DNA from: Solirubrobacter deserti
GTDB taxonomy: Bacteria; Actinomycetota; Thermoleophilia; Solirubrobacterales; Solirubrobacteraceae
Assembly (NCBI RefSeq): GCF_027587175.1
Contig: NZ_JAPCID010000052.1
Coordinates: forward strand, 1-57,219
Reading direction: 5' to 3'
Length of the DNA stretch: 57,219 bases
The notes under the pieces were generated by a model, which worked only from the letters and a program-made list of their open reading frames with translations, did no database searches and was not told the origin of the DNA. The position numbers and the translations under genes were made by a program. Shown piece by piece: positions 1 to 57,219 of this stretch (positions are counted from its first letter, which is position 1; the number at the start of each line of letters is the position of its first letter).

Positions 1-973
1 CGTCGCCGCGCCCGTCCGCGCGGCCCGAGGCCGCGCCGCCGTCGCGGTCTCCGGCCAACCCGGCGCCGGCCGCCGCGCCGCCCAGCGCGGCCGCGCCCTT
101 CTTCCCCCGCCGACCCAGCTTGCGCGTCGGCGCGTCGTCGTCGTCGACGGTGCGCTCCAGCGCGTCGACGAATTCCGCCGCGCTGTCCCACCGGTCCTCG
201 GACGCTTTCGCCAGTCCGCGTTCCAACACCGCGTCAACCGCCTTGGACAGCTCGGGCGCGCGGGTGGACGCCGGGGGCACCGGATCCTCGAGGTGCGCGC
301 GGGCCTGTGCGGCGAAGTGCTCGGCCTCGAACGGCCGCGAACTCGTCAGCAGCTCGTAGGCGACGACGGCCAGCGCGTAGCGGTCGGAGGCGGCCGTCGC
401 CGGCTCGCCCATGGCCTGCTCGGGCGACAGGTAGGCGGCGGTCCCGAGCACCTGGCCGGTCGCGGTCAGCTGGTCCTCCCAGGCGACGCGGGCGATGCCG
501 AAGTCGCCGACGGCGAGCCGGTCGTGGTCGTCGAGCAGCAGGTTGCCGGGCTTGATGTCGCGGTGCACGACGCCGGCCTCGTGCGCGGTGTCCAGCGCGC
601 TGGCCGCCTCGCGCAGCCAGCGCAGCTTCATCTGCGCCGGGATCTGGCGGCCCGACTTCATCGCGTCCCCGACCGAGCCGCCGCGCATGATCTCCATGAC
701 CATGAAGACCTGCCGCTGGTGCTCGCCGACGTCGTAGATCGTCACCACGTGCGGGTGCGAGGAGAGGCCCGCGGCGGCCCTCGCCTCGCGCTGGAAACGA
801 CGGCGCGCGCGGTCGTCCTCGCCGAGATGCGAAGCCAGCAATTTCACCGCTACAGCGCGGTCCAGAAGCTCGTCGTGCGCCTCCCAGACGCTCGCCATGC
901 CACCGTTGGCGAGGTGCCTGATCACGCGGTAGCGATCCGGCAGGGAAATGCGATCCGGTGAGACCGAAGGCAT
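1..973 (-). CDS. Serine/threonine protein kinase (C-terminus outside window)
   Basis: Hanks-type kinase that would phosphorylate Ser/Thr on cytoplasmic targets. Reading leftward from the ATG at 973, the glycine-rich loop is LANGGMASVW (about residues 21-30), the ATP-anchoring Lys lies in VAVK (K44) and the helix-C Glu is near E63. The catalytic loop is HRDIKPGN (about 137-144), the metal-binding motif is DFG (157-159), and the activation segment ends GTAAYLSPEQ. After the kinase fold (about residue 280) an Asp-rich then Lys/Gly/Ala-rich juxtamembrane stretch begins, so a membrane anchor and sensor domain may follow; the gene is cut by the window edge. A TACCGT box 7 nt before the ATG suggests a leaderless mRNA, divergent from rpmB. 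Family assignment is secure; the sensor type (PASTA or other) cannot be seen. Confidence 0.93.
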   Translation of the reverse strand, partial: MPSVSPDRISLPDRYRVIRHLANGGMASVWEAHDELLDRAVAVKLLASHLGEDDRARRRFQREARAAAGLSSHPHVVTIYDVGEHQRQVFMVMEIMRGGSVGDAMKSGRQIPAQMKLRWLREAASALDTAHEAGVVHRDIKPGNLLLDDHDRLAVGDFGIARVAWEDQLTATGQVLGTAAYLSPEQAMGEPATAASDRYALAVVAYELLTSSRPFEAEHFAAQARAHLEDPVPPASTRAPELSKAVDAVLERGLAKASEDRWDSAAEFVDALERTVDDDDAPTRKLGRRGKKGAAALGGAAAGAGLAGDRDGGAASGRADGRGD

Positions 974-980
974 CAGGTAC

Positions 981-986
981 ACGGTA
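981..986 (-). promoter_or_regulatory. -10 box of the kinase gene
   Basis: TACCGT on the minus strand, 7 nt before the kinase ATG. This is the spacing expected for an actinobacterial leaderless transcript. No clear -35 element is visible. Confidence 0.45.
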
Positions 987-1003
987 CCCGCCGCCCGCCC
1001 TCC

Positions 1004-1009
1004 TATACT
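1004..1009 (+). promoter_or_regulatory. -10 box of rpmB
   Basis: TATACT, 11 nt before the rpmB ATG. rpmF and rpsP have the same 11-nt spacing, so the transcript leader is probably only a few nucleotides and carries no Shine-Dalgarno site. Confidence 0.55.
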
Positions 1010-1020
1010 CTGCGGCTCCA

Positions 1021-1209
1021 ATGGCTCGAATCTGTCACTCCTGCGGCAAGCGCCCGGCCTTCGGCCAGAGTCGCTCGCACTCGATGGTCGCGACCAAGCG
1101 GCGTTTCGATATCAACGTCCAGAAGGTCCGCATCCTCGAGAGCGGTGCGCCGAAGCGCGTGTACGTGTGCACGCGCTGCCTCAAAGCGGGCAAGGTCACG
1201 AAGGCCTAA
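1021..1209 (+). CDS. rpmB: 50S ribosomal protein L28
   Basis: L28 binds 23S rRNA in the large subunit. The 62-residue product starts MARICHSCGKRP and keeps the Cys pairs CHSC and CTRC typical of zinc-binding L28. It also shows the family core SHSMVATKRRFDINVQKV. The length is normal for the family. The start is supported by the conserved N-terminus, and a TATACT box lies 11 nt upstream in place of a ribosome binding site. The DAK/FakA-like gene begins 19 nt downstream, which matches the rpmB-yloV neighbourhood known in other Gram-positives, so the two are probably co-transcribed. Confidence 0.97.
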   Translation: MARICHSCGKRPAFGQSRSHSMVATKRRFDINVQKVRILESGAPKRVYVCTRCLKAGKVTKA

Positions 1210-1227
1210 CGGACGGCCGCGCACGTC

Positions 1228-2856
1228 GTGGCCGATCCGAGCCTCCTCCGCTTCCGCTTCGTCATCGAGGCTGCGCTTGCGCACCTCGAATCACGTCGCG
1301 AAGAGGTCAACAACCTGAACGTCTTCCCGGTCGCCGACGGCGACACGGGGGACAACATGGCGCTGACGCTGCGCGCCGTCCTCACCGAGCTCGACAATCT
1401 CTCCACCCAGGGCGAGATCGACGAGATCGGCCGTGACCAGATCGTCGAGTCCGTCGCCCGCGCGGCGCTGCTCGGCGCGCGCGGGAACTCCGGCGTCATC
1501 CTCAGCCAGCTGATCCGCGGCGCCGCCGAGGAGCTCATCTCCCGGCCCGGCGAGCTCGTGGACCCGGTGCTGATCGCCGCCGCCATGGCCCGCGCGGCCG
1601 ACCGCGCGTACGGCTCGGTGCGCGACCCTGCCGAGGGCACCATCCTCACCGTCGTGCGCGAGATGGCCGCCCGTGCCGCGAGTGAGATCGCGCACATGGC
1701 TGAGCCGCGGCTGCAGCACCGCGTGGACGACGCGACGCAGAACGAGATGCTCGCCTACGTGCTCGAGCACGCGTTGGACGCCGGCGAGGCGTCGGTCAAG
1801 CGCGGCCCCGAGCTGCTGCCGATCCTGCGCGAGTCCGGCGTGGTCGACGCCGGCGGCTACGGGCTCACCGTCATCTTCGCGGGCGTGATCGCGGCCCTGC
1901 GCGGCAACGAGCCGCCGCCGCTGGAGCACCACGCGCCGGCCCGCATCACGCACCCGCAGCACCATTCCTCGACCTACCGCTACTGCACGAACTTCGCGGT
2001 CACGGGCGACAACCTGGAGCCGACGCCCTGGCTGCCGCGCCTGGAGGCGCTCGGAGATTCGGTGCTGGTCGTGGGCGACTCGGCGACGCTGAAGGTCCAC
2101 GTGCACACCGACGAGCCCGAACGCGCCACCGCGCTGTTCGACGGCGCCGGCGAGGTCTCGCGCCTGGACGTCGCGGACATGCACGAGCAGGTGGAGCAGC
2201 GCAAGGCCCGCGTCGGCGGCACCATCGACGCCTGCGGCGTGCTCGCCGTAGTCAACGGCGACGGCATGCGCGCGCTGTTCGAGGGCCTCGGCGCGAGCGT
2301 CCTGGACGGCGGTCCGACCCTGAATCCGAGCACCTACGAGCTGCTCGCCGGCATCCACGACATCCCGGCCGAGGAAGTCGTCGTGCTCCCGAACTCGCCG
2401 AACGTGCGCATGGCCGCCGAGCGCGCCGCCGAGCTGAGCGAGAAGGCGGTCCGGGTCGTGCCCACGCGCTCGATGGCGGCAGGGCTGGCGGCGGCGGTCG
2501 CGCTGGACTCCGGGGCCGACTCCCGGCGCAACGCGGCGTCGATGGAGGAGACGCTGCGCCACGTCCGCACCGGCGGAGTGACGGAGGCGGCGCGGGACGA
2601 CACCCAGGGGCGCTTCCGGCGCGGGGATTCGGTCGGCTTCATCGACGAGGAGCTCGTCGCGTGGGGCGAGGTCGAGGAGACGCTGGAAGTGGTGCTCGGT
2701 GAGTTGGGCCGCGAGGCTGAGCTGCTCACCGTGATCGAAGGGGACGGGGCACCGCTGGCGAGGGAAGCGGTCGCGGCGCTCGCGCCCGACACCGCCGAGG
2801 TCGAGTTGTCCCGTGGCGGGCAGCCCGCCTGGTGGTGGCTCGTGTCGGCCGAGTAG
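1228..2856 (+). CDS. DAK2/DegV-type kinase family protein (FakA/YloV-like)
   Basis: 542-residue cytoplasmic protein starting with GTG. The N-terminal DhaL (DAK2) domain carries the Mg-ATP motif NVFPVADGDTGDNM (residues 31-44), whose three Asp (37, 39, 42) would hold the metal. The middle and C-terminal part, from about residue 270 onward, has the spacing of the FakA middle and EDD/DegV-like domains. In Firmicutes FakA phosphorylates fatty acids held by FakB proteins. Whether this actinobacterial homologue does the same is not shown, since no fakB-like gene is present here. Length and the rpmB neighbour fit the family. A strong palindrome follows the stop codon. Confidence 0.88.
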   Translation: MADPSLLRFRFVIEAALAHLESRREEVNNLNVFPVADGDTGDNMALTLRAVLTELDNLSTQGEIDEIGRDQIVESVARAALLGARGNSGVILSQLIRGAAEELISRPGELVDPVLIAAAMARAADRAYGSVRDPAEGTILTVVREMAARAASEIAHMAEPRLQHRVDDATQNEMLAYVLEHALDAGEASVKRGPELLPILRESGVVDAGGYGLTVIFAGVIAALRGNEPPPLEHHAPARITHPQHHSSTYRYCTNFAVTGDNLEPTPWLPRLEALGDSVLVVGDSATLKVHVHTDEPERATALFDGAGEVSRLDVADMHEQVEQRKARVGGTIDACGVLAVVNGDGMRALFEGLGASVLDGGPTLNPSTYELLAGIHDIPAEEVVVLPNSPNVRMAAERAAELSEKAVRVVPTRSMAAGLAAAVALDSGADSRRNAASMEETLRHVRTGGVTEAARDDTQGRFRRGDSVGFIDEELVAWGEVEETLEVVLGELGREAELLTVIEGDGAPLAREAVAALAPDTAEVELSRGGQPAWWWLVSAE

Positions 2857-2869
2857 AGCCACCCGGGCA

Positions 2870-2920
2870 AGCGACCCGTCACTTGACCACCGTATGGGTG
2901 GTCAACTGACGGATGTCGCT
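2870..2920. repeat. Convergent-junction palindrome, copy 1
   Basis: Long hairpin between convergent genes. The inner 16-bp arms (2876-2891 and 2897-2912) have one C-C mismatch and a GTATG loop. The outer AGCGAC/GTCGCT arms (2870-2875 and 2915-2920) extend the stem past a 2-nt bulge. The 33-nt core 2878-2910 recurs at 46837-46869 in opposite orientation, differing at three positions. It could act as a bidirectional terminator but has no U-tract. Confidence 0.8.
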
Positions 2921-2938
2921 CGCGAAGGGCGTTGCCGT

Positions 2939-3814
2939 TCACTCGGCCCCGCGCGGCACCACCACCACCGGACACGCCGCCCGCCGCACCAACCGCGAAG
3001 CCACACCCCCGAGCAGCACCCGCCGGACGGGCCCGTACCCACGCGACCCGCACACGAGCAGGTCGCACTCACGCTCGTCCAGCGCCGCCAGGCAGTCGAC
3101 CACGTCGCCCTCGAGCAGCTCGTCCGCCGCCTCGAACGGGAGCCCCGCGACCGCGCGGTCCAGCGCCTCGCGCGCACCCTCCCGCACCGCGCCGAGGAAC
3201 GACTCCTCGGCGTCGCGCCCGATCACCGGCGAGAAGATCTCCGCGCGCGGTGCGACCACGGTGTACAGCGTCAGCGACGCGCCCGTCCGCTGTACCAGCG
3301 CCGCGGCGACGTTCAGCGCCTCGCGGGCCTCCGGCGCGTCGAGGTAGGCGACGCCGATCCGGCGCACGGCCTCTTCCGCCGGCCGGTCTCGCCAGCCACG
3401 CGGGGCCACCGCGACGGGGCAGATCGCGCCGTGCAGCAGGCGCTCGCCGGTCGAGCCGGGGGAGATGCGCCGCCGGGCGCCGTGCCGGGAGGAGCCGACC
3501 ACGATCATCGTCGCGTCCGTCTGCTCGGCCACGTCATCGAGGCCGTGGGCAGCCGAGCTCGAGCCCACGACGCGGAACGTGGCCTCGGCGCCGCGCTCGT
3601 CGACGAACCGGCGCGCAGACGCGCTGACCTCCTCGGCCTGCTCGCGCATGTAGCCCACCCACTCGGCGTCGACGCGCCCCAGACCGACCGGGTTCTCCTC
3701 GGGGTAGACGCTGACCACGATCAGCGCGGCGTCCGTCGCTTGTGCGAGCTGCGCGCCCAGGGCGGCTGCGTCGTCGCCGGAATCGGACCCGTCGTGCCCG
3801 ACCACGATGGTCAT
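2939..3814 (-). CDS. Tandem universal stress protein (two USP domains)
   Basis: 291 residues with two UspA folds. Domain 1 starts MTIVVGHDGSDSGDDA and ends in the nucleotide-loop region VGSSRHGARRR then SPGSTGERL. Domain 2 starts RRIGVAYLDAPEAREAL and ends CGSRGYGPVRRVLLGGVA. Glycine-rich loops of this type bind ATP in the family, although domain 2 has Gly-Gly where Gly-Ser is usual. Its ATG overlaps the permease stop (ATGA), so the two are translationally coupled, a pairing often seen between APC transporters and Usp domains. Its role is probably to sense energy state or modulate transport; this is inference from context. Confidence 0.93.
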   Translation of the reverse strand: MTIVVGHDGSDSGDDAAALGAQLAQATDAALIVVSVYPEENPVGLGRVDAEWVGYMREQAEEVSASARRFVDERGAEATFRVVGSSSAAHGLDDVAEQTDATMIVVGSSRHGARRRISPGSTGERLLHGAICPVAVAPRGWRDRPAEEAVRRIGVAYLDAPEAREALNVAAALVQRTGASLTLYTVVAPRAEIFSPVIGRDAEESFLGAVREGAREALDRAVAGLPFEAADELLEGDVVDCLAALDERECDLLVCGSRGYGPVRRVLLGGVASRLVRRAACPVVVVPRGAE

Positions 3815-5250
3815 GATCGATGCTCCCGTTGCAGCACGGAGTGGCGGCGGCCGTACAGGAAGTAGAACGCGATGCCGATCGCCAGCCAGATGCCGAAGCG
3901 CCACCAAGTCGCGGCGGGCAGCTCCTGCATGAGGTAGATGATCAGCCCGACGCCGATCAGGGGGAAGATCGGGACGGGCCACGCGAGCGGCACGCGGAAC
4001 GGCCGCTCCATGTCGGGATGCGTGATGCGCAGGATCACGACGCCGATGTTCACCAGCAGGAAGGCGAACAGCGTGCCGATGTTCACCAGCTGGACGATCT
4101 CGCTCAGCGGCACGAACGCGGCGAGCGCGGCGATGAACACGCCCAGGCCGATCGTGAGCTTGGCCGGCGTGCCCGTGCGGGGGTTGACCTTGGCGATGTT
4201 GCGCGGCATCAGGCCGTCGCGGGCCATGGCGAAAAAGATGCGGGTCTGGCCGTAGAAGATCGTCAACAGCACCGAGGTGATCGCGACCAACGCGCCGAGC
4301 GCCACGATGCTCGCGCCCCAGCTGATGCCGGCGCCCTCGTCGAGCGCGGCGGCGAGCGGCGCTTCGGACTCCTGCAGCGCCTTGGCGTCCAGCGAGCCGA
4401 CCGCGGCGATCGAGACGAGGATGTAGACGATCGTGCAGATGATCAGCGAGCCGATGATCGCGATCGGCAGGTCGCGCCGGGGCTGCCTGGCTTCCTCGGC
4501 GCCCGTGGAGACCGCGTCGAACCCGATGTAGGCGAAGAAGATCACCGCCGCGGCGCTGACGACGCCGTTCACGCCTTCCGGCGCGAACGGGGACAGGTTG
4601 TCGGCGCTGAACGCCGTCGCGAACGCGACGACGATGAAGAACGCGAGGATCAGCAGCTTGAAGATGACCATGAAGAAGTTGGCCTTCGCGGTCTCCCGCA
4701 CGCCGCGCACGAGCAGGAACGTCACGCACGCGACGATCACCACCGCCGGCAGGTTCACGGTCCCGCCCTCCTCGGGCGGGTTCGCGATCGATTCCGGCAG
4801 CGCGAAGCCGAATGTGTTGTCCAGGAACTCGTTGAGGTTGCCTCCCCAGCCGACGGCCACGGCCGCGACGGCCACGCCGTACTCGAGGATCAGGTCCCAG
4901 CCGATGATCCACGCGACCAGCTCGCCGAGCGTCGCGTAGGCGTACGTGTAGGCCGAACCGGACACAGGGATCGACGACGCGAGCTCGGCGTAGCACAGGG
5001 CCGAGAACACGCACGTGACCGCCGCCAGCACGAAGGACAGGATCACCGCGGGCCCGGCGAGGCCGATGCCCTCGCCGATGACGACGAAGATGCCCGTGCC
5101 GATGACGGCGCCGATCCCCAGCGCGGTCAGGTCGAGCGCCCCGACCGCCCGCTTGAGGCCGCCCTCCTCCGCGCCGGCCTCGGTGTCAGCGATCAGGCGC
5201 GAATGGTCCTTGACCGCGAACGGTCCGGTCGTGCTTCGGCTTGCCCCCAT
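3811..5250 (-). CDS. APC-family amino acid permease (cationic amino acid transporter type)
   Basis: 479-residue integral membrane protein with about 12 hydrophobic segments. The TM1 signature GIGAVIGTGIFVVIGEGIG contains the broken helix that binds the substrate backbone in APC transporters. Other family marks are FFAYIGFDAVSTGAEEARQP (TM6 region) and RIFFAMARDGLMP. I chose ATG 5250 because GGGGGA lies 7 nt upstream on the minus strand; longer ORF starts would run into the recG leader. It resembles the YfnA/CAT group, so basic or branched amino acids are plausible substrates, but this is not readable from sequence. It is coupled to the downstream Usp gene. Confidence 0.92.
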   Translation of the reverse strand: MGASRSTTGPFAVKDHSRLIADTEAGAEEGGLKRAVGALDLTALGIGAVIGTGIFVVIGEGIGLAGPAVILSFVLAAVTCVFSALCYAELASSIPVSGSAYTYAYATLGELVAWIIGWDLILEYGVAVAAVAVGWGGNLNEFLDNTFGFALPESIANPPEEGGTVNLPAVVIVACVTFLLVRGVRETAKANFFMVIFKLLILAFFIVVAFATAFSADNLSPFAPEGVNGVVSAAAVIFFAYIGFDAVSTGAEEARQPRRDLPIAIIGSLIICTIVYILVSIAAVGSLDAKALQESEAPLAAALDEGAGISWGASIVALGALVAITSVLLTIFYGQTRIFFAMARDGLMPRNIAKVNPRTGTPAKLTIGLGVFIAALAAFVPLSEIVQLVNIGTLFAFLLVNIGVVILRITHPDMERPFRVPLAWPVPIFPLIGVGLIIYLMQELPAATWWRFGIWLAIGIAFYFLYGRRHSVLQREHRS

Positions 5251-5390
5251 GCCACGTCCCCCTGTGGTCGCGTAAACGGACCTTAAACAACCCGTCGGCG
5301 TCGCGTCTTCCCCGCACGCCAGACTTTTCAGTCGTGCCACCGACCGCGTTCGCCAGCTCCGACCCGCTTCCCGAGGGCGGCCGCCCGCGC

Positions 5391-7427
5391 ATGCCGCGCC
5401 CCAGCCGGCTGGAGCACGCGCTGGATCTGCCGGGCGAGAAGGCCGAGAAGGCGGGGGAGAAGCTCGGCCTGACGAGCATCGCCGCGCTGCTGGATCACAT
5501 CCCGCGCGACCGCCGCGCCGCGCGCACGATCGGGGACCTCGTCGAGGGCGAGACGGCGACCGTCGTCGTCGAAGTGTTGAGCATCACCAGCCGACAGGTG
5601 CGCCGGCGCGGGATGAAGCCGCTGGTCTCCGCGCGCGTCTCCGACGAGACCGGCACCATGGGCGTCACGTTCTTCAACCAGCCGTGGCTGGAGCGCCGCT
5701 ACCGCCCCGGCACCCGGCTCCTGCTGACCGGCAAGTACCAGGGCCAGCGCGGCTTCCGCGTCAACGAGCACGCCGAGACGGGCGAGCTGGTGTCCACCGG
5801 CGAGGACATGGCGACCTACCCGGCGTCCGAGGGCCTCACGTCCGTGCAGATCGCCGCGCTCGCCCACGAGCACCGGGCCGAGATGCGCAACGTGCTGGAC
5901 CCGCTGCCCGCCCGCATCCGCGCGCTCGAGCGGCTGCCGGACCGCTGGGCCGCCGTCGACGCCGCCCACTTCGGCGATCAGGAGGGCGGAAGACGACGGC
6001 TCGCGTTCGACGAGTTCCTGCTGCTGCAGATCGCGCTGCTGCGCCGGCGCGCCCGCCGCCGCGAAGGCGCGCGCGCCGAACCGCTGCAACCGCCGGCCGC
6101 GCTCACCGCCCGCTGGCTGAAGGACTCGCTGCCGTTCACGCCCACGGGCGATCAGTCGAAGGCGATGGCGACGATCGACGAGGACGTCGCCTCCGACCGC
6201 CCGATGCAGCGCCTGCTGATGGGGGAGGTCGGCTCCGGCAAGACCGTCGTCGCGCTGTACGCGATGCTGCGCGCGGTCGAGTCCGGCGGCCAGGCCGCGC
6301 TGATGGCGCCCACGGAGACGCTCGCCGAGCAGCACTTCGCCACGCTCCAGAAGCTCATGCCGGGCGAGCTCGTGCAGGCCGCGCTGCTGACCGGCTCCAC
6401 GCCGCAGGGCCGCCGCACCGACCTGCTCGGCAAGCTCGCGTCCGGCGAGCTGAAGATCCTCGTCGGCACGCACGCGCTGATCGAGGACGCCGTGGAGTTC
6501 GACCGCCTGCTCGTCGCGGTCGTGGACGAGCAGCACCGCTTCGGCGTCAACCAGCGCCGCAAGCTGGACCGCAAGGCGCCCGCCGGGATGGCGCCGCACA
6601 TCCTGCACATGACCGCGACGCCGATCCCGCGCACGCTCGCGCTCACCGCCTACGGCGACCTCGACGTCACCTCCCTGCACGAGCTGCCCGCCGGCCGGCG
6701 CCCGATCGACACCCACGTCGCCGCCACCGACAACGAGCGCGCCCGCGCCTACGAGCGCATCCGCGAGGAGCTCGACAAGGGCCGCCAGGCGTTCGTCGTC
6801 TGCCCGCTCGTCGAGGAGTCCGAGGCGCTGCAGGCCCGCGCCGCCACCGCCGAGTTCGAGCGCCTGCGCGGCGGCGAGCTCAAGGACTACCGCGTCGTGC
6901 TCATGCACGGCCAGATGCGCCCGCGCGAGAAGCAGGAGGCGATGGCGCAGTTCGCGAGCGGCGGCGCCGACGTGCTCGTCGCGACGACCGTGATCGAGGT
7001 CGGCATCGACGTCCCGAACGCGACCGTGATGCTCGTCGAGGACGCCGAGCGCTACGGCCTCTCCCAGCTGCACCAGCTGCGCGGGCGGATCGGGCGCGGC
7101 CAACACGACTCGCTGTGCCTGCTCTTCGGGCCCAAGGAATCGCGGCGCCTGCAGGCGATGCACCAGCACTCCGACGGCTTCCGCCTGGCCGAGATCGACC
7201 TCGAGCTGCGCGGCGAGGGGGAGATGCTCGGCGTGCGCCAGTCCGGTCTGCAGGCGTTCAAGTTCGCGCGCCTGCCCGAGGATGTCGAGCTGCTCGAGCG
7301 CGCCCGCCGTCACGCCCGCGAGATCCAGGACGCAGATCCCGAGCTGCTGCAGCCCGAGCACGCGCTGATCGAGGACGCGATCCTGCGCACCTACGGCGCC
7401 GACGCCCTCGAGCCGATCCCGGCCTGA
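5391..7427 (+). CDS. recG: ATP-dependent DNA helicase RecG
   Basis: RecG remodels stalled forks and branched recombination intermediates. The N-terminal wedge/OB region (about residues 1-190) includes LTSIAALLDHIPRDRRAA. The helicase core has Walker A GEVGSGKTVVA, motif II VVDEQHRFG, motif III TATPIPRT and motif VI QLRGRIGRG; the C-terminal TRG-like region follows. With ATG 5391 the protein is 678 residues, close to the family norm. A GTG at 5334 is in frame and would add 19 residues. ATG 5391 fits the family N-terminus better, with a weak GAGGG 12 nt upstream. It is divergent from the permease. Confidence 0.95.
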   Translation: MPRPSRLEHALDLPGEKAEKAGEKLGLTSIAALLDHIPRDRRAARTIGDLVEGETATVVVEVLSITSRQVRRRGMKPLVSARVSDETGTMGVTFFNQPWLERRYRPGTRLLLTGKYQGQRGFRVNEHAETGELVSTGEDMATYPASEGLTSVQIAALAHEHRAEMRNVLDPLPARIRALERLPDRWAAVDAAHFGDQEGGRRRLAFDEFLLLQIALLRRRARRREGARAEPLQPPAALTARWLKDSLPFTPTGDQSKAMATIDEDVASDRPMQRLLMGEVGSGKTVVALYAMLRAVESGGQAALMAPTETLAEQHFATLQKLMPGELVQAALLTGSTPQGRRTDLLGKLASGELKILVGTHALIEDAVEFDRLLVAVVDEQHRFGVNQRRKLDRKAPAGMAPHILHMTATPIPRTLALTAYGDLDVTSLHELPAGRRPIDTHVAATDNERARAYERIREELDKGRQAFVVCPLVEESEALQARAATAEFERLRGGELKDYRVVLMHGQMRPREKQEAMAQFASGGADVLVATTVIEVGIDVPNATVMLVEDAERYGLSQLHQLRGRIGRGQHDSLCLLFGPKESRRLQAMHQHSDGFRLAEIDLELRGEGEMLGVRQSGLQAFKFARLPEDVELLERARRHAREIQDADPELLQPEHALIEDAILRTYGADALEPIPA

Positions 7428-7443
7428 ACGGCGCTCGCGCGCT

Positions 7444-7460
7444 CCGGGATCACTTCCCGG
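7444..7460 (+). terminator. Weak hairpin after recG
   Basis: CCGGGA / TCCCGG stem of 6 bp with a 5-nt loop, 16 nt after the recG stop and without a T-tract. A 12-nt perfect palindrome TCCGTGCACGGA follows at 7506-7517, before the next gene. Function of either is uncertain. Confidence 0.3.
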
Positions 7461-7548
7461 TTCGGGTCAGGACGCGCTGCCAATGTCACGGTCCGTTCTC
7501 GCCCCTCCGTGCACGGAAAGTGCCCGGGTGCAGGGGTAGCGAGCGCAC

Positions 7549-8049
7549 ATGCGCAATCGCCCCTTTGCCGCCGCCGTCGCGGCCCTCGCCCTCGCAGCGC
7601 CCGCCACCGCCTCCGCGCGTCCCATGGACTTCCCGGAGGACCGCTCCTTCGTGGTCAACGCCGCACACTCGAACCTGGCCGAGATCGCCACCGGCCGGCT
7701 CGCCCTGCGCGAGAGCGATGACACCGCCGTGCGCGCCTTCGCGCGGCGCATGATCACCGACCACACCGCCGCCCAGGCGAAGCTGCGCGCCGTCGCCCGC
7801 GCGTGGGACACGCGCCTGCCCAGCCGCCCGTCCCCGACCCAGCGCCGCGACGCCGCCCGGCTCGCCGCGCTCGAGGGCGAGGCGTTCGACCGCGCCTACC
7901 TGCGCCGCCAGATCGTCGCCCACCGCCAGACGCTCGGCATCTGCCTGCTGGAGATCGACGCCGGCCGCGTGGCCAACGTCCGCGCCTACGCCGCGGAGAC
8001 CGCGCCGGTCGTCCGCACGCACCTCACCCTGGCGAAGGCCACGCGCTAG
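7549..8049 (+). CDS. Secreted DUF4142 protein
   Basis: 166 residues with a signal peptide (hydrophobic AAAVAALALAAPATASA, cleavage near residue 21). The mature part matches the DUF4142 four-helix, ferritin-like pattern: FVVNAAHSNLAEIATGRLAL, MITDHTAAQAKLRAVA and a late AYLRRQIVAHRQTLG block. The molecular role of the family is unknown; members are exported and often stress-induced. Its stop codon shares a CTAG with the stop of the convergent minus-strand gene. Confidence 0.85.
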   Translation: MRNRPFAAAVAALALAAPATASARPMDFPEDRSFVVNAAHSNLAEIATGRLALRESDDTAVRAFARRMITDHTAAQAKLRAVARAWDTRLPSRPSPTQRRDAARLAALEGEAFDRAYLRRQIVAHRQTLGICLLEIDAGRVANVRAYAAETAPVVRTHLTLAKATR

Positions 8050-8396
8050 AGCACCGACCACTGCCACAGCCGCACGCAGCCGCTCAGCTCGGACGGCGGA
8101 ACGACTTCAGCCGAGTAGCTGTCGATCAGCCGCGCATCCCAGCACGAGCGGTTGCGGGCGGTGACGGCATAGGTCGCGCCGCCGCCGGAGTCGTCGTAGA
8201 CCATGCAACGCGTCAGCGCGGGCGTGCACTCCGTGCCGGCGATGAGCCCGAACGCCGCCACGTTGTCGACCGAGACCTCGAGCGAGCGCTCGTCCATCGG
8301 CGCCCGGATCACCGTCCGCGCCGCCAGCGCGAACCAGGCGAACGCGAAGGGCGCGGACGCGACCAGGGCGACGATCCAGATCATCCGCGTGCGCAT
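8046..8396 (-). CDS. Hypothetical exported or membrane-anchored protein
   Basis: 116 residues starting MRTRMIWIVALVASAPFAFA, a signal or N-terminal anchor segment. The remaining about 90 residues are predicted outside the membrane and contain four Cys (in GTECTPALTRC, NRSCW and SGCVRL) that could form disulfides. I recognise no family. It is divergent from the gene at 8441, with the palindrome at 8411-8429 between them, and convergent with the DUF4142 gene. Confidence 0.6.
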   Translation of the reverse strand: MRTRMIWIVALVASAPFAFAWFALAARTVIRAPMDERSLEVSVDNVAAFGLIAGTECTPALTRCMVYDDSGGGATYAVTARNRSCWDARLIDSYSAEVVPPSELSGCVRLWQWSVL

Positions 8397-8410
8397 GCGG
8401 CGCGAAAGCC

Positions 8411-8429
8411 TAAGGGGTCTGACCCTTTA
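8411..8429. repeat. Palindrome TAAGGGGTC-T-GACCCTTTA
   Basis: 19-nt near-perfect inverted repeat (one G-T pair) between two divergent genes, overlapping the -10 box of the plus-strand gene. From memory, GGGGTC/GACCCC palindromes are dispersed repeats in many bacterial genomes, sometimes linked to REP-associated transposases. The position also fits an operator. Confidence 0.55.
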
Positions 8430-8433
8430 TCTT
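8428..8433 (+). promoter_or_regulatory. -10 box of gene 8441
   Basis: TATCTT exactly 7 nt before GTG 8441, the leaderless spacing. It decides the start in favour of GTG 8441 over TTG 8432. Confidence 0.45.
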
Positions 8434-8440
8434 GCGCGGC

Positions 8441-9499
8441 GTGCGGCTGACGCTCGACCACGTCATCCTGCGCGCCGCGGACCCGGCCGCGGCGCTCGAC
8501 GAGCTGGTCGCGCGGACCGGCGCGCCCGTGCTCGTCCCGGTGCGGGACGCAGGCCCGTTCACGTCCGGGATCGTGCGGGCGAGCGTGGACATCGAGCTGC
8601 TCAAGATCGGCAGCACACCGCCGCCGCACGTGCTCGGCTACGGCCTGGGCTTCACCGTTGACGTTCCGCTCACGCAGGCCAACAAGGCGCTCCGGAAGGC
8701 GGGCTTCCCGACGTCCGGGACGACCGTCGCCACCGCCAACGGGCGCACGTGGGCGGCGGTCCAGGTCCACGGCCTGCTGCCGGACCCGTTCCCGCTGCCG
8801 GTGACCAAGAAGGCGCCCAAGCCGAGCGACCGCGTCGCCGAGCAGCTTGCCGCGTGGCTGACCAAGATCCCGGCGGTGGGTCGGATGGCGACCCGCAAGC
8901 CGGGGTCCTCGATGGTCGTCGTGACCGAGTACCGCTTCGACGCCGACGCGTGGCGCGCCACGGCCGGCACCGGGCCGACCGTCGTCAAGGTCGAGGTCGG
9001 TGCGCGCAGCCCGAACTGGGCGAAGTTGCCGCTCGAGCCCGGCCCGCTCACGGTCTCCACCGACCTGGAGCCGGGCGTGCGCCGGATCGTCCTCGAGGGC
9101 GCGGGCACGCCGTTCACGCTCGGCGACGTGGAGTTCGCGTACGCCGCCGACCCCGCCGAGGCCGACGCCCGCAAGCTCGTTGCCATGGCGGAACGCATGC
9201 CGCGCCCGCTCCCGGACGCAGTCGTGGCCGGGCTCGTCCGCGTGCTGCGCTTCTTCCCGCAGGCACCGGACCCCGAGCACTGGCCGCAGACCTGGGTCCG
9301 CGCCGCGCGCCTGCTCGAGCCCGCCCAGCTGGACCCGGTCGCCCGCGGCGAGCAGCGCGCCTACCTGACCGCGCTGGGCGCGCTCAAGCTCGCCCAGGCC
9401 GGCTACAGCGGACCGCTGATCGACCGCTGGCTCAACGAGGAGCGCGACTACCCGAGCCTGACCGAGGCCGAGCGGGCCGCGCTCAAGCGGGCGGGTTGA
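8441..9499 (+). CDS. VOC/glyoxalase-like domain protein with unknown C-terminal half
   Basis: 352 residues. The N-terminal part (LTLDHVILRAADPAAALDEL, later LGYGLGFTVDVPL) matches a glyoxalase-like (VOC) fold of the PF13468 type, which may bind small molecules but has no obvious conserved metal triad. A second stretch around residues 160-250 (FRFDADAWRATA-like and TLGDVEFAYA) resembles another VOC-like half. The C-terminal about 100 residues are helical and unassigned. The 3' end overlaps the end of the convergent rraA-like gene by 17 nt. Confidence 0.65.
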   Translation: MRLTLDHVILRAADPAAALDELVARTGAPVLVPVRDAGPFTSGIVRASVDIELLKIGSTPPPHVLGYGLGFTVDVPLTQANKALRKAGFPTSGTTVATANGRTWAAVQVHGLLPDPFPLPVTKKAPKPSDRVAEQLAAWLTKIPAVGRMATRKPGSSMVVVTEYRFDADAWRATAGTGPTVVKVEVGARSPNWAKLPLEPGPLTVSTDLEPGVRRIVLEGAGTPFTLGDVEFAYAADPAEADARKLVAMAERMPRPLPDAVVAGLVRVLRFFPQAPDPEHWPQTWVRAARLLEPAQLDPVARGEQRAYLTALGALKLAQAGYSGPLIDRWLNEERDYPSLTEAERAALKRAG

Positions 9500-10130
9500 T
9501 CGCGAGCGAGGACGCCTCGCCGGCCTGCAGGCGGGCGACGTGCTCGCGCAGGTTCGTCATCGCCAGCAGGTCCTCGCCGCGCCGGATCCCGCCGAGCACC
9601 TCGTCCTCGAGCGCCTCGATCTCCTTCGCCCGCGCCAGGCACGCCTCCAGCTGCTCACGCGGGGCGATCACGATTCCGTCCTCGTCGGCGAGCACGAGCT
9701 CACCCGGCGTCACGCGCACACCGCCGAACAGGATCGGTCCGCCCACGCGCGGCGCGACGTCGCTGCGGCCCGCCATCGGCACCGTCCCGCGTGCCCACAG
9801 CGGGAGCTCGGGCGGGAGCCCGGCGCGGTCGCGCACGTAGCCGTCGACGACGATCCCGCCGAGCCGGCGGCGGTGCGCCTCGCTCGCGAGCAGCTCGCCG
9901 AGCGCCGCCAGCGGCGCGCCGCCCGCCTGCACGACGAGCACGTCGCCGGGCGAAGCCTCACCGATCGCCCACAGCACCGACAGGAACTCGCCCGCCGCGA
10001 CCACGGTGTAGGCCGGGCCGCACAGGCGCGCCGCGGGCGTCAGCGGGCGGATCGCGGGATCGACGACCGGCAGCGACTTGTCGACGTCGCACAGCGTGCT
10101 GACGGGCAACCGAGCGAGGGCTTCATCCAT
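9483..10130 (-). CDS. RraA/demethylmenaquinone methyltransferase-like family protein
   Basis: 215 residues. It has the RraA/HMG-aldolase fold pattern: LPVSTLCDVDKSL at the N-terminus, DVLVVQAGGAPLAALGELLA, then GIVVDGYVRDRAGL and a C-terminal GELVLADEDGIVIAP. The GGIVVDGxxRD element is where metal-dependent aldolases of this family place catalytic residues. Members act either as HMG/CHA-type aldolases or as RNase E inhibitors. No RNase E gene lies nearby, so an aldolase-like role is possible but unproved. The start at ATG 10130 faces a divergent membrane-protein gene 24 nt away. Confidence 0.8.
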   Translation of the reverse strand: MDEALARLPVSTLCDVDKSLPVVDPAIRPLTPAARLCGPAYTVVAAGEFLSVLWAIGEASPGDVLVVQAGGAPLAALGELLASEAHRRRLGGIVVDGYVRDRAGLPPELPLWARGTVPMAGRSDVAPRVGGPILFGGVRVTPGELVLADEDGIVIAPREQLEACLARAKEIEALEDEVLGGIRRGEDLLAMTNLREHVARLQAGEASSLAINPPA

Positions 10131-10154
10131 GCGGTCGAGGGTATATGCGCCCTC

Positions 10155-10535
10155 GTGTGGTGCGGCGCCCTGGCCGAGGACTCGCGCGTGCTGTGGACGA
10201 TCGCCGGGACGGTCGCGTTCCTCGCCCTGCTCGTCGTCCCGCTCGTGCTGATCGCCCGTGGCCGCGGCGTGCGCGGCCCGCTCGTGCTCACGTGGGTCGC
10301 CGCGTCCGTGCTCGCCGCGCTCGCCTGGGTGCTCGCCGAAGGCGTGTGGGCGTTCGCGTTCACCGTCCCGGCCGGGCTCGCCCTCGGCCTCGCGGTCTCC
10401 CGGATCGAGGACCGCCGGAGCCCGGGGTCGTTCGCGCTCGTCGGTGGCTTCGGCGGCGCGGGCTGGGTCGCGATCCTGGCGGCGCTCGTGCTCGCGGTGT
10501 CCGCCGCGACGGGCACGTGCTTGGATCATCTGTGA
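10155..10535 (+). CDS. Small membrane protein (3-4 TM)
   Basis: 126 residues from GTG 10155, with hydrophobic segments LWTIAGTVAFLALLVVPLVLI, LVLTWVAASVLAALAWVLA, VWAFAFTVPAGLALGLAV and GWVAILAALVLAVSA. No family recognised. A TATATG box lies 7 nt before the GTG. The stop codon directly abuts the rsmD start, so it is probably co-transcribed with rsmD-coaD. A start at an internal GTG a few codons later is possible. Confidence 0.6.
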   Translation: MWCGALAEDSRVLWTIAGTVAFLALLVVPLVLIARGRGVRGPLVLTWVAASVLAALAWVLAEGVWAFAFTVPAGLALGLAVSRIEDRRSPGSFALVGGFGGAGWVAILAALVLAVSAATGTCLDHL

Positions 10536-11069
10536 GTGCGCGTGATCGCCGGCAACTACGGAGGGCGGACCCTCAAGGCCCCGCCCGGGGACGCCACGCG
10601 CCCGACGTCCGACCGGGTGCGCGAGGCGCTGTTCAGCATCCTCGGCACGCGGACCGAGGACGCGCGGGTGCTGGACCTGTTCGCGGGCAGCGGCGCGCTG
10701 GGGCTGGAGGCGCTGTCGCGCGGCGCCGAAAGCGTCACGTTCGTCGATGACGCGCACGCCGCCGTCAAGGTCATCCGGGCCAACCTCGAGGCGTTGAAGG
10801 CGCACGCCACGGTCAAGCGCGGGGACGCCCTCCGGTTGCTCACCACCGCATCCATCAGCGGCGAGCAATACGATCTTGTCTTCCTCGACCCGCCGTACCG
10901 TCATGCTGAGCGCCTCGCGCAGCCGCTGTCGGAGGCCCTCCCCGCCGTGCTGGCGCCCGGGGCGGTGGTGGTGGCCGAGAGCGACAGACGGGCGCCGCTC
11001 ACGCTCACCCTGCCCCTCACCGACGAACGCCGCTACGGCGACACCCTCATCCGCATCTATGGCCCCTGA
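10536..11069 (+). CDS. rsmD: 16S rRNA (guanine966-N2)-methyltransferase
   Basis: RsmD methylates G966 of 16S rRNA using S-adenosylmethionine. The 177-residue product starts with GTG: MRVIAGNYGGRTLKAP. It contains RPTSDRVREALFSIL, the SAM-binding loop DLFAGSGALGLEALSRG and the catalytic motif FLDPPY of N-methyltransferases. Length and N-terminus are standard. The start codon abuts the preceding stop, and the 3' end overlaps coaD by 11 nt, the usual rsmD-coaD pairing. Confidence 0.96.
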   Translation: MRVIAGNYGGRTLKAPPGDATRPTSDRVREALFSILGTRTEDARVLDLFAGSGALGLEALSRGAESVTFVDDAHAAVKVIRANLEALKAHATVKRGDALRLLTTASISGEQYDLVFLDPPYRHAERLAQPLSEALPAVLAPGAVVVAESDRRAPLTLTLPLTDERRYGDTLIRIYGP

Positions 11070-11556
11070 CCCGCGCATCGCCGTCTGCCCCGGCTCCTAC
11101 GACCCGGTGACCAACGGCCACCTGGACATCATCTCGCGCGCGTCGGTGATGTTCGACGAGCTGATCGTGGCCGTCGTGAACGCGTCCGTGCGCAAGAGCA
11201 GGTCGGTGTTCAGCGCGGAGGATCGGATCGCGTTCATCGAGCGCGCGACCGCGCATCTGGGGAACGTGCGCGCGGTCCCGTTCGACAAGCTCGTCGTCGA
11301 TTTCGCGCGCGAGCAGGGGGCGAAGGCGATCGTCAAAGGGCTGCGCGCGATCAGCGACTTCGAATACGAGTTGGAGATGAACCAGCTGAACCGTTCGCTG
11401 GCCTCCGACGTGGAATCCATCTACCTCATGGCCTCACCGCAGTACAGTTTCCTGTCATCCAGCGGAGTCAAGGAGATCGCCACCTTCGGTGGCGACGTGT
11501 CGGGACTCGTACCTGAGGAGGTCGCCCGCCGCTTGCAGGAAGCGCTGGGGCGGTAG
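11059..11556 (+). CDS. coaD: Phosphopantetheine adenylyltransferase
   Basis: CoaD transfers AMP from ATP to 4'-phosphopantetheine to make dephospho-CoA in coenzyme A biosynthesis. The 165-residue product has CPGSYDPVTNGHLDII (the GSFDPxTxGH nucleotidyltransferase motif), KGLRAISDFEYELEMNQLN and the C-terminal SSSGVKEIA in the ISSTxVR position. Length is normal. It overlaps rsmD by 11 nt and is followed after 16 nt by the SepIVA-like gene, the same adjacency as in mycobacteria. Confidence 0.96.
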   Translation: MAPDPRIAVCPGSYDPVTNGHLDIISRASVMFDELIVAVVNASVRKSRSVFSAEDRIAFIERATAHLGNVRAVPFDKLVVDFAREQGAKAIVKGLRAISDFEYELEMNQLNRSLASDVESIYLMASPQYSFLSSSGVKEIATFGGDVSGLVPEEVARRLQEALGR

Positions 11557-11572
11557 CGAAACGGGGAGCCAA

Positions 11573-12037
11573 ATGGACGTCCTGGTACTCATCGACAAGC
11601 TGGACGACCTCGTCCACAACGCCAAAGCGGTCCCGCTGACGGACACCGTGCGCGTGGACAAAGAGGAGATCTACGACATCCTCGACCAGATGCGCGCCAC
11701 GATCCCCGAGGAGATCAAGCAGGCGCGCTGGATCGTCAAGGAGCGCCAGGAGATGCTCGCCGAGGCCAAGCGCGAGGCCGAGCGCATCGTCAAGGAGGCG
11801 CGCGAGCGCCAGGAGCAGCTGGTCTCCCAGCAGGAAGTCACTCGCCAGGCCGAGCGCGCCGCGGAGGACATCATCGAGGACGCCCGCGCCCGCGAGCGCG
11901 AGATCCGGCTCGGCGCCGAGGACTACGCGGACGAGATCCTCAACACGCTCGAAGTGAACCTGTCCAAGTTCATCGCGGCCGTACAGCGCGGGCGCGAGCG
12001 GCTCCAAGGCCGCGACGAGCCGGCTGAAGTCTCCTGA
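11573..12037 (+). CDS. sepIVA: SepIVA/DivIVA-like coiled-coil protein
   Basis: 154 residues, mostly coiled coil. The N-terminus (LIDKLDDLVHNAKAVPLT, then IYDILDQMRATIPEEIKQA) and the C-terminal block (EQLVSQQEVTRQ, then ADEILNTLEVNLSKFI) follow closely the two ends of mycobacterial SepIVA (Rv2927c) as I remember it, with a shorter central coil. That protein is a DivIVA-domain factor for septation and cell-envelope growth, and it also sits next to coaD. GGGGAG lies 4 nt before ATG 11573 and supports the start. The stop overlaps a CTG that appears to start the next gene (CTGA). Confidence 0.78.
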   Translation: MDVLVLIDKLDDLVHNAKAVPLTDTVRVDKEEIYDILDQMRATIPEEIKQARWIVKERQEMLAEAKREAERIVKEARERQEQLVSQQEVTRQAERAAEDIIEDARAREREIRLGAEDYADEILNTLEVNLSKFIAAVQRGRERLQGRDEPAEVS

Positions 12038-12762
12038 GAGGGCTCGAGCTGGAAGGTCTGACTCGGCGCTACGGCGACCGGGTCGCGCTCGACGGCGTGT
12101 CGTTCCGCGTCGAGCCCGGCCAGATGTTCGGCTTCGTCGGCCCCAACGGCGCCGGCAAGACGACGACCATGCGGATCGTCATGGGTGTGCTCGCGCCCGA
12201 CGCCGGCGAGGTGCGCTGGAACGGTGAGCAGCTGCACACGCGGATGCGGGCCCGCTTCGGCTACATGCCGGAGGAGCGTGGGCTGTACCCGAAGATGCGC
12301 GTCAAGCCGCAGCTCAGCTACCTCGCCGCGCTGCACGGCGTCGACGATCCGGACGCCGCGGCGGACCGCTGGATCGACCGCCTCGGCCTGACCGAGCGCG
12401 CCGGCGACCGCGTGGAGGAGCTCTCGCTCGGCAACCAGCAGCGCGTGCAGCTCGCCGCCGCGCTCGTCCACGAGCCAGAGCTGCTCGTGCTGGACGAGCC
12501 GTTCTCCGGCCTCGATCCGGTCGGCGTGGACGTGCTCTCGGGCGTCCTGCTCGACTATGCCCGCACCGGCGTGCCCGTCGTGTTCTCCTCGCACCAGCTC
12601 GAGCTCGTCGAGCGCCTGTGCGAGGCCGTGGCGATCATCAAGGACGGCCGGCTGGTCGCCTCCGGCACCGTCGAGGAGTTGCGCGGGCCGGGTCAGAAGG
12701 TGGTCAAGGAAGTGATCGAGCGCCCGACGCTCACCGACCTGTTCCGGGAGGCGGTCAAATGA
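12034..12762 (+). CDS. ABC transporter ATP-binding protein (NatA-like)
   Basis: ATPase of an ABC-2 type exporter. Walker A GPNGAGKT, signature LSLGNQQRVQLAAAL and Walker B LLVLDEPFSGLDP are intact. The conserved first strand LELEGLTRRYGDRVALDGV lies upstream of the first GTG (12097), and the frame is open only back to a TGA at 12025. No ATG, GTG or TTG exists in that stretch. The most economical start is CTG 12034, overlapping the preceding stop as CTGA, giving 242 residues. It is coupled to the permease by ATGA. The pair resembles NatAB sodium exporters, but the substrate is not determinable. Confidence 0.9.
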   Translation: MRGLELEGLTRRYGDRVALDGVSFRVEPGQMFGFVGPNGAGKTTTMRIVMGVLAPDAGEVRWNGEQLHTRMRARFGYMPEERGLYPKMRVKPQLSYLAALHGVDDPDAAADRWIDRLGLTERAGDRVEELSLGNQQRVQLAAALVHEPELLVLDEPFSGLDPVGVDVLSGVLLDYARTGVPVVFSSHQLELVERLCEAVAIIKDGRLVASGTVEELRGPGQKVVKEVIERPTLTDLFREAVK

Positions 12763-13844
12763 TCAACCGCAACGTGCGCCTGGTCGCGCGGCGCGAGATC
12801 ACCGAGCGCGCCGGCGAGAAGTCGTTCCTGATCTCGACGGGGATCACGCTGGCGATCATCGTCCTCGTCGTGGTGATCCCGCCGCTGCTGGGCTTGGGCG
12901 GGACGTCGGAGTACGTGATCGCGACCGACGCGCAGAGCCGGCCGGTCGCCGAACGCGCCGTCGCGCTCGCCGGCAACTTCGACGCCGAGGTCACGATCAG
13001 CGACACCGAGCCGGACGTGCGGCTGGTCGGCGGCGAGATCCGCTCCGAGGAGGAGCCCGACGACACGCTCGTCGGCCTGCTGCAGACCGCCAACCAGGCG
13101 CTGGAGCCGAGCCGGCGGCCGGACCTGCGGGTCGTCACGGCCGAGCCGGTCGATCCCGACCGCGACGCCAAGGCCGGGCTGGCCTTCTTCGCGATCCTGA
13201 TGCTCTACGGCCAGCTGATCGCGTACGGCTTCTACGTGGCGTCCGGCGTGGTGGAGGAGAAGTCCTCGCGCGTGGTCGAGGTGCTGCTGGCCGCGATCCG
13301 CCCGAAGGACCTGCTCGCGGGCAAGGTGATCGGGCTTGGGCTGCTCGGGCTCGGGCAGCTGCTGCTGATCGCGGTCATCGGCGTCGCCGTGGCCGGGGTG
13401 ACAGGAGCGCTGGACATCGACGGCGCGTTGCTGACCGCCGTCGCGCTGGCGCTCGTGTGGTTCGTGCTCGGGTACGCGTTCTACGCCTCGCTGTACGCGG
13501 CCGCGGGCGCACTCGTCCCGCGCCAGGAGGAGCTCCAGAGCTCCACGACGCCACTGACCATGGCGATCCTGGTCTCGTTCTTCGCCGGCTTCGCGGTCAA
13601 CGACGACCCGGACGGCGTCGTCGCGCACATCTGCGCGTTCATCCCGTTCACGGCACCGATCACGATGCCCGGCCGGATCGCGCTCGGCGAGGTCCCGGCG
13701 TGGGAGATCGCGGCGTCGGTCGGGGTGATGATCGCGGCCACCGCGCTGCTGATCCCGCTCGCTGCCCGGATCTACTCCGCCGTCGTCCTGCGCACGGGTT
13801 CCGCGGTCAAGCTCTCTGAGGCACTGCGGCTCGCCCGACAGTAG
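12759..13844 (+). CDS. ABC-2 type permease (NatB-like)
   Basis: 361 residues with an N-terminal TM (FLISTGITLAIIVLVVVIPP), a large extracytoplasmic loop (about residues 50-155) and a cluster of five to six C-terminal TMs. The motif SGVVEEKSSRVVEVLLAAIR, followed by LLAGKVIGLGLLGLGQL, is the hallmark of the NatB/YhaP-type ABC-2 permeases. It forms the membrane part of the exporter with the upstream ATPase, with which it overlaps by 4 nt. Confidence 0.92.
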   Translation: MINRNVRLVARREITERAGEKSFLISTGITLAIIVLVVVIPPLLGLGGTSEYVIATDAQSRPVAERAVALAGNFDAEVTISDTEPDVRLVGGEIRSEEEPDDTLVGLLQTANQALEPSRRPDLRVVTAEPVDPDRDAKAGLAFFAILMLYGQLIAYGFYVASGVVEEKSSRVVEVLLAAIRPKDLLAGKVIGLGLLGLGQLLLIAVIGVAVAGVTGALDIDGALLTAVALALVWFVLGYAFYASLYAAAGALVPRQEELQSSTTPLTMAILVSFFAGFAVNDDPDGVVAHICAFIPFTAPITMPGRIALGEVPAWEIAASVGVMIAATALLIPLAARIYSAVVLRTGSAVKLSEALRLARQ

Positions 13845-13858
13845 GTCAGCACGCGAAC

Positions 13859-13870
13859 AGCAAGCTTGCT
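13859..13870. repeat. 12-nt perfect palindrome
   Basis: AGCAAGCTTGCT, 15 nt after the NatB-like stop and at the 5' edge of the frameshifted HtaA-like gene. It could be a protein-binding site or a weak hairpin. No partner copy seen. Confidence 0.35.
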
Positions 13871-14965
13871 TGCGCACTCGCGTTGTTGGGTTCATCGACA
13901 CTTTGGACGCTCGCCCGCAATCGCGCCGAGCGTCCAGGTCGCGAAGCTCTCATCCGCTGACCGGAGCCTGCTCGTCGTCCCCGCCGCCCTGCTCGGCGGG
14001 GTTGCGCTCCCCTGCACGGCTTCCGCCGCGATCGTCAAGGACTTCGGCACCCGCGAGGGGGACGTCGCGTACTACACGCAGAAGACCGGCTTCAAGTTCA
14101 AGCGCGGCCAGCGCACCGCGACCGTCGTCAATCCGCGCCTGGTGCTCGACACGCCCGAGAGCGGCTACGTGTCGATGCTGATCTCCAACGAGCGGATCAA
14201 GTCCTTCACCGTGTCGGGCGCGCGGGCGACGGCCGCCGACAGCGGCAAGGTGCAGCAGACCAAGGGCTACACGCTCAAGCTCACGCAGGCGGGCGCCAAC
14301 TACGTCAATCGCGCGCTGCGCAAGAAGGCGCTCAAGCGGTTCAGCCAGTTCGGCACGCTCGACGTCCGGCTGATCCAGCCCGCGTCCTCCGGCACCCCTG
14401 TCGCCCCGGGCTGCCGGGCGCGCCGAGCACCCCGGGGGCTCCGGGCGGCGGTAGCGGCGTGCCCGGCCGGGGCGACACGCCCGGCGGCGCGCTGACCGTC
14501 AACCCGGGTCTGCTGGATCGGCTCCCGGGCGGCGGCTCGATCTCGCCGCTGCTACCGGGTGGCGGGCTCGACCTCGACGGTGACGGCAACAGCGAGGTCA
14601 CGGTGCTGCCGCTGGAGTCCGTCGACGTCGACGTGACGAGCGAGACCGGCACGATCAAGCTCGGCGGCGGCCTGATCCTCGACCTGCCCGGCCTGGGCAG
14701 CCGCGTCGAGCTCGTCAACCCCGAGATCGTGCTCGGGGCCAACGCCGGCCTCTACGCCTACATCGACGGCGTCCGCGTCAAGGTCGGCGACATGGACACC
14801 GACGAGCTCGATCTGAACGTGCTCGACGGCACCGTCACGGTCAAGGACCTCGACGTGACGGTGGGCGGGGCGCTCAACGACATCCTCGGTCCGGTGCTGG
14901 GCCCGATCCTCGGCACCAGCACGCCGCTGCTGTCGCTCGACCTCTCGTTCCCGGAGCTCTCCTAG
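13866..14965 (+). pseudogene. HtaA-like surface protein, split by a -1 frame change
   Basis: Two open frames together make one secreted protein. The first (to about 14400) has a signal-like LLVVPAALLGGVALP ending TASA, then an HtaA-like repeat with VVNPRLVLDTPESGYVSMLI and LTQAGANYVNRALRKKALKRF. The second frame continues through a Gly/Pro-rich linker (GAPSTPGAPGGGSG) into a second HtaA-like unit with VELVNPEIVLG, YIDGVRVKVGDMD and LDGTVTVKDLDVTVGG. The switch falls near the C- and G-rich run at 14396-14416. HtaA domains bind haem or act at the cell surface in actinobacteria. It may be a real lesion, a sequencing error or a programmed slip. The start is unclear (TTG 13866 is the best candidate). 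Confidence 0.65.
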
Positions 14966-16207
14966 CTAGAAGGGCTGCAGCAGGAGCGCGACGCCGACGC
15001 GCTCCAGGCGCGTGTACTTGAAGTTCGTGGACGCCCGCTCCTCGGGATCCGGCCGGTTCTCGCCGTCATGCGTGACGAGCAGGCCGAGCGGGAACCCGGG
15101 GAGCGGCTCCGCGAGGACCTGCGCGCCGTCGGAGTGCTCGACGCCGTCCACGGTCCCGTCGGTGATCGTGAACTCGCCGATGAAGCCGCCGAGGCCGCCG
15201 TCGCCGTAGGCCACGAAGCGGCTGTCGCCCTGGCTGGAGACGAGCAGGATGTCCCGCACGAACGGGATCCGCCAGATCGTCAGGCCCTCGATGTCGGCGG
15301 CGACGTGCCGGCCGCCGAAGCCCGGGTCGGCACCCAGGACGCACTCCTCGGTCTCGGGATCGAACGTGCCCGGGACGCCGAACTCCTTGACCTTCTGCAG
15401 GAGCGTCGGCTGGCCGGTGAAGCCGTGGCGGCCGACCTTGACCACCCACAGGCCGATGTCCTCCTGGGCGGCGAACAGCAGGCCGCGCTGGGGGTCGAAC
15501 GTCATGCCCTCGACCTGCGGGCCGTCGCCCGGGTCCTCGCACGGCGTCCACCGGGTGCCGTTCGGGAGCCGGAACGTGTCCGGCAGCGTGAAGTCGTCGA
15601 CGCGGACGTAGGAGACCGTGTCGTTCGGCGCCGCGATCAGCTTGTAGAGCGCGACCGCGGTGCGCGAGCGGCGGGAGACGGCGACGAAGCCGTCGCCGCG
15701 GTCGTTGTAGGCGGCGAGGCCGTAGGCGGTGGCCTGGACCTCGACCTCCTCGGGCGTCGCGCTGAACACCAGCGGCGCGTTCGGCGTGGTGATGTCGGTC
15801 AGCGGCGGCTGGCCCTTGCGGGCCTTGGCCGGGTCGATGGCGAAGACGCGCAGCTGGTCCAGGCCGCGGTCGGACGTGACGACCAGGTCGCGCGTCTTGC
15901 CGTCGAGGCGGACGCCCGTGACGACGTCGACGTTGTTGAAGCGCCCCGGGTCCGACGGGATCGACTGCAGCGTGCGGCCCTGCAGGTCGTAGACGTCGAG
16001 GCCGGCGTTCTTCTTGGTGCCGACGACCAGCGTCCCGCGCCGGTCGGTGGGGTGGACCCAGATGGCGGGGTCGTCGGCGTCGGCGTCCCCGCCGGCCTCG
16101 TCGTCGAACAGCGGCGCGGTTTCCAGCGTGGCCTTGACCTGGGCCTGCGCCGCGGGTGCGGCGATGAGGGCGAGCAGCGCGAGCAGCGCGAGGGCGACCT
16201 TGGACAT
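14966..16207 (-). CDS. Secreted beta-propeller phytase (3-phytase)
   Basis: 413 residues. Signal peptide VALALLALLALIAAPAAQAQ. Phytase-type propeller marks include DADDPAIWVHP, TLVVGTKKNAGLDVYDLQG, RFNNVDVVTGVRLDGK, DLVVTSDRGLDQLRV and a C-terminal NFKYTRLERVG. The family hydrolyses phytate with bound calcium, releasing phosphate; the Asp-rich DADADDP start is part of the calcium-binding apparatus. A TAGCGT box lies 7 nt before ATG 16207. Its stop lies immediately next to the stop of the convergent HtaA-like gene. I see no clear Pho-box. Confidence 0.9.
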   Translation of the reverse strand: MSKVALALLALLALIAAPAAQAQVKATLETAPLFDDEAGGDADADDPAIWVHPTDRRGTLVVGTKKNAGLDVYDLQGRTLQSIPSDPGRFNNVDVVTGVRLDGKTRDLVVTSDRGLDQLRVFAIDPAKARKGQPPLTDITTPNAPLVFSATPEEVEVQATAYGLAAYNDRGDGFVAVSRRSRTAVALYKLIAAPNDTVSYVRVDDFTLPDTFRLPNGTRWTPCEDPGDGPQVEGMTFDPQRGLLFAAQEDIGLWVVKVGRHGFTGQPTLLQKVKEFGVPGTFDPETEECVLGADPGFGGRHVAADIEGLTIWRIPFVRDILLVSSQGDSRFVAYGDGGLGGFIGEFTITDGTVDGVEHSDGAQVLAEPLPGFPLGLLVTHDGENRPDPEERASTNFKYTRLERVGVALLLQPF

Positions 16208-16214
16208 GCGCGCG

Positions 16215-16220
16215 ACGCTA
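16215..16220 (-). promoter_or_regulatory. -10 box of the phytase gene
   Basis: TAGCGT on the minus strand, 7 nt before ATG 16207; leaderless spacing. Confidence 0.45.
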
Positions 16221-16235
16221 GGCGCCGCGCCGCGC

Positions 16236-16562
16236 TCAACCGGTGAAGATGTTGTTGGGATCGCTGGCGATCACGTTGTGCTCGGCTTCCGGCTCCGAGC
16301 GGATGAGGAACTCCTCGTCCTTGGGCTCCAGCCGCGCGGTGCGGTCCTTGGACCCGCTGAAGGCCTCGATCGCGTCCTCGGACTCCCACACCGAGATCGT
16401 CTGGAAGTGCGTCTCCTCGCCCTCCTCGCGGCGCAGCAGGAAGACGCCGAGGTTGCCGGCGGTGTTGCGGATGTCCTTGATGCCGGTCTGGTTCATGTAC
16501 TCGGTGTACTCGTCGGCGCGGGCGGTCGGGACCGTTCCGCGCCAGATGCGTGCAATCGCCAT
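16236..16562 (-). CDS. ABM-type dimeric alpha/beta-barrel protein
   Basis: 108 residues starting MAIARIWRGTVPTARADEY, the typical first strand and helix of antibiotic-biosynthesis-monooxygenase-like proteins. LGVFLLRREE, then FQTISVWESEDAIEAFSG, completes the ferredoxin-like fold. These small proteins act as monooxygenases, haem-degrading enzymes or ligand binders. No catalytic residue assignment is possible here. It lies between the phytase gene and the divergent NAT gene. Confidence 0.75.
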   Translation of the reverse strand: MAIARIWRGTVPTARADEYTEYMNQTGIKDIRNTAGNLGVFLLRREEGEETHFQTISVWESEDAIEAFSGSKDRTARLEPKDEEFLIRSEPEAEHNVIASDPNNIFTG

Positions 16563-16573
16563 ACGGGCTGGCT

Positions 16574-16579
16574 TACCAT
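16574..16579 (+). promoter_or_regulatory. -10 box of the NAT gene
   Basis: TACCAT, 10 nt before ATG 16590. Confidence 0.4.
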
Positions 16580-16589
16580 CCCGGGCGCG

Positions 16590-17381
16590 ATGCTCAACGC
16601 CCTCTTGCACCGGATCGGCCTTGACGGCCCCGTCGAGCCGACCCTCGACGGCCTCGTCCACGTGCACCGCGCCTACCTCGGCGCGATCCCGTACGAGGAC
16701 ATCGCCGTGCAGCTCGGCGAGACCGGTCCGTTGGCGTCGGCGGCGCTCGCGGAGCGCTTCCTGAGCGAAGGCCGCGGCGGCTACTGCTTCGAGGTCAACA
16801 CGGTCTTCAGCTGGCTGCTCGAGCAGCTCGGCTTCTCGGTCGAGCGCCATCAGGCCGTGGTCGGCGGCGAGGGACCCACGAACCACATGGCGCTGGTCGT
16901 CGACATCGACGGCTCACTGTGGATCGCCGACGCCGGCCTGGGCGAGGGCTTCGTCGACCCGCTGCCGCTGGAGCCGGGCACGCACGCGATCGGCCCGTTC
17001 GCGTGGACCGTCGAGCTCGAGCCCTGCGGCACGTGGTGGATCGGCGCGCACGAGTGGTCCACGTTCTCGGGCTTCCGCATGGACGAGGACCCGTCGCCCG
17101 TGAGCGCCTTCGAGCCCCACCACCGCCGGCTCGCGACCGACCCGGAGTCCTCGTTCGTCAAGACGCTCGTCGTGCAGCGTCCGCGCGCGGACCGCATCGA
17201 CACGCTGCGCGCACGCACGTTCTCCTCGGTCGGGCCCGGCGTGGCGGAGAAGCGCGTGCTCGACGAGGCGGAGTTCTGGGCCGTGCTCTCGGGCGAGTTC
17301 GGCATCACGCGGCGCGACCCGCGGCTGTGGGCGCTGGCCGTCGCCCAGCACGACGCGTTCCTGGCCGCGCGAGCCGCCTGA
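16590..17381 (+). CDS. nat: Arylamine N-acetyltransferase
   Basis: 263 residues. NAT enzymes transfer acetyl from acetyl-CoA to arylamines and hydrazines through a Cys-His-Asp triad. All three are visible: C66 in GRGGYCFEVN, H98 in GPTNHMALVV and D113 in WIADAGLGEGF. The N-terminal helix bundle includes AIPYEDIAVQLG, where the family has IPFENL. The length is near the norm (about 270-280). In actinobacteria NATs also belong to cholesterol-catabolism or ansamycin clusters, but no such genes are nearby, so the physiological substrate is unknown. Confidence 0.93.
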   Translation: MLNALLHRIGLDGPVEPTLDGLVHVHRAYLGAIPYEDIAVQLGETGPLASAALAERFLSEGRGGYCFEVNTVFSWLLEQLGFSVERHQAVVGGEGPTNHMALVVDIDGSLWIADAGLGEGFVDPLPLEPGTHAIGPFAWTVELEPCGTWWIGAHEWSTFSGFRMDEDPSPVSAFEPHHRRLATDPESSFVKTLVVQRPRADRIDTLRARTFSSVGPGVAEKRVLDEAEFWAVLSGEFGITRRDPRLWALAVAQHDAFLAARAA

Positions 17382-17434
17382 ACGGCTGGCACGCCCACTG
17401 GCCGAGCGTCAGGCCCTTCGCGCCCGCCGCGCGG

Positions 17435-18736
17435 TCAGTGGGTGTCGTCGCCGTTCTCGTCCGCCGAGTCGACCAGAGCGGTGATCTGGGCCAGATGCGC
17501 GCGCACCCGCTCGGCCATGGCGTCCAGCACGGCCCGCGCCTGCTCGATGCCGCCGGCCGCGTTCGTCAGGTGGAGCTTGATGCGGCGGACCTCGTCCATC
17601 GCGCCCAGCGCCCGCTCGACCTCCGCGCGCAGCGCCGGCGCGTCCAGCCCGTCCACGCCGCCCTTGGCCATCAGCACGCGCGCCCGGGCCAGCGAGTACG
17701 CGACCTCCAGCGCCAGGCGCGAGCCGTCCTCGGGGTCGTAGACGACGAACATCTTGTCGCCGCCGATCTCCTTCAACCCGTCCACGCGCGCGGGCAGCTG
17801 CTCGGCGGACGGCACGACCCACACGCCGTAGTCGGCGGCGCGCTGGGCCATCGCCTCCTCGAGGTCGGACAGCGCCTCCTTGCGTGAGCGACGGGAGTGC
17901 TTGGCCTCGAAGACGATGCGGCCGCGCGCGGCGCCGGAGCAGCCCTCGATGTCCACGACCACGTCGCCCTTGCGACCGCCGCCGCCGCGGAAGTCGCCGA
18001 CGGCGTCGCAGTCGTCGCCGTGGCCGCGGGCGATCGCGTCCAGCGCGTCCACGAGCGCCTCCTCGTAGGGGCGGCCCTTGGCCGTGCCGCGAGCATGCTC
18101 GGCCGCGACCTCGGCGGCCTTCTCGCGCTCGGAGCGCAGCCCGGCCAGCTCCAGCTTCAACGCCACCATCTGCTCGCGCATGGCTTCCAGTTGCGCTTCC
18201 TGGCGGGTGGCCAGCTCGCGCGTGGTGCGCAGGTGAGCGGCCTTGAAATCGGCCAGCGGGTTGTTGCCGTCGGCGGACGAGAACTGGCGCAGCAGGTCCT
18301 CGCGCATGCGCGCGCTCTGGTCGCGCATCACTTCCCGCAGCTGGTGCTGCACGGCCGCCGTCGAGCCCTCGCCGAACAGCCGCTGCAGCTCGCGGGCGAG
18401 GTGCCCGTTCTCCTCGCCGAAGACCTCGTCGACCTTCGTGCCGAAGAACTCGGCCACCACGCGCGCCTTGTCCGTGAACGCGGTCTCCACCTCGCGTGAG
18501 ACCTTCTCGAACTCGTTGCGGACGAACTCGGCGTCCACCGCGGCCTGCTCGCGCTCCAGGATCCGCGCGCCGACCTCGATCGCGTCGTTGACGATCGCCA
18601 CCGGGTCGTCGCCCGCGGAGATGCGACGGTCCAGGAACGCCGCGGTCGTGGGATCGTCGATGACGACGTTGTCGACGATCACCCGCCCCATCAGGACGTG
18701 GACGCGCGGGGTGCGAAGTGGGGTGGCGGCCTCCAT
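17435..18736 (-). CDS. Coiled-coil protein with PD-(D/E)XK nuclease-like domain
   Basis: 433 residues from ATG 18736 (a TTG at 18742 is also possible). The N-terminal about 65 residues are globular, and residues 65-215 are highly charged and helical, probably coiled coil. The C-terminal domain has GRPYEEALVDALDAIARGHG, then GDVVVDIEG and IVFEAKHSRRS. The Asp followed by E-x-K has the spacing of a PD-(D/E)XK nuclease site as in RmuC/DUF2130-type proteins, and AQRAADYGVWVV fits the following strand. No transmembrane segment, unlike RmuC. Function is unknown; DNA repair or defence are possible. A TAGCGT box sits 12 nt upstream. Confidence 0.7.
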   Translation of the reverse strand: MEAATPLRTPRVHVLMGRVIVDNVVIDDPTTAAFLDRRISAGDDPVAIVNDAIEVGARILEREQAAVDAEFVRNEFEKVSREVETAFTDKARVVAEFFGTKVDEVFGEENGHLARELQRLFGEGSTAAVQHQLREVMRDQSARMREDLLRQFSSADGNNPLADFKAAHLRTTRELATRQEAQLEAMREQMVALKLELAGLRSEREKAAEVAAEHARGTAKGRPYEEALVDALDAIARGHGDDCDAVGDFRGGGGRKGDVVVDIEGCSGAARGRIVFEAKHSRRSRKEALSDLEEAMAQRAADYGVWVVPSAEQLPARVDGLKEIGGDKMFVVYDPEDGSRLALEVAYSLARARVLMAKGGVDGLDAPALRAEVERALGAMDEVRRIKLHLTNAAGGIEQARAVLDAMAERVRAHLAQITALVDSADENGDDTH

Positions 18737-18773
18737 GAGCAACCGACCACGCTACGCGCCGGTCCCGACGGAA

Positions 18774-19043
18774 CTAGCGCGTGGAGAAGCCGCGCAGCCC
18801 TTCGGCGGCCTCGGTGCGCACGTCCACCGAGTCGACCGTCGAGTGCCCGGGCCCGCCGCGCACGAACTCGACCAGCGCGTCAACCGCAGCCGCAGGGCCT
18901 TCGAAGACCGCTTCGACCGTCCCGTCACCCAGGTTCTCGGCCCAGCCGGCGACGCCGAGCCGCTCGGCCTCACGCCGCGTCGACTCCCGGAAGAAGACGC
19001 CCTGCACGTTCCCGTGCGCCACCACGCGGCGCCGTTCGGCCAT
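18774..19043 (-). CDS. acyP: Acylphosphatase
   Basis: 89 residues. Hydrolyses acyl-phosphate bonds. The catalytic Arg is in [14 protein letters not shown] and the catalytic Asn in [13 protein letters not shown]; both are intact. Length is typical. It shares a 17-nt divergent promoter with the gene at 19061, with TACCGT 6 nt before its ATG. Its stop is 37 nt before the start of the coiled-coil nuclease-like gene, which reads in the same direction. Confidence 0.95.
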
Positions 19044-19060
19044 GCCAGTACGGTAGACAA
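19044..19060. promoter_or_regulatory. Minimal divergent promoter with overlapping -10 boxes
   Basis: Seventeen nt separate two divergent ATGs. TACGGT (19049-19054) lies 6 nt before the plus-strand ATG. On the other strand TACCGT (positions 19055-19050) lies 6 nt before the minus-strand ATG. The two boxes overlap by five bases, so both promoters cannot be opened at once. Confidence 0.55.
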
Positions 19061-19984
19061 ATGACAGCCCTCGAAGGCGAGCTCGACGCCTGTGGAGGGG
19101 CCAAGGCGCCCCCCTCGGCCTCCGCGCGCCTGAGGGAGGTCCTGACCGAGACGCTCAAGCGCGGCCGCCACGAGCTCGCCAAGCCGCGCTCGGGCATCGA
19201 GCAGCCGGTCGAGATCGGGCTCGCCAACGGCCTGCTGGCCGCCACCCCGGCGACGGCCACGCTGCGCGCCGACCCGGAATCGATCCCCGAGCGCGAGTGG
19301 CTGCTCGTCGCAGCCGTGGTCGGCACGCTGGTCGAGCTCGCCGAGCCCGGCCCGCCCACCGGCCCGCACGATCTGCGCCTGCGCGCGGGCGAGCTCCCGG
19401 GCGGCTTCCTCGTGCTCGGCTTCGAGGCGGGCGAGCTGGACCCCGAGCTCGTCGACCTCGCGTTCGAGGAGCAGTCGTACGGCATCGACCGCCTGCGCGC
19501 CCGCGCGCACGCGCTCCCGCCCGGGGTGATCGAGAACGTCGAGCTCAAGGCGCCGATCGGCGCGCAGCACCCGCTCAAGATCGCCGAGGCCGTCGCGCGC
19601 CTCGGCGGTCGCCCCGCCGGCCCCCACGACGAGGTCGAGGACGCGGTGCTGTCCATCCTGGGCACCGGCGGCAACGCCACGCGCCCGCACGAGGATCCCG
19701 ACCCCGCCAAGCGCGCCGCGCGCCGGATCCTGCAACGGCTCGACGGCATGGGGAAGTGGGGCGGATATCACACCGAGTTCGCGCACCTTGCGCGAGGCTT
19801 CGCGGGCAACGACCGCGCGCTCGCGCAGGAGGTCGGGGAGGCGCTGCTGGAAGCGGGGCTGCTCTCCGAGAAGCCTTCCGTCGGCCAGCGCCACGTCTAC
19901 CTCAATCCCAAGCGCGCAGCCGAGATTCGCAAGCTCATAGACACGGGAACGCTCCCAGCGGGTATGAGGCTGCCGTCCAAATAG
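19061..19984 (+). CDS. Hypothetical protein with winged-helix-like C-terminus
   Basis: 307 residues, no signal or membrane segment. The first about 210 residues are an alpha/beta domain with an unusual Pro/Gly-rich core ([19 protein letters not shown]). The last about 85 residues ([20 protein letters not shown], then [20 protein letters not shown]) look like a winged helix of a DNA-binding or partner-binding type. I do not recognise the family. It may be co-transcribed with the AMP-ligase, which starts 9 nt later behind its own strong ribosome binding site. Confidence 0.7.
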
Positions 19985-19993
19985 GAGAGACCG

Positions 19994-21604
19994 TTGATCC
20001 CGAAGCCGAGTGAGCTCGCCACGCAGGCCACGACGAAGCTGCAGACGCTGGTAACGCTCACCCGAGCGGGGATCGTGCACCCCGAACGCCCGGACCACCT
20101 GTGGCACACCGTGAGCGCGCTGCTGCGCTTCGGCACCACGCCCGCCGCGGGCTACATCGGCGCCGCCAAGAAGTTCCCGGACGAGCCCGCGGTCATCGAC
20201 GAGCTCGGCACGCTCACCTTCAAACAGGTCGACGAACGCACGAATGCGCTCGCGCGCGCGTTCATGGCCGACGGCATCAAGCCGGGGGACGGCGTCGCGG
20301 TCATGTGCCGCAACCACCGCGGCTGGATCGACGCCGTCGTCGCGTGCTCGAAGCTCGGCGCCAACGCGCTGTTCATGAACACCGCGTTCAGCGGCCCGCA
20401 GCTGACCGACGTCGCCGAGCGCGAGCAGCCGAAGGCGATCGTCTACGACCAGGAGTTCGCCGAGGTGCTGGCGGACGCGGCCGAGGGCCGCAAGCGCTAC
20501 GTCGCCTGGCACGACGAGCCCAGCGATCACCCGCACCTGGAGGGCGTGATCGGCCGCGGCGACCCCGCGCCGCTGAAGGCGCCGGACGAGAAGGGCCGCG
20601 CGATCATCCTCACCTCGGGCACGACCGGCACGCCGAAGGGCGCGTCACGCTCGATGCCGAAGTCGATCGACCCGATCGCGGCGCTGCTGTCGGTGATCCC
20701 GCTGAAGGCGCGCGAGAAGACGATGCTCGCCGCGCCGCTGTTCCACGCGTGGGGCTTCGCGCAGTGGGCGCTCGGGATCAGCCTGGCGTCGACCGTCGTG
20801 CTCAAGCGCAAGTTCGACGAGGAGGCGACGCTCTCGCTCACCGCCCAGCACCGCTGCCAGGCGCTCGTCGTGGTGCCCGTGATGATCCAGCGCATCCTCG
20901 AGCTTCCGGACGAGGTGCTCGACCGCTACGACCTCTCCAGCGTGCGCGCGGTCCCCGTGTCCGGCTCCGCGCTCCCGGGCGCAATCTCGGGCCGCTGGAT
21001 GGACCACTTCGGCGAGAACCTCTACAACCTCTACGGCTCGACCGAGGTGGCGTGGGCGACGATCGCGACGCCGCGCGACCTGCGCGACGCGCCCGGCACC
21101 GTCGGCCGCCCGCCGCGCGGGTCCGTGGTGAAGATCTACGACGAGGACGGGAACGTCCTGCCACCGGGCGAGACGGGCCGGATCTTCGTCGGCAACGACG
21201 TCCAGTTCGAGGGCTACACGGGCGGCGGCAGCAAGGACGAGATCGACGGGCTGCTCTCCTCCGGCGACGTCGGCCATTTCGACGACCGCGGGCGCCTGTT
21301 CATCGACGGTCGCGACGATGACATGATCGTCAGCGGCGGCGAGAACGTCTTCCCGGCCGAGGTCGAGGATCTGCTGCACGGCCACGAGGCGATCGTGGAG
21401 GCCGCGGTCTTCGGCGTGGACGACGAGCAGTACGGCCAGCGGCTGAAAGCGGTGATCGTCCGGCGGGGCGAGATCACCGCGGACGAGGTCCGCGCGTACG
21501 TGAAGGAGAACCTGGCCGGCTACAAGCAGCCGCGCGACGTCGAGTTCGTCGACGAGCTCCCGCGGACCTCCACCGGGAAGGTGTTGAAGCGAGAACTAAT
21601 GTAA
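19994..21604 (+). CDS. Acyl-CoA synthetase / AMP-dependent ligase
   Basis: 536 residues of the ANL superfamily, activating a carboxylate as acyl-AMP then acyl-CoA. Motifs: P-loop-like ILTSGTTGTPKGA, the A5 region NLYGSTEVAWATIATP, A7 SGDVGHFDDRGRLFIDGR, A8 DDMIVSGGENVFPAEVE and the A10 catalytic Lys in LPRTSTGKVLKREL. The start is TTG 19994, supported by GGAGAGA a few nt upstream. It resembles long-chain FadD proteins, although the exact chain length cannot be read. It precedes the DUF177-rpmF-plsX fatty acid block by 5 nt. Confidence 0.93.
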   Translation: MIPKPSELATQATTKLQTLVTLTRAGIVHPERPDHLWHTVSALLRFGTTPAAGYIGAAKKFPDEPAVIDELGTLTFKQVDERTNALARAFMADGIKPGDGVAVMCRNHRGWIDAVVACSKLGANALFMNTAFSGPQLTDVAEREQPKAIVYDQEFAEVLADAAEGRKRYVAWHDEPSDHPHLEGVIGRGDPAPLKAPDEKGRAIILTSGTTGTPKGASRSMPKSIDPIAALLSVIPLKAREKTMLAAPLFHAWGFAQWALGISLASTVVLKRKFDEEATLSLTAQHRCQALVVVPVMIQRILELPDEVLDRYDLSSVRAVPVSGSALPGAISGRWMDHFGENLYNLYGSTEVAWATIATPRDLRDAPGTVGRPPRGSVVKIYDEDGNVLPPGETGRIFVGNDVQFEGYTGGGSKDEIDGLLSSGDVGHFDDRGRLFIDGRDDDMIVSGGENVFPAEVEDLLHGHEAIVEAAVFGVDDEQYGQRLKAVIVRRGEITADEVRAYVKENLAGYKQPRDVEFVDELPRTSTGKVLKRELM

Positions 21605-21609
21605 GAGGC

Positions 21610-22125
21610 ATGCCTCAGCGCACGGACTCCTTTGACCTCGCGCGCCTCGGGCTCACCTCCGGCGAAGGCCGGCGTCTGGACCTCAATGTCCACGTCGAGC
21701 CGTTCGACTACGGCGGCTCGACCTACGCCGTCGTCCCGGAGCTGGTGCCCGCGCGCCTTGACGTCTCCCGCACCACCGGAAACGGTTGGGCGTTGCGTCT
21801 GCGCTTCAGCGCGCAGCTCGAAGGTCCGTGCATGCGCTGCCTCGAGCCCGCGTCGCCGACCTTCGACGTGGACTCCTATGAGGTCCACCAGCCGGGAGCC
21901 GGGGACTCGGAGCTCAAGTCGCCGTATGTGGACGACGAGCTGGACGTCGAGGCGTGGGCGCGCGACGCGCTCGCGCTCGCGCTTCCGGCCCAGATCAAGT
22001 GCCGGGCGGACTGCGCGGGGCTGTGCCCGCAGTGCGGCGCGAACCTCAACGAGGACCCGGACCACGCGCACGAGGCCGAGCCGGATCCGCGCTGGGCCAA
22101 GCTGTCCGAGCTCAAATTCGAGTAG
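21610..22125 (+). CDS. DUF177 (YceD) family protein
   Basis: 171 residues. DUF177 proteins precede rpmF throughout bacteria and are linked to 23S rRNA accumulation and, in plants, plastid ribosome assembly. Family marks are the beta-rich N-terminus, the cysteine pair in EGPCMRCLEP and the C-terminal cluster CRADCAGLCPQCGANLNEDP, a likely zinc site. Length is typical. The upstream AMP-ligase ends 5 nt before its ATG. Confidence 0.9.
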   Translation: MPQRTDSFDLARLGLTSGEGRRLDLNVHVEPFDYGGSTYAVVPELVPARLDVSRTTGNGWALRLRFSAQLEGPCMRCLEPASPTFDVDSYEVHQPGAGDSELKSPYVDDELDVEAWARDALALALPAQIKCRADCAGLCPQCGANLNEDPDHAHEAEPDPRWAKLSELKFE

Positions 22126-22152
22126 GTCGCATCGCCTGCGGGCGACGCTACG

Positions 22153-22202
22153 GGGAGTTCCCCGAGGTCGCGTCGAGAGACGTGTCCGGAGCGGGAACTC
22201 CC
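22153..22202. promoter_or_regulatory. Inverted repeat upstream of rpmF
   Basis: GGGAGTTCCC (22153-22162) pairs perfectly with GGGAACTCCC (22193-22202) across a 30-nt loop, ending 7 nt before the rpmF -10 box. It could terminate the DUF177 transcript or bind a regulator. No T-tract follows. Confidence 0.5.
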
Positions 22203-22209
22203 GAGCCGC

Positions 22210-22215
22210 TATCCT
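22210..22215 (+). promoter_or_regulatory. -10 box of rpmF
   Basis: TATCCT, 11 nt before ATG 22227. The intervening bases share GCGCCGA with the equivalent region of rpsP. Confidence 0.5.
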
Positions 22216-22226
22216 GTCGCGCCGAA

Positions 22227-22430
22227 ATGGCCGTCCCTAAGCAAAAGCAGTCGCACGCGCGCACCTCGCAGCGCCGGGCGCAGCACAAGATCACTGCTCC
22301 CTCGGTCAACGACTGCCCGCAGTGCCGCCGGCCTCGCCGCCCGCACCGCGTGTGCCCGCATTGCGGGTTCTATGGCGGTCGCGAAGTCGTGCACATGCAC
22401 GACGAGCACGATCACGACCACGAGCACTAG
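22227..22430 (+). CDS. rpmF: 50S ribosomal protein L32 with His-rich tail
   Basis: 67 residues. L32 N-terminus AVPKQKQSHARTSQRRAQHK and zinc ribbon CPQC (residues 30-33) and CPHC (43-46) are intact. After the usual end GFYGGREVV the protein continues HMHDEHDHDHEH, a His/Asp/Glu tail with six histidines, able in principle to bind metals. The tail DNA overlaps the only canonical in-frame start of plsX (ATG 22372). It has its own promoter-like TATCCT box. Confidence 0.95.
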   Translation: MAVPKQKQSHARTSQRRAQHKITAPSVNDCPQCRRPRRPHRVCPHCGFYGGREVVHMHDEHDHDHEH

Positions 22431-23451
22431 AAGCCTCACCGTCGCCGTCGATGTCAACGGGGCCGATCTCGGCCCCGCTGAGGTCGCGCGCGGTGCTGCG
22501 GACGCCTCGGGCGTCCGCGTGATCCTGTACGGCCCGGCCGCCGAGATCGGGCCGGTGCCCTCGCACGTCTCCGTCGTCGACGCGCCCGTGTCGATCGCCA
22601 AGGAGGCCGATCCCGTCCGGGCCGTGCGCCGCACGCCCGACGCGTCGATCGTCCAGGCCGTCGCCGCGGTGTCCTCCGGCGAGGCCGACGCGGTGATCAG
22701 CGGCGGGTCCACGGGCGCGGCCCTGGCGGCCGCGACGTTCGGCTTCAAGCGCGTGCGCGGCGTCCACCGTCCCGCGCTGGCGCTGATGATCCCGGTGCCG
22801 GGCAAGCCGTTCCTGCTGCTCGACGCAGGCGCGAACGTCGAGGTCCGGCCTGAGATGCTCGTCCAGTTCGCGCACATGGGGGCGGCGTTCATGGAGGCGG
22901 TCGGCGGTGTCGCGTCGCCGCGCGTGGCGCTGCTCGCGAACGGGACGGAGTCGACCAAGGGCACGGAGGTCGTCGTCGCCGCGCACGAGGCGCTGGCCGG
23001 GTCGGCGGGGCTGAACTTCGTCGGCAACGTCGAGGGCTTCGCGATCGGGACGGGCGCGGCGGACGTGATCGTCGCCGACGGCTTCACCGGCAACGTCGCG
23101 CTGAAGGTGATGGAGGGGACCTCGGCCGCGCTGCTGGGCGCGGTGCGGTCCGCGGCCATGTCGAACTGGCGCTCCAAGCTCGGCGGCATGCTGCTCCGTC
23201 CCGCTCTGCGCGGGTTGCGGTCGGAGATCGACCCGGAGGAGCAGGGCGGCGCGGTCCTGCTCGGATTGCGGCACATCGGCGTCGTCCCGCACGGGTCGTT
23301 CAGGGCGCGCGGGTTCACGCGCGCGATCGAGGTCGCGGCGCGCGGCGTCCGCGAGGACGTGGCCGGACGCACCTACGCGCGCCTGGCCGAGGCGGGCGCG
23401 CTGCGCAAGACGGCGTCCGAGGCGGTCGGTAGCTTGCCGGACCAGTCATGA
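22372..23451 (+). CDS. plsX: Phosphate acyltransferase PlsX (divergent N-terminus)
   Basis: PlsX makes acyl-phosphate from acyl-ACP for phospholipid synthesis. The core is clear: GEADAVISGGSTGAALAA, FLLLDAGANVEVRPEMLVQF, NGTESTKGTE, FVGNVEGFAIG and DVIVADGFTGNVALKVMEG. The usual N-terminal DxMGGDxAP is replaced by VAVDVNGADLGPAEV. No ATG/GTG/TTG lies between the rpmF stop and this strand, so the only canonical start is ATG 22372, 59 nt inside rpmF; a near-cognate start close to 22431 is the alternative. The gene is coupled to acpP (ATGA) and sits in the conserved rpmF-plsX-acpP-rnc order. Confidence 0.9.
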   Translation: MAVAKSCTCTTSTITTTSTRSLTVAVDVNGADLGPAEVARGAADASGVRVILYGPAAEIGPVPSHVSVVDAPVSIAKEADPVRAVRRTPDASIVQAVAAVSSGEADAVISGGSTGAALAAATFGFKRVRGVHRPALALMIPVPGKPFLLLDAGANVEVRPEMLVQFAHMGAAFMEAVGGVASPRVALLANGTESTKGTEVVVAAHEALAGSAGLNFVGNVEGFAIGTGAADVIVADGFTGNVALKVMEGTSAALLGAVRSAAMSNWRSKLGGMLLRPALRGLRSEIDPEEQGGAVLLGLRHIGVVPHGSFRARGFTRAIEVAARGVREDVAGRTYARLAEAGALRKTASEAVGSLPDQS

Positions 23452-23702
23452 CCCGAGAGCAAGTCCTTTCCCTGATCCGCGAACACCTGGCCGACGAGCT
23501 GGAGCTCGAGGATCCGTCCGCGATCACCGAGGACACGCACTTCCGGGAGGACCTGTCGGCCGACTCGCTGGATCTGTACACGCTCGTGCAGGAGCTCGAG
23601 GATCAGTACGGCGTGAAGATGTCCGACGAGGAGGCGGCGCGCATCCACACCGTGCGCCAGGCCATCGACTTCGTTCTGGCCCACGAACCGTCGGGCACCT
23701 GA
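23448..23702 (+). CDS. acpP: Acyl carrier protein
   Basis: 84 residues, acidic. The phosphopantetheine-attachment Ser is in LSADSLDLYTLVQELED, where the DSL motif is intact (Ile/Val after DSL is often Leu/Val; here it is DSLDL). The fold ends with a typical helix, VRQAIDFVLAHE. It carries acyl chains for fatty acid and phospholipid synthesis and would feed PlsX just upstream. It starts inside the plsX stop (ATGA). Confidence 0.93.
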   Translation: MTREQVLSLIREHLADELELEDPSAITEDTHFREDLSADSLDLYTLVQELEDQYGVKMSDEEAARIHTVRQAIDFVLAHEPSGT

Positions 23703-23716
23703 ACCAGCTGCACGAC

Positions 23717-24376
23717 ATGCTCGAGGCGTTGCCGGCCGAACTCGCGCGGCAGTCGGTGACGCACTCGTCCTGGACCGAGAAGCGCTCGGATTCCTATGAG
23801 CGGCTGGCGTTCCTCGGCGATTCGGTGCTCGGCCTGGCGGTCACGACGCACCTGTATCCGCGGCTGCAGCCCGACGCCTACGGCGCCGGCCGCCTGACCA
23901 AGGTGCGCGCGCAGGCGGTGAGCGGCCGTTCGTGCCGGGACGTAGCCGAGCGGCTGGGCATCCCGGAGCGCCTGAAGGCCGCGGCGCCGCCGGAGTTCGC
24001 CGGGCCCGCGACCGAGCAGCTCGCGCGCACCGAGCGGGTGCTGGCGTCGGTGATCGAGGCCGTGATCGGGGCCTGCTACCTGCAGTTCGGCTACGAGCAG
24101 GTGGCCGACGCGGTGGTGGAGGCGTTCCAGCCCGAGATCGAGCGGGCGCTCGCGCATCCGGCCGACTTCAAGAGCGCGCTGCAGGAGCAGCTCGCGCGGC
24201 GCGGGACGGTCGTCGTCTACGAGGTCGCCTCCGAGGAGGGGCCGCCGCACGAGCGGACGTTCGAGGTCGTCGCGGTCGTGGACGGCCAGGAGGTGGCGCG
24301 GGGGAGCGGGCGCTCGAAGAAGGACGCCGAGCAGGCCGCGGCCGAGGCGGCGCTGGAGTCGCTGGGGCCGGGCTGA
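23717..24376 (+). CDS. rnc: Ribonuclease III with atypical active-site residues
   Basis: 219 residues: a RNase III domain (about 1-140) and a C-terminal dsRBD (ADFKSALQEQLARRGTVVVY to GSGRSKKDAEQAAAEAALE). The signature reads YERLAFLGDSVLG, keeping E28 and the catalytic Asp (D35), but Ala stands where ERLEFLGD has its second Glu. In the second metal motif the family's LAD..E is LASVIEA, so the conserved Asp is Ser (S111) while Glu (E114) remains. It may still cleave dsRNA. The start is ATG 23717; an in-frame CTG at 23699 overlaps the acpP stop (CTGA) and is an alternative. It is followed by smc through TGATG. Confidence 0.92.
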   Translation: MLEALPAELARQSVTHSSWTEKRSDSYERLAFLGDSVLGLAVTTHLYPRLQPDAYGAGRLTKVRAQAVSGRSCRDVAERLGIPERLKAAAPPEFAGPATEQLARTERVLASVIEAVIGACYLQFGYEQVADAVVEAFQPEIERALAHPADFKSALQEQLARRGTVVVYEVASEEGPPHERTFEVVAVVDGQEVARGSGRSKKDAEQAAAEAALESLGPG

Positions 24377-27300
24377 TGCACCTCAGCTCGATCACGCTCA
24401 AAGGCTTCAAGTCCTTCCCGGACCGCACGCGGCTGACGTTCGCGCCGGGCGTGTCGGTGATCGTGGGCCCGAACGGGTCCGGCAAGTCCAACATCACGGA
24501 CGCCGTGCTGTGGGCCTTGGGCGAGCAGTCGCCGGTGGCCGTCCGCGGCGCGTCGATGCAGGACGTCATCTTCGCGGGTGCGCACGGGGTCAAGTCCCGC
24601 TCGGAGGCGGAGGTCGAGGTCATCCTCGACAACTCGTCGGGCCGGGTGGACCTGCCCGCGGGCGAGATCGCGATCACCCGGCGGCTGAACCGGGCCGGCG
24701 ACGGTGAGTACCGCATCAACGGGGCCAAGTGCCGGCTCACGGACGTCATCGAGATCCTCTCGGACACGGGCCTGGGCAAGGAGATGCACTCTGTCGTCTC
24801 GCAGGGCCGCGTGGCGGAGATCGTCACGTCCAAGCCCAAGGACCGGCGGATGCTGATCGAGGAGGCCGCGGGCCTCGGCAAGCACCGCAAGCGCCGGCGC
24901 AAGGCGCAGCTCAAGCTCGAGCGCACGCAGGACAATCTGGACCGCGCGCTGGACGTCGAGCGCGAGGCCCGCACGCGGCTCAAGCCCCTCAAGCGCCAGG
25001 CCGAGGCCGCCGAGCTGCACGAGCGCATCGAGCGCCAGAGCGACGAGGCCAAGTGGACGCTGGCGCGCGACAACGCCCGCGGCGCCCGCGCCGGGCTGGT
25101 CGCGGCAGAGACCGCCGTGGCGGAGGCCCGGGCCGCGGCCGCTGCCGCCGAGGAGGAGTTCGCCGCCGTCGGCGCGCGCCGCGCCAAGGCCGAGGAGGCG
25201 CTGTCCTCGCGCGGCAGTCAACGTGAGGCGTTGTCGTCGCGGTTCTACTCCGCCAAGTCCTCCAGCGAGCGCGTCGGGATGCGGCTGGACGCCGCCCAGC
25301 GCCTCATCGGTGAACTCGAAGAGCGCACGGCGCGCCGGTCGGGCGGCATCACCGCGCTGCAGGCCGAGATCGAGGCCGACGTCGGCGACGACGGCGCCGA
25401 AGAGCGCATCGCGGGCCTGCAGGCCGAGCTCGCCGCGCTGGCCGAGGACCACCGCGTGCGGCTCGAGCGTGAGCTCGCCGAGCTGGAAGCCAAGCGCGAG
25501 GCCGCGACCCAGGTGGTGGCGGAGAAGACCGCGCTCGCCGCGACGGCCGCGGCCCGCCGCGCCGAGGGCGAGGCCGCCGCAGAGGCCGCCCGCCGCGCCC
25601 GCCGCGAGCTCGACGTCGCCGCCGAGAAGGCCCGCCGCGAGTCCGCGCGGATCGGCGCCGAGCTGGCCAAGGTCAACCAGTTCCTGCGCGCGAACGCGGG
25701 CGCCCCGGGCGGCGCCAAGGCGCTCGCCGACACGCTCTCCGCGGCCTCGGGCTACGAGCTCGCGCTGTCCGCCGCTTTGGGCCCGCGCCTGCGCGCGGGC
25801 GTCGCGCTCGACCTCGAGGCCGGCGGGAAGCTGCTGTCCAAGGGCGGCAAGGACGGCGCGGCTGCGCTGATCGTGCCGGCCGCGGGGACGGCGCCCGCCG
25901 CCGCGTCCTCGCCGCCCGCCGACGGCGCCGAGCCTCTCGGCGCCCACGTCGTGGCCTCCGGCGACGACCCCTCTCGCCGCCTCGCCGCGGCCATCCTCGA
26001 GGACGTCTGGGTCGTCGACGACGTGGCGGCCGTGCGGCCGGACTTCGCGGGCATCGCGGTCACCAAGGACGGGCGCGTGTGGTCGCCGCGCACGCGCGAG
26101 CTGCGCCAGGTCAGCCCCGGCGGGCACGACCGCGTGCTCAAGGAGCGCAACCGGCGCGACGCGCTGGTCGCCCAGGTCGACGAGGCAGCGAAGGCCGAGC
26201 GGGCCGCACTCAACGCGGTCGAGGCCGCGCAGGTCAAGGTCGCCGAGGCCGACGCCGCGCGCGAGGGCCTCGACCGCGAGGCGCGTGCGGCGGCGCGCGA
26301 ACGCGACGAGGCCGCCGAGGCCGAGCGGCACGCGCGCTGGGTCATCCAGCAGCGGCGTGCGGCGCCCGACGAGGGGCCGAGCGCGGACCGCAAGGCGCAG
26401 GTCGAGTCGCAGATCGCCACGGAGCGTCGCCTGAAGGAGCGTGCCGAGCGCGAGCGGGCCGAGCGGGCACGTCGGCTGGAGCACGAGCAGCGCCGGCTGG
26501 AGCGCGACCGGCAACTCAAGCCCGTCGCGGAGCGGTTCGCGAACGCGCTCAAGCAGGTGCAGGCCGCCGTCGCCAACCGGCTCGAAGCGCTCGAGGCCGA
26601 GCTCAACGCCGACAAGGCCGCGGGCGAGCAGCTGGCGAAGGAGCTCAGGGAGTGCGCGGCGGAGGAGTCACGCGTGCACGCGAAGCTGCGCGAGCGCGGC
26701 GAGGCCGTCACGCGCGGTGAGGTGCAGGCCCAGCGCGCCCGCGACCACGCCGCAGACGCCAACGCCGAGCTCGAGCGGCTCGCCGCCAAGCTCGGCCTGG
26801 AACCGGAGCCGTCCGACACGCCACTCGACGACGGCGAGCGCGCCCACCTGGACAAGACGATCGAGCGCCTGCAGCGCCGGCGCGAGCAGCTCGGCCCGGT
26901 CAACCCGCTCGCGCAGGCGGAGTACAAAGAGGCGCTCGAGCACGTCCAGGAGCTCGAGGCCCAGCGCGAGGACCTCGAGACGGCGATGCGCGAGCTCGCG
27001 CAGCTCATCAAGGACACCGACCGCCGCATCAAGGAGGCGTTCGAGGAGACCTTCGACGCGGCGGCCAAGAACTTCGAGGAGGTCGTCGGTCACCTGTTCC
27101 CGGGCGGCCGCGGCGCGCTGCGGCTCGTGCGCGAGGACTCCGGCCCGCGCCCCGTGCTCGGCGGCGGCGACGACGAGACGCCGGTGCCCGAGCCCGAGGA
27201 GGACGAGGAGGAGAGCACGCCGGAGGACAAGCTCGGCGTCGAGATCGAGATCACGCCCGCGGGCAAGTCCACGAAGCGCCTGACGCTGCTGTCCGGCGGC

Positions 27301-27588
27301 GAGAAGACGATGACCTCGCTCGCGTTCCTGTTCGCGGTGTTCCTCGCGCGCCCGTCGCCGTTCTACATCCTCGACGAGGTCGAGGCCGCGCTCGACGACC
27401 TCAACATCGACCGCTTCCTGCAGGTGCTGCGCGGGTTCAGCGACCGGGCGCAGTTCATCGTGGTCACCCACCAGAAGCGCACGATGGAGGCCGCGGACGC
27501 CCTGTACGGTGTGTCCATGGCCGGCAACGGCGTCTCGAAGGTGATCTCGCGCAAGCTGCCCAAGCCGGCCGAGGAGGTCGCCGCGTGA
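24376..27588 (+). CDS. smc: Chromosome segregation ATPase SMC
   Basis: 1070 residues, somewhat short for an SMC. N-terminal head: LKGFKSFPDRTRLTF and Walker A GPNGSGKSN (about 31-39). Two long Ala/Glu/Arg-rich coiled coils flank a hinge at about residues 440-590 (ALADTLSAASGYELALSAA to FAGIAVTKDGRVW). C-terminal head: signature LSGGEKTMTSLAFLFAVF and Walker B FYILDEVEAALDDLN. SMC with ScpAB compacts and segregates chromosomes. An acidic insert (EPEEDEEESTPEDK) lies in the C-terminal head. The start overlaps the rnc stop (TGATG); the stop overlaps the next gene (GTGA). Confidence 0.96.
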   Translation: MHLSSITLKGFKSFPDRTRLTFAPGVSVIVGPNGSGKSNITDAVLWALGEQSPVAVRGASMQDVIFAGAHGVKSRSEAEVEVILDNSSGRVDLPAGEIAITRRLNRAGDGEYRINGAKCRLTDVIEILSDTGLGKEMHSVVSQGRVAEIVTSKPKDRRMLIEEAAGLGKHRKRRRKAQLKLERTQDNLDRALDVEREARTRLKPLKRQAEAAELHERIERQSDEAKWTLARDNARGARAGLVAAETAVAEARAAAAAAEEEFAAVGARRAKAEEALSSRGSQREALSSRFYSAKSSSERVGMRLDAAQRLIGELEERTARRSGGITALQAEIEADVGDDGAEERIAGLQAELAALAEDHRVRLERELAELEAKREAATQVVAEKTALAATAAARRAEGEAAAEAARRARRELDVAAEKARRESARIGAELAKVNQFLRANAGAPGGAKALADTLSAASGYELALSAALGPRLRAGVALDLEAGGKLLSKGGKDGAAALIVPAAGTAPAAASSPPADGAEPLGAHVVASGDDPSRRLAAAILEDVWVVDDVAAVRPDFAGIAVTKDGRVWSPRTRELRQVSPGGHDRVLKERNRRDALVAQVDEAAKAERAALNAVEAAQVKVAEADAAREGLDREARAAARERDEAAEAERHARWVIQQRRAAPDEGPSADRKAQVESQIATERRLKERAERERAERARRLEHEQRRLERDRQLKPVAERFANALKQVQAAVANRLEALEAELNADKAAGEQLAKELRECAAEESRVHAKLRERGEAVTRGEVQAQRARDHAADANAELERLAAKLGLEPEPSDTPLDDGERAHLDKTIERLQRRREQLGPVNPLAQAEYKEALEHVQELEAQREDLETAMRELAQLIKDTDRRIKEAFEETFDAAAKNFEEVVGHLFPGGRGALRLVREDSGPRPVLGGGDDETPVPEPEEDEEESTPEDKLGVEIEITPAGKSTKRLTLLSGGEKTMTSLAFLFAVFLARPSPFYILDEVEAALDDLNIDRFLQVLRGFSDRAQFIVVTHQKRTMEAADALYGVSMAGNGVSKVISRKLPKPAEEVAA

Positions 27589-28013
27589 CGCACGGCAACG
27601 GCAACGGCGCACAGGCGCAAGCCGTGCTCGAGCCGCGCGGCGTCTACCGCTCCAAGGGCGTCGAGAACTCGACCGGCGTCGTCGGCAGCGCGGGCGTTGC
27701 GAGCTCGGTCGGCGTGATCGGCAGCACCGGCGTGGTCGCGGCGGCCGGCGTGGTCGGCAGCGCGGCCGTGGTGGGCTCGTCCGCGGTCGTCGGCTCCGCG
27801 GCCGTCGCGGGCTCCACGACCGTCGTCGGCAGCGCGGGCGTCGCGCTCTCGGCGGGCATCGTCGGTAGTGCGGGCATCGTCGCCGGCCTCGGGAACGTCG
27901 GCTGCGCGAGCTGCGTCGCGTGCATCGGCTGCGTGAACTGCACGGGCTGCGTCGCGTGCATCGGCTGCAGCGGCATCACGGGCGGCGTCGGTCTGATCGG
28001 CGTGCACGCATGA
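27585..28013 (+). CDS. Hexapeptide-repeat protein with (Cxx)7C cysteine ladder
   Basis: 142 residues, family not recognised. From residue 13 to 138 the sequence is 21 uninterrupted hexapeptides of the form [GA]-[VI]-x-x-S-x, for example GVVGSA, GVIGST, AVVGSS. In the last hexads (GNVGCA, SCVACI, GCVNCT, GCVACI, GCSGIT) Cys replaces positions 2 and 5, giving eight Cys at 107, 110, 113, 116, 119, 122, 125 and 128, exactly every third residue. The pattern suggests a beta-solenoid whose cysteines stack in ladders that could bind metal or clusters or form disulfides. There is no signal peptide. It starts inside the smc stop (GTGA) and ends in an ATGA overlap with the VOC gene. Confidence 0.78.
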   Translation: MTHGNGNGAQAQAVLEPRGVYRSKGVENSTGVVGSAGVASSVGVIGSTGVVAAAGVVGSAAVVGSSAVVGSAAVAGSTTVVGSAGVALSAGIVGSAGIVAGLGNVGCASCVACIGCVNCTGCVACIGCSGITGGVGLIGVHA

Positions 28014-28354
28014 CGGTCCACCGCGTGGTCCCGAACCTGTTCACGGAGGACCCGGCGGCCGCGAGCGCGTTCTACACCGACTTCCTCGGCCTCGACGTCG
28101 GGATGGAAATGCCGGGCATGACCACGTTCGTCGTGCCGGAAGTCCCGTCAGCGCAGCTCTCGATCGGCCACGCCTACGGGCTCGACCAGGCCGTCGTCTC
28201 GATCGGCGTCGACAACGTGGACGAGATCTACGCCCGAGCCCAGCAGCAAGGCCTCGAGATCGTCTACGAGCTCCGCGACGAGCCCTGGGGCGTGCGGCGA
28301 TTCTTCGTCAAAGCTCCCGGCGGCCACGTCATCAACGTGGTTCAGCACGCCTAG
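28010..28354 (+). CDS. VOC (glyoxalase/bleomycin-resistance) family protein
   Basis: 114 residues starting MTVHRVVPNLFTEDPAAASA, the first strand-helix of the VOC fold. DFLGLDVGMEMPGMTTFVV, AVVSIGVDNVDEIYARAQQQ and PGGHVINVVQHA complete a paired beta-alpha-beta-beta-beta unit. Members dimerise and bind metal or small hydrophobic ligands. The substrate is unknown. It starts within the stop of the repeat protein (ATGA), so smc, the repeat protein and this gene form one coupled string. Its stop shares CTAG with the convergent gene. Confidence 0.85.
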   Translation: MTVHRVVPNLFTEDPAAASAFYTDFLGLDVGMEMPGMTTFVVPEVPSAQLSIGHAYGLDQAVVSIGVDNVDEIYARAQQQGLEIVYELRDEPWGVRRFFVKAPGGHVINVVQHA

Positions 28355-28683
28355 AAGATCAGCGCGAGCAACACGTCGAACAGGACCACCGTGAGCATGA
28401 CCATCGTCGCCACGGCGGTGGCGGCCACGATCGCCGCGCTCTTGCCGACGCGCACGATCTGGCGGGACGCCTGCGTCGGCAGGCGCTTCTCGGCCATCAG
28501 CAGGAAGAGCGCGCCCAGGAACCCGGGCCCGTACTCCGCGCGCTCGGCGGCGTCCACGCGCTCGCGCCAGCGCACGACCATCTCGCGCGCCTCACGGCGC
28601 TTGCGCACCGCCGTCCGCGGCAGCTGATCGAGGCGAGACTCCCAGTACGAGAGCGATTCACGAGCTTCAACCAAGGCGGACAT
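28351..28683 (-). CDS. Small membrane protein with helical cytoplasmic N-terminus
   Basis: 110 residues. The N-terminal 50 are charged and helical (ARESLSYWESRLDQL, RKRREAREMVVRWRERVDAA), followed by a hydrophobic stretch near 52-62 and a strong C-terminal TM region (SAAIVAATAVATMVMLTVVL). No family recognised. It starts 4 nt after the GNAT stop, so it is probably the second gene of that operon. Confidence 0.65.
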   Translation of the reverse strand: MSALVEARESLSYWESRLDQLPRTAVRKRREAREMVVRWRERVDAAERAEYGPGFLGALFLLMAEKRLPTQASRQIVRVGKSAAIVAATAVATMVMLTVVLFDVLLALIF

Positions 28684-28687
28684 TGCC

Positions 28688-29152
28688 CTACTCAGGATAC
28701 AGCCGTTTCTCGCCCCAGAACACGGCGTAGGAATTGCCGTTGTAGTCCTCGATCTCGCGGTATCCCGCCTCGCCATAGAGCCGCCGCGCGACGTCCATCG
28801 TCGCCGCCGTGTCGAGCCGCACGCGCGCGTACCCGAGCTCCCGCGCCGCGTCCTCCAGCGCTGCCAGCAGCCGTCGCCCGTGCCCGCGCCCGCGGGCCTC
28901 GGGCAGCGTGTACATCCGCTTGACCTCGGCGACATCGTCACCCAGCCGCCGCACGCCGCCACCCGCGACCGGCACGCCGTCCTCGAGCACCACCACGTAG
29001 GCGCCGTCCGGAGGCGACATCTCGCCCGGGTCCACGGTCGACGTCGTCTCGGCCGACACCGGCCCGAGGCTCGCCTCCACGTAGGCCTCCATCGCCACCA
29101 ACAGCTCGCGCGCGACCTCTGAGTCGCCGTCGATCCGCCTCACGTCGATCAC
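28688..29152 (-). CDS. GNAT-family N-acetyltransferase
   Basis: 154 residues from GTG 29152. The acetyl-CoA site is PEARGRGHGRRLLAALEDAA (motif A, R/Q-x-x-G-x-G/A). The preceding strand is VAEVKRMYTLPE and the last motif LYGEAGYREIEDYN, a typical GNAT ending. Substrate unknown. The -10 region of its promoter would overlap that of ftsY. ORF starts further upstream would lie inside ftsY and are rejected. Confidence 0.88.
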   Translation of the reverse strand: MIDVRRIDGDSEVARELLVAMEAYVEASLGPVSAETTSTVDPGEMSPPDGAYVVVLEDGVPVAGGGVRRLGDDVAEVKRMYTLPEARGRGHGRRLLAALEDAARELGYARVRLDTAATMDVARRLYGEAGYREIEDYNGNSYAVFWGEKRLYPE

Positions 29153-29158
29153 GCCTCG

Positions 29159-29164
29159 TATCCT
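29159..29164 (+). promoter_or_regulatory. -10 box of ftsY
   Basis: TATCCT, 10 nt before ATG 29175, in the 22-nt gap to the divergent GNAT gene. Confidence 0.4.
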
Positions 29165-29174
29165 GCCGAACCGC

Positions 29175-30170
29175 ATGGCCAGAGACTGGTACGACCTCTT
29201 CCTGCTTGACCAGGCGCCCCCCGAGGTGCCCGCCGAGCCCGAACGCGAGGAGAAGCGCCGCGGCTTCTTCAAGCGCCTACGCGAGAACATGAAGAAGACG
29301 CGGGAGGCGCTGACCGCGGAGGTGCAGGCCACGCTCTTCGAGGGTGACCTCGACGAGGAGACCTGGGAGCGCCTGGAGGAGGCGCTGATCTACGCCGACG
29401 TCGGCGCGGCCACGACCGCCCAGGTGGTCGAGGAGCTCGAGCGTGAGGCCGAGGACGGCAACCTCGTCGGCGGCGAGGCGCTCAGCAATCGCCTCGCGGA
29501 GCTGCTCGCCCAGCTCGCCCGCACCGGCGACGACAAGATCGATCTGCGGCCCGACCCCACGGTCATCCTCGTCGTCGGCGTCAACGGCACCGGCAAGACG
29601 ACGACGATCGGCAAGCTCGCCTGGCACCTGCGCAACACGCTCCAGCTGCAGGTCGTGGTCGGCGCGGCGGACACGTTCCGCGCCGCCGCCGTCGAGCAGC
29701 TCGAGCGCTGGGGCGAGCGCGCCGGCGTGGATGTCGTCAAGGGCCCTGAGGGCTCCGACCCCGGCGCCGTCGCCTTCGACGCCATCGCCCGTGGCCGCGA
29801 GCGCGGCGCCGACGTGATCATCATCGACACGGCCGGCCGCCTGCACACGCAGACCAACCTGATGGACGAGCTGACCAAGGTCCGGCGCGTGATCTCCAAG
29901 CAGATGCCGGACGCGCCGCACGAGACCCTGATGACCGTGGACGCCACCACGGGCCAGAACGGCGTGCGCCAGGCGAAGCTGTTCGGCGAGGCCGTCGGCG
30001 TCACCGGGATCATCCTCACCAAGCTCGACGGCACGGCCAAGGGCGGCATCGCGCTCGCGATCGCCAACGAGCTCAACATCCCGGTCAAGCTGATCGGCAT
30101 CGGCGAGCAGCTCGAGGACCTGCGGCCGTTCGACCCGGATGATTTCGCCAAAGCCCTGCTGACCGCGTAA
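29175..30170 (+). CDS. ftsY: Signal recognition particle receptor FtsY
   Basis: 331 residues. SRP receptor GTPase that brings ribosomes to the Sec translocon. It has a short acidic/basic A-domain, the N domain (LEEALIYADVGAATTAQVVE) and the G domain with G1 GVNGTGKTTT, DTFRAAAVEQLERW, G3 DTAGRLHTQTNLM, G4 TKLDGTAKGG and the closing IGIGEQLEDLRPFDP. The short N-terminus lacks the long A-domain of E. coli. Its stop TAA doubles as the first bases of the nfeD -10 box. Confidence 0.97.
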   Translation: MARDWYDLFLLDQAPPEVPAEPEREEKRRGFFKRLRENMKKTREALTAEVQATLFEGDLDEETWERLEEALIYADVGAATTAQVVEELEREAEDGNLVGGEALSNRLAELLAQLARTGDDKIDLRPDPTVILVVGVNGTGKTTTIGKLAWHLRNTLQLQVVVGAADTFRAAAVEQLERWGERAGVDVVKGPEGSDPGAVAFDAIARGRERGADVIIIDTAGRLHTQTNLMDELTKVRRVISKQMPDAPHETLMTVDATTGQNGVRQAKLFGEAVGVTGIILTKLDGTAKGGIALAIANELNIPVKLIGIGEQLEDLRPFDPDDFAKALLTA

Positions 30171-30173
30171 TCT
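30168..30173 (+). promoter_or_regulatory. -10 box of the NfeD gene
   Basis: TAATCT, 7 nt before ATG 30181, overlapping the ftsY stop codon. Confidence 0.4.
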
Positions 30174-30180
30174 CGAGCTC

Positions 30181-30609
30181 ATGGACCCCTGGGTGATCTG
30201 GCTGATCCTCGCGGTGGCGCTCGCCGTGGGGGAGATCGCCACGCTGGGCTTCTTCCTGGCGCCGTTCGCCGGCGGGGCGGCGGTCGCGGCGGTCCTGGCC
30301 GCGTTCGGCGCGGGCACGACGATCGAGGCCGCGGCCTTCCTGGTGGTCTCGATCATCCTGCTGGCGGCGCTGCGCCCGCTCGCCCGCTCGCATCAGAAGA
30401 CGAAGGCACTGAAGATGGGGACCGCGGCACTCGTCGGGCAGACCGCGATGGTGGTGGAGCGGATCGCGAACGACGAAGGCGTGGGCTGCGTGAAGCTCGA
30501 CGGCGAGATCTGGACCGCCCGCGCGTACGACGATGATGCCGTCATCGAGCCGGGCACGAAAGTGCACGTCCTCGAGATCCGGGGCGCGACCGCGCTCGTG
30601 GCCGAGTAA
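30181..30609 (+). CDS. NfeD-like membrane protein
   Basis: 142 residues. Two N-terminal TM regions (WVIWLILAVALAVGEIATL and about 25-65) precede a C-terminal OB-fold: LVGQTAMVVERIANDEG, VKLDGEIWTARAYDDD and GTKVHVLEIRGATALVAE. NfeD proteins partner SPFH (stomatin/flotillin) proteins in membrane microdomain or quality-control complexes. The SPFH gene follows after 12 nt, so the pair is probably one operon. Confidence 0.92.
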   Translation: MDPWVIWLILAVALAVGEIATLGFFLAPFAGGAAVAAVLAAFGAGTTIEAAAFLVVSIILLAALRPLARSHQKTKALKMGTAALVGQTAMVVERIANDEGVGCVKLDGEIWTARAYDDDAVIEPGTKVHVLEIRGATALVAE

Positions 30610-30621
30610 GAGGGAGACCGA

Positions 30622-31674
30622 ATGACCGCAGGCCTGATCGCGCTGATCGTCCTGATCGTGTTCCTGTTCATCATCGCCGCCTCGGGCGTGCGGATCGTGC
30701 CGCAGGCGCGCGCCGGAATCGTCGAGCGGCTCGGCCGCTACAGCCGCACGCTCGACCCGGGGCTGACGCTGATCGTCCCGTTCATCGACCGCGTCAAGCC
30801 GCTGATCGACCTGCGCGAGCAGGTGGTCTCGTTCCCGCCGCAGCCCGTGATCACCGAGGACAACCTCGTCGTCGGCATCGACACGGTCATCTACTTCACG
30901 GTCACGGACCCGCGGGCGGCCACCTACGAGGTCGCCAACCCGCTGCAGGCGATCGAGCAGCTCACGGTCACGACGCTGCGCAACGTCATCGGCGGCATGA
31001 CGCTCGAGGAGACGCTCACCTCCCGCGACAGCGTCAATAGCCAGCTGCGGGCCGTGCTGGACGAGGCCACGGGCCGCTGGGGCATCCGCGTCGGCCGTGT
31101 GGAGCTCAAGTCGGTCGAGCCGCCGCGCACCGTGCAGGAGGCGATGGAGAAGCAGATGCGCGCCGAGCGTGACCGCCGCGCCACGATCCTCACGGCGGAG
31201 GGCGTCAAGCAGTCCCAGATCCTCACCGCCGAGGGCGAGAAGCAGTCCGCCGTGCTGCGGGCCGAGGGTGAGCGCACGGCCGCGATCCTGAAGGCCGAGG
31301 GCGAGGCGAAGGCGATCGAGACGGTCTTCAACGCGATCCACGAGGGCGCTCCGGATCAGGCGCTGCTGCAGTATCAGTACCTGCAGACGCTGCCGCAGCT
31401 GGCCAACGGCGACGCGAACAAGATCTGGATCATCCCGTCCGAGTTCACGAGCGCCGTCTCGAACCTGACCGAGCAGTTCGCCGGCAAGGCGAAGCCGAAG
31501 CCCAAGCCGTCCTCGACCATGGACGAGATCGACGAGCGCGCCCGCCGCGACGCCGAGGAGGCCGCCCGCGCCGCCGCGCAGGCGACGCAGGAGGCCGAGA
31601 GCGCCACGAGCCAAGTCGGGACCTCACCGGCGCCGCGCGAGATCCCGCCCGCCCCGCCGGTACCCGGCGCCTAG
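30622..31674 (+). CDS. SPFH/stomatin-like membrane protease-associated protein (QmcA type)
   Basis: 350 residues. N-terminal TM (GLIALIVLIVFLFIIAA), then the SPFH/PHB domain (QARAGIVERLGRYSRTLDPG, PQPVITEDNLVVGIDTVIYF, NVIGGMTLEETLTSRDSVN), then a coiled coil with ATILTAEGVKQSQILTAEG-type repeats. A Pro/Lys and Ala/Glu-rich tail ends PPAPPVPGA. It forms oligomers at the membrane with NfeD. GAGGGAGA a few nt upstream of ATG 30622 is a good ribosome binding site. A strong hairpin follows the stop. Confidence 0.93.
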   Translation: MTAGLIALIVLIVFLFIIAASGVRIVPQARAGIVERLGRYSRTLDPGLTLIVPFIDRVKPLIDLREQVVSFPPQPVITEDNLVVGIDTVIYFTVTDPRAATYEVANPLQAIEQLTVTTLRNVIGGMTLEETLTSRDSVNSQLRAVLDEATGRWGIRVGRVELKSVEPPRTVQEAMEKQMRAERDRRATILTAEGVKQSQILTAEGEKQSAVLRAEGERTAAILKAEGEAKAIETVFNAIHEGAPDQALLQYQYLQTLPQLANGDANKIWIIPSEFTSAVSNLTEQFAGKAKPKPKPSSTMDEIDERARRDAEEAARAAAQATQEAESATSQVGTSPAPREIPPAPPVPGA

Positions 31675-31683
31675 CGGCCCTAG

Positions 31684-31707
31684 GGGCCGCGGCTCATGCC
31701 GCGGCCC
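31684..31707. terminator. Bidirectional hairpin terminator
   Basis: Perfect 10-bp stem GGGCCGCGGC / GCCGCGGCCC with a TCAT loop, centred between the convergent SPFH and SGNH-esterase genes. No T-tract, so it may act as an intrinsic-like or Rho-assisted bidirectional terminator. Confidence 0.65.
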
Positions 31708-31711
31708 GCTC

Positions 31712-34700
31712 TCACAGCGCCACCGGGATCAGCACCTGCCGCCCGCCGGCGCGCAGGCGATAGACGACCGCCGCGGCCGGAGGGGCCTTGACCGTGGCCT
31801 TGAACCTGCCGTTGCGGCTCGCCTTCGCCCTCGCCTCACGCCGCCACTGACCGCACGCGGTCATCCGCTCCACGATGACCGTGCCCGTCGTCATCGCGGA
31901 CAGCGTCACCGAGCCCCCGGACCGGCGGGCCGCGCTCTGGCGCAGCTTGGACTGCAGCGCCATCCGCGGCGATGTCGTGTTCCCGATCACCGCGGTGTAC
32001 TGCCCGGCGCGTGCGGCACCGCCGATCCCGAACGTCCCGTCCGCCCGGACCTTGGCGCTGGCGACGCGCTTACCTGCACGGCGCAGCTGCACGGTCTGCC
32101 CGGCGAGCGCCCGCGCGGCCACGCCCGCGGCCCGCAACCGGCTGCCCCGGCTGGACACCTCGGTCAGCAGGAGCGACGCCCGGGCGCAGGTGAGCAGGAT
32201 GTCGGGGCCGGAGGCCGAGGCGAACGAGAAGCCCGCCTGCGGTGAAGGGCCGGCGCCGCCCCCGCTGCCACCGCCCCCGCCGCCGGTGTTGCCGCCACCC
32301 GGGGCGGACGGCGTCTGCGGCCGCTCGACGGTGATCGTGAACGCCCGCCGCGTCTCCTTGAGCTCGTCGTCGCGGACGACCGCCTCGACGGTCACCGAGC
32401 CGGGCTGCTCGAGCGTGAGCGTGCTCAGCTGCGCCGCCGGCTCGAGGACGACGCCGTCGAGCTCCCACCAGCCGCGCTCGACTTTGCCGTTGGCGTCGGT
32501 CGAGCCGCGGCTGTCGAGCTCGACCTGCTCGCCGACGGTCCCGGTGGCCGGCACCTCGGCGCGGAGCACCGGGGCGGGATTGGTGATCGTGACGGTCCGG
32601 GTCGCCGTGTCGACGGCGCCGTCGACGCTGCGCACGGTCGCCTGGACCGTGTACGTGCCGCTGTGGCGGAACGCGTGCGTGACGTCGATCCCCGTGGCGG
32701 ACGTGCCGTCACCGAAGTCCCACGCGACCTCGTCGATCGCCGCGCCGGTGCTCGGAGCCGCGGTCAACGCGACCGCTTCCGGAGCCACGCCGCCTTCTCC
32801 GCCGCCGATCGCGGCGTGGATCGGGTCGACGGCCGGTCCGACGGCGAACGGCGACAGCGACGTGACGCTGCCCTGCAGCTTCGACCCGTCGAACGTGGAC
32901 TGCACCTGCTCCCAGCGCCCGCCCGTGTGGTGCCACAGGCTGTCGCCCGCCGACGCGGGCAGCGAGACGGTGATCGCTCCAGAAAAATCTGCGGCCGTGT
33001 CGATCTCCCACGCGTCGCGGACGCGGAAGTTGGGGTGGGCGGGGACCTCCGAGCCCGACTTGGGCACGACGATCGTCGTGCCGGCGGTGTTGACGCGGGC
33101 GAACGTGAGCTTGGGTCCGGACGCGTACGCGACCTCCACCAGCTCACCCGACCGGCGCATCGAGACCGCGGAGTCCAGCGTCTTCTTGATCTGGCGGGCG
33201 ATGGCGGCCTGACCGGCGATCGTCGGGTGGAACGGCGCCGCCGTCTTGAGATCGATCGCGGTCCAGCTGGCGCGCGGGTCGAGTCCGGTGTCCATGCCGA
33301 ACACCCACGGGTCGTCCGAGCAGAACCGGTGGTCGGCGAATTCGGGGTTGGCGGGGACCGCCATCACGCCGTGAGCCGCGTCGGCCGCCTCTTTGATGCG
33401 CCGGTTGAGGGTGTTCAGCCCGGTGACCATCTTGTTGATGTCGTCGCGGGCGAAGCCGCTGGTCCACCCGCCCTTGACGTCGAAGCAGTCCTCGTCCTCG
33501 TCGGAGGCGGGGAACGGGTTCACGTACTGCGTGTGCAGGATGAGCGGCCGCTTGCCGTTCGCGTCGCCGATGTCCTGGATGCGCTTGTAGAGGCGGGTGA
33601 GCCGGCTGGACACGTAGTCGCCGTCCACGCGCGTGGTCGCGGTATCCAGGTTGCCGCCGCAGGTCCCGACCAAGACGGACGAGACGGGGTAGAAGCAGCT
33701 CGTCACGATCTTGGAGAACTGGATGTCGTTGGCGCCGATGCTGACCGTCACGAGGTCGGGCGTGCTGCCGACGTACTGCTGGTTGACGCCCGGGCCGTCC
33801 GCGAACCCGCCGATCTGCGGCTCCTTGACGCCGTCGGTGTCCTGGCGGCCCTTCAGGCCCTCGTCGAACGTGGCGCCCGTGCACGAGAGGTGCTCCTTGA
33901 GCGTCGCTCCGGTCAGCGTGGCCAGGACCCGCGGATGGGCCTCGTCGCTCTGGTGGCAGCCGATCGGCTCGTAGAAGACATCCCAGAAGGCCGAAGAGCC
34001 GTTCTTGTCCTCCCAGCGCTTGCTGTCTTTGTTCCACTTGTAGCCGTAGCCAATGCCCTCACCGGCGCTGACGGAGTCGCCCACCGCTGTCAGGTCCCGG
34101 CCGGCGTACGTGAGCGCCTGGCCCTGGGCAAGCACGTACGGGAGGCCGATCGTGCCGTCCGGCGCGGTGAAGGTGCCGAGCTCCTGGGCGATCGCCAGCA
34201 CGCGCCAGCGGTCCGGGAACTTGGTGAAGGCGTTGTGGACCGAGCACGACCAGTTGGAGAGCGAGGCGTCCGTGGTCTCGGCGAACGCGGGGTGGTCGGC
34301 GACCCGGTGCGAACGGTTGTAACAGCCCGCGGTCTGGGTGGCGAACTCACCCGTGGTGCCGTCGATCGCGTCGAGCACCTCGACCATCCCCGCGTCGTTG
34401 TTGTCGCACTCGAAGGCGGCGTAGAGCCCGGTCTCGTCGCCCGAAGCGGCGAACAGGATCCCGTTGGCGACCAGAGGCCGGCCTCCGCTCCCGTGATCGC
34501 TCGGATCGCTGCCGATCAGGATCTTGTTGCCGGTCGCCGCAGCCGACCACGCCGCCTTGCTCGAGACGAGCGTGCTGCGGGCGCCTCCGCAGCTGCGCTC
34601 GGGGAGGACCAGTGCCGCGTACTGCTTGAAGTCGTCGACGGTCTTGCCGACCCACTCGGCGGGCCCGAGGATGACCGGCTCCAGCCCGCTGTCGCGCGCC

Positions 34701-34873
34701 CGCGCGGCCTCGTAGGTCCCGTTGCTGGGCGAGCTGATGGAGAGGATCGCCACCTGCTTGGCCGCGGTCGGCGTCGAGCGGGCGACGGCGACCACGCTCA
34801 GCAGCACCAGCACCGTTCCCACCGCCGCTGCCACGGCCGCCAACCGCACCCGTGCCCGATCGCCTCGACTCAT
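31712..34873 (-). CDS. Large secreted SGNH/GDSL esterase with PKD-like domains
   Basis: 1053 residues. The N-terminal signal/anchor is RLAAVAAAVGTVLVLLSVVAVA. Residues about 38-260 form a Rossmann-like unassigned domain (VAILSISSPSNGTYEA). The SGNH hydrolase follows: block I AVGDSVSAGEGIGYG, block III SIGANDI and block V APFHPTIAGQ, with catalytic Ser, Asn and His visible. Next come a PKD domain (VAWDFGDGTSATG, then VTHAFRHSGTYTVQATV), a second Ig/PKD-like unit, a Gly-rich linker and a beta-rich C-terminus. It probably acts on lipids or esterified polysaccharide outside the cell. A GAGGGGG site lies upstream of ATG 34873. Many Cys suggest disulfides. Confidence 0.88.
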   Translation of the reverse strand: MSRGDRARVRLAAVAAAVGTVLVLLSVVAVARSTPTAAKQVAILSISSPSNGTYEAARARDSGLEPVILGPAEWVGKTVDDFKQYAALVLPERSCGGARSTLVSSKAAWSAAATGNKILIGSDPSDHGSGGRPLVANGILFAASGDETGLYAAFECDNNDAGMVEVLDAIDGTTGEFATQTAGCYNRSHRVADHPAFAETTDASLSNWSCSVHNAFTKFPDRWRVLAIAQELGTFTAPDGTIGLPYVLAQGQALTYAGRDLTAVGDSVSAGEGIGYGYKWNKDSKRWEDKNGSSAFWDVFYEPIGCHQSDEAHPRVLATLTGATLKEHLSCTGATFDEGLKGRQDTDGVKEPQIGGFADGPGVNQQYVGSTPDLVTVSIGANDIQFSKIVTSCFYPVSSVLVGTCGGNLDTATTRVDGDYVSSRLTRLYKRIQDIGDANGKRPLILHTQYVNPFPASDEDEDCFDVKGGWTSGFARDDINKMVTGLNTLNRRIKEAADAAHGVMAVPANPEFADHRFCSDDPWVFGMDTGLDPRASWTAIDLKTAAPFHPTIAGQAAIARQIKKTLDSAVSMRRSGELVEVAYASGPKLTFARVNTAGTTIVVPKSGSEVPAHPNFRVRDAWEIDTAADFSGAITVSLPASAGDSLWHHTGGRWEQVQSTFDGSKLQGSVTSLSPFAVGPAVDPIHAAIGGGEGGVAPEAVALTAAPSTGAAIDEVAWDFGDGTSATGIDVTHAFRHSGTYTVQATVRSVDGAVDTATRTVTITNPAPVLRAEVPATGTVGEQVELDSRGSTDANGKVERGWWELDGVVLEPAAQLSTLTLEQPGSVTVEAVVRDDELKETRRAFTITVERPQTPSAPGGGNTGGGGGGSGGGAGPSPQAGFSFASASGPDILLTCARASLLLTEVSSRGSRLRAAGVAARALAGQTVQLRRAGKRVASAKVRADGTFGIGGAARAGQYTAVIGNTTSPRMALQSKLRQSAARRSGGSVTLSAMTTGTVIVERMTACGQWRREARAKASRNGRFKATVKAPPAAAVVYRLRAGGRQVLIPVAL

Positions 34874-34965
34874 CCTGTCGCCCCCTCACACCGCTCCGTA
34901 GTTCCGCGGCACTCTCTCAGCGCTCAGCGACCGCTGCCCATCAGACATTCGTCCACGCGGTGCTC

Positions 34966-34971
34966 TAGCGT
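34966..34971 (+). promoter_or_regulatory. -10 box of gene 34978
   Basis: TAGCGT, 6 nt before GTG 34978; leaderless spacing. Confidence 0.4.
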
Positions 34972-34977
34972 TGCGGC

Positions 34978-35256
34978 GTGGGGTTCGAGGGCGACGCCTA
35001 TCTGTTCGCGGTCGCGCTGGTCGGGGCGTGGCTGCTCGCGGTCGCGGCAATCGCCGCTCTGGCGTTCCTGCGGCCGAGCCGCGCCGGCACGCTCGTGCTC
35101 GGCGTGGCGGCTGCGGCCCAGCTCGCCATGCTCATCCGGGCGGCGACCGTCCAGCTGTGGCCGCTGGTCGTGGTCGCGGCGCTCGCGCTCGTCGGTGCGC
35201 TCGCGGTCTGGCGGCGCTGGCGGGTCAGCTCTGCCCGAAGGCCGCCATGCCCTTGA
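34978..35256 (+). CDS. Small membrane protein (3 TM)
   Basis: 92 residues from GTG 34978. Hydrophobic segments LFAVALVGAWLLAVAAIAAL, TLVLGVAAAAQLAMLI and LWPLVVVAALALVGALAV. The Arg-rich tail WRRWRVSSARR would lie in the cytoplasm. No family recognised. The last about 30 nt overlap the 3' end of the convergent transhydrogenase gene. Confidence 0.55.
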   Translation: MGFEGDAYLFAVALVGAWLLAVAAIAALAFLRPSRAGTLVLGVAAAAQLAMLIRAATVQLWPLVVVAALALVGALAVWRRWRVSSARRPPCP

Positions 35257-36640
35257 TGCGGTTGTCCGCGTCGAGGGCGGCGACCTTGTAGGACTCGGCG
35301 AACGTCGGATAGTTGAAGACGGCGGTGACGAGGAAGTCCAGGCCCTTGTCGCCACTCGCCATCACGGCCTGGCCGATGTGCACGAGGTCGGTGGCGCCGC
35401 TGCCGAGCACGTGCACGCCGAGCACCGCGCGCGTCTCGGGCGAGACGAGGAGCTTGAGCATCCCGTCGCGGTCGCCTGCGATCACGCCGCGCGCGAGCTC
35501 GCTCCAGCGCGCGATCCCGCTCACGTAGGGCACCGACGCGTCCGTCAACTCCTCCTCGGTCGCGCCGACCTGCGCCAGCTCGGGGATCGCGTACACGCCC
35601 GTCGGGATCAGCTCCGGGAGTTGGGTCACGGGCCGCTCGAACGCGTGCAGCGCCGCGATCCGGCCCTGTTCCATGGCGGTCGCGGCGAGGCCGCCGGCGC
35701 CGCCGCACTTGGCGCAGTCGCCGACGGCGAAGATGTGCGGGACCGTGGTCCGGTAGGTGCCGTCGACCTCGATCCGGCCGCGCTTGTCGGCGCTCAGCCC
35801 GGCGTTCTCGAGCTCGAGCTTCTCGGTGTCTCCCTGGCGGCCGGTGGCGTAGAGCACGGTCTCGGACACGATCTCCTTGCCGGAGGCGAGCTTGAGCCGC
35901 GCGCCACGGCCGGGCAGCGCATCCACGCCGGATACCTTCTCGCGCAGCCGGAACGTGACGTTGCGGCGCCGCAGCAGGTACTGGAAGGCCTCACCGAGCT
36001 CGCCGTCGAGGAACGTGAGCACGCGGTCGCGCTGATCGACGACGGTCACCTTGGTCCCGAGCGCACCGAACATCGACGCGTACTCGACGCCGATCACGCC
36101 CGCCCCGACGACCGTCATCGTCCGCGGCACGCGCTTCTCGAGCTTGAGCAGCCCGTCGGAGTCGATGATCGTGCGGTCGTCGAACTCGACGGACGCGGGG
36201 CGCGCGGGCCGCGTGCCGGTGGCGATCACGATCCGCTGCGCCTTCACCGGCTCGTCGCTGCCCTCGATGCGGACCGTGGTCGGGTCGATGAAGGACGCGT
36301 CGCCCTGCAGCAGCCCGACGCGGTTGCGCCGGAACTGCTCGCGCGTGATCGCGGTCTCGCCGGCGACGACGGCGGCGGCGCGGTCGAGCAGCTGCTGGAT
36401 CGCCTCCTGCTCGGTCTCCTCGACCCGCGTCGGATCGAGCACGTCCAGCGGACGCGTCGCGATCTGTTCCAGCGTGGCCTGACGCAGGGTTTTCGAAGGA
36501 ATGGTCCCGGTATGGATCGAGACACCGCCGAGGCGGTTTCGGCGCTCGGCGACGGCGACGCGCTTGCCGAGCTTGGCTGCTTGGATGGCGGCGCGCTGGC
36601 CGCCCGGACCCGAGCCGATGACGAGAAGATCGAGCTCCAC
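35225..36640 (-). CDS. sthA: Si-specific NAD(P)+ transhydrogenase (SthA-like flavoprotein)
   Basis: 471 residues, FAD/NAD-linked reductase. FAD-binding LLVIGSGPGGQRAAIQAA; the segment GGVSIHTGTIPSKTLRQA takes the place of the redox CxxxxC of lipoamide dehydrogenases, which is diagnostic for soluble transhydrogenase SthA. NAD-binding TVVGAGVIGVEYASMFGALG; second FAD contact PHIFAVGDCA; dimerisation domain from about residue 340. It would balance NADH and NADPH pools. GTG 36640 is chosen because it directly precedes the first strand VELDLLVIGSG; longer starts overlap ffh. Confidence 0.9.
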   Translation of the reverse strand: MELDLLVIGSGPGGQRAAIQAAKLGKRVAVAERRNRLGGVSIHTGTIPSKTLRQATLEQIATRPLDVLDPTRVEETEQEAIQQLLDRAAAVVAGETAITREQFRRNRVGLLQGDASFIDPTTVRIEGSDEPVKAQRIVIATGTRPARPASVEFDDRTIIDSDGLLKLEKRVPRTMTVVGAGVIGVEYASMFGALGTKVTVVDQRDRVLTFLDGELGEAFQYLLRRRNVTFRLREKVSGVDALPGRGARLKLASGKEIVSETVLYATGRQGDTEKLELENAGLSADKRGRIEVDGTYRTTVPHIFAVGDCAKCGGAGGLAATAMEQGRIAALHAFERPVTQLPELIPTGVYAIPELAQVGATEEELTDASVPYVSGIARWSELARGVIAGDRDGMLKLLVSPETRAVLGVHVLGSGATDLVHIGQAVMASGDKGLDFLVTAVFNYPTFAESYKVAALDADNRIKGMAAFGQS

Positions 36641-36646
36641 GGCGGG

Positions 36647-36652
36647 TACAGT
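36647..36652 (+). promoter_or_regulatory. -10 box of ffh
   Basis: TACAGT, 10 nt before ATG 36663, inside the 22-nt divergent gap with the sthA-like gene. Confidence 0.4.
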
Positions 36653-36662
36653 CTCACAGCAC

Positions 36663-37994
36663 ATGTTCGACTCGCTCTCGGAGAAGCTTCAAGGGACGCT
36701 GGCGGGCGTTCGCCAACGCGGCGCGCTGACCGAGGACGACATCAACAAGGCCATGCGCGAGATCCGCCTCGCGCTGCTCGAGGCCGACGTCAACTTCAAG
36801 GTCGTCAAGCAGTTCACGAGCTCGGTCAAAGAGCGCGCGCTCGGGATCGAGATCACCAAGCAGCTCAACCCGGGCCAGCAGGTCATCAAGATCGTCAATG
36901 AAGAGCTGACGGCGCTGATGGGCGGCCAGTCCGCCGGCATCACGTTCTCGCCGCGGCCGCCGACCGTGATCCTGATGGCCGGCCTGCAGGGCTCGGGCAA
37001 GACGACCGCGACCGCGAAGCTCGCCAAGCTGCTCTCCGAGCAGAACGGGTCGTCCGTCGCGGTGGCCGCGTGCGACGTCTACCGCCCGGCGGCCGTCGAT
37101 CAGCTGATCAAGGTCGGTGCCCAGGCGGGCGCGACGGTGTACGAGCGCGGGACCGACGCCGACCCGGTGGACATCGCCGGATGGGCGCTCGACCAGGCCA
37201 AGCGGGACGGCAAGGACGTCCTGATCGTGGACACGTCCGGCCGCCTGCACGTCGATCAGGCGCTGATGGCCGAGCTGGCCAACATCAAGAAGCGCGTGCG
37301 CCCGCACGTCGTCCTGCTGGTCGTGGACGCCATGACCGGCCAGGACGCCGTCAACGTCGCCGAGCAGTTCGCGGAGGTCGCGCAGTTCGACGGCGTGATC
37401 CTGTCCAAGCTCGACGGCGATGCCCGCGGCGGCGCGGCGCTGTCCGTGAAGGCGGTCACGGGCAAGCCGATCCTGTTCGCGTCCACGGGTGAGAAGCTCG
37501 GCGACTTCGAGAAGTTCCACCCGGACCGGATGGCGCAGCGCATCCTGGGCATGGGCGACGTGCTGTCGTTCATCGAGAAGGCCGAGCAGCAGGTCGACCA
37601 GGACGAGGCCAAGGAGCTCGAGCGCAAGCTCCGCAAGAACCAGTTCACGCTCGAGGACTTCCTCGACCAGCTCAAGAAGATCCGCAAGATGGGCCCGCTG
37701 ACGTCTCTGCTGGGGATGATCCCGGGCCTGGCGGGCCACCAGCTGTCGAAGATGAACGTCGACGAAAAGGAGCTCGACCGCGTCGAGGCGATGATCCTCT
37801 CGATGACGCCCTACGAGCGCCGGCACCCGGAGCTGATCAAGGGCTCGCGCCGGCTGCGGATCGCCAAGGGCTCGGGCACGACGGTCCAGCAGGTCAACCA
37901 GCTCGTCAAGCAGTTCGACCAGATGCGCAAGGTCATGCGCGGCATTCAGCAAGGGAAAATGCCTGATCTCGGTCAGATCATGCGCGGTCGCTAA
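36663..37994 (+). CDS. ffh: Signal recognition particle protein Ffh
   Basis: 443 residues. GTPase that with 4.5S RNA binds signal peptides and docks on FtsY. N domain [18 protein letters not shown]1 [28 protein letters not shown]3 [14 protein letters not shown]4 [14 protein letters not shown]; then the Met-rich M domain ([37 protein letters not shown]-type SRP RNA contact, [14 protein letters not shown]). Length standard. Its TAA stop is part of the rpsP -10 box. Confidence 0.97.
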
Positions 37995-37997
37995 ACT
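37992..37997 (+). promoter_or_regulatory. -10 box of rpsP
   Basis: TAAACT, 11 nt before ATG 38009, overlapping the ffh stop. The spacing and the GCGCCGA bases match rpmF. Confidence 0.5.
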
Positions 37998-38008
37998 GCT
38001 GCGCCGAT

Positions 38009-38254
38009 ATGGCAGTCAGCATGCGACTCACCCGCGTCGGCGGGAAAAAAGATCCCCAGTGGCGGGTGGTCGTCGCCGATCGCCGTTCCCCGCGGGACGG
38101 CCGGTTCATCGAGACCATCGGTCGTTACAACCCGCAGACGGAGCCGTCCACGGTCGTGCTCAACGAGGAGCGGGTTCGGTACTGGCTTTCGAAGGGCGCG
38201 CAGCCCTCTGAGCCGGTCCAGAAGCTCATGAAGATCCAGGGCATCTCCGCCTAA
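38009..38254 (+). CDS. rpsP: 30S ribosomal protein S16
   Basis: 81 residues. S16 N-terminus [20 protein letters not shown] with [19 protein letters not shown] and the C-terminal [16 protein letters not shown] are standard. It assembles early into the 30S subunit. It is the first gene of the usual rpsP-khpA-rimM-trmD-rplS string; khpA starts 10 nt later. Confidence 0.97.
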
Positions 38255-38264
38255 GCGACTGTTC

Positions 38265-38498
38265 GTGCGCGAGCTGCTCGAGTACCTCGCGCGGTTGCTG
38301 GTCGACCACCCTGAAAAGGTGCAGGTCGAGGAGTACGAGGAGGACGACGGCACGCTCGTCCTCGAGCTCTCGGTGGATGATGATGACTACGGACAGGTCA
38401 TCGGACGCGGTGGGCGAACCGCCCAGGCCCTCCGGACGGTCGTCAAGGCCGCCGCGGTCAAGGACAACCGACGCGTCCTCATCGACATCGTCGAGTGA
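38265..38498 (+). CDS. khpA: KH-domain RNA-binding protein KhpA
   Basis: 77 residues from GTG. A single KH domain with the RNA-binding loop VIGRGGRTAQALRTVV and N-terminal LLEYLARLLVDHPEKVQVEE. KhpA pairs with KhpB/EloR to control mRNAs of cell elongation and division in Gram-positives; khpB is not in this window. Position between rpsP and rimM is conserved. Confidence 0.95.
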   Translation: MRELLEYLARLLVDHPEKVQVEEYEEDDGTLVLELSVDDDDYGQVIGRGGRTAQALRTVVKAAAVKDNRRVLIDIVE

Positions 38499-38502
38499 GC
38501 TG

Positions 38503-38961
38503 GTGGTCGGCCGCGTAGGCCGGCCGCACGGGCTCGACGGTTCCTTCTACGTGTACGACGTCGCCCCGGAGCTCCCCGCTTCGGGCGGGATCGTCTCCGG
38601 GCGCCGCATCGTGCGGCGCGCCGGCACGGCTGAGAAGCCGATCCTGCGGCTGGAGGGCTCCGCGACCCGCGAGGACGCCGAGGCGCTGCGCGGCCTCGTG
38701 CTGACGATCCCGCGCGAGGACTCCATGCTCGACGAGGACGAGTTCTGGGCGTCCGATGTGGAGGGGTGCGCGGTGGTGTGTGGCGACGTGGCGGTCGGCG
38801 TCGTGCGCCGCATGAGCGCGCTGCCGTCCGTCGAGGTGCTGGAAGTGGACCGCGAGGACGGGTCCGAGCTGCTGGTGCCGCTCGTGCGCGACTGCATCCG
38901 CTCGATCGACCTCGAGGCGCGCCGGATCGACATCGACCTGGAGTTCCTCGGTGAAGGCTGA
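38503..38961 (+). CDS. rimM: Ribosome maturation factor RimM
   Basis: 152 residues from GTG 38503, 4 nt after the khpA stop. Begins VVGRVGRPHGLDGSFYVYD, the RimM N-terminal strand; the C-terminal PRC-barrel includes VGVVRRMSALPSVEVLEV and ELLVPLVRDCIRSIDLE. RimM binds S19 and matures the 30S head. Longer ORF starts upstream lie in khpA and are rejected. The 3' end overlaps trmD by 11 nt. Confidence 0.94.
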   Translation: MVGRVGRPHGLDGSFYVYDVAPELPASGGIVSGRRIVRRAGTAEKPILRLEGSATREDAEALRGLVLTIPREDSMLDEDEFWASDVEGCAVVCGDVAVGVVRRMSALPSVEVLEVDREDGSELLVPLVRDCIRSIDLEARRIDIDLEFLGEG

Positions 38962-39634
38962 CGTTTTCACGCTGTTCCCGCAGTGGTTCGAGTGGTTCCG
39001 CTCGCAGCGCCACGTGCAGAACGCGCTTGCGCTCGGGCACACGGTCGATGCGTTCGACTTCCGCAGCGCCACGCCGCTCAAGTGGGGGCAGGTGGACGAC
39101 ACGCCGTTCGGCGGCGGCGCGGGCATGGTCCTGCGCGTGGACGTGATGGAGGCGGCGCTGCGCGAGCGCTACGGGGAGGACCCGGTGTCGCTGCGTTCGC
39201 ACCGGCGCGTGGTCGCGTTGACCCCTGCCGGCCGCCTGCTCGACGACGCGCTCGCCACCGAGCTCGCGGGGGAGGAGGAGCTCACGCTGCTGTGCGGCCG
39301 CTACGAGGGCTTCGACGAGCGCATCCTCGAGCACTTCGTGTCCGACCAGATCTCGATCGGCCGCTACGTGCTGGCCGGCGGCGAGCTGGCCGCGATGGTC
39401 GTCCTCGACACGGTGCTGCGCAAGCTGCCCGGCGTGCTCGGCGACGATCTGTCCGCGGTCGAGGAGTCGTTCTCGCAAGCGCTCGAGGGCGCACCGGAAT
39501 ACCCGCACTACACGAGACCGGCTCAATGGCGTGACTGGGCGGTTCCCGACGTGTTGCTGTCGGGCCATCACGCCCGCGTGGAGGAGTGGCGGCGAGCGCA
39601 GTCGCGGCTGCGGGCGCAACGTCCGCTACCATGA
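38951..39634 (+). CDS. trmD: tRNA (guanine37-N1)-methyltransferase, atypical catalytic position
   Basis: 227 residues from GTG. TrmD methylates G37 of tRNAs to prevent frameshifting. N-terminus [12 protein letters not shown], the pocket [16 protein letters not shown] and the trefoil-knot elements [14 protein letters not shown] and [16 protein letters not shown]. The knot motif is normally SIGDYVLxGGE. The Asp there (D169 of the Haemophilus enzyme) is the proposed general base, and here it is Arg (R138). The rest of the family pattern is intact. It overlaps rimM by 11 nt. Confidence 0.93.
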
Positions 39635-39677
39635 TCGACCGCCCTGGAGCCCTGTACGCCCGAGGCCATTCTTAGCC

Positions 39678-40214
39678 ATGAGCACTGTTATCGACACTCT
39701 CGAGCGCACTCAGCTGCGCCGCGTGCCCCGCTTCCAGTCGGGTGATCGCGTCAAGGTCCACTTCCAGGTCATCGAGGGCTCGCGTCGCCGTACGCAGGTC
39801 TTCGAGGGCGTTGTGATCAAGCGCCAGGGCGAGGGGGTGCGCGAGACCTTCACGGTCCGCAAGCAGTCCTTCGGCGTCGGCGTTGAGCGCACGTTCCCGA
39901 TCCATTCGCCAAAGATCGAGAAGATCGAGGTCGCTGCTCGCGGTGACGTCCGTCGCGCGAAGCTCTACTACCTGCGCGGCCGGGTCGGCAAGCGCGCCCG
40001 CGTGCGCGAGCGCCGCTACACCGGTCCGGAGGAGGTCGTCGAGCGCGGCATCCTGTACGACCCGTCGGCGGAGACCGCGGCTGCGGTCGACCCCGAGGTT
40101 CCGGGCGAGGCTGTCGACGAGCAGGCGCTCGTCGAGGCCGAAGCCGAGGTCGCCGAGACGCAGGCGTCTGCGGACGCCGAGTCGGCGGCCGCGGGTGACG
40201 AAAAGCAGAGCTAG
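39678..40214 (+). CDS. rplS: 50S ribosomal protein L19 with acidic C-terminal extension
   Basis: 178 residues from ATG 39678. L19 core (residues 1-113): [54 protein letters not shown] and [19 protein letters not shown]. The usual protein ends near here at about 115 residues. A further 65-residue tail is Glu/Ala/Asp-rich (for example [17 protein letters not shown]). L19 bridges 16S and 23S rRNA. A 43-nt gap precedes the gene, with a promoter-like TACCAT at the trmD end. Confidence 0.95.
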
Positions 40215-40226
40215 GAGCACCGCGGC

Positions 40227-40841
40227 GTGGCGACCAAGAAGGGGTCGTCGTCGACCTCCGGGTCTCTCGTTGAGCTGGTCCTGATCGTCGCGGTCGCGCT
40301 CGGCCTCGCGCTCGGGATCCAGGCCTTCTTGGTCAAGCCGTACCGGATTCCGAGCGAGTCCATGGTCCCGACCCTGCAGATCGGGCAGCGTGTGCTGGTC
40401 AACCGGATCGGCGAGCGCTTCACGAGTCCCGAGGTGGGAGACATCGTCGTCTTCCACCCGCCGCAGGGCGCCACCACCAACACGTGCGGGTCGGGGCAGC
40501 CGGCCGCCGGCGCGCCGTGCGGCGAGCCGACGGCCGATCGCGCCGACGTGAACTTCATCAAGCGCGTCGTCGCCGGTCCCGGCGACCGCATCTCGATCGA
40601 GGACGGGCACGTCGTGCTCAACGGCGAGCGTCAGACGGAGGACTTCGCGCGGCCGTGCGATCCGGAAGATGCGTGCGAATTCCCGACGGAGATCACCGTT
40701 CCAGCCGACCACTACTTCATGATGGGCGACAACCGTGGCTCCTCTGACGACAGCCGCTTCTGGGGTCCAGTCCCAGAAAAGTGGATCATCGGCCAAGCTT
40801 TCGCGACCTACTGGCCGCCGGGCCGCATCGGCCTCCTCTAA
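40227..40841 (+). CDS. lepB: Signal peptidase I
   Basis: 204 residues from GTG, with AGGAG 7-8 nt upstream. One N-terminal TM (VELVLIVAVALGLALGIQAF), then catalytic Ser45 in PSESMVPTL and Lys112 in NFIKRVVAGPGD, and box E GDNRGSSDDSRFWG. It removes Sec/Tat signal peptides outside the membrane. A Thr/Gly/Pro-rich insert before the Lys box and a second loop carry two Cys pairs (87/98 and 143/149), which may form disulfides. Gene order rplS-lepB-rnhB is conserved. Confidence 0.95.
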   Translation: MATKKGSSSTSGSLVELVLIVAVALGLALGIQAFLVKPYRIPSESMVPTLQIGQRVLVNRIGERFTSPEVGDIVVFHPPQGATTNTCGSGQPAAGAPCGEPTADRADVNFIKRVVAGPGDRISIEDGHVVLNGERQTEDFARPCDPEDACEFPTEITVPADHYFMMGDNRGSSDDSRFWGPVPEKWIIGQAFATYWPPGRIGLL

Positions 40842-40860
40842 GAAGCCGTCGGGCTCGCGC

Positions 40861-41478
40861 CTGTTCAAGTTCGACCGCGAGCTCGGCTACCGGTTCGTCG
40901 CCGGTGCGGACGAGGCGGGGCGCGGCTGTCTGGCCGGGCCGCTGGTCGCCGCGGCGGTGCTGTTCGACTACGAGACGTTGTCGTTGTCGGACCGGCGCTC
41001 GCTGAGCGCGCTCAACGACTCCAAGCAGCACTCGGAGGAGATGCGCGAGCTGCTGTATCCGCGTGTGTTGCGGGCGGCGGTGCGCGTGTCGGTCACCTCG
41101 CGGTGCGTGCGCGGGATCGACTCGCGCGGCCTACACAAGACGAACCTGGCCGCGTTGAGCGACTGCCTGCGCCGCGTGGGCGCAGAAGACGGCATCTGCC
41201 TCTCGGACGGGTTCCCGGTGCCGGACTGCGGGTTCGAGCAGCGCCACGTCGTCGGTGGTGACGCCACCTCGGCCGCGATCGCCGCCGCCTCGGTGATCGC
41301 CAAGGTCACGCGCGACCGCTTCATGCGGCGGATGGAGAAGCAGTATCCGGGCTGGGAGTTCGGCACCCACGTCGGCTACTCGACCCCCGAGCACCGGGCG
41401 GCGATCGAGCGCCAGGGCGTCTCGCCGCTGCACCGCATGTCGTTTCAGTCGATGGCCTACCAGCAGCTGGCGCTCTAG
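40861..41478 (+). CDS. rnhB: Ribonuclease HII
   Basis: About 205 residues. Removes ribonucleotides from DNA. Active-site motifs: FVAGADEAGRGCLAGPLVAA (first Asp and Glu), NDSKQHSEEMRELL, SDGFPVPD and ASVIAKVTRDRFMRRM. HVGYSTPEHRAAIERQGVSP is the conserved C-terminal element. No ATG/GTG/TTG lies between the lepB stop and the conserved VAGADEAGRG. Candidates are CTG 40861 (used here) and GTG 40735, 107 nt inside lepB. The start is therefore uncertain, the function is not. Confidence 0.92.
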   Translation: MFKFDRELGYRFVAGADEAGRGCLAGPLVAAAVLFDYETLSLSDRRSLSALNDSKQHSEEMRELLYPRVLRAAVRVSVTSRCVRGIDSRGLHKTNLAALSDCLRRVGAEDGICLSDGFPVPDCGFEQRHVVGGDATSAAIAAASVIAKVTRDRFMRRMEKQYPGWEFGTHVGYSTPEHRAAIERQGVSPLHRMSFQSMAYQQLAL

Positions 41479-41507
41479 GTACCGCGACCGCTCGAGGCTC
41501 GCCCCGG

Positions 41508-41513
41508 TAACTT
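41508..41513 (+). promoter_or_regulatory. -10 box of gene 41521
   Basis: TAACTT, 7 nt before GTG 41521; leaderless spacing. Confidence 0.4.
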
Positions 41514-41520
41514 CGGCGGG

Positions 41521-42852
41521 GTGCTGGTCGGGCTGGTCTTGGCGGGAGCGTTGTTCGCGGCGGCGCCCGCTGGCGCGCAGAGCGTCGAGGCGTTGGAGGC
41601 GCGCGAGCTCGGTGAGGGCGGGCCGGTGCTCGACGCGGGCACCGTCGTCTGGAGCCGTGGCGAGGGCGGTGACGGCGTGCGTGTGTCCGCGCGGGCCGCG
41701 GCCGGCGGGCCGGTTGCCCATCTCGGGCGTGCGTCGTCGGGTGCGGCCTCGGCCGGCTCCTGGCGGCTGGCCGCGGGTGCCGGGCGGGTCGGGCTGCGCG
41801 TCGTGTCGGGCCGGGGTGGCGTGGGCGCGCTGCTCAGCGCGCCGTTCGGCGGCGCGCCGCTGCGCCGCTCGGTCCCGCGGGGCGCGACCATGGCGGCCGA
41901 CCGCGACTTCTGGGCCTGGTCGGGCGGCTATGTGACGTTGGAGCGGTCGGGCCCCGCGCTCGGCGCGGTGGTGACGGGCGCCGACGGCTCGGTGCGCCGC
42001 CTGGCGCTGCCCGCGGGCGCGCGGGTGCGGACGCTGGCCGTGGCGGGCTCCCTCGCGGCCGTGTCCGTGGGGCAAGCGGTGGTCGTGTTCGATCTCGCGA
42101 CGGGCGCCGAGGTGCGCCGGGTCGCGCTGGACGCGATGAGCGTCGGCTCGTTGTCGGTGGACCCGAGCGGCGCGCTGGCCGCGACGGGCGAGAGCGAGTA
42201 CGGGGTCGACGTGCTGGCCTGGGCGCCCGTGGGCGCCGGCGCGTTCGAGGTCGTGACCACCGGTGGAGACTTCGGGCTCGTGTCGCTGGCGGGCGGGCGG
42301 ATCGCCTACGTCGCCTCGCGTGGCCTCGACGAGGGCGCCCGCGCGGTCGTCGTCGAGCCGCGGCCCGGCTCGGAGAACCCGACCGTGCTGTTCCGCGGCC
42401 CCCCGGCGTTCCAGATCGAGACGCTCGACTTCAACGGCTCCCACGTCGCCTGGTCCTCACAGGCCTGCCAGTTCCTGTCGTTGGCTGCGCCCGCCGCCTC
42501 GGGCGTGACGGTCCCGGCGGGTCCCTGCGCGCGCTCCGACGTCGCCGTCACCGTCTACAGCACGCCCACCCTCGGCCACCGCAACCCGAGCCTGCCCGTC
42601 ATCATCCGCTGCCTCACCGCCCCGACCGCCGGGTGCCGGGTCGATGTCCGCGCCTACGAGATCGGCCGGTCCGGAAGCCGGTTGGGGCGCGCCCGCGCCA
42701 CCGTCCCGCGCGGTGCCCGCCGCACGGTCCGCGTCCCGATCGGCGCCCGCGCCGCGGCCCGCCTCCGCCGCGCCGACATCGAAGGCGGCGCCTACTACGT
42801 CATCCGCACCATCGACCCCGACGGGCGCACCCGCCAGGTCGGCCCGCTCTAG
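41521..42852 (+). CDS. Secreted protein, probably a degenerate beta-propeller
   Basis: 443 residues from GTG. The signal peptide VGLVLAGALFAAAPAGAQS is cleaved after about residue 20. The mature part is a series of beta-rich, Gly/Ala/Val-rich blades (TLAVAGSLAAVSVGQAVVVF, GSLSVDPSGALAATGESEYG, FGLVSLAGGRIAYVASRG), suggesting WD40/TolB-like repeats. The C-terminus from about residue 370 (PVIIRCLTAPTAGCRVDVRA) is a separate beta domain with Cys that may be disulfide-bonded. No enzyme motif recognised. It separates rnhB from yraN. Confidence 0.65.
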   Translation: MLVGLVLAGALFAAAPAGAQSVEALEARELGEGGPVLDAGTVVWSRGEGGDGVRVSARAAAGGPVAHLGRASSGAASAGSWRLAAGAGRVGLRVVSGRGGVGALLSAPFGGAPLRRSVPRGATMAADRDFWAWSGGYVTLERSGPALGAVVTGADGSVRRLALPAGARVRTLAVAGSLAAVSVGQAVVVFDLATGAEVRRVALDAMSVGSLSVDPSGALAATGESEYGVDVLAWAPVGAGAFEVVTTGGDFGLVSLAGGRIAYVASRGLDEGARAVVVEPRPGSENPTVLFRGPPAFQIETLDFNGSHVAWSSQACQFLSLAAPAASGVTVPAGPCARSDVAVTVYSTPTLGHRNPSLPVIIRCLTAPTAGCRVDVRAYEIGRSGSRLGRARATVPRGARRTVRVPIGARAAARLRRADIEGGAYYVIRTIDPDGRTRQVGPL

Positions 42853-42901
42853 CCGCGCACGCGGCGCGCCTCGTCGCGCCCCGGCGTGGTTTCCTCTTGC
42901 C

Positions 42902-43588
42902 ATGGCCACGTTCGTCTTCGTTCACGGTGCCTGGCACGGCGGCTGGTGCTGGCGCGATGTCGCCACCGAGCTCGCCTTCGCCGGTCATGACGTGCTCACG
43001 CCGACGCTGTCCGGCCTCGCCGAGCGTCGTTCGATGGCCGCCTCCGCGACGCTGGACGGGCACGTCGAGGAACTCGCCGGCCTGCTCTACTTCGCCGACC
43101 TGCGTGAGGTCGTGCTCGTGGGCCACTCCTATGGGGGCATGGTGGTCACCGGCGCGGCCGCGCGCGCGCACGCGCGGATCGCGCGGCTGGTCTTCCTCGA
43201 CGCGTTCGTGCCCGAAGACGGCCAGTCGTTCTTCGACCTGCTGCTGCCGGCGCGGCGCAAGGCCTACGACGAGGCGACGTCCGGCGGAGTCGTCGTTCCG
43301 CCCTCACCGGAGGTCTTCGGCGTCGTGGGTGAGCGCGCCGACTGGGTCTCGGACCGCCTCACGCCCCACCCGCTCGCGACGCTGACGCAGCCGCTTCCCG
43401 CACCCTCGTCTCCGCCCCTGGCGCGACAGTACGTGCGCTGCACGCAGGGCCCGCTCACGGCCAGCTTCTCCGGCTTCGCCACGCGCCTGCGCGACACCGC
43501 GGGCTGGGATGTCGTCGACTTCGACGCGCCCCACGACGCGATGGTCACGCACCCCACCGATCTCGCCGCGCTGCTCGCCGTCGCGTAA
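42902..43588 (+). CDS. Alpha/beta hydrolase
   Basis: 228 residues. Oxyanion-loop HGAWHGGWCWRDVA, nucleophile elbow GHSYGGMVV (Ser), catalytic Asp region RLVFLDAFVPEDGQSF and C-terminal His in FDAPHDAMVTHPTDLA. The HGAWHGxWCW start places it with the salicylate-esterase/hydroxynitrile-lyase-like esterases. Substrate unknown. Its stop codon overlaps the start region of a 12-nt direct repeat preceding yraN. Confidence 0.9.
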   Translation: MATFVFVHGAWHGGWCWRDVATELAFAGHDVLTPTLSGLAERRSMAASATLDGHVEELAGLLYFADLREVVLVGHSYGGMVVTGAAARAHARIARLVFLDAFVPEDGQSFFDLLLPARRKAYDEATSGGVVVPPSPEVFGVVGERADWVSDRLTPHPLATLTQPLPAPSSPPLARQYVRCTQGPLTASFSGFATRLRDTAGWDVVDFDAPHDAMVTHPTDLAALLAVA

Positions 43589-43622
43589 TTCCGGCACAAA
43601 GAATTCGCACTTCCGGCACAAA
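43589..43622. promoter_or_regulatory. Tandem 12-nt direct repeat upstream of yraN-comM-dprA
   Basis: TTCCGGCACAAA occurs at 43589-43600 and 43611-43622, start-to-start 22 nt, about two helical turns, so both lie on one DNA face. They are 32-65 nt before the TAGCGT -10 box, where activators bind. Confidence 0.55.
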
Positions 43623-43653
43623 CACGCCGTAGCGCTGTTGCAGGGGTCGGCCA

Positions 43654-43659
43654 TAGCGT
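43654..43659 (+). promoter_or_regulatory. -10 box of yraN
   Basis: TAGCGT, 8 nt before ATG 43668. Confidence 0.4.
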
Positions 43660-43667
43660 CGCGCCCC

Positions 43668-44033
43668 ATGACCGACGTCCGGCATACGGCGGGCCAGCAA
43701 GGCGAGGATCTCGCCGCGCAGCACTTCGAGCGTCTCGGGTTCGAGGTGCTCGCCCGCAACCATCGCACCCGCTTCGGCGAGCTGGACCTCGTCGCCTATG
43801 ACGGCTCGACGCTCGTCTTCGTCGAGGTCAAGACCCGCCGCTCCGATGACCGCGAACCGTGGGAGAACCTGCACTTCGTCAAGCGCTCGAAGGTGCGCCG
43901 GATGGCGATCGCGTGGCTCACCGAGGCGCCGGGCCGCCCGTTCGGCGCGGCGTTGCGCTTCGACGGCGTCGCGGTCCTGCTCGACTCGCGCGGCGAGCTC
44001 ATCCGGCTCGACCATCTGGAGGCGGCGTTCTGA
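43668..44033 (+). CDS. UPF0102 (YraN) endonuclease-fold protein
   Basis: 121 residues. Small PD-(D/E)XK-fold protein family of unknown role, often next to comM-dprA. Marks: GQQGEDLAAQHFERLGFEVL, RTRFGELDLVAYDGSTLVFV and EVKTRRS, giving the E..D..ExK residues of the nuclease-like site. Coupled to comM by TGATG. The upstream direct repeat and -10 box suggest that it heads the yraN-comM-dprA operon. Confidence 0.92.
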   Translation: MTDVRHTAGQQGEDLAAQHFERLGFEVLARNHRTRFGELDLVAYDGSTLVFVEVKTRRSDDREPWENLHFVKRSKVRRMAIAWLTEAPGRPFGAALRFDGVAVLLDSRGELIRLDHLEAAF

Positions 44034-45547
44034 TGCTCGCCCGGGTGACCACCTTCGCGGTCGAGGGCGTGGACGCGCGGCGCGTCTGGGTCGAGGCCGA
44101 CATCCGGCTCGGCCTGCCGGCGTTCACCGTCGTCGGGCTCGCGGACAAGGCCGTGCGCGAGGCCCGCGAGCGCGTGCGGGCGGCGCTCGTGAACTCGGGC
44201 TACGAGTTCCCGCTGCGGCGCATCACGGTCAACCTCGCGCCGGCGTACCTGCGCAAGGTCGGGCCGGCGTTCGACCTGCCGCTGGCGGTCGCGGTGCTCG
44301 TCGCGTCCGGGCAGCTCGAGGCCGAGCGGGTCGAGTCGTGCGCGATCGTCGGCGAGCTCTCCCTGACCGGCGAGGTGCGCCCGGTCCGCGGCGCGCTCGC
44401 CGTCGCGGAGGGCACGCGCCGGCACGAGCTGCGCAGGCTCGTCCTGCCGCTGTCGCGGGCGCGCGAGGCGGCGCTCGTGCCGGACATCGAGGTGATCGGC
44501 GTCGAGTCGCTGAGCGAGCTCGTCGCGACGCTGCGCGGCGAGGAAGCGCCGCCCGGCCTGCCGAACGAGGTCCCCGACGCCGCCGAGGACGTCCCCGACC
44601 TCGCCGACGTGCGCGGCCACAACGCGCTCATCCTCGGGCTCGAGGTCGCGGCGGCGGGCGGCCACAACCTGTTCCTTCAGGGCCCGCCGGGCACGGGCAA
44701 GACGATGATCGCCCGCCGGCTGCCGTCCATTCTCCCGCCGCTGAGCCCGGACGAGGCGATCGAGGTCACCCGCATCCAGTCGATCGCGGGCCTGCGCGGG
44801 AGCGCCGGACTGGTCACCGAGCGCCCGTTCCGCGCGCCCCACCACACGATCTCCGCGGCCGGCCTGGTCGGCGGCTCCAACCCGCCCCAGCCCGGCGAGG
44901 CGACGTTGGCACATCGTGGAGTGCTGTTCCTGGACGAGCTGAGCGAGTTCGCCCGGCCGAGCCTGGAAGCACTGCGCCAGCCGCTCGAGGACGGCCACGT
45001 CACGATCGTCCGCGGCCAGCAGGTCATGGCGTTCCCGACGCGCTTCATGCTCGTCGCGGCCTCCAACCCGTGCCCGTGCGGCCTCGGCGGCTCGCGCTGC
45101 ACGTGCACCCAGGCCGACCTCGCTCGCCACCGCCGCCGCCTCTCGGGCCCGCTGCTGGACCGCATAGACATCCTCATGCGCGTCGAACGCCCACCGTCGG
45201 AGGCGCTGCGCCGCCAGGCCGCGCCGCCCTCGGCGACCGTGCGCGAGCGCGTCGTCGCCGCGCGCGCACGCCAGGAGCACCGCCTCGCCAACCACCCCGA
45301 GGCCTGCAACGCCCAGCTGACCTCGCGCCAGATCCGCGAGCTCGGCCAGATCACGCCGAGCGCCCTGCGCCTGCTCGCCGAGCTCTACGACCGCCACTCG
45401 CTCTCGGCCCGCGGCCATACACGCATCCTGCGCGTCGCGCGCACGGTCGCCGACCTCGACGCCTCCGACATCGTCGGTCCGGAGCACGTCAGCATCGCCG
45501 GAAGCCTCCGCCTCGACGACCACCTACCGCTCGCGGAGGCCGCATGA
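44033..45547 (+). CDS. comM: ComM-family AAA+ ATPase (YifB/Mg-chelatase-like)
   Basis: 504 residues. N-terminal Lon-protease-like S5 domain (VEADIRLGLPAFTVVGLADK), then AAA+ core with Walker A GPPGTGKT, Walker B GVLFLDELSEF and the sensor APHHTISAAGLVGG. The Cys cluster NPCPCGLGG..CTCTQ is a family zinc-like knuckle. The C-terminal helical domain includes NAQLTSRQIRELG. ComM is a branch-migration helicase that extends natural-transformation recombination tracts. A 60-codon Arg-rich ORF follows, overlapping its stop (ATGA). Confidence 0.95.
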   Translation: MLARVTTFAVEGVDARRVWVEADIRLGLPAFTVVGLADKAVREARERVRAALVNSGYEFPLRRITVNLAPAYLRKVGPAFDLPLAVAVLVASGQLEAERVESCAIVGELSLTGEVRPVRGALAVAEGTRRHELRRLVLPLSRAREAALVPDIEVIGVESLSELVATLRGEEAPPGLPNEVPDAAEDVPDLADVRGHNALILGLEVAAAGGHNLFLQGPPGTGKTMIARRLPSILPPLSPDEAIEVTRIQSIAGLRGSAGLVTERPFRAPHHTISAAGLVGGSNPPQPGEATLAHRGVLFLDELSEFARPSLEALRQPLEDGHVTIVRGQQVMAFPTRFMLVAASNPCPCGLGGSRCTCTQADLARHRRRLSGPLLDRIDILMRVERPPSEALRRQAAPPSATVRERVVAARARQEHRLANHPEACNAQLTSRQIRELGQITPSALRLLAELYDRHSLSARGHTRILRVARTVADLDASDIVGPEHVSIAGSLRLDDHLPLAEAA

Positions 45548-45726
45548 GCGCCACCGTGACGACGCTCCGGTGGGGGGTGACGCGGCCACGAGCGAGCGCA
45601 GCAGCCCCGGTGCTGCGCCACGAAGCGGCGCCACGGCCGCGGCCACATCGCGGGCGGCGCGGCGTCTCCGGACCGCCGCGGCAGCCGCGTCGGGCCAGCC
45701 GGCGTCGCCGGGAGGCGCGGTCATGA
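45544..45726 (+). CDS. Putative small Arg/Pro-rich protein between comM and dprA
   Basis: 60 codons. It starts in an ATGA overlap with the comM stop, and its own TGA overlaps the dprA start (again ATGA), so the three frames are precisely chained. The product is MSATVTTLRWGVTRPRASAA followed by a Pro/Arg-rich tail ending RRRREARS-like; very basic and low complexity, perhaps nucleic-acid binding. Alternatively it is only a coupling ORF, or dprA begins further upstream in another frame. No family recognised. Confidence 0.35.
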   Translation: MSATVTTLRWGVTRPRASAAAPVLRHEAAPRPRPHRGRRGVSGPPRQPRRASRRRREARS

Positions 45727-46808
45727 CCGCGTGCGACGTGTGCCTGCGGCGGACGGGGCTGATCGCCGCGATCGCCGGCCGGCTGCAGATCGAGTTCAAG
45801 CAGCGCAGTGCGCCCGGGCGGGTGCTCGCGCTCAGCGACGAGGCGCTGATCGAGGTCGGCGCCTCCGAGGACATCGCGCGCCGCTACGCCGAGTTCGATG
45901 CGCCCGCGGCCCGCGCGCGGGCGACCGCCGCCGGGCTGGTCACCGTGTGCCGCTGCCGCGACGAGTACCCGGAGCGGCTCCGTGACCTCGCGGACCCGCC
46001 GGCCGTCCTCCACATCCTCGGCGACCCGGCGGTGCTCAAGGACACGGACGGCGTCGGCGTGGTGGGCGCGCGACGCGCGTCGACCTACGGGATCGATGTC
46101 GCCCGCGCGCTGGGGCGCGGGCTCTCCGCGGCGGAGGTCACCGTCGTCTCCGGGCTCGCGATGGGCATCGACTCCGCCGCCCACGCCGGCGCGCTCGAAG
46201 GCCCCGGGCGCACGATCGGCGTGCTCGCCGCGAGCGCCCACATCCCGTACCCGCCGCGCGGGCGCCTCCTGCACACAGCGGTGGCCGAGCGCGGCGCGGT
46301 GATCTCGGAGATGCCGCCGGGGGCGAGCGCGCACCGCTGGTGCTTCGTCGCGCGCAACCGCATCATCGCCGCGCTGTCGGCCGCGACCGTCGTCGTCCAG
46401 GCCACCGAGCGCTCCGGCTCGCTCACCACCGCCGACTTCGCGAACGAGCTCGGCCGCGCGGTCGGCGCGGTGCCCGGCATGGTCACGTCCCGCCTCTCGG
46501 GCGGAACGCACTCGCTCATCCAGGCGGGCGCGCCGCTGATCCGTCACGCCGAGGACGCGCTCGAACTCCTCGCCGGAGCGACGGGCCGCGTGTTCACCGC
46601 TCCGCCGGAGCAGCGCGTCGCGCCGCGGCCGGAACTCGAGCCGCGGGTTGCCGCGCTGCTCGCGGCGGTCGAGGACGGCCACGGCACGCTGTCCGAGCTG
46701 GCCGAGACGACGGAGGAGGCCCGCTTCGCGCTCGCGGGCCTCGCCGAGCTCGAACGCCTCGGCCTGGTCCGCCGCGGCTTCGCCGGCCGCTGGGAGCGAG
46801 CGGCGTGA
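45723..46808 (+). CDS. dprA: DNA-processing protein DprA
   Basis: 361 residues from ATG 45723. DprA loads RecA on incoming single-stranded DNA. The N-terminal SAM-like region has a CDVCLRR Cys pair. The Rossmann core has GVGVVGARRASTYGIDVA, VVSGLAMGIDSAAHAGAL, RGAVISEMPPGASAHRWCFV and the ssDNA-binding RNRIIAALSAATVVVQA. The C-terminal winged helix (GTLSELAETTEEARFALAGL) is the DML1-like domain. It ends before the palindromic repeat shared with position 2870. Confidence 0.94.
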   Translation: MTACDVCLRRTGLIAAIAGRLQIEFKQRSAPGRVLALSDEALIEVGASEDIARRYAEFDAPAARARATAAGLVTVCRCRDEYPERLRDLADPPAVLHILGDPAVLKDTDGVGVVGARRASTYGIDVARALGRGLSAAEVTVVSGLAMGIDSAAHAGALEGPGRTIGVLAASAHIPYPPRGRLLHTAVAERGAVISEMPPGASAHRWCFVARNRIIAALSAATVVVQATERSGSLTTADFANELGRAVGAVPGMVTSRLSGGTHSLIQAGAPLIRHAEDALELLAGATGRVFTAPPEQRVAPRPELEPRVAALLAAVEDGHGTLSELAETTEEARFALAGLAELERLGLVRRGFAGRWERAA

Positions 46809-46832
46809 GCGTCACGCCCGCGCGAAGGGGCC

Positions 46833-46873
46833 ATCGGTCAGTTGACCCCGCATACGGGGGTCAAGTGACCGAT
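46833..46873. repeat. Convergent-junction palindrome, copy 2
   Basis: 17-nt arms (46833-46849 and 46857-46873) with one G-G mismatch and a short loop. The core 46837-46869, read on the minus strand, equals the 2878-2910 core at 30 of 33 positions; one pair of changes is compensatory (A-T to C-G). It lies between dprA and the convergent ATP-grasp gene. Candidate bidirectional terminator or protein-binding repeat. Confidence 0.8.
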
Positions 46874-46912
46874 CGTCACGGTTGTGCCGCGCGAGCGAGC
46901 TGGTCCGCGCCG

Positions 46913-48355
46913 CTACGGCAGGACCCAGGTGTCCTTCGCGCCGCCGTTCTGCGACGAGTTGACGACCAGCGCGCCCTCGGAGCGCGCCACGCGCGTCAAC
47001 CCGCCCGGCAGCACGCGCGGGTTGCAGCCCTCGCCCAGGAAGACGAACGGCCGCAGGTCGATGTGCCGCGGCGCCAGTCCGCCGCCGTCAACCACGGTCG
47101 GGTGGGTGGAGAGCATGATCATGCGCTGGGCGATCCAGGCGCTCGGGTCGGCGAGCACGGCTTTGCGGGTGGCTTCGATCTCGGCGGGCGACGAGCGCGG
47201 CGCGATCAGCACGCCCACGCCGCCGTGGCCCGCACGCGGCTTCAACACCAGCTGGTCGAAGACGTCGAGCGCCTCCTCGAGCTGCGCGGGCTGGGAGAGG
47301 TCGTAGGTCGGGACCGACCGCAGGATCGGCTCCTCCTCGACGTAGAAGCGGATCATGTCCTCGACGTAGGCGTGCGTGAGCTTGTCGTCGGCGACGCCCG
47401 TGCCGTACTGGTTCACGAGGCCCAGGCGACCCGCGCGCACGGCCGGGAGCAACATGCGCGCGAGGTCGGAGTCCACGCGGTCGGCGTTCGTGCGGCGATA
47501 GAGGACGTCGATCCGCCGCGCCTCGCGCAGGCCACGCGGCTTCAGCCACACGCAGTCGTCCTCGCGCACCTCGAGCTCGTGCGGCTCCACGAGCGGGATG
47601 CCGAGCTGGCGGGAGAGCCAGCCGTGCTCCCAATAGGCCGAATTGCGCTCGCCGTCGGTGAGCAGCGCGGCGACCGGGGCCCGCCGCCCACGGGCGGACG
47701 ATGGGGCGACCGCGCGCAGCGTGTCGGCCAGCAGGTCGATCTCGCCGTCGAGGGGACGCGGCGTTGCGTCGGGCGGAACGTCGATGTGCTCGAGCAGCGC
47801 TCGGCGCGTCGCGTGCAGGTACGCGAACCCGGAAGGCGTGCGGACGTTGTCCTCCAGGACCAGCCAGGACCCGTCGCAGTCACGGACCAGGTCCAGACCG
47901 GCGACACCGATCCAGACGTTGCCGGGCGGCCGCACCCCGCGCATCTCGGGTTCGAAGTAATCGGCGGACTCCAGTACCCAGGCGGGGACGACGCCCTCGG
48001 ACACGATCCGCTGCTCGCCGTACACGTCCGCGACGAACGCGTTCAGCGCGCGCACGCGCTGCGCGAGCCCGCGCTTGACCGGCTCCCATTCGCTCGCCGT
48101 GATCACGCGCGGGACGGGGTCGACGTAGAACTCCAGGTCGCCTTCGACCGACGAGAAGCGAACGCCGGCGCGCCGCAGGGTCCGCGACACGCGGCCCGGC
48201 AGTTCCGCGGGCTCCGCGCGCAGAACCGCCTCCAGCCCCGCACGGTACGCCGCGCGCACCGCGCCGTCCTGCGTGAACGCCTCGTCGTAGCAGCCCTCGA
48301 CGGCGGGATAGGCGGAGAGCAGCTCGTCGGCGGGCATCGAGGCCATCAGACGCAC
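46913..48355 (-). CDS. Circularly permuted ATP-grasp protein (DUF404/DUF407 type)
   Basis: 480 residues. N-terminal YPAVEGCYDEAFTQDG; then PRVITASEWEPVKRGLAQRV, ALNAFVADVYGEQRIV and the ATP-grasp core RDCDGSWLVLEDNVRTPSGF. The C-terminus VLKPRAGHGGVGVLIAP and NSSQNGGAKDTWVL is diagnostic. The fold catalyses ATP-dependent carboxylate-amine ligation, and substrates are unknown. In many actinobacteria it travels with an alpha-E protein and a transglutaminase; neither is here. GTG 48355 and Met codons shortly after are alternative starts. Confidence 0.9.
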   Translation of the reverse strand: MRLMASMPADELLSAYPAVEGCYDEAFTQDGAVRAAYRAGLEAVLRAEPAELPGRVSRTLRRAGVRFSSVEGDLEFYVDPVPRVITASEWEPVKRGLAQRVRALNAFVADVYGEQRIVSEGVVPAWVLESADYFEPEMRGVRPPGNVWIGVAGLDLVRDCDGSWLVLEDNVRTPSGFAYLHATRRALLEHIDVPPDATPRPLDGEIDLLADTLRAVAPSSARGRRAPVAALLTDGERNSAYWEHGWLSRQLGIPLVEPHELEVREDDCVWLKPRGLREARRIDVLYRRTNADRVDSDLARMLLPAVRAGRLGLVNQYGTGVADDKLTHAYVEDMIRFYVEEEPILRSVPTYDLSQPAQLEEALDVFDQLVLKPRAGHGGVGVLIAPRSSPAEIEATRKAVLADPSAWIAQRMIMLSTHPTVVDGGGLAPRHIDLRPFVFLGEGCNPRVLPGGLTRVARSEGALVVNSSQNGGAKDTWVLP

Positions 48356-48416
48356 CAGCCTGACAGAACGTCAACCCGCGGACCCCCTACACGCGGGCCA
48401 AACGCGATCAACCGCC

Positions 48417-48422
48417 TAACCT
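48417..48422 (+). promoter_or_regulatory. -10 box of thiD
   Basis: TAACCT, 7 nt before ATG 48430. I saw no TPP-riboswitch elements in the 74-nt gap upstream. Confidence 0.45.
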
Positions 48423-48429
48423 GAGCGCG

Positions 48430-49308
<879 letters not shown>

Positions 49309-49320
49309 CATAATGCGCGC

Positions 49321-49572
49321 ATGAAGTTCCTGCGGATGCGTCCGGGCTATGGCGAGCAGCTGATCGCCGAGGGGGATCCGAACCTCCTCGAGGACGAGCA
49401 GCGGCTCGTGGAGGAGTTCCGGAAGCAGCTGGAGCTGGGCATGTGGGCCGCGATCCCGGTGCAGACCGAAAGCGGCCGCAGGGAGGCCGAGATGGTCCGG
49501 GACTTCGCCGAGGTCCCGCGCGACGCCGGCCGCGTCATCTTCTTCCCGCGCGCGGCGGGCGGAGCGCGCTGA
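49321..49572 (+). CDS. Small hypothetical protein
   Basis: 83 residues starting MKFLRMRPGYGEQLIAEGDP. Acidic-helical middle (LEDEQRLVEEFRKQLELGMW), then AREGREAEMV-like stretch and FFPRAAGGAR end; cytoplasmic, no membrane segment. CATAAT lies 6 nt before the ATG. It is followed by the membrane-anchored gene at 49579 after 6 nt, so they probably form one operon. No family recognised. Confidence 0.55.
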   Translation: MKFLRMRPGYGEQLIAEGDPNLLEDEQRLVEEFRKQLELGMWAAIPVQTESGRREAEMVRDFAEVPRDAGRVIFFPRAAGGAR

Positions 49573-49578
49573 CCCGCC

Positions 49579-50184
49579 GTGACGGTCGCGCTCATCGCCA
49601 CGGCGATCGTCATCGTCGCGCTGCTGTTCGAGGTCACGATCCCGTGGTTCGACCGCCGGGCCGAGGCCCGTCGCGTCCGTAAGGCCGCGATCGAGGCCGG
49701 CCACATCGCCGCGTACGACCCGGGCCGCGAGCGCCGCGCCGAGAACCGCGCGCGCGAGCTGCTGAAGTCGTGCGTGAACGAGGAGGAGTGGGAGATGTAC
49801 CGGGACCTGGGGCTGATCCGGGTCTGGGGCGGCGAGAGCCTGGACTCCGAGCTCCGCGGCGTCCCGTACGCGTACCTCATCTACCCGCACAAGCCGATCG
49901 TCGCCTACCTCCCGCAGACGGGCCGCCTGCTCAACGAGTACTGCGTCGAGTTCCCGGACGAGTCCAAGCCGTACGGTTCCACGCGGCTCCCCGACTCCGA
50001 CGACGTGCTCGCCAAGTGGATGGCGCTCAAGGGCGACGAACGGCGGCTGATCTCCTCCGCGAACATGCACCTGCCCGGCCGCCAGGTCGACCAGAAGCTC
50101 CTCCAGCGCGACATCTGGCGTCTCGGGCGCTGGGAGCGCGAGCGTCTCGAGCGATCGGGACGCACTCAGTCCGGCGCCGCGTAG
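49579..50184 (+). CDS. Hypothetical membrane-anchored protein
   Basis: 201 residues from GTG. One N-terminal TM (VALIATAIVIVALLFEVTIP), a basic helical linker (WFDRRAEARRVRKAAIEAGH) and a cytoplasmic alpha/beta domain with NEEEWEMYRDLGLIRVWG, YAYLIYPHKPIVAYLPQTGR and RLPDSDDVLAKWMALKG. I do not recognise the family. Its TAG stop forms part of the ilvD -10 box. Confidence 0.65.
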   Translation: MTVALIATAIVIVALLFEVTIPWFDRRAEARRVRKAAIEAGHIAAYDPGRERRAENRARELLKSCVNEEEWEMYRDLGLIRVWGGESLDSELRGVPYAYLIYPHKPIVAYLPQTGRLLNEYCVEFPDESKPYGSTRLPDSDDVLAKWMALKGDERRLISSANMHLPGRQVDQKLLQRDIWRLGRWERERLERSGRTQSGAA

Positions 50185-50187
50185 CAT
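50182..50187 (+). promoter_or_regulatory. -10 box of ilvD
   Basis: TAGCAT, 7 nt before ATG 50195, overlapping the previous stop codon. Confidence 0.45.
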
Positions 50188-50194
50188 TCGCCAC

Positions 50195-51862
50195 ATGGAC
50201 CTCAAACACCGCTCTCGGGCACTGACCGAGGGCCGTGACCGCGCGGCCGCCCGCGCGTACCTGAAGGGCATCGGCTATGACGACGAGGCCCTCTCCAAGC
50301 CGATCATCGGCGTCGCGAACACGTGGATCGAGACGATGCCGTGCAACTTCCATCTGCGCGCGCTCGCCAAGCACGTCAAGGACGGCATCAAGGCCGCGGG
50401 CGGGACGCCGATGGAGTTCAACACCGTCGCGATCTCCGACGGGATCACGATGGGCACGTCCGGGATGAAGACGAGCCTGGTCTCCCGCGAGGTCGTCGCG
50501 GACTCCATCGAGCTCGTCACGCTCGGCCACCTGTTCGACGCCGTCATCTGCCTGTGCGCGTGCGACAAGACGATCCCCGGCACGGTGATGGCGCTCGCGC
50601 GCCTCGACGTGCCCGGCGTGATGCTGTACGGCGGCTCGATCCCGCCCGGCCACTACCAGGGCCGCGACATCACGATCATGGACGTCTTCGAGGCGGTCGG
50701 CGCGAACGCCGCGGGCAAGATCACGGACCAGGACCTGGCGGACATCGAGGCGGCCGCGAGCCCGGGCGCCGGCGCGTGCGGCGGCCAGTACACGGCCAAC
50801 ACGATGGCGATGGCGTTCGAGATGATGGGCATCAGCCCGATCGGCCCGAGCCTCACACCGGCCCAGGACGCCACGAAGGCCGACCACGCCTATGCCGCCG
50901 GCGAGCTCGTCATGGACGTCCTGCGCCGCGGCCAGAAGCCCAGCGACCTGATCACGCGCGAGTCGCTCGAGAACGCGATCCTCGCCGTCGCCGCGTCCGG
51001 CGGCTCCACGAACGCCGTCCTGCACCTGCTCGCGGTCGCGCGGGAAGCGGGCGTCCCGCTCGACATCGACGACTTCGACCGGATCGCGGAGTCGAGCCCG
51101 TCCCTGTGCGACCTCAAGCCGGGCGGCCGCTTCGTCGCCACCGACCTGCACGCCGCGGGTGGCACGGCGGTGCTCGCCAAGCGCCTCGTCGACCTCGGGC
51201 TTCTCCACGAAGACGCGCCCACCGTGACGGGCAAGACCATCGGCGAGGAGGCGGAGGCGGCCAACGAAGCGCCGGGCCAGGAGGTGATCCGCCCGCTCGA
51301 GAACCCGATCAAGAAGACCGGCGGCATCGCGATCCTCCGCGGCAACCTCGCTCCTGAGGGCAGCGTGGTCAAGCTCTCCGGCCACGAACGCCGCCGCCAC
51401 AGCGGCCCCGCGCGCGTCTTCGAGGGTGAAGAAGCGGCGATGAAGGCCGTCACGAGCGGCCAGATCAACGCGGGCGACGTCGTCGTCATCCGCAACGAAG
51501 GCCCCGCCGGTGGCCCCGGCATGCGGGAGATGCTGGCCGTGACGGCCGCGATCGTGGGGGAGGGCCTGGGCGACAGCGTCGCGCTGCTCACCGACGGCCG
51601 CTTCTCCGGCGCCACGCGTGGGTTCATGGTCGGCCACATCGCGCCCGAAGCCGTCCACAAGGGCCCGATCGCGGCCGTGCAGGAGGGCGACACGGTCACG
51701 ATCGACGTCGACGCACGACGCCTGGACCTCGACGTCTCAGACGAGGAGATCGCCCGGCGGCTGGACGCCTACGAGCCGCCGCCGACCGTCACCCGCGGCG
51801 TGCTGGGCAAGTACGCCCAGCAGGTCTCCAGCGCCAGCGAGGGCGCGATCACGCATCGATGA
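50195..51862 (+). CDS. ilvD: Dihydroxy-acid dehydratase
   Basis: 555 residues. Dehydrates dihydroxy acids in isoleucine and valine synthesis with an iron-sulfur cluster. Cluster Cys at C50 (PCNFHL), C123 (CACDKTIPG) and C195 (GAGACGGQYTANT), the three-Cys pattern of [2Fe-2S] enzymes. EFNTVAISDGITMGTSGM, LLTDGRFSGATRGFMVGHI and IDVDARRLDLDVSDEEI are further family blocks. No ilvBCN genes nearby. The 3' end overlaps the convergent hydrolase by 14 nt. Confidence 0.97.
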   Translation: MDLKHRSRALTEGRDRAAARAYLKGIGYDDEALSKPIIGVANTWIETMPCNFHLRALAKHVKDGIKAAGGTPMEFNTVAISDGITMGTSGMKTSLVSREVVADSIELVTLGHLFDAVICLCACDKTIPGTVMALARLDVPGVMLYGGSIPPGHYQGRDITIMDVFEAVGANAAGKITDQDLADIEAAASPGAGACGGQYTANTMAMAFEMMGISPIGPSLTPAQDATKADHAYAAGELVMDVLRRGQKPSDLITRESLENAILAVAASGGSTNAVLHLLAVAREAGVPLDIDDFDRIAESSPSLCDLKPGGRFVATDLHAAGGTAVLAKRLVDLGLLHEDAPTVTGKTIGEEAEAANEAPGQEVIRPLENPIKKTGGIAILRGNLAPEGSVVKLSGHERRRHSGPARVFEGEEAAMKAVTSGQINAGDVVVIRNEGPAGGPGMREMLAVTAAIVGEGLGDSVALLTDGRFSGATRGFMVGHIAPEAVHKGPIAAVQEGDTVTIDVDARRLDLDVSDEEIARRLDAYEPPPTVTRGVLGKYAQQVSSASEGAITHR

Positions 51863-52787
51863 ACTCGGCGAGCAGCCCGTTGAACCGCGACGGGCGCTCG
51901 AGCATCGACAGATGGCCCGTGTCGTCGAACACGACGGCACGGGCGTTGGCGCCGATCAGCTCCTCGAACTCGTAGGCGTCCGCGACCGGAATGAGGATGT
52001 CGTTGCGGCCCCACACGATCAGCACCGGGATCTCGATCTCGGGCAGCCGCTCGCGGAACGAGTAGTCGAGCACCGCGTCCAGCCCGCCGACGAACCCCGG
52101 CGTCCCCGCGCCCACCACCAGCTCGGACGCCAGCGGGACCGACAGGCGCTCCGGGTAGCGCACCACGAGCTGCAGCGCCGCGCGCCGCAGGCGCGGCCGC
52201 GTCGCCACCGGCAGCTGCTTGACGCCGACCCGCGCGGCGCCCACGGCCATCAGGCGCCCGATCGCCATCACCGGCTCCTTCCACATGTGCTCGACCGAGA
52301 TCCCCGCGGCCGAGACCAGCACGAGCTTCTGCACCCGCGTCGGGAACGCCAGCGCCAGCTCGGCCCCGATGAACCCGCCCATCGAGTTCCCGACCACCAC
52401 CGGGCAGTCGATGCCCAGCTGATCGCAGAGCTGGTCGATCACCCGCGCGAAGCCCTGGATCGAGATCCGCCCCGCGGGCATCTCGGAGCCGCCGAAGCCC
52501 GGCAGGTCCGGGGCGATCACCCGGAAGCGATCCATGAAGGCCGGGATGTTCAGCAGCCAGTTCTGCCACAGCCCGCCGAGCCCGTGCAGGAACAGCAGCG
52601 GCGGCCCGTCGCCGCCCGTGTCCACGACCCGCACGCGCTTGCCGAGGACCGTCACGTCGTGCGTCAGCGACGGCCAGTCGACGCTCATCCACGTCGAGTC
52701 GTCGCCGTCGGCGTACTCCGGGTCCGGCTTCTGCCGGAATAGCGCATTGCCGGGGAGCGCACGCACCTGCCCGAGGAACCCCGACAC
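51849..52787 (-). CDS. Alpha/beta hydrolase
   Basis: 312 residues from GTG 52787. Oxyanion HGLGGLWQNWLLNIP, nucleophile elbow VVGNSMGGFIGAELAL (Ser), catalytic Asp region LIVWGRNDILIPVADA and His in FDDTGHLSMLERP. The sequence pattern is close to meta-cleavage-product hydrolases and haloperoxidase-like esterases; substrate unknown. It shares a very short divergent promoter region with the nucleotidase-like gene at 52809. Confidence 0.9.
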   Translation of the reverse strand: MSGFLGQVRALPGNALFRQKPDPEYADGDDSTWMSVDWPSLTHDVTVLGKRVRVVDTGGDGPPLLFLHGLGGLWQNWLLNIPAFMDRFRVIAPDLPGFGGSEMPAGRISIQGFARVIDQLCDQLGIDCPVVVGNSMGGFIGAELALAFPTRVQKLVLVSAAGISVEHMWKEPVMAIGRLMAVGAARVGVKQLPVATRPRLRRAALQLVVRYPERLSVPLASELVVGAGTPGFVGGLDAVLDYSFRERLPEIEIPVLIVWGRNDILIPVADAYEFEELIGANARAVVFDDTGHLSMLERPSRFNGLLAEFIDA

Positions 52788-52808
52788 GCCGCTACCGTAC
52801 CAACGCCC
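52788..52808. promoter_or_regulatory. Short divergent promoter with overlapping -10 boxes
   Basis: Twenty-one nt separate two divergent GTG starts. TACCGT (52793-52798) lies 10 nt before the plus-strand GTG. TACGGT on the minus strand (52799-52794) lies 6 nt before the other GTG. The boxes overlap by five bases, as at 19044-19060. Confidence 0.5.
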
Positions 52809-53351
52809 GTGCGCCTCGCGATCGACATCGACTCGACGCTGCACCCCTACTGGGACCAGCTCGCCGAGATCGCCCGCCGCCGCTTCGGCGTCGAGCTCCC
52901 GTACGACAGCCAGGCCACGTGGGCGATCGACAAGCTCGAGCCCGAGCAGCTGCGCGTGATCGTGACCGAGACCCACACGGCCGAGCACGTCCTCGCCGCC
53001 GAGCCCTACCCGGGCGCCGTCGAGGCCATCACGCGCTGGCACGAGCAGGGCCACTACATCCACATCACCAGCCACCGGGCCGCCGACGCGCACCCGCACA
53101 CCGCCGAGTGGCTGGAGCAGATCGGCCTCCCGCACGACGACCTGTACTGCTCCAATGACAAGATCAGCCGCTGCCTGGAGCTGGAGATCGACGTGCTGAT
53201 CGACGACTCGCCGGTGAATCTGCAGCGGGCCGTCGAAGTGGGTATCACGGCCGCGACGCTCGAGCACCCGTGGAACCGGGACCTGCCCGGCGTCATCTCC
53301 GCCCCCGACTGGCCGACGCTCGCGCAACGCCTGGAGCCGCATCTGACGTGA
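52809..53351 (+). CDS. HAD-fold 5'-nucleotidase-like protein (NT5C type)
   Basis: 180 residues from GTG. HAD motif I LAIDIDSTLHPYWDQ with the two Asp, motif II region YIHITSHRAADAHPHT, motif III/IV DKISRCLELEIDVLIDDSPV. The short helical cap resembles the 5'(3')-deoxyribonucleotidase C family (PF06941). It probably dephosphorylates small phospho-compounds. It is the first gene of a coupled three-gene string (GTGA overlap with the acyltransferase). Confidence 0.82.
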   Translation: MRLAIDIDSTLHPYWDQLAEIARRRFGVELPYDSQATWAIDKLEPEQLRVIVTETHTAEHVLAAEPYPGAVEAITRWHEQGHYIHITSHRAADAHPHTAEWLEQIGLPHDDLYCSNDKISRCLELEIDVLIDDSPVNLQRAVEVGITAATLEHPWNRDLPGVISAPDWPTLAQRLEPHLT

Positions 53352-54166
53352 AGGAGCTCGAACCCGCAGCCGACCACCGCGCCCACCTCCCGGCCATCGA
53401 GCCCGAGCGCCAGGTCACGGACTGGGGCCGCTCCGAGCGCGTCGAGGGCTTCTTCGACCGCACGCTCTACGAGTTCCTCTACCACTACTGGTTCCGGGTC
53501 GAGGTCGAGGGGATCGAGCACGTCCCGTCCACCGGCGGCGCGCTGCTGGTCTCCAACCACGCCGGCGCGCTCCCGCCCGACGCGTCGATGATCGCCAAGG
53601 CGATCAAGGAAGAGCATGCGCGCCCGCGCAACCTGCATCTGACCGTCGAGCACTTCTTCAAGGGCTATCCCGGGCTGTCGCTGCTCGTGAGCAAGCTCGG
53701 CGGGGTGCCCGCGCACCCGGCCAACGTGCACCGGCTGCTGCACGACGAGGAGGAGCTCGTGCTCGTGTTCCCGGAAGGTGCGAAGGGGACCGAGAAGCTC
53801 TACAAGGACCGCTACCGGCTGCGGCGCTTCGGGCGCGGCGGGTTCGTGGAGTCGGCGATGCGGGCGCGCGCCCCGATCGTCCCGATCGCGCTCGTCGGGG
53901 CCGAGGAGGCGATGCCGATCTTCGCCCACGTCCGCCCGTTGCAGAAGCTCACGCGGCTGATCTACTTCCCGGTCATCCCGGCGCCCGGCTATCTGCCCGC
54001 CAAGTTCCGCATCCGCTTCCTGGAGCCGATTCCCACCGACCAGTGGGGCGAGGAGCCGTGGAACGACAAGGGGCTCGTGCAGACCGTGGCCGAGGAGGTC
54101 CGCGCCCGCATCCAGGAGGAGCTGTACGCGATGCTCGCCGAGCGCAAGTCGGTGTGGCTGGGATGA
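53348..54166 (+). CDS. 1-acyl-glycerol-phosphate acyltransferase family protein
   Basis: 272 residues from GTG 53348. Acyltransferase blocks: VSNHAGALPPDASMI (HxGxLPxD, catalytic His and Asp), LVFPEGAKGTEKLYKDRYRL (FPEG) and PIVPIALVGAEEAMPI. No long TM is obvious. It probably acylates a phospholipid or envelope lipid. It overlaps both neighbours (GTGA upstream, ATGA downstream), and the pairing with an SDR/epimerase resembles mycobacterial Rv0502-Rv0501 as I recall it. Confidence 0.88.
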   Translation: MKELEPAADHRAHLPAIEPERQVTDWGRSERVEGFFDRTLYEFLYHYWFRVEVEGIEHVPSTGGALLVSNHAGALPPDASMIAKAIKEEHARPRNLHLTVEHFFKGYPGLSLLVSKLGGVPAHPANVHRLLHDEEELVLVFPEGAKGTEKLYKDRYRLRRFGRGGFVESAMRARAPIVPIALVGAEEAMPIFAHVRPLQKLTRLIYFPVIPAPGYLPAKFRIRFLEPIPTDQWGEEPWNDKGLVQTVAEEVRARIQEELYAMLAERKSVWLG

Positions 54167-55200
54167 GCCGCGTCCTGATCACCGGCCTCTCGAGCTACTG
54201 GGGCGGCCGGCTCGCGCAGGAGCTCGAGAAGGACGAGTCGGTCGAGGCCATCGTCGGTGTCTCGACCGAGGACCCGAGCTGCCAGCTCGAGCGCACGGAG
54301 TTCGTCCGGGTCGGCACCCACCACGCGCTGCTGCGCCGGATCGTGCACGCGGCGGAGATCGACACCGTGATCGACACGCGGCTGATCGTGGACTCGGCCA
54401 CCGCGCCGGCCAAGGCGGCGCACGAGCAGAACGTGATCGGGACGATGAACGTGCTGGCCGCGTGCGGCGGGCCGGACTCGCCCGTGCGCAAGGTCGTGTT
54501 CAAGTCCAGCGCCCATTACTACGGCTGTGAGCGCGACGACCCGAGCTTCTTCACCGAGCAGATGCGCCGCCCGCATCCGCCGCGGACGCGGCTGGAGTCC
54601 GACATCGTCGAGGCCGACGACGCCGTTCAGGACTTCGCCGCCCGCAACCGCCACGTCACGGTCACGACGCTGCGCTTCTGCAACGGGCTGGGCCCGGATC
54701 TGCACACGTCGCACTCACGGCTGCTGTCGCTGCCGGCGGTGCCGGGCATCCTCGGGTTCGACCCGCGCTGCCAGTTCATCCACGAGGACGACATCGTCGG
54801 CGCGCTCCACCACGCCGCGATGAACGACCTACCGGGCGTCTACAACGCGGCGCCGGACGGGGTGCTCGTGCTGAGCGAGGTCGCGAGCCTGCTCGGCAAG
54901 CCGTACGCGCCGCTGCTGCCGCCGTGGGGGACGAGCCTGGCGACGGCGGCGTGGTCGGCGGTCGGCATCCGGGTCCCCGAGGAGGTCCGCCGGCAGCTCC
55001 GCTACGGCCGCGGTCTGGACAACCGCAAGCTCAAGATGAGCGGCTTCCGCTTCAGCCTCACCACACGCGAGACGGTGCAGGAATTCGCCGCCGCGCTGCG
55101 GCTCGCCCCACTGCGCGAGAGTGGCGAAGCGCCATATCGTTACGAGCGCGAGGTCGAGGAGTTCCTACGCTGGTCACCGAGCGTCCGACGCGACGAGTAA
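54163..55200 (+). CDS. NAD-dependent epimerase/dehydratase (extended SDR)
   Basis: 345 residues. The Rossmann start VLITGLSSYWGGRLAQELE is a variant of TGxxGxxG with Ser-Tyr in the loop. IDTVIDTRLIVD, the catalytic region KVVFKSSAHYYG (Tyr-containing), TTLRFCNGLGPDLHTSHS and QFIHEDDIVGALHHAA follow. Substrate is unknown; such SDRs next to PlsC-like genes may act on an envelope lipid or sugar. ATGA overlap with the acyltransferase. Confidence 0.88.
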   Translation: MSRVLITGLSSYWGGRLAQELEKDESVEAIVGVSTEDPSCQLERTEFVRVGTHHALLRRIVHAAEIDTVIDTRLIVDSATAPAKAAHEQNVIGTMNVLAACGGPDSPVRKVVFKSSAHYYGCERDDPSFFTEQMRRPHPPRTRLESDIVEADDAVQDFAARNRHVTVTTLRFCNGLGPDLHTSHSRLLSLPAVPGILGFDPRCQFIHEDDIVGALHHAAMNDLPGVYNAAPDGVLVLSEVASLLGKPYAPLLPPWGTSLATAAWSAVGIRVPEEVRRQLRYGRGLDNRKLKMSGFRFSLTTRETVQEFAAALRLAPLRESGEAPYRYEREVEEFLRWSPSVRRDE

Positions 55201-55255
55201 GGTGGCTGACAAGCCAGCCTCGTTGCAGGGGTACTCGACTCACTGCTCCGCGTCT

Positions 55256-55261
55256 TACCAT
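55256..55261 (+). promoter_or_regulatory. -10 box of the L,D-transpeptidase gene
   Basis: TACCAT, 11 nt before ATG 55273. This favours ATG 55273 over an in-frame TTG at 55261. Confidence 0.45.
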
Positions 55262-55272
55262 TGCCAGGCCCC

Positions 55273-56313
55273 ATGCGTACTCGTCTGATCGTCATCGCTT
55301 CTCTGCTCGTGGTCCTCGGCCTTGGCGTCGTGGGCGCCACCTACTTCTACGACCAGTCCAAGAAGGACCTGGTCGCCGAGGGGGTCAAGGTCAACGGCGT
55401 CCCGATCGGCGGGCTCTCCCGCGTGCAGGCGGAGAAGAAGCTGTCCGCCGCGCTGCTGGAGCCGCTCGACCGGCCCGTGAAGGTCTCCTACAAGGACCGT
55501 ACGTTCACGCTCACGCAGAAGGCCGCGGCCATCGGGATCGACATCCGCGGCTCCGTGGACAAGGCGCTCGCGCGCTCGCAGCAGGGCGACATGTTCAGCC
55601 GCACCTGGCGCAACGTGCGCAACGAGTCGGTCAACACCGAGCTCGCGGCCGAGGTCAGCTACAACCAGCCGGCGATCTCCAAGCTGGTCAAGCGCGTCCA
55701 GAAGTCGATCGACCGCAAGCCCCGGGACGCCAAGCTGGACCTGAGCGAGGGCTTCCAGGAGCCCACGCCGTCCAAGACGGGCCTGCGCGTGAAGTACAAC
55801 ACGCTGGCCAAGGAGCTCGAGCAGACGCTGCTCACGCCGGGCAAGACCGAAGAGGTCAAGGTCAAGACGACGGTCGTGCAGCCCAAGGTCTCCACGAAGG
55901 AGATCGCCGCGAAGTACCCGGCGATCCTGGTCGCGGACCGCAAGAGCTTCAAGCTCAAGCTCTACAAGAACCTCAAGCTCGAGAAGACGTACGGCATCGC
56001 GGTCGGCAAGGTCGGCATGGACACGCCGGCCGGGCTCTACAACATCGCCAACAAGGCCGTGAACCCGGCCTGGCACGTGCCGAACTCGGACTGGGCGGGC
56101 GACCTCGCCGGCAAGGTCATCCCGGGCGACGACCCGTCGAACCCGATCAAGGCCCGCTGGCTCGGGATCTACGACGGCGTCGGCATCCACGGCACCTCCG
56201 ACGACGCCTCGATCGGCTCCGCCGCGTCCCACGGCTGCCTGCGCATGCACATCCCGGACGTGATCGAGCTCTACGACCAGGTCCCGGTCGGAGCTCCCAT
56301 CTACATCGCGTAG
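55273..56313 (+). CDS. L,D-transpeptidase (YkuD) with peptidoglycan-binding-like domain
   Basis: 346 residues. N-terminal membrane anchor (LIVIASLLVVLGLGVVGATY), then a PG_binding_4-like region (GVKVNGVPIGGLSRVQAEKK) and a Lys-rich linker. The YkuD catalytic domain has IHGTSDDASIGSAASHGCLR, with catalytic Cys and His visible. It makes 3-3 crosslinks in peptidoglycan or attaches proteins to it, outside the membrane. Single transcription unit downstream of the SDR operon. Confidence 0.94.
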   Translation: MRTRLIVIASLLVVLGLGVVGATYFYDQSKKDLVAEGVKVNGVPIGGLSRVQAEKKLSAALLEPLDRPVKVSYKDRTFTLTQKAAAIGIDIRGSVDKALARSQQGDMFSRTWRNVRNESVNTELAAEVSYNQPAISKLVKRVQKSIDRKPRDAKLDLSEGFQEPTPSKTGLRVKYNTLAKELEQTLLTPGKTEEVKVKTTVVQPKVSTKEIAAKYPAILVADRKSFKLKLYKNLKLEKTYGIAVGKVGMDTPAGLYNIANKAVNPAWHVPNSDWAGDLAGKVIPGDDPSNPIKARWLGIYDGVGIHGTSDDASIGSAASHGCLRMHIPDVIELYDQVPVGAPIYIA

Positions 56314-56362
56314 GGCGGTCGCCGGCCTGTGAACTTGGGCGGGTGGCCGGACAGATAGGGGT

Positions 56363-56974
56363 GTGAACCCCAGCCGCCAAGCCCGCTTCGAAGCGCTCTT
56401 CAACGAGCACTACGTGGCGGTGCACCGTTACGCGCTCCGGCGCGCCGAGCCGCCGCTCGCGGAGGAGGTCGTCAACGAGGCCTTCCTGGTCGCGTGGCGG
56501 CGGTTCGACCAGGTGCCCGAAGAGCCGCTGCCCTGGCTGTACGCCACGGCCGGGCACGTGCTCGCCAACCGCCGCCGTGAGGCCGCCCGCCACGCCCGCC
56601 GCGTGGGCGCCGCGGCCACCGAAGCGGGCCGGACGCCGGCCCGCGGAGAGGGCGGCGCCTCCACGGACGACCTCGCCGGAGGCCGCCGCCGCGCCGCGCG
56701 TGCGCCGGACACGGGGCGCGACCCCGCGGAGCGCCTCGCCGAACGCGACGCCGCCCTGCGCGCGTTCGCCGCTCTCAACGAGCCCGACCGCGAGGCGCTG
56801 CGGCTCGTCGCCTGGGAGCGCCTGAGCCTCGCCGACGCCGCCCGCGTGGCCGGAGTGTCCCGCCCCGCGTTCGCGATGCGCGTGCACCGCGCACGCCGCC
56901 GCCTCGCCGCCCGCCTGCGCGAGCAGGACGCCGCGCTCGACCTCGACTTCCCGATGGAGCCCGCCGATGCCTGA
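56363..56974 (+). CDS. ECF-type RNA polymerase sigma factor
   Basis: 203 residues from GTG 56363. Sigma region 2: ARFEALFNEHYVAVHRYALR and EEVVNEAFLVAWRRFDQVPE (core- and -10-binding), then PWLYATAGHVLANRRREAAR. A long Ala/Gly/Arg-rich linker follows. Region 4: FAALNEPDREALRLVAWERL, SLADAARVAGVSRPAFAMRV. Upstream GAACTT (56331-56336) with GATAGG after a 17-nt spacer could be an autoregulated ECF promoter. The last codons (EPADA) recur in a duplicated junction with the next gene. Confidence 0.93.
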   Translation: MNPSRQARFEALFNEHYVAVHRYALRRAEPPLAEEVVNEAFLVAWRRFDQVPEEPLPWLYATAGHVLANRRREAARHARRVGAAATEAGRTPARGEGGASTDDLAGGRRRAARAPDTGRDPAERLAERDAALRAFAALNEPDREALRLVAWERLSLADAARVAGVSRPAFAMRVHRARRRLAARLREQDAALDLDFPMEPADA

Positions 56975-57050
56975 CGCCGCCGCGCCGCCCTGCGCGCTCG
57001 TCGCGCCCGCCCATCCTCTCGTCTTCTTCTCGGAGCCCGCCGATGCCTGA
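56956..57050. repeat. 19-nt direct repeat at the sigma/partner junction
   Basis: GGAGCCCGCCGATGCCTGA is present at 56956-56974 (end of the sigma gene) and 57032-57050 (start of the next gene), 76 nt apart. Each copy contains an ATG-CC-TGA start/stop overlap. The arrangement suggests a tandem duplication of the original gene junction. Confidence 0.7.
56967..57050 (+). CDS. Mini-ORF created by the junction duplication
   Basis: 27 codons starting in the first repeat copy (ATG overlapping the sigma stop) and stopping in the second, ending EPADA like the sigma factor. It may only carry translational coupling from the sigma gene to the partner gene. No function assigned. Confidence 0.25.
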   Translation: MPDAAAPPCALVAPAHPLVFFSEPADA

Positions 57051-57219
57051 TCCCGTTCTCGAGCTGCGCGAGTCCGATCCCGCCGCGCACGCCCGCACCA
57101 CGCCGCCCGCCGACGTCCTGGCGCGCATCGTCGCCACGCCACCCGAGGCGCGTCGGCGCCGGGCGCCGCGCCTCGCGGTCGCCGCCGCCGGCCTCGCCGC
57201 GGCCGCCGTCGTCGCGATC
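57043..57219 (+). CDS. Putative sigma-partner (anti-sigma-like) membrane protein, partial
   Basis: Begins MPDPVLELRESDPAAHARTT at the second copy of the 19-nt repeat; 59 codons are in the window. The start is acidic and polar, followed by ARRRRAPRLAVAAAGLAAAA, a basic stretch leading into a hydrophobic, TM-like segment cut by the window edge. Position after an ECF sigma gene and a cytoplasmic N-terminus before a single TM fit an anti-sigma factor, but no zinc motif is seen, so this is inference. Confidence 0.5.
   Translation, partial: MPDPVLELRESDPAAHARTTPPADVLARIVATPPEARRRRAPRLAVAAAGLAAAAVVAI

What the first reader, a model, noticed from the sequence alone, without database searches (positions are those of the whole stretch)
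27585..28013. Hexapeptide solenoid ending in a perfect eight-cysteine ladder, coupled to smc
The sequence shows 21 consecutive hexads [GA]-[VI]-x-x-S-x with no indel. In the last hexads, positions 2 and 5 become Cys, giving Cys at 107, 110, 113, 116, 119, 122, 125 and 128. The hexad is related to, but not the same as, the left-handed beta-helix rule, so a solenoid with stacked Cys ladders is plausible: a metal or cluster wire, a zinc sink or a disulfide zipper. GTGA and ATGA overlaps tie it to smc and a VOC gene, so it is unlikely to be random. I recognise no family.
Basis: partly seen in the sequence, partly recalled or inferred. Interest (0 to 1): 0.82.

Follow-up and report, generated by a model that had tools for sequence, protein, structure and literature searches.

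The report
Narrow beta-solenoid with all-cysteine core
A small, unnamed protein found in many actinobacteria, including mycobacteria, is predicted to fold into a thin coiled rod whose last turns are filled entirely with cysteine; it is conserved, but what it does is unknown and it does not seem tied to the chromosome gene it sits next to here.

Summary
It is no artefact: relatives occur in five of six genomes of the genus, across Actinomycetota and in a few MAGs of other phyla. In the mycobacterial genus 88 of 198 genomes carry it, and 11 core cysteines show one substitution in 39 loci. No Pfam or NCBIfam model reaches its cut-off for this protein. Sequence and AlphaFold2 models point to a two-sheet solenoid of 12 residues per turn, like Tenebrio antifreeze protein, rather than a left-handed hexapeptide helix. 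Every third residue points inward: Ser/Val alternation in the repeats, then Cys at every core position for two turns, then a hydrophobic cap. Coupling to smc was seen in the genus only; other clades have other neighbours, often oxidoreductases, and in mycobacteria 40 of 89 loci adjoin one SDR gene. Most likely the thiol core is a structural lock (disulfide or metal) for an uncharged rod; that step is inferred.

The parts
27585..28013 (+). Solenoid gene, 142 aa, GTG start overlapping the smc stop (GTGA), stop overlapping the VOC start (ATGA)
   Evidence: homologues
27639..27902 (+). Repeat part, residues 19-106: hexads whose core positions alternate Ser and Val (core string of residues 28-106: SVSVSVSVAVSVSVSVSVSVSISIGN)
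   Evidence: AF2 strands about every six residues
27903..27968 (+). Cysteine ladder, residues 107-128: eight Cys three apart = all core positions of two 12-residue turns
27969..28010 (+). C-terminal cap, residues 129-142 (SGITGGVGLIGVHA): core positions return to I/G/L/V; in relatives mostly [SV]GLRGAVGx[RV]xVHA-like
24373..27588 (+). smc (start placed by me from the frame after rnc; about 1071 aa); overlapping upstream neighbour in this genus
   Evidence: named by eye; start inferred
28010..28354 (+). VOC/glyoxalase-fold gene, 114 aa, downstream neighbour (Pfam Glyoxalase E 1.5e-12)

Best explanation
The gene encodes one member of an unnamed family of small, probably cytosolic proteins that fold as a narrow two-sheeted beta-solenoid of 12 residues (two hexads) per turn. 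Every third residue points into the core. In the repeat part the core is Val in the strands and Ser at the turns. In the last two turns (up to about three and a half in mycobacteria) all core positions are Cys, so thiols face each other across the turn (i, i+6) and stack between turns (i, i+12). A hydrophobic C-terminal turn closes the end. The most likely working is that the thiol block is a chemical lock: facing cysteines pair as disulfides, or hold a soft metal ion, and fix one end of an otherwise weakly held, uncharged Ala/Gly/Val/Ser rod. Folding or assembly of the rod would then depend on redox state or metal. The rod's flat uncharged faces serve for docking to itself or to partner proteins. 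Shown here: the gene, its conservation, the three-residue core pattern and the near-invariance of Cys. Predicted: the fold. Inferred: cytosolic location, the lock and the docking.
For: Core/outer split: the phases that become Cys hold V/S/T in the repeats of 49 relatives (91% and 87%), the other phases mostly A/V and G/A; the window core reads Ser/Val alternation, then GN, eight C, IGLV. Twelve-residue turn: lag 12 above lag 18 in 49 of 49 members and above lag 6 in 44 of 49; R/K at -19 with D/E at -7 in 18 of 73 rows against 6.0 expected, and 12 is the commonest opposite-charge separation, in rows from Actinomycetota, Chloroflexi, Dormibacterota and Polyangiaceae. AF2: window model pLDDT 76, pTM 0.59, Cys block about 78-82; mycobacterial member pLDDT 85.5, pTM 0.64, Cys block about 89-93. 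1ezg aligned at Z 9.0/2.4 A and Z 8.0/2.5 A over 81 of 82 residues. Cys near-invariance: one substitution in 11 core positions of 39 loci, while core positions further out vary S/C or V/I/M/L. Where the Cys spacing is not 3 it is most often 6 (34 gaps of 6, 4 of 9, 4 of 12).
Against: No coordinates could be measured, so sulfur distances and handedness are unchecked. Foldseek gives no PDB match at E <= 0.001 for either model. In the second model 1ezg ties with phage tailspikes (Z 8.2), and in both models the part aligned to 1ezg ends at residue 100-103, before the Cys ladder. Z of 8 or so may mean only a common arrangement (tool's note). A disulfide lock is odd in a reducing cytosol; no dedicated signal-peptide prediction was run, and a hydropathy scan flagged 3 of 49 N-termini, of which only L100 looks like an anchor. 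Ladder lengths of 7 to 14 do not always allow complete pairing. Opposite-charge separations of -14 and -20 are also frequent (53 and 39 against 60 for 12) and the model does not explain them. Charge and Cys covariation were not corrected for relatedness. The profile searches reward Cys, so Cys-poor relatives may be missed. Collagen models match several members (see membership). No expression evidence was sought.
Confidence: 0.42

Rival explanations
1. Plain packing: Cys is simply the best-fitting core residue of the narrow turn near the C-terminal cap; thiols stay free, with no metal or redox role.
For: Other Cys-every-third proteins occur in phage records and in small actinobacterial genomes, presumably intracellular; a 12-residue turn leaves little core room (inference).
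Against: In the same proteins V/S/T fill the equivalent core positions elsewhere, yet rarely replace Cys in the block.
Confidence: 0.25
2. Soft-metal store or buffer: the thiol-lined core takes up Cu(I) or Zn(II), working like a solenoid counterpart of copper storage proteins (those are recalled, not looked up).
For: Ladders of 7-14 Cys in one predicted core, regular spacing, His near the C-terminus in 36 of 75 rows.
Against: I recognised no recurring metal-homeostasis gene among the neighbours (not searched for specifically); the core may be too narrow.
Confidence: 0.15
3. Redox accessory of neighbouring oxidoreductases (thiol relay or scaffold).
For: Neighbours include SDR, FAD, acyl-CoA dehydrogenase, aldo/keto reductase and desaturase genes by Pfam, and succinate dehydrogenase, PDH E2 with lipB/lipA by eye. 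In mycobacteria 40 of 89 loci adjoin one SDR, all on the same strand, in both gene orders.
Against: The base rate of oxidoreductases was not measured. Other partners are smc, helicase, GNAT, hydrolase, regulator. 48 of 88 solenoid genomes lack the SDR adjacency, and at least 17 of these have the SDR elsewhere.
Confidence: 0.12
4. Ice-binding (antifreeze) protein.
For: 1ezg, Tenebrio AFP, heads the structure comparison of the window model; flat Ala/Val faces form the ice-binding site of springtail AFPs (PMC7033094, passages read).
Against: Thr on both sides of a core residue at 2 of 1726 sites in 49 members; no secretion signal noticed.
Confidence: 0.04
5. Accessory of SMC.
For: Overlapping start codon with the smc stop in five genus genomes.
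Against: Neighbours differ in the other clades examined; genus genome G002 has smc, and no match to this protein.
Confidence: 0.02
6. Collagen-like triple helix.
For: Pfam Collagen matches 28 of 49 members at E <= 1; 2 of 10 members rescanned pass its cut-off (L079 37.8 and L086 30.5 bits vs 27.2); PDB collagen alpha-2(I) E 4.3e-12 with the window protein.
Against: Gly fills 682 of 1372 (50%) of its third positions and Pro occurs once in those stretches of 49 members; the window protein scores 18.2 bits, below the cut-off. I take the matches as composition.
Confidence: 0.02

Closest known systems
Tenebrio molitor antifreeze protein, PDB 1ezg (Pfam PF02420, IPR016133)
   Same: Predicted 12-residue-per-turn solenoid with a Ser row; alignment of 81 of 82 residues at 2.4-2.5 A. 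The 12-residue coil of Tenebrio AFP is stated in PMC7033094 and its internal Ser ladder in PMC3196904 (passages read).
   Different: No Pfam PF02420 match at E <= 1 in 49 members; almost no outward Thr-core-Thr; Cys at every core position in one block instead of two per turn throughout (Tenebrio motif recalled); an insect protein.
Cys-every-third proteins of phages and giant viruses ('Caib/baif family protein', 'insect antifreeze protein', 'TNFR-Cys'), PHROG 15341
   Same: Cys three apart; L128-L130, read as the same kind, have a similar CVGL after the Cys. Structure hits: Mimiviridae ChoanoV1 E 2e-5, Campylobacter virus IBB35 E 3.3e-3 with 3.0 A over 64 columns. PHROG 15341 matches L066 at 5.2e-7 and the window protein at 0.0035.
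   Different: TM-scores are low (0.24-0.32). In those read here the outer residues are often polar or charged, there is no Ala/Gly/Ser/Val repeat part, and the tail differs. I found no study of them.
Left-handed beta-helix hexapeptide proteins (LpxA/LpxD)
   Same: Six-residue repeat of small and aliphatic residues; next after 1ezg for the window model.
   Different: Rule [LIV]-[GAED]-x2-[STAV]-x fits at best 4 of 20 hexads; aligned only at 9.3-9.9 A.
Collagen-like repeat
   Same: HMM matches through frequent Gly/Ala; 2 of 10 rescanned members above the Pfam cut-off.
   Different: Gly at only half of its third positions, Pro practically absent, another third position mostly V/S/T/C.

Membership tests
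Insect antifreeze protein (PF02420, Tenebrio type) | 12-residue-per-turn solenoid | tested here: inconclusive
   Predicted only: 1ezg Z 9.0/2.4 A and Z 8.0/2.5 A; Foldseek not significant
Insect antifreeze protein (PF02420, Tenebrio type) | Match to the Pfam model | tested here: not met
   PF02420 not among the families matched at E <= 1 by any of 49 members
Insect antifreeze protein (PF02420, Tenebrio type) | Outward Thr-x-Thr ice-binding row | tested here: not met
   2 of 1726 core sites in 49 members
Insect antifreeze protein (PF02420, Tenebrio type) | Disulfides across each turn | not testable with these tools
   Coordinates and redox state unavailable
Left-handed beta-helix (hexapeptide) | [LIV]-[GAED]-x2-[STAV]-x repeat | tested here: not met
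   At most 4 of 20 hexads in any register
Left-handed beta-helix (hexapeptide) | Fold with 18 residues per turn | tested here: inconclusive
   LpxD/LpxA rows at Z 5-8 with rmsd above 9 A; lag 12 beats lag 18 in 49 of 49 members
Collagen triple helix | Pfam Collagen above cut-off | tested here: inconclusive
   Window protein 18.2 bits vs 27.2, not met; of ten other members rescanned two pass (L079, L086), eight do not
Collagen triple helix | Unbroken Gly at every third residue | tested here: not met
   682 of 1372 sites in 49 members; 25 of 39 in the window protein
Pentapeptide repeat | Five-residue period | tested here: not met
   Identity 0.09 at lag 5 against 0.44 at lag 6
PHROG 15341 / 'Caib/baif' Cys-ladder proteins | Significant profile and structure match over the Cys block | tested here: inconclusive
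   PHROG E 0.0035 window, 5.2e-7 L066, Cys part only; BFVD E 3.3e-3

The most novel reading that the evidence does not exclude
An intracellular solenoid whose core is a continuous thiol-lined tube that loads a row of soft metal ions (or switches between dithiol and disulfide), so that assembly of an uncharged protein rod is gated by metal or redox state. It would be a common but unrecognised component of mycobacteria and other Actinomycetota, often encoded with oxidoreductases.
Probability: 0.15. Interest if true: 0.85.

Novelty: new variant of a known kind. Interest (0 to 1): 0.6.

Why it matters
A protein family held by 88 of 198 sampled genomes of the mycobacterial genus has no Pfam or NCBIfam model of its own that I could find and no PDB sequence relative of its Cys block. 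If its last turns really have an all-Cys core, it is a natural test of what a dense row of buried thiols does: plain packing, disulfide staple or metal array. It is small enough to express, solve and mutate directly, and the frequent SDR neighbour gives a concrete partner to test.

Tried and rejected
Low-complexity artefact: rejected by relatives with changed codons and a conserved Cys block. Antisense ORF 27644-28021: no Pfam match, and the coding frame has GC3 of 0.95. Collagen-like hits in Pfam, NCBIfam, PHROGs and PDB: taken as composition, although two of ten rescanned members pass the Pfam cut-off. Ice-binding, smc partner and hexapeptide helix: see rivals and membership rows. RiPP precursor (thiocillin model matched by 4 of 49 members, best E 0.036): judged unlikely because the Cys block is conserved across phyla; modifying enzymes were not searched for.

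False or doubtful hits set aside: L022, L024, L025, L026, L028 and the short L027. In the phylum survey 5 of 13 hits (L128-L132) are other Cys-repeat proteins or simple repeats, leaving 8 of 396. The class survey's 22 of 298 include a short fragment (L151) and one with stops inside (L145). Of six viral-contig hits, L114, L115, L117, L118 are collagen-like, simple-repeat or unclear. Plasmid and phage protein searches with a mycobacterial member found nothing, but BLAST masks low complexity.

Papers: nine searches returned no paper on this family: beta-solenoid + cysteine + Tenebrio molitor antifreeze + bacterial; cysteine ladder + solenoid; insect antifreeze protein + phage + cysteine-rich; Solirubrobacter + repeat protein + cysteine; hexapeptide repeat + cysteine-rich + actinobacteria + beta-helix (64); PF02420 (76); 12-residue + beta-solenoid + cysteine + bacteria + AlphaFold; Tenebrio molitor + antifreeze + 12-residue + disulfide + inward; caib baif family protein. 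Two papers were read in passages only, the others seen as listings. The library holds open-licence papers only.

Full report
Observation. The ORF at 27585-28013 is real and as described. It runs from the smc stop (GTGA) to the VOC start (ATGA). The literal hexad rule fits 11 of 20 hexads; a relaxed one fits 13 in a row. The eight cysteines sit exactly three apart. Residue shuffles rarely give even four such cysteines (105 of 200,000). Codon-position GC is that of a gene. After residue 27 there is no D, E, K or R.

Homologues. A protein search of 61 genomes (own and 60 relatives) gave matches in 20; 13 of these with the window form alignment A1, after six false or short hits were set aside. Seven Cys columns and Gly130 are invariant in those 14 sequences. 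A scan of the genome-contig collection found 113 relatives, 80 kept, mainly Actinomycetota: Mycolicibacterium, Mycobacterium, Pseudonocardia, Actinomycetospora, Geodermatophilus, Williamsia and Solirubrobacterales, with a Chloroflexi, two Dormibacterota and a Polyangiaceae MAG. Five of six genomes of the genus have one match each. A profile of the last 42 residues matched 22 of 298 genomes of the class and 13 of 396 of the phylum (8 after removing other Cys-repeat proteins). In the mycobacterial genus it matched 88 of 198 genomes, 89 loci.

Constraint. In ten pairs of five genus sequences the last 41 residues have dN 0.03-0.24 and dS 0.14-0.57; nine pairs have dN below dS. The repeat part is looser (dN 0.12-0.41, dS 0.31-0.86). 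Forty mycobacterial loci were fetched from the weaker part (ranks 43-89) of the profile list. In 39 of them 11 core positions carry one non-Cys residue in all (L173); the fortieth, L163, loses the family sequence upstream of its last cysteines. Core positions further out vary between Ser and Cys or among V, I, M, L. The profile itself favours Cys, so this is not an unbiased sample.

Architecture. Across 49 members the phases that become Cys are filled in the repeats by V, S or T (91% and 87%); the others mostly by A, V and G. In the window protein the core alternates Ser and Val, then GN, eight C, IGLV. Self-identity at lag 12 exceeds lag 18 in 49 of 49 members and lag 6 in 44 of 49. Opposite charges in the Cys block are most often 12 apart. 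The pair -19/-7 co-occurs 18 times against 6.0 expected among 73 rows, in several phyla. Separations -14 and -20 are also frequent and are not explained by the model. Relatedness was not corrected for.

Structure prediction. The window protein gives pLDDT 76 (five models 65-76), pTM 0.59, no residue at 90 or above. A Mycolicibacterium member (L043) gives pLDDT 85.5 and pTM 0.64, with three-residue strands every six residues and its best confidence in the Cys block. Foldseek finds no significant PDB match for either. The finer aligner puts Tenebrio AFP 1ezg first for the window model (Z 9.0, 2.4 A, 81 of 82 residues) and among the top three for the second (Z 8.0, 2.5 A), tied there with tailspikes. 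The part aligned to 1ezg ends at residue 100-103, so the Cys ladder itself has no solved counterpart here. Among viral models the best are a Mimiviridae 'TNFR-Cys' protein and a Campylobacter phage 'Caib/baif' protein, with low TM-scores. I could not inspect coordinates.

Context. In the genus the gene lies between smc and a VOC gene: the overlap with smc is seen in the window and L010-L013; VOC follows in the window and, by a pattern, in three of those four. Genome G002 has smc; DNA similarity to the window stops at the smc end and resumes beyond the VOC gene, and no solenoid match was found in it. A VOC gene elsewhere in G002 was not sought. Elsewhere the neighbours change. By eye: a PDH E2-type gene overlapping by four bases in six Solirubrobacterales loci, with lipB-like and lipA-like genes downstream in five each; a succinate dehydrogenase flavoprotein gene upstream in six mycobacterial loci; a WhiB-like gene upstream in four; one SDR in many mycobacteria. 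Upstream neighbours of 20 of the 80 loci were scanned with Pfam: they include SDR, FAD, acyl-CoA dehydrogenase, aldo/keto reductase and desaturase families, but also helicase, GNAT, hydrolase and a regulator; one had no match. My ORF caller is simple and some calls are wrong. In the mycobacterial genus 40 of 89 solenoid loci adjoin the same SDR, all on the same strand, 22 after it and 18 before it; 48 of 88 solenoid genomes lack this adjacency. The SDR itself occurs in 151 of 198 genomes. Adjacency kept through a change of order suggests a link, in that genus, with this enzyme.

Function. Near-constant Cys, in a solenoid that elsewhere has V, S or T at the equivalent positions, suggests that thiol chemistry matters. 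Disulfide, metal and free-thiol packing cannot be separated from sequence. I commit to a structural thiol lock at 0.42, with the fold itself considerably more likely than the chemistry.

Known or new. Pfam and NCBIfam have no model above cut-off for the window protein. Collagen models match many members and pass the Pfam cut-off in two of ten rescanned; with Gly at half of its third positions and almost no Pro I read that as composition. The same holds for the PDB collagen hits; the A2 profile has no convincing PDB match (best E 0.017) and the Cys-block profile none. The fold type is known, and Cys-every-third proteins are annotated in phages, without study that my searches found. I therefore rate it a new variant of a known kind.

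Noticed in passing
L066, L075, L081, L085, L087 and L047, L058, L059, L067, L077, L078: One SDR family (73-82% identical between the two sets) adjoins the solenoid gene downstream in the first set of mycobacteria and upstream in the second.
   Followed up: yes
L063, L082, L083, L090, L096, L107: In Solirubrobacterales the solenoid gene overlaps a PDH E2-type acyltransferase gene by four bases, with lipB-like and lipA-like genes downstream in five loci each (named by eye).
   Followed up: partly
L128, L129, L130: Three small (1.8 Mb) genomes of another actinobacterial genus encode a different Cys-rich protein ending CVGLNGARFHILNREYSEQ-YYEKL, of a kind I recall from CPR bacteria.
   Followed up: partly
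L097, L100, L101: Chloroflexi and Dormibacterota members begin with a hydrophobic stretch that looks like a membrane anchor; only L100 passed the hydropathy threshold (L101 was not in that set).
   Followed up: partly
L157 (G002): The genus genome without the gene has a short open frame after smc containing GIIGSA, perhaps a remnant of the repeat.
   Followed up: no
L070, L073, L099, L103: A WhiB-like gene (named by eye) lies 46-104 bases upstream of the solenoid gene on the same strand.
   Followed up: no
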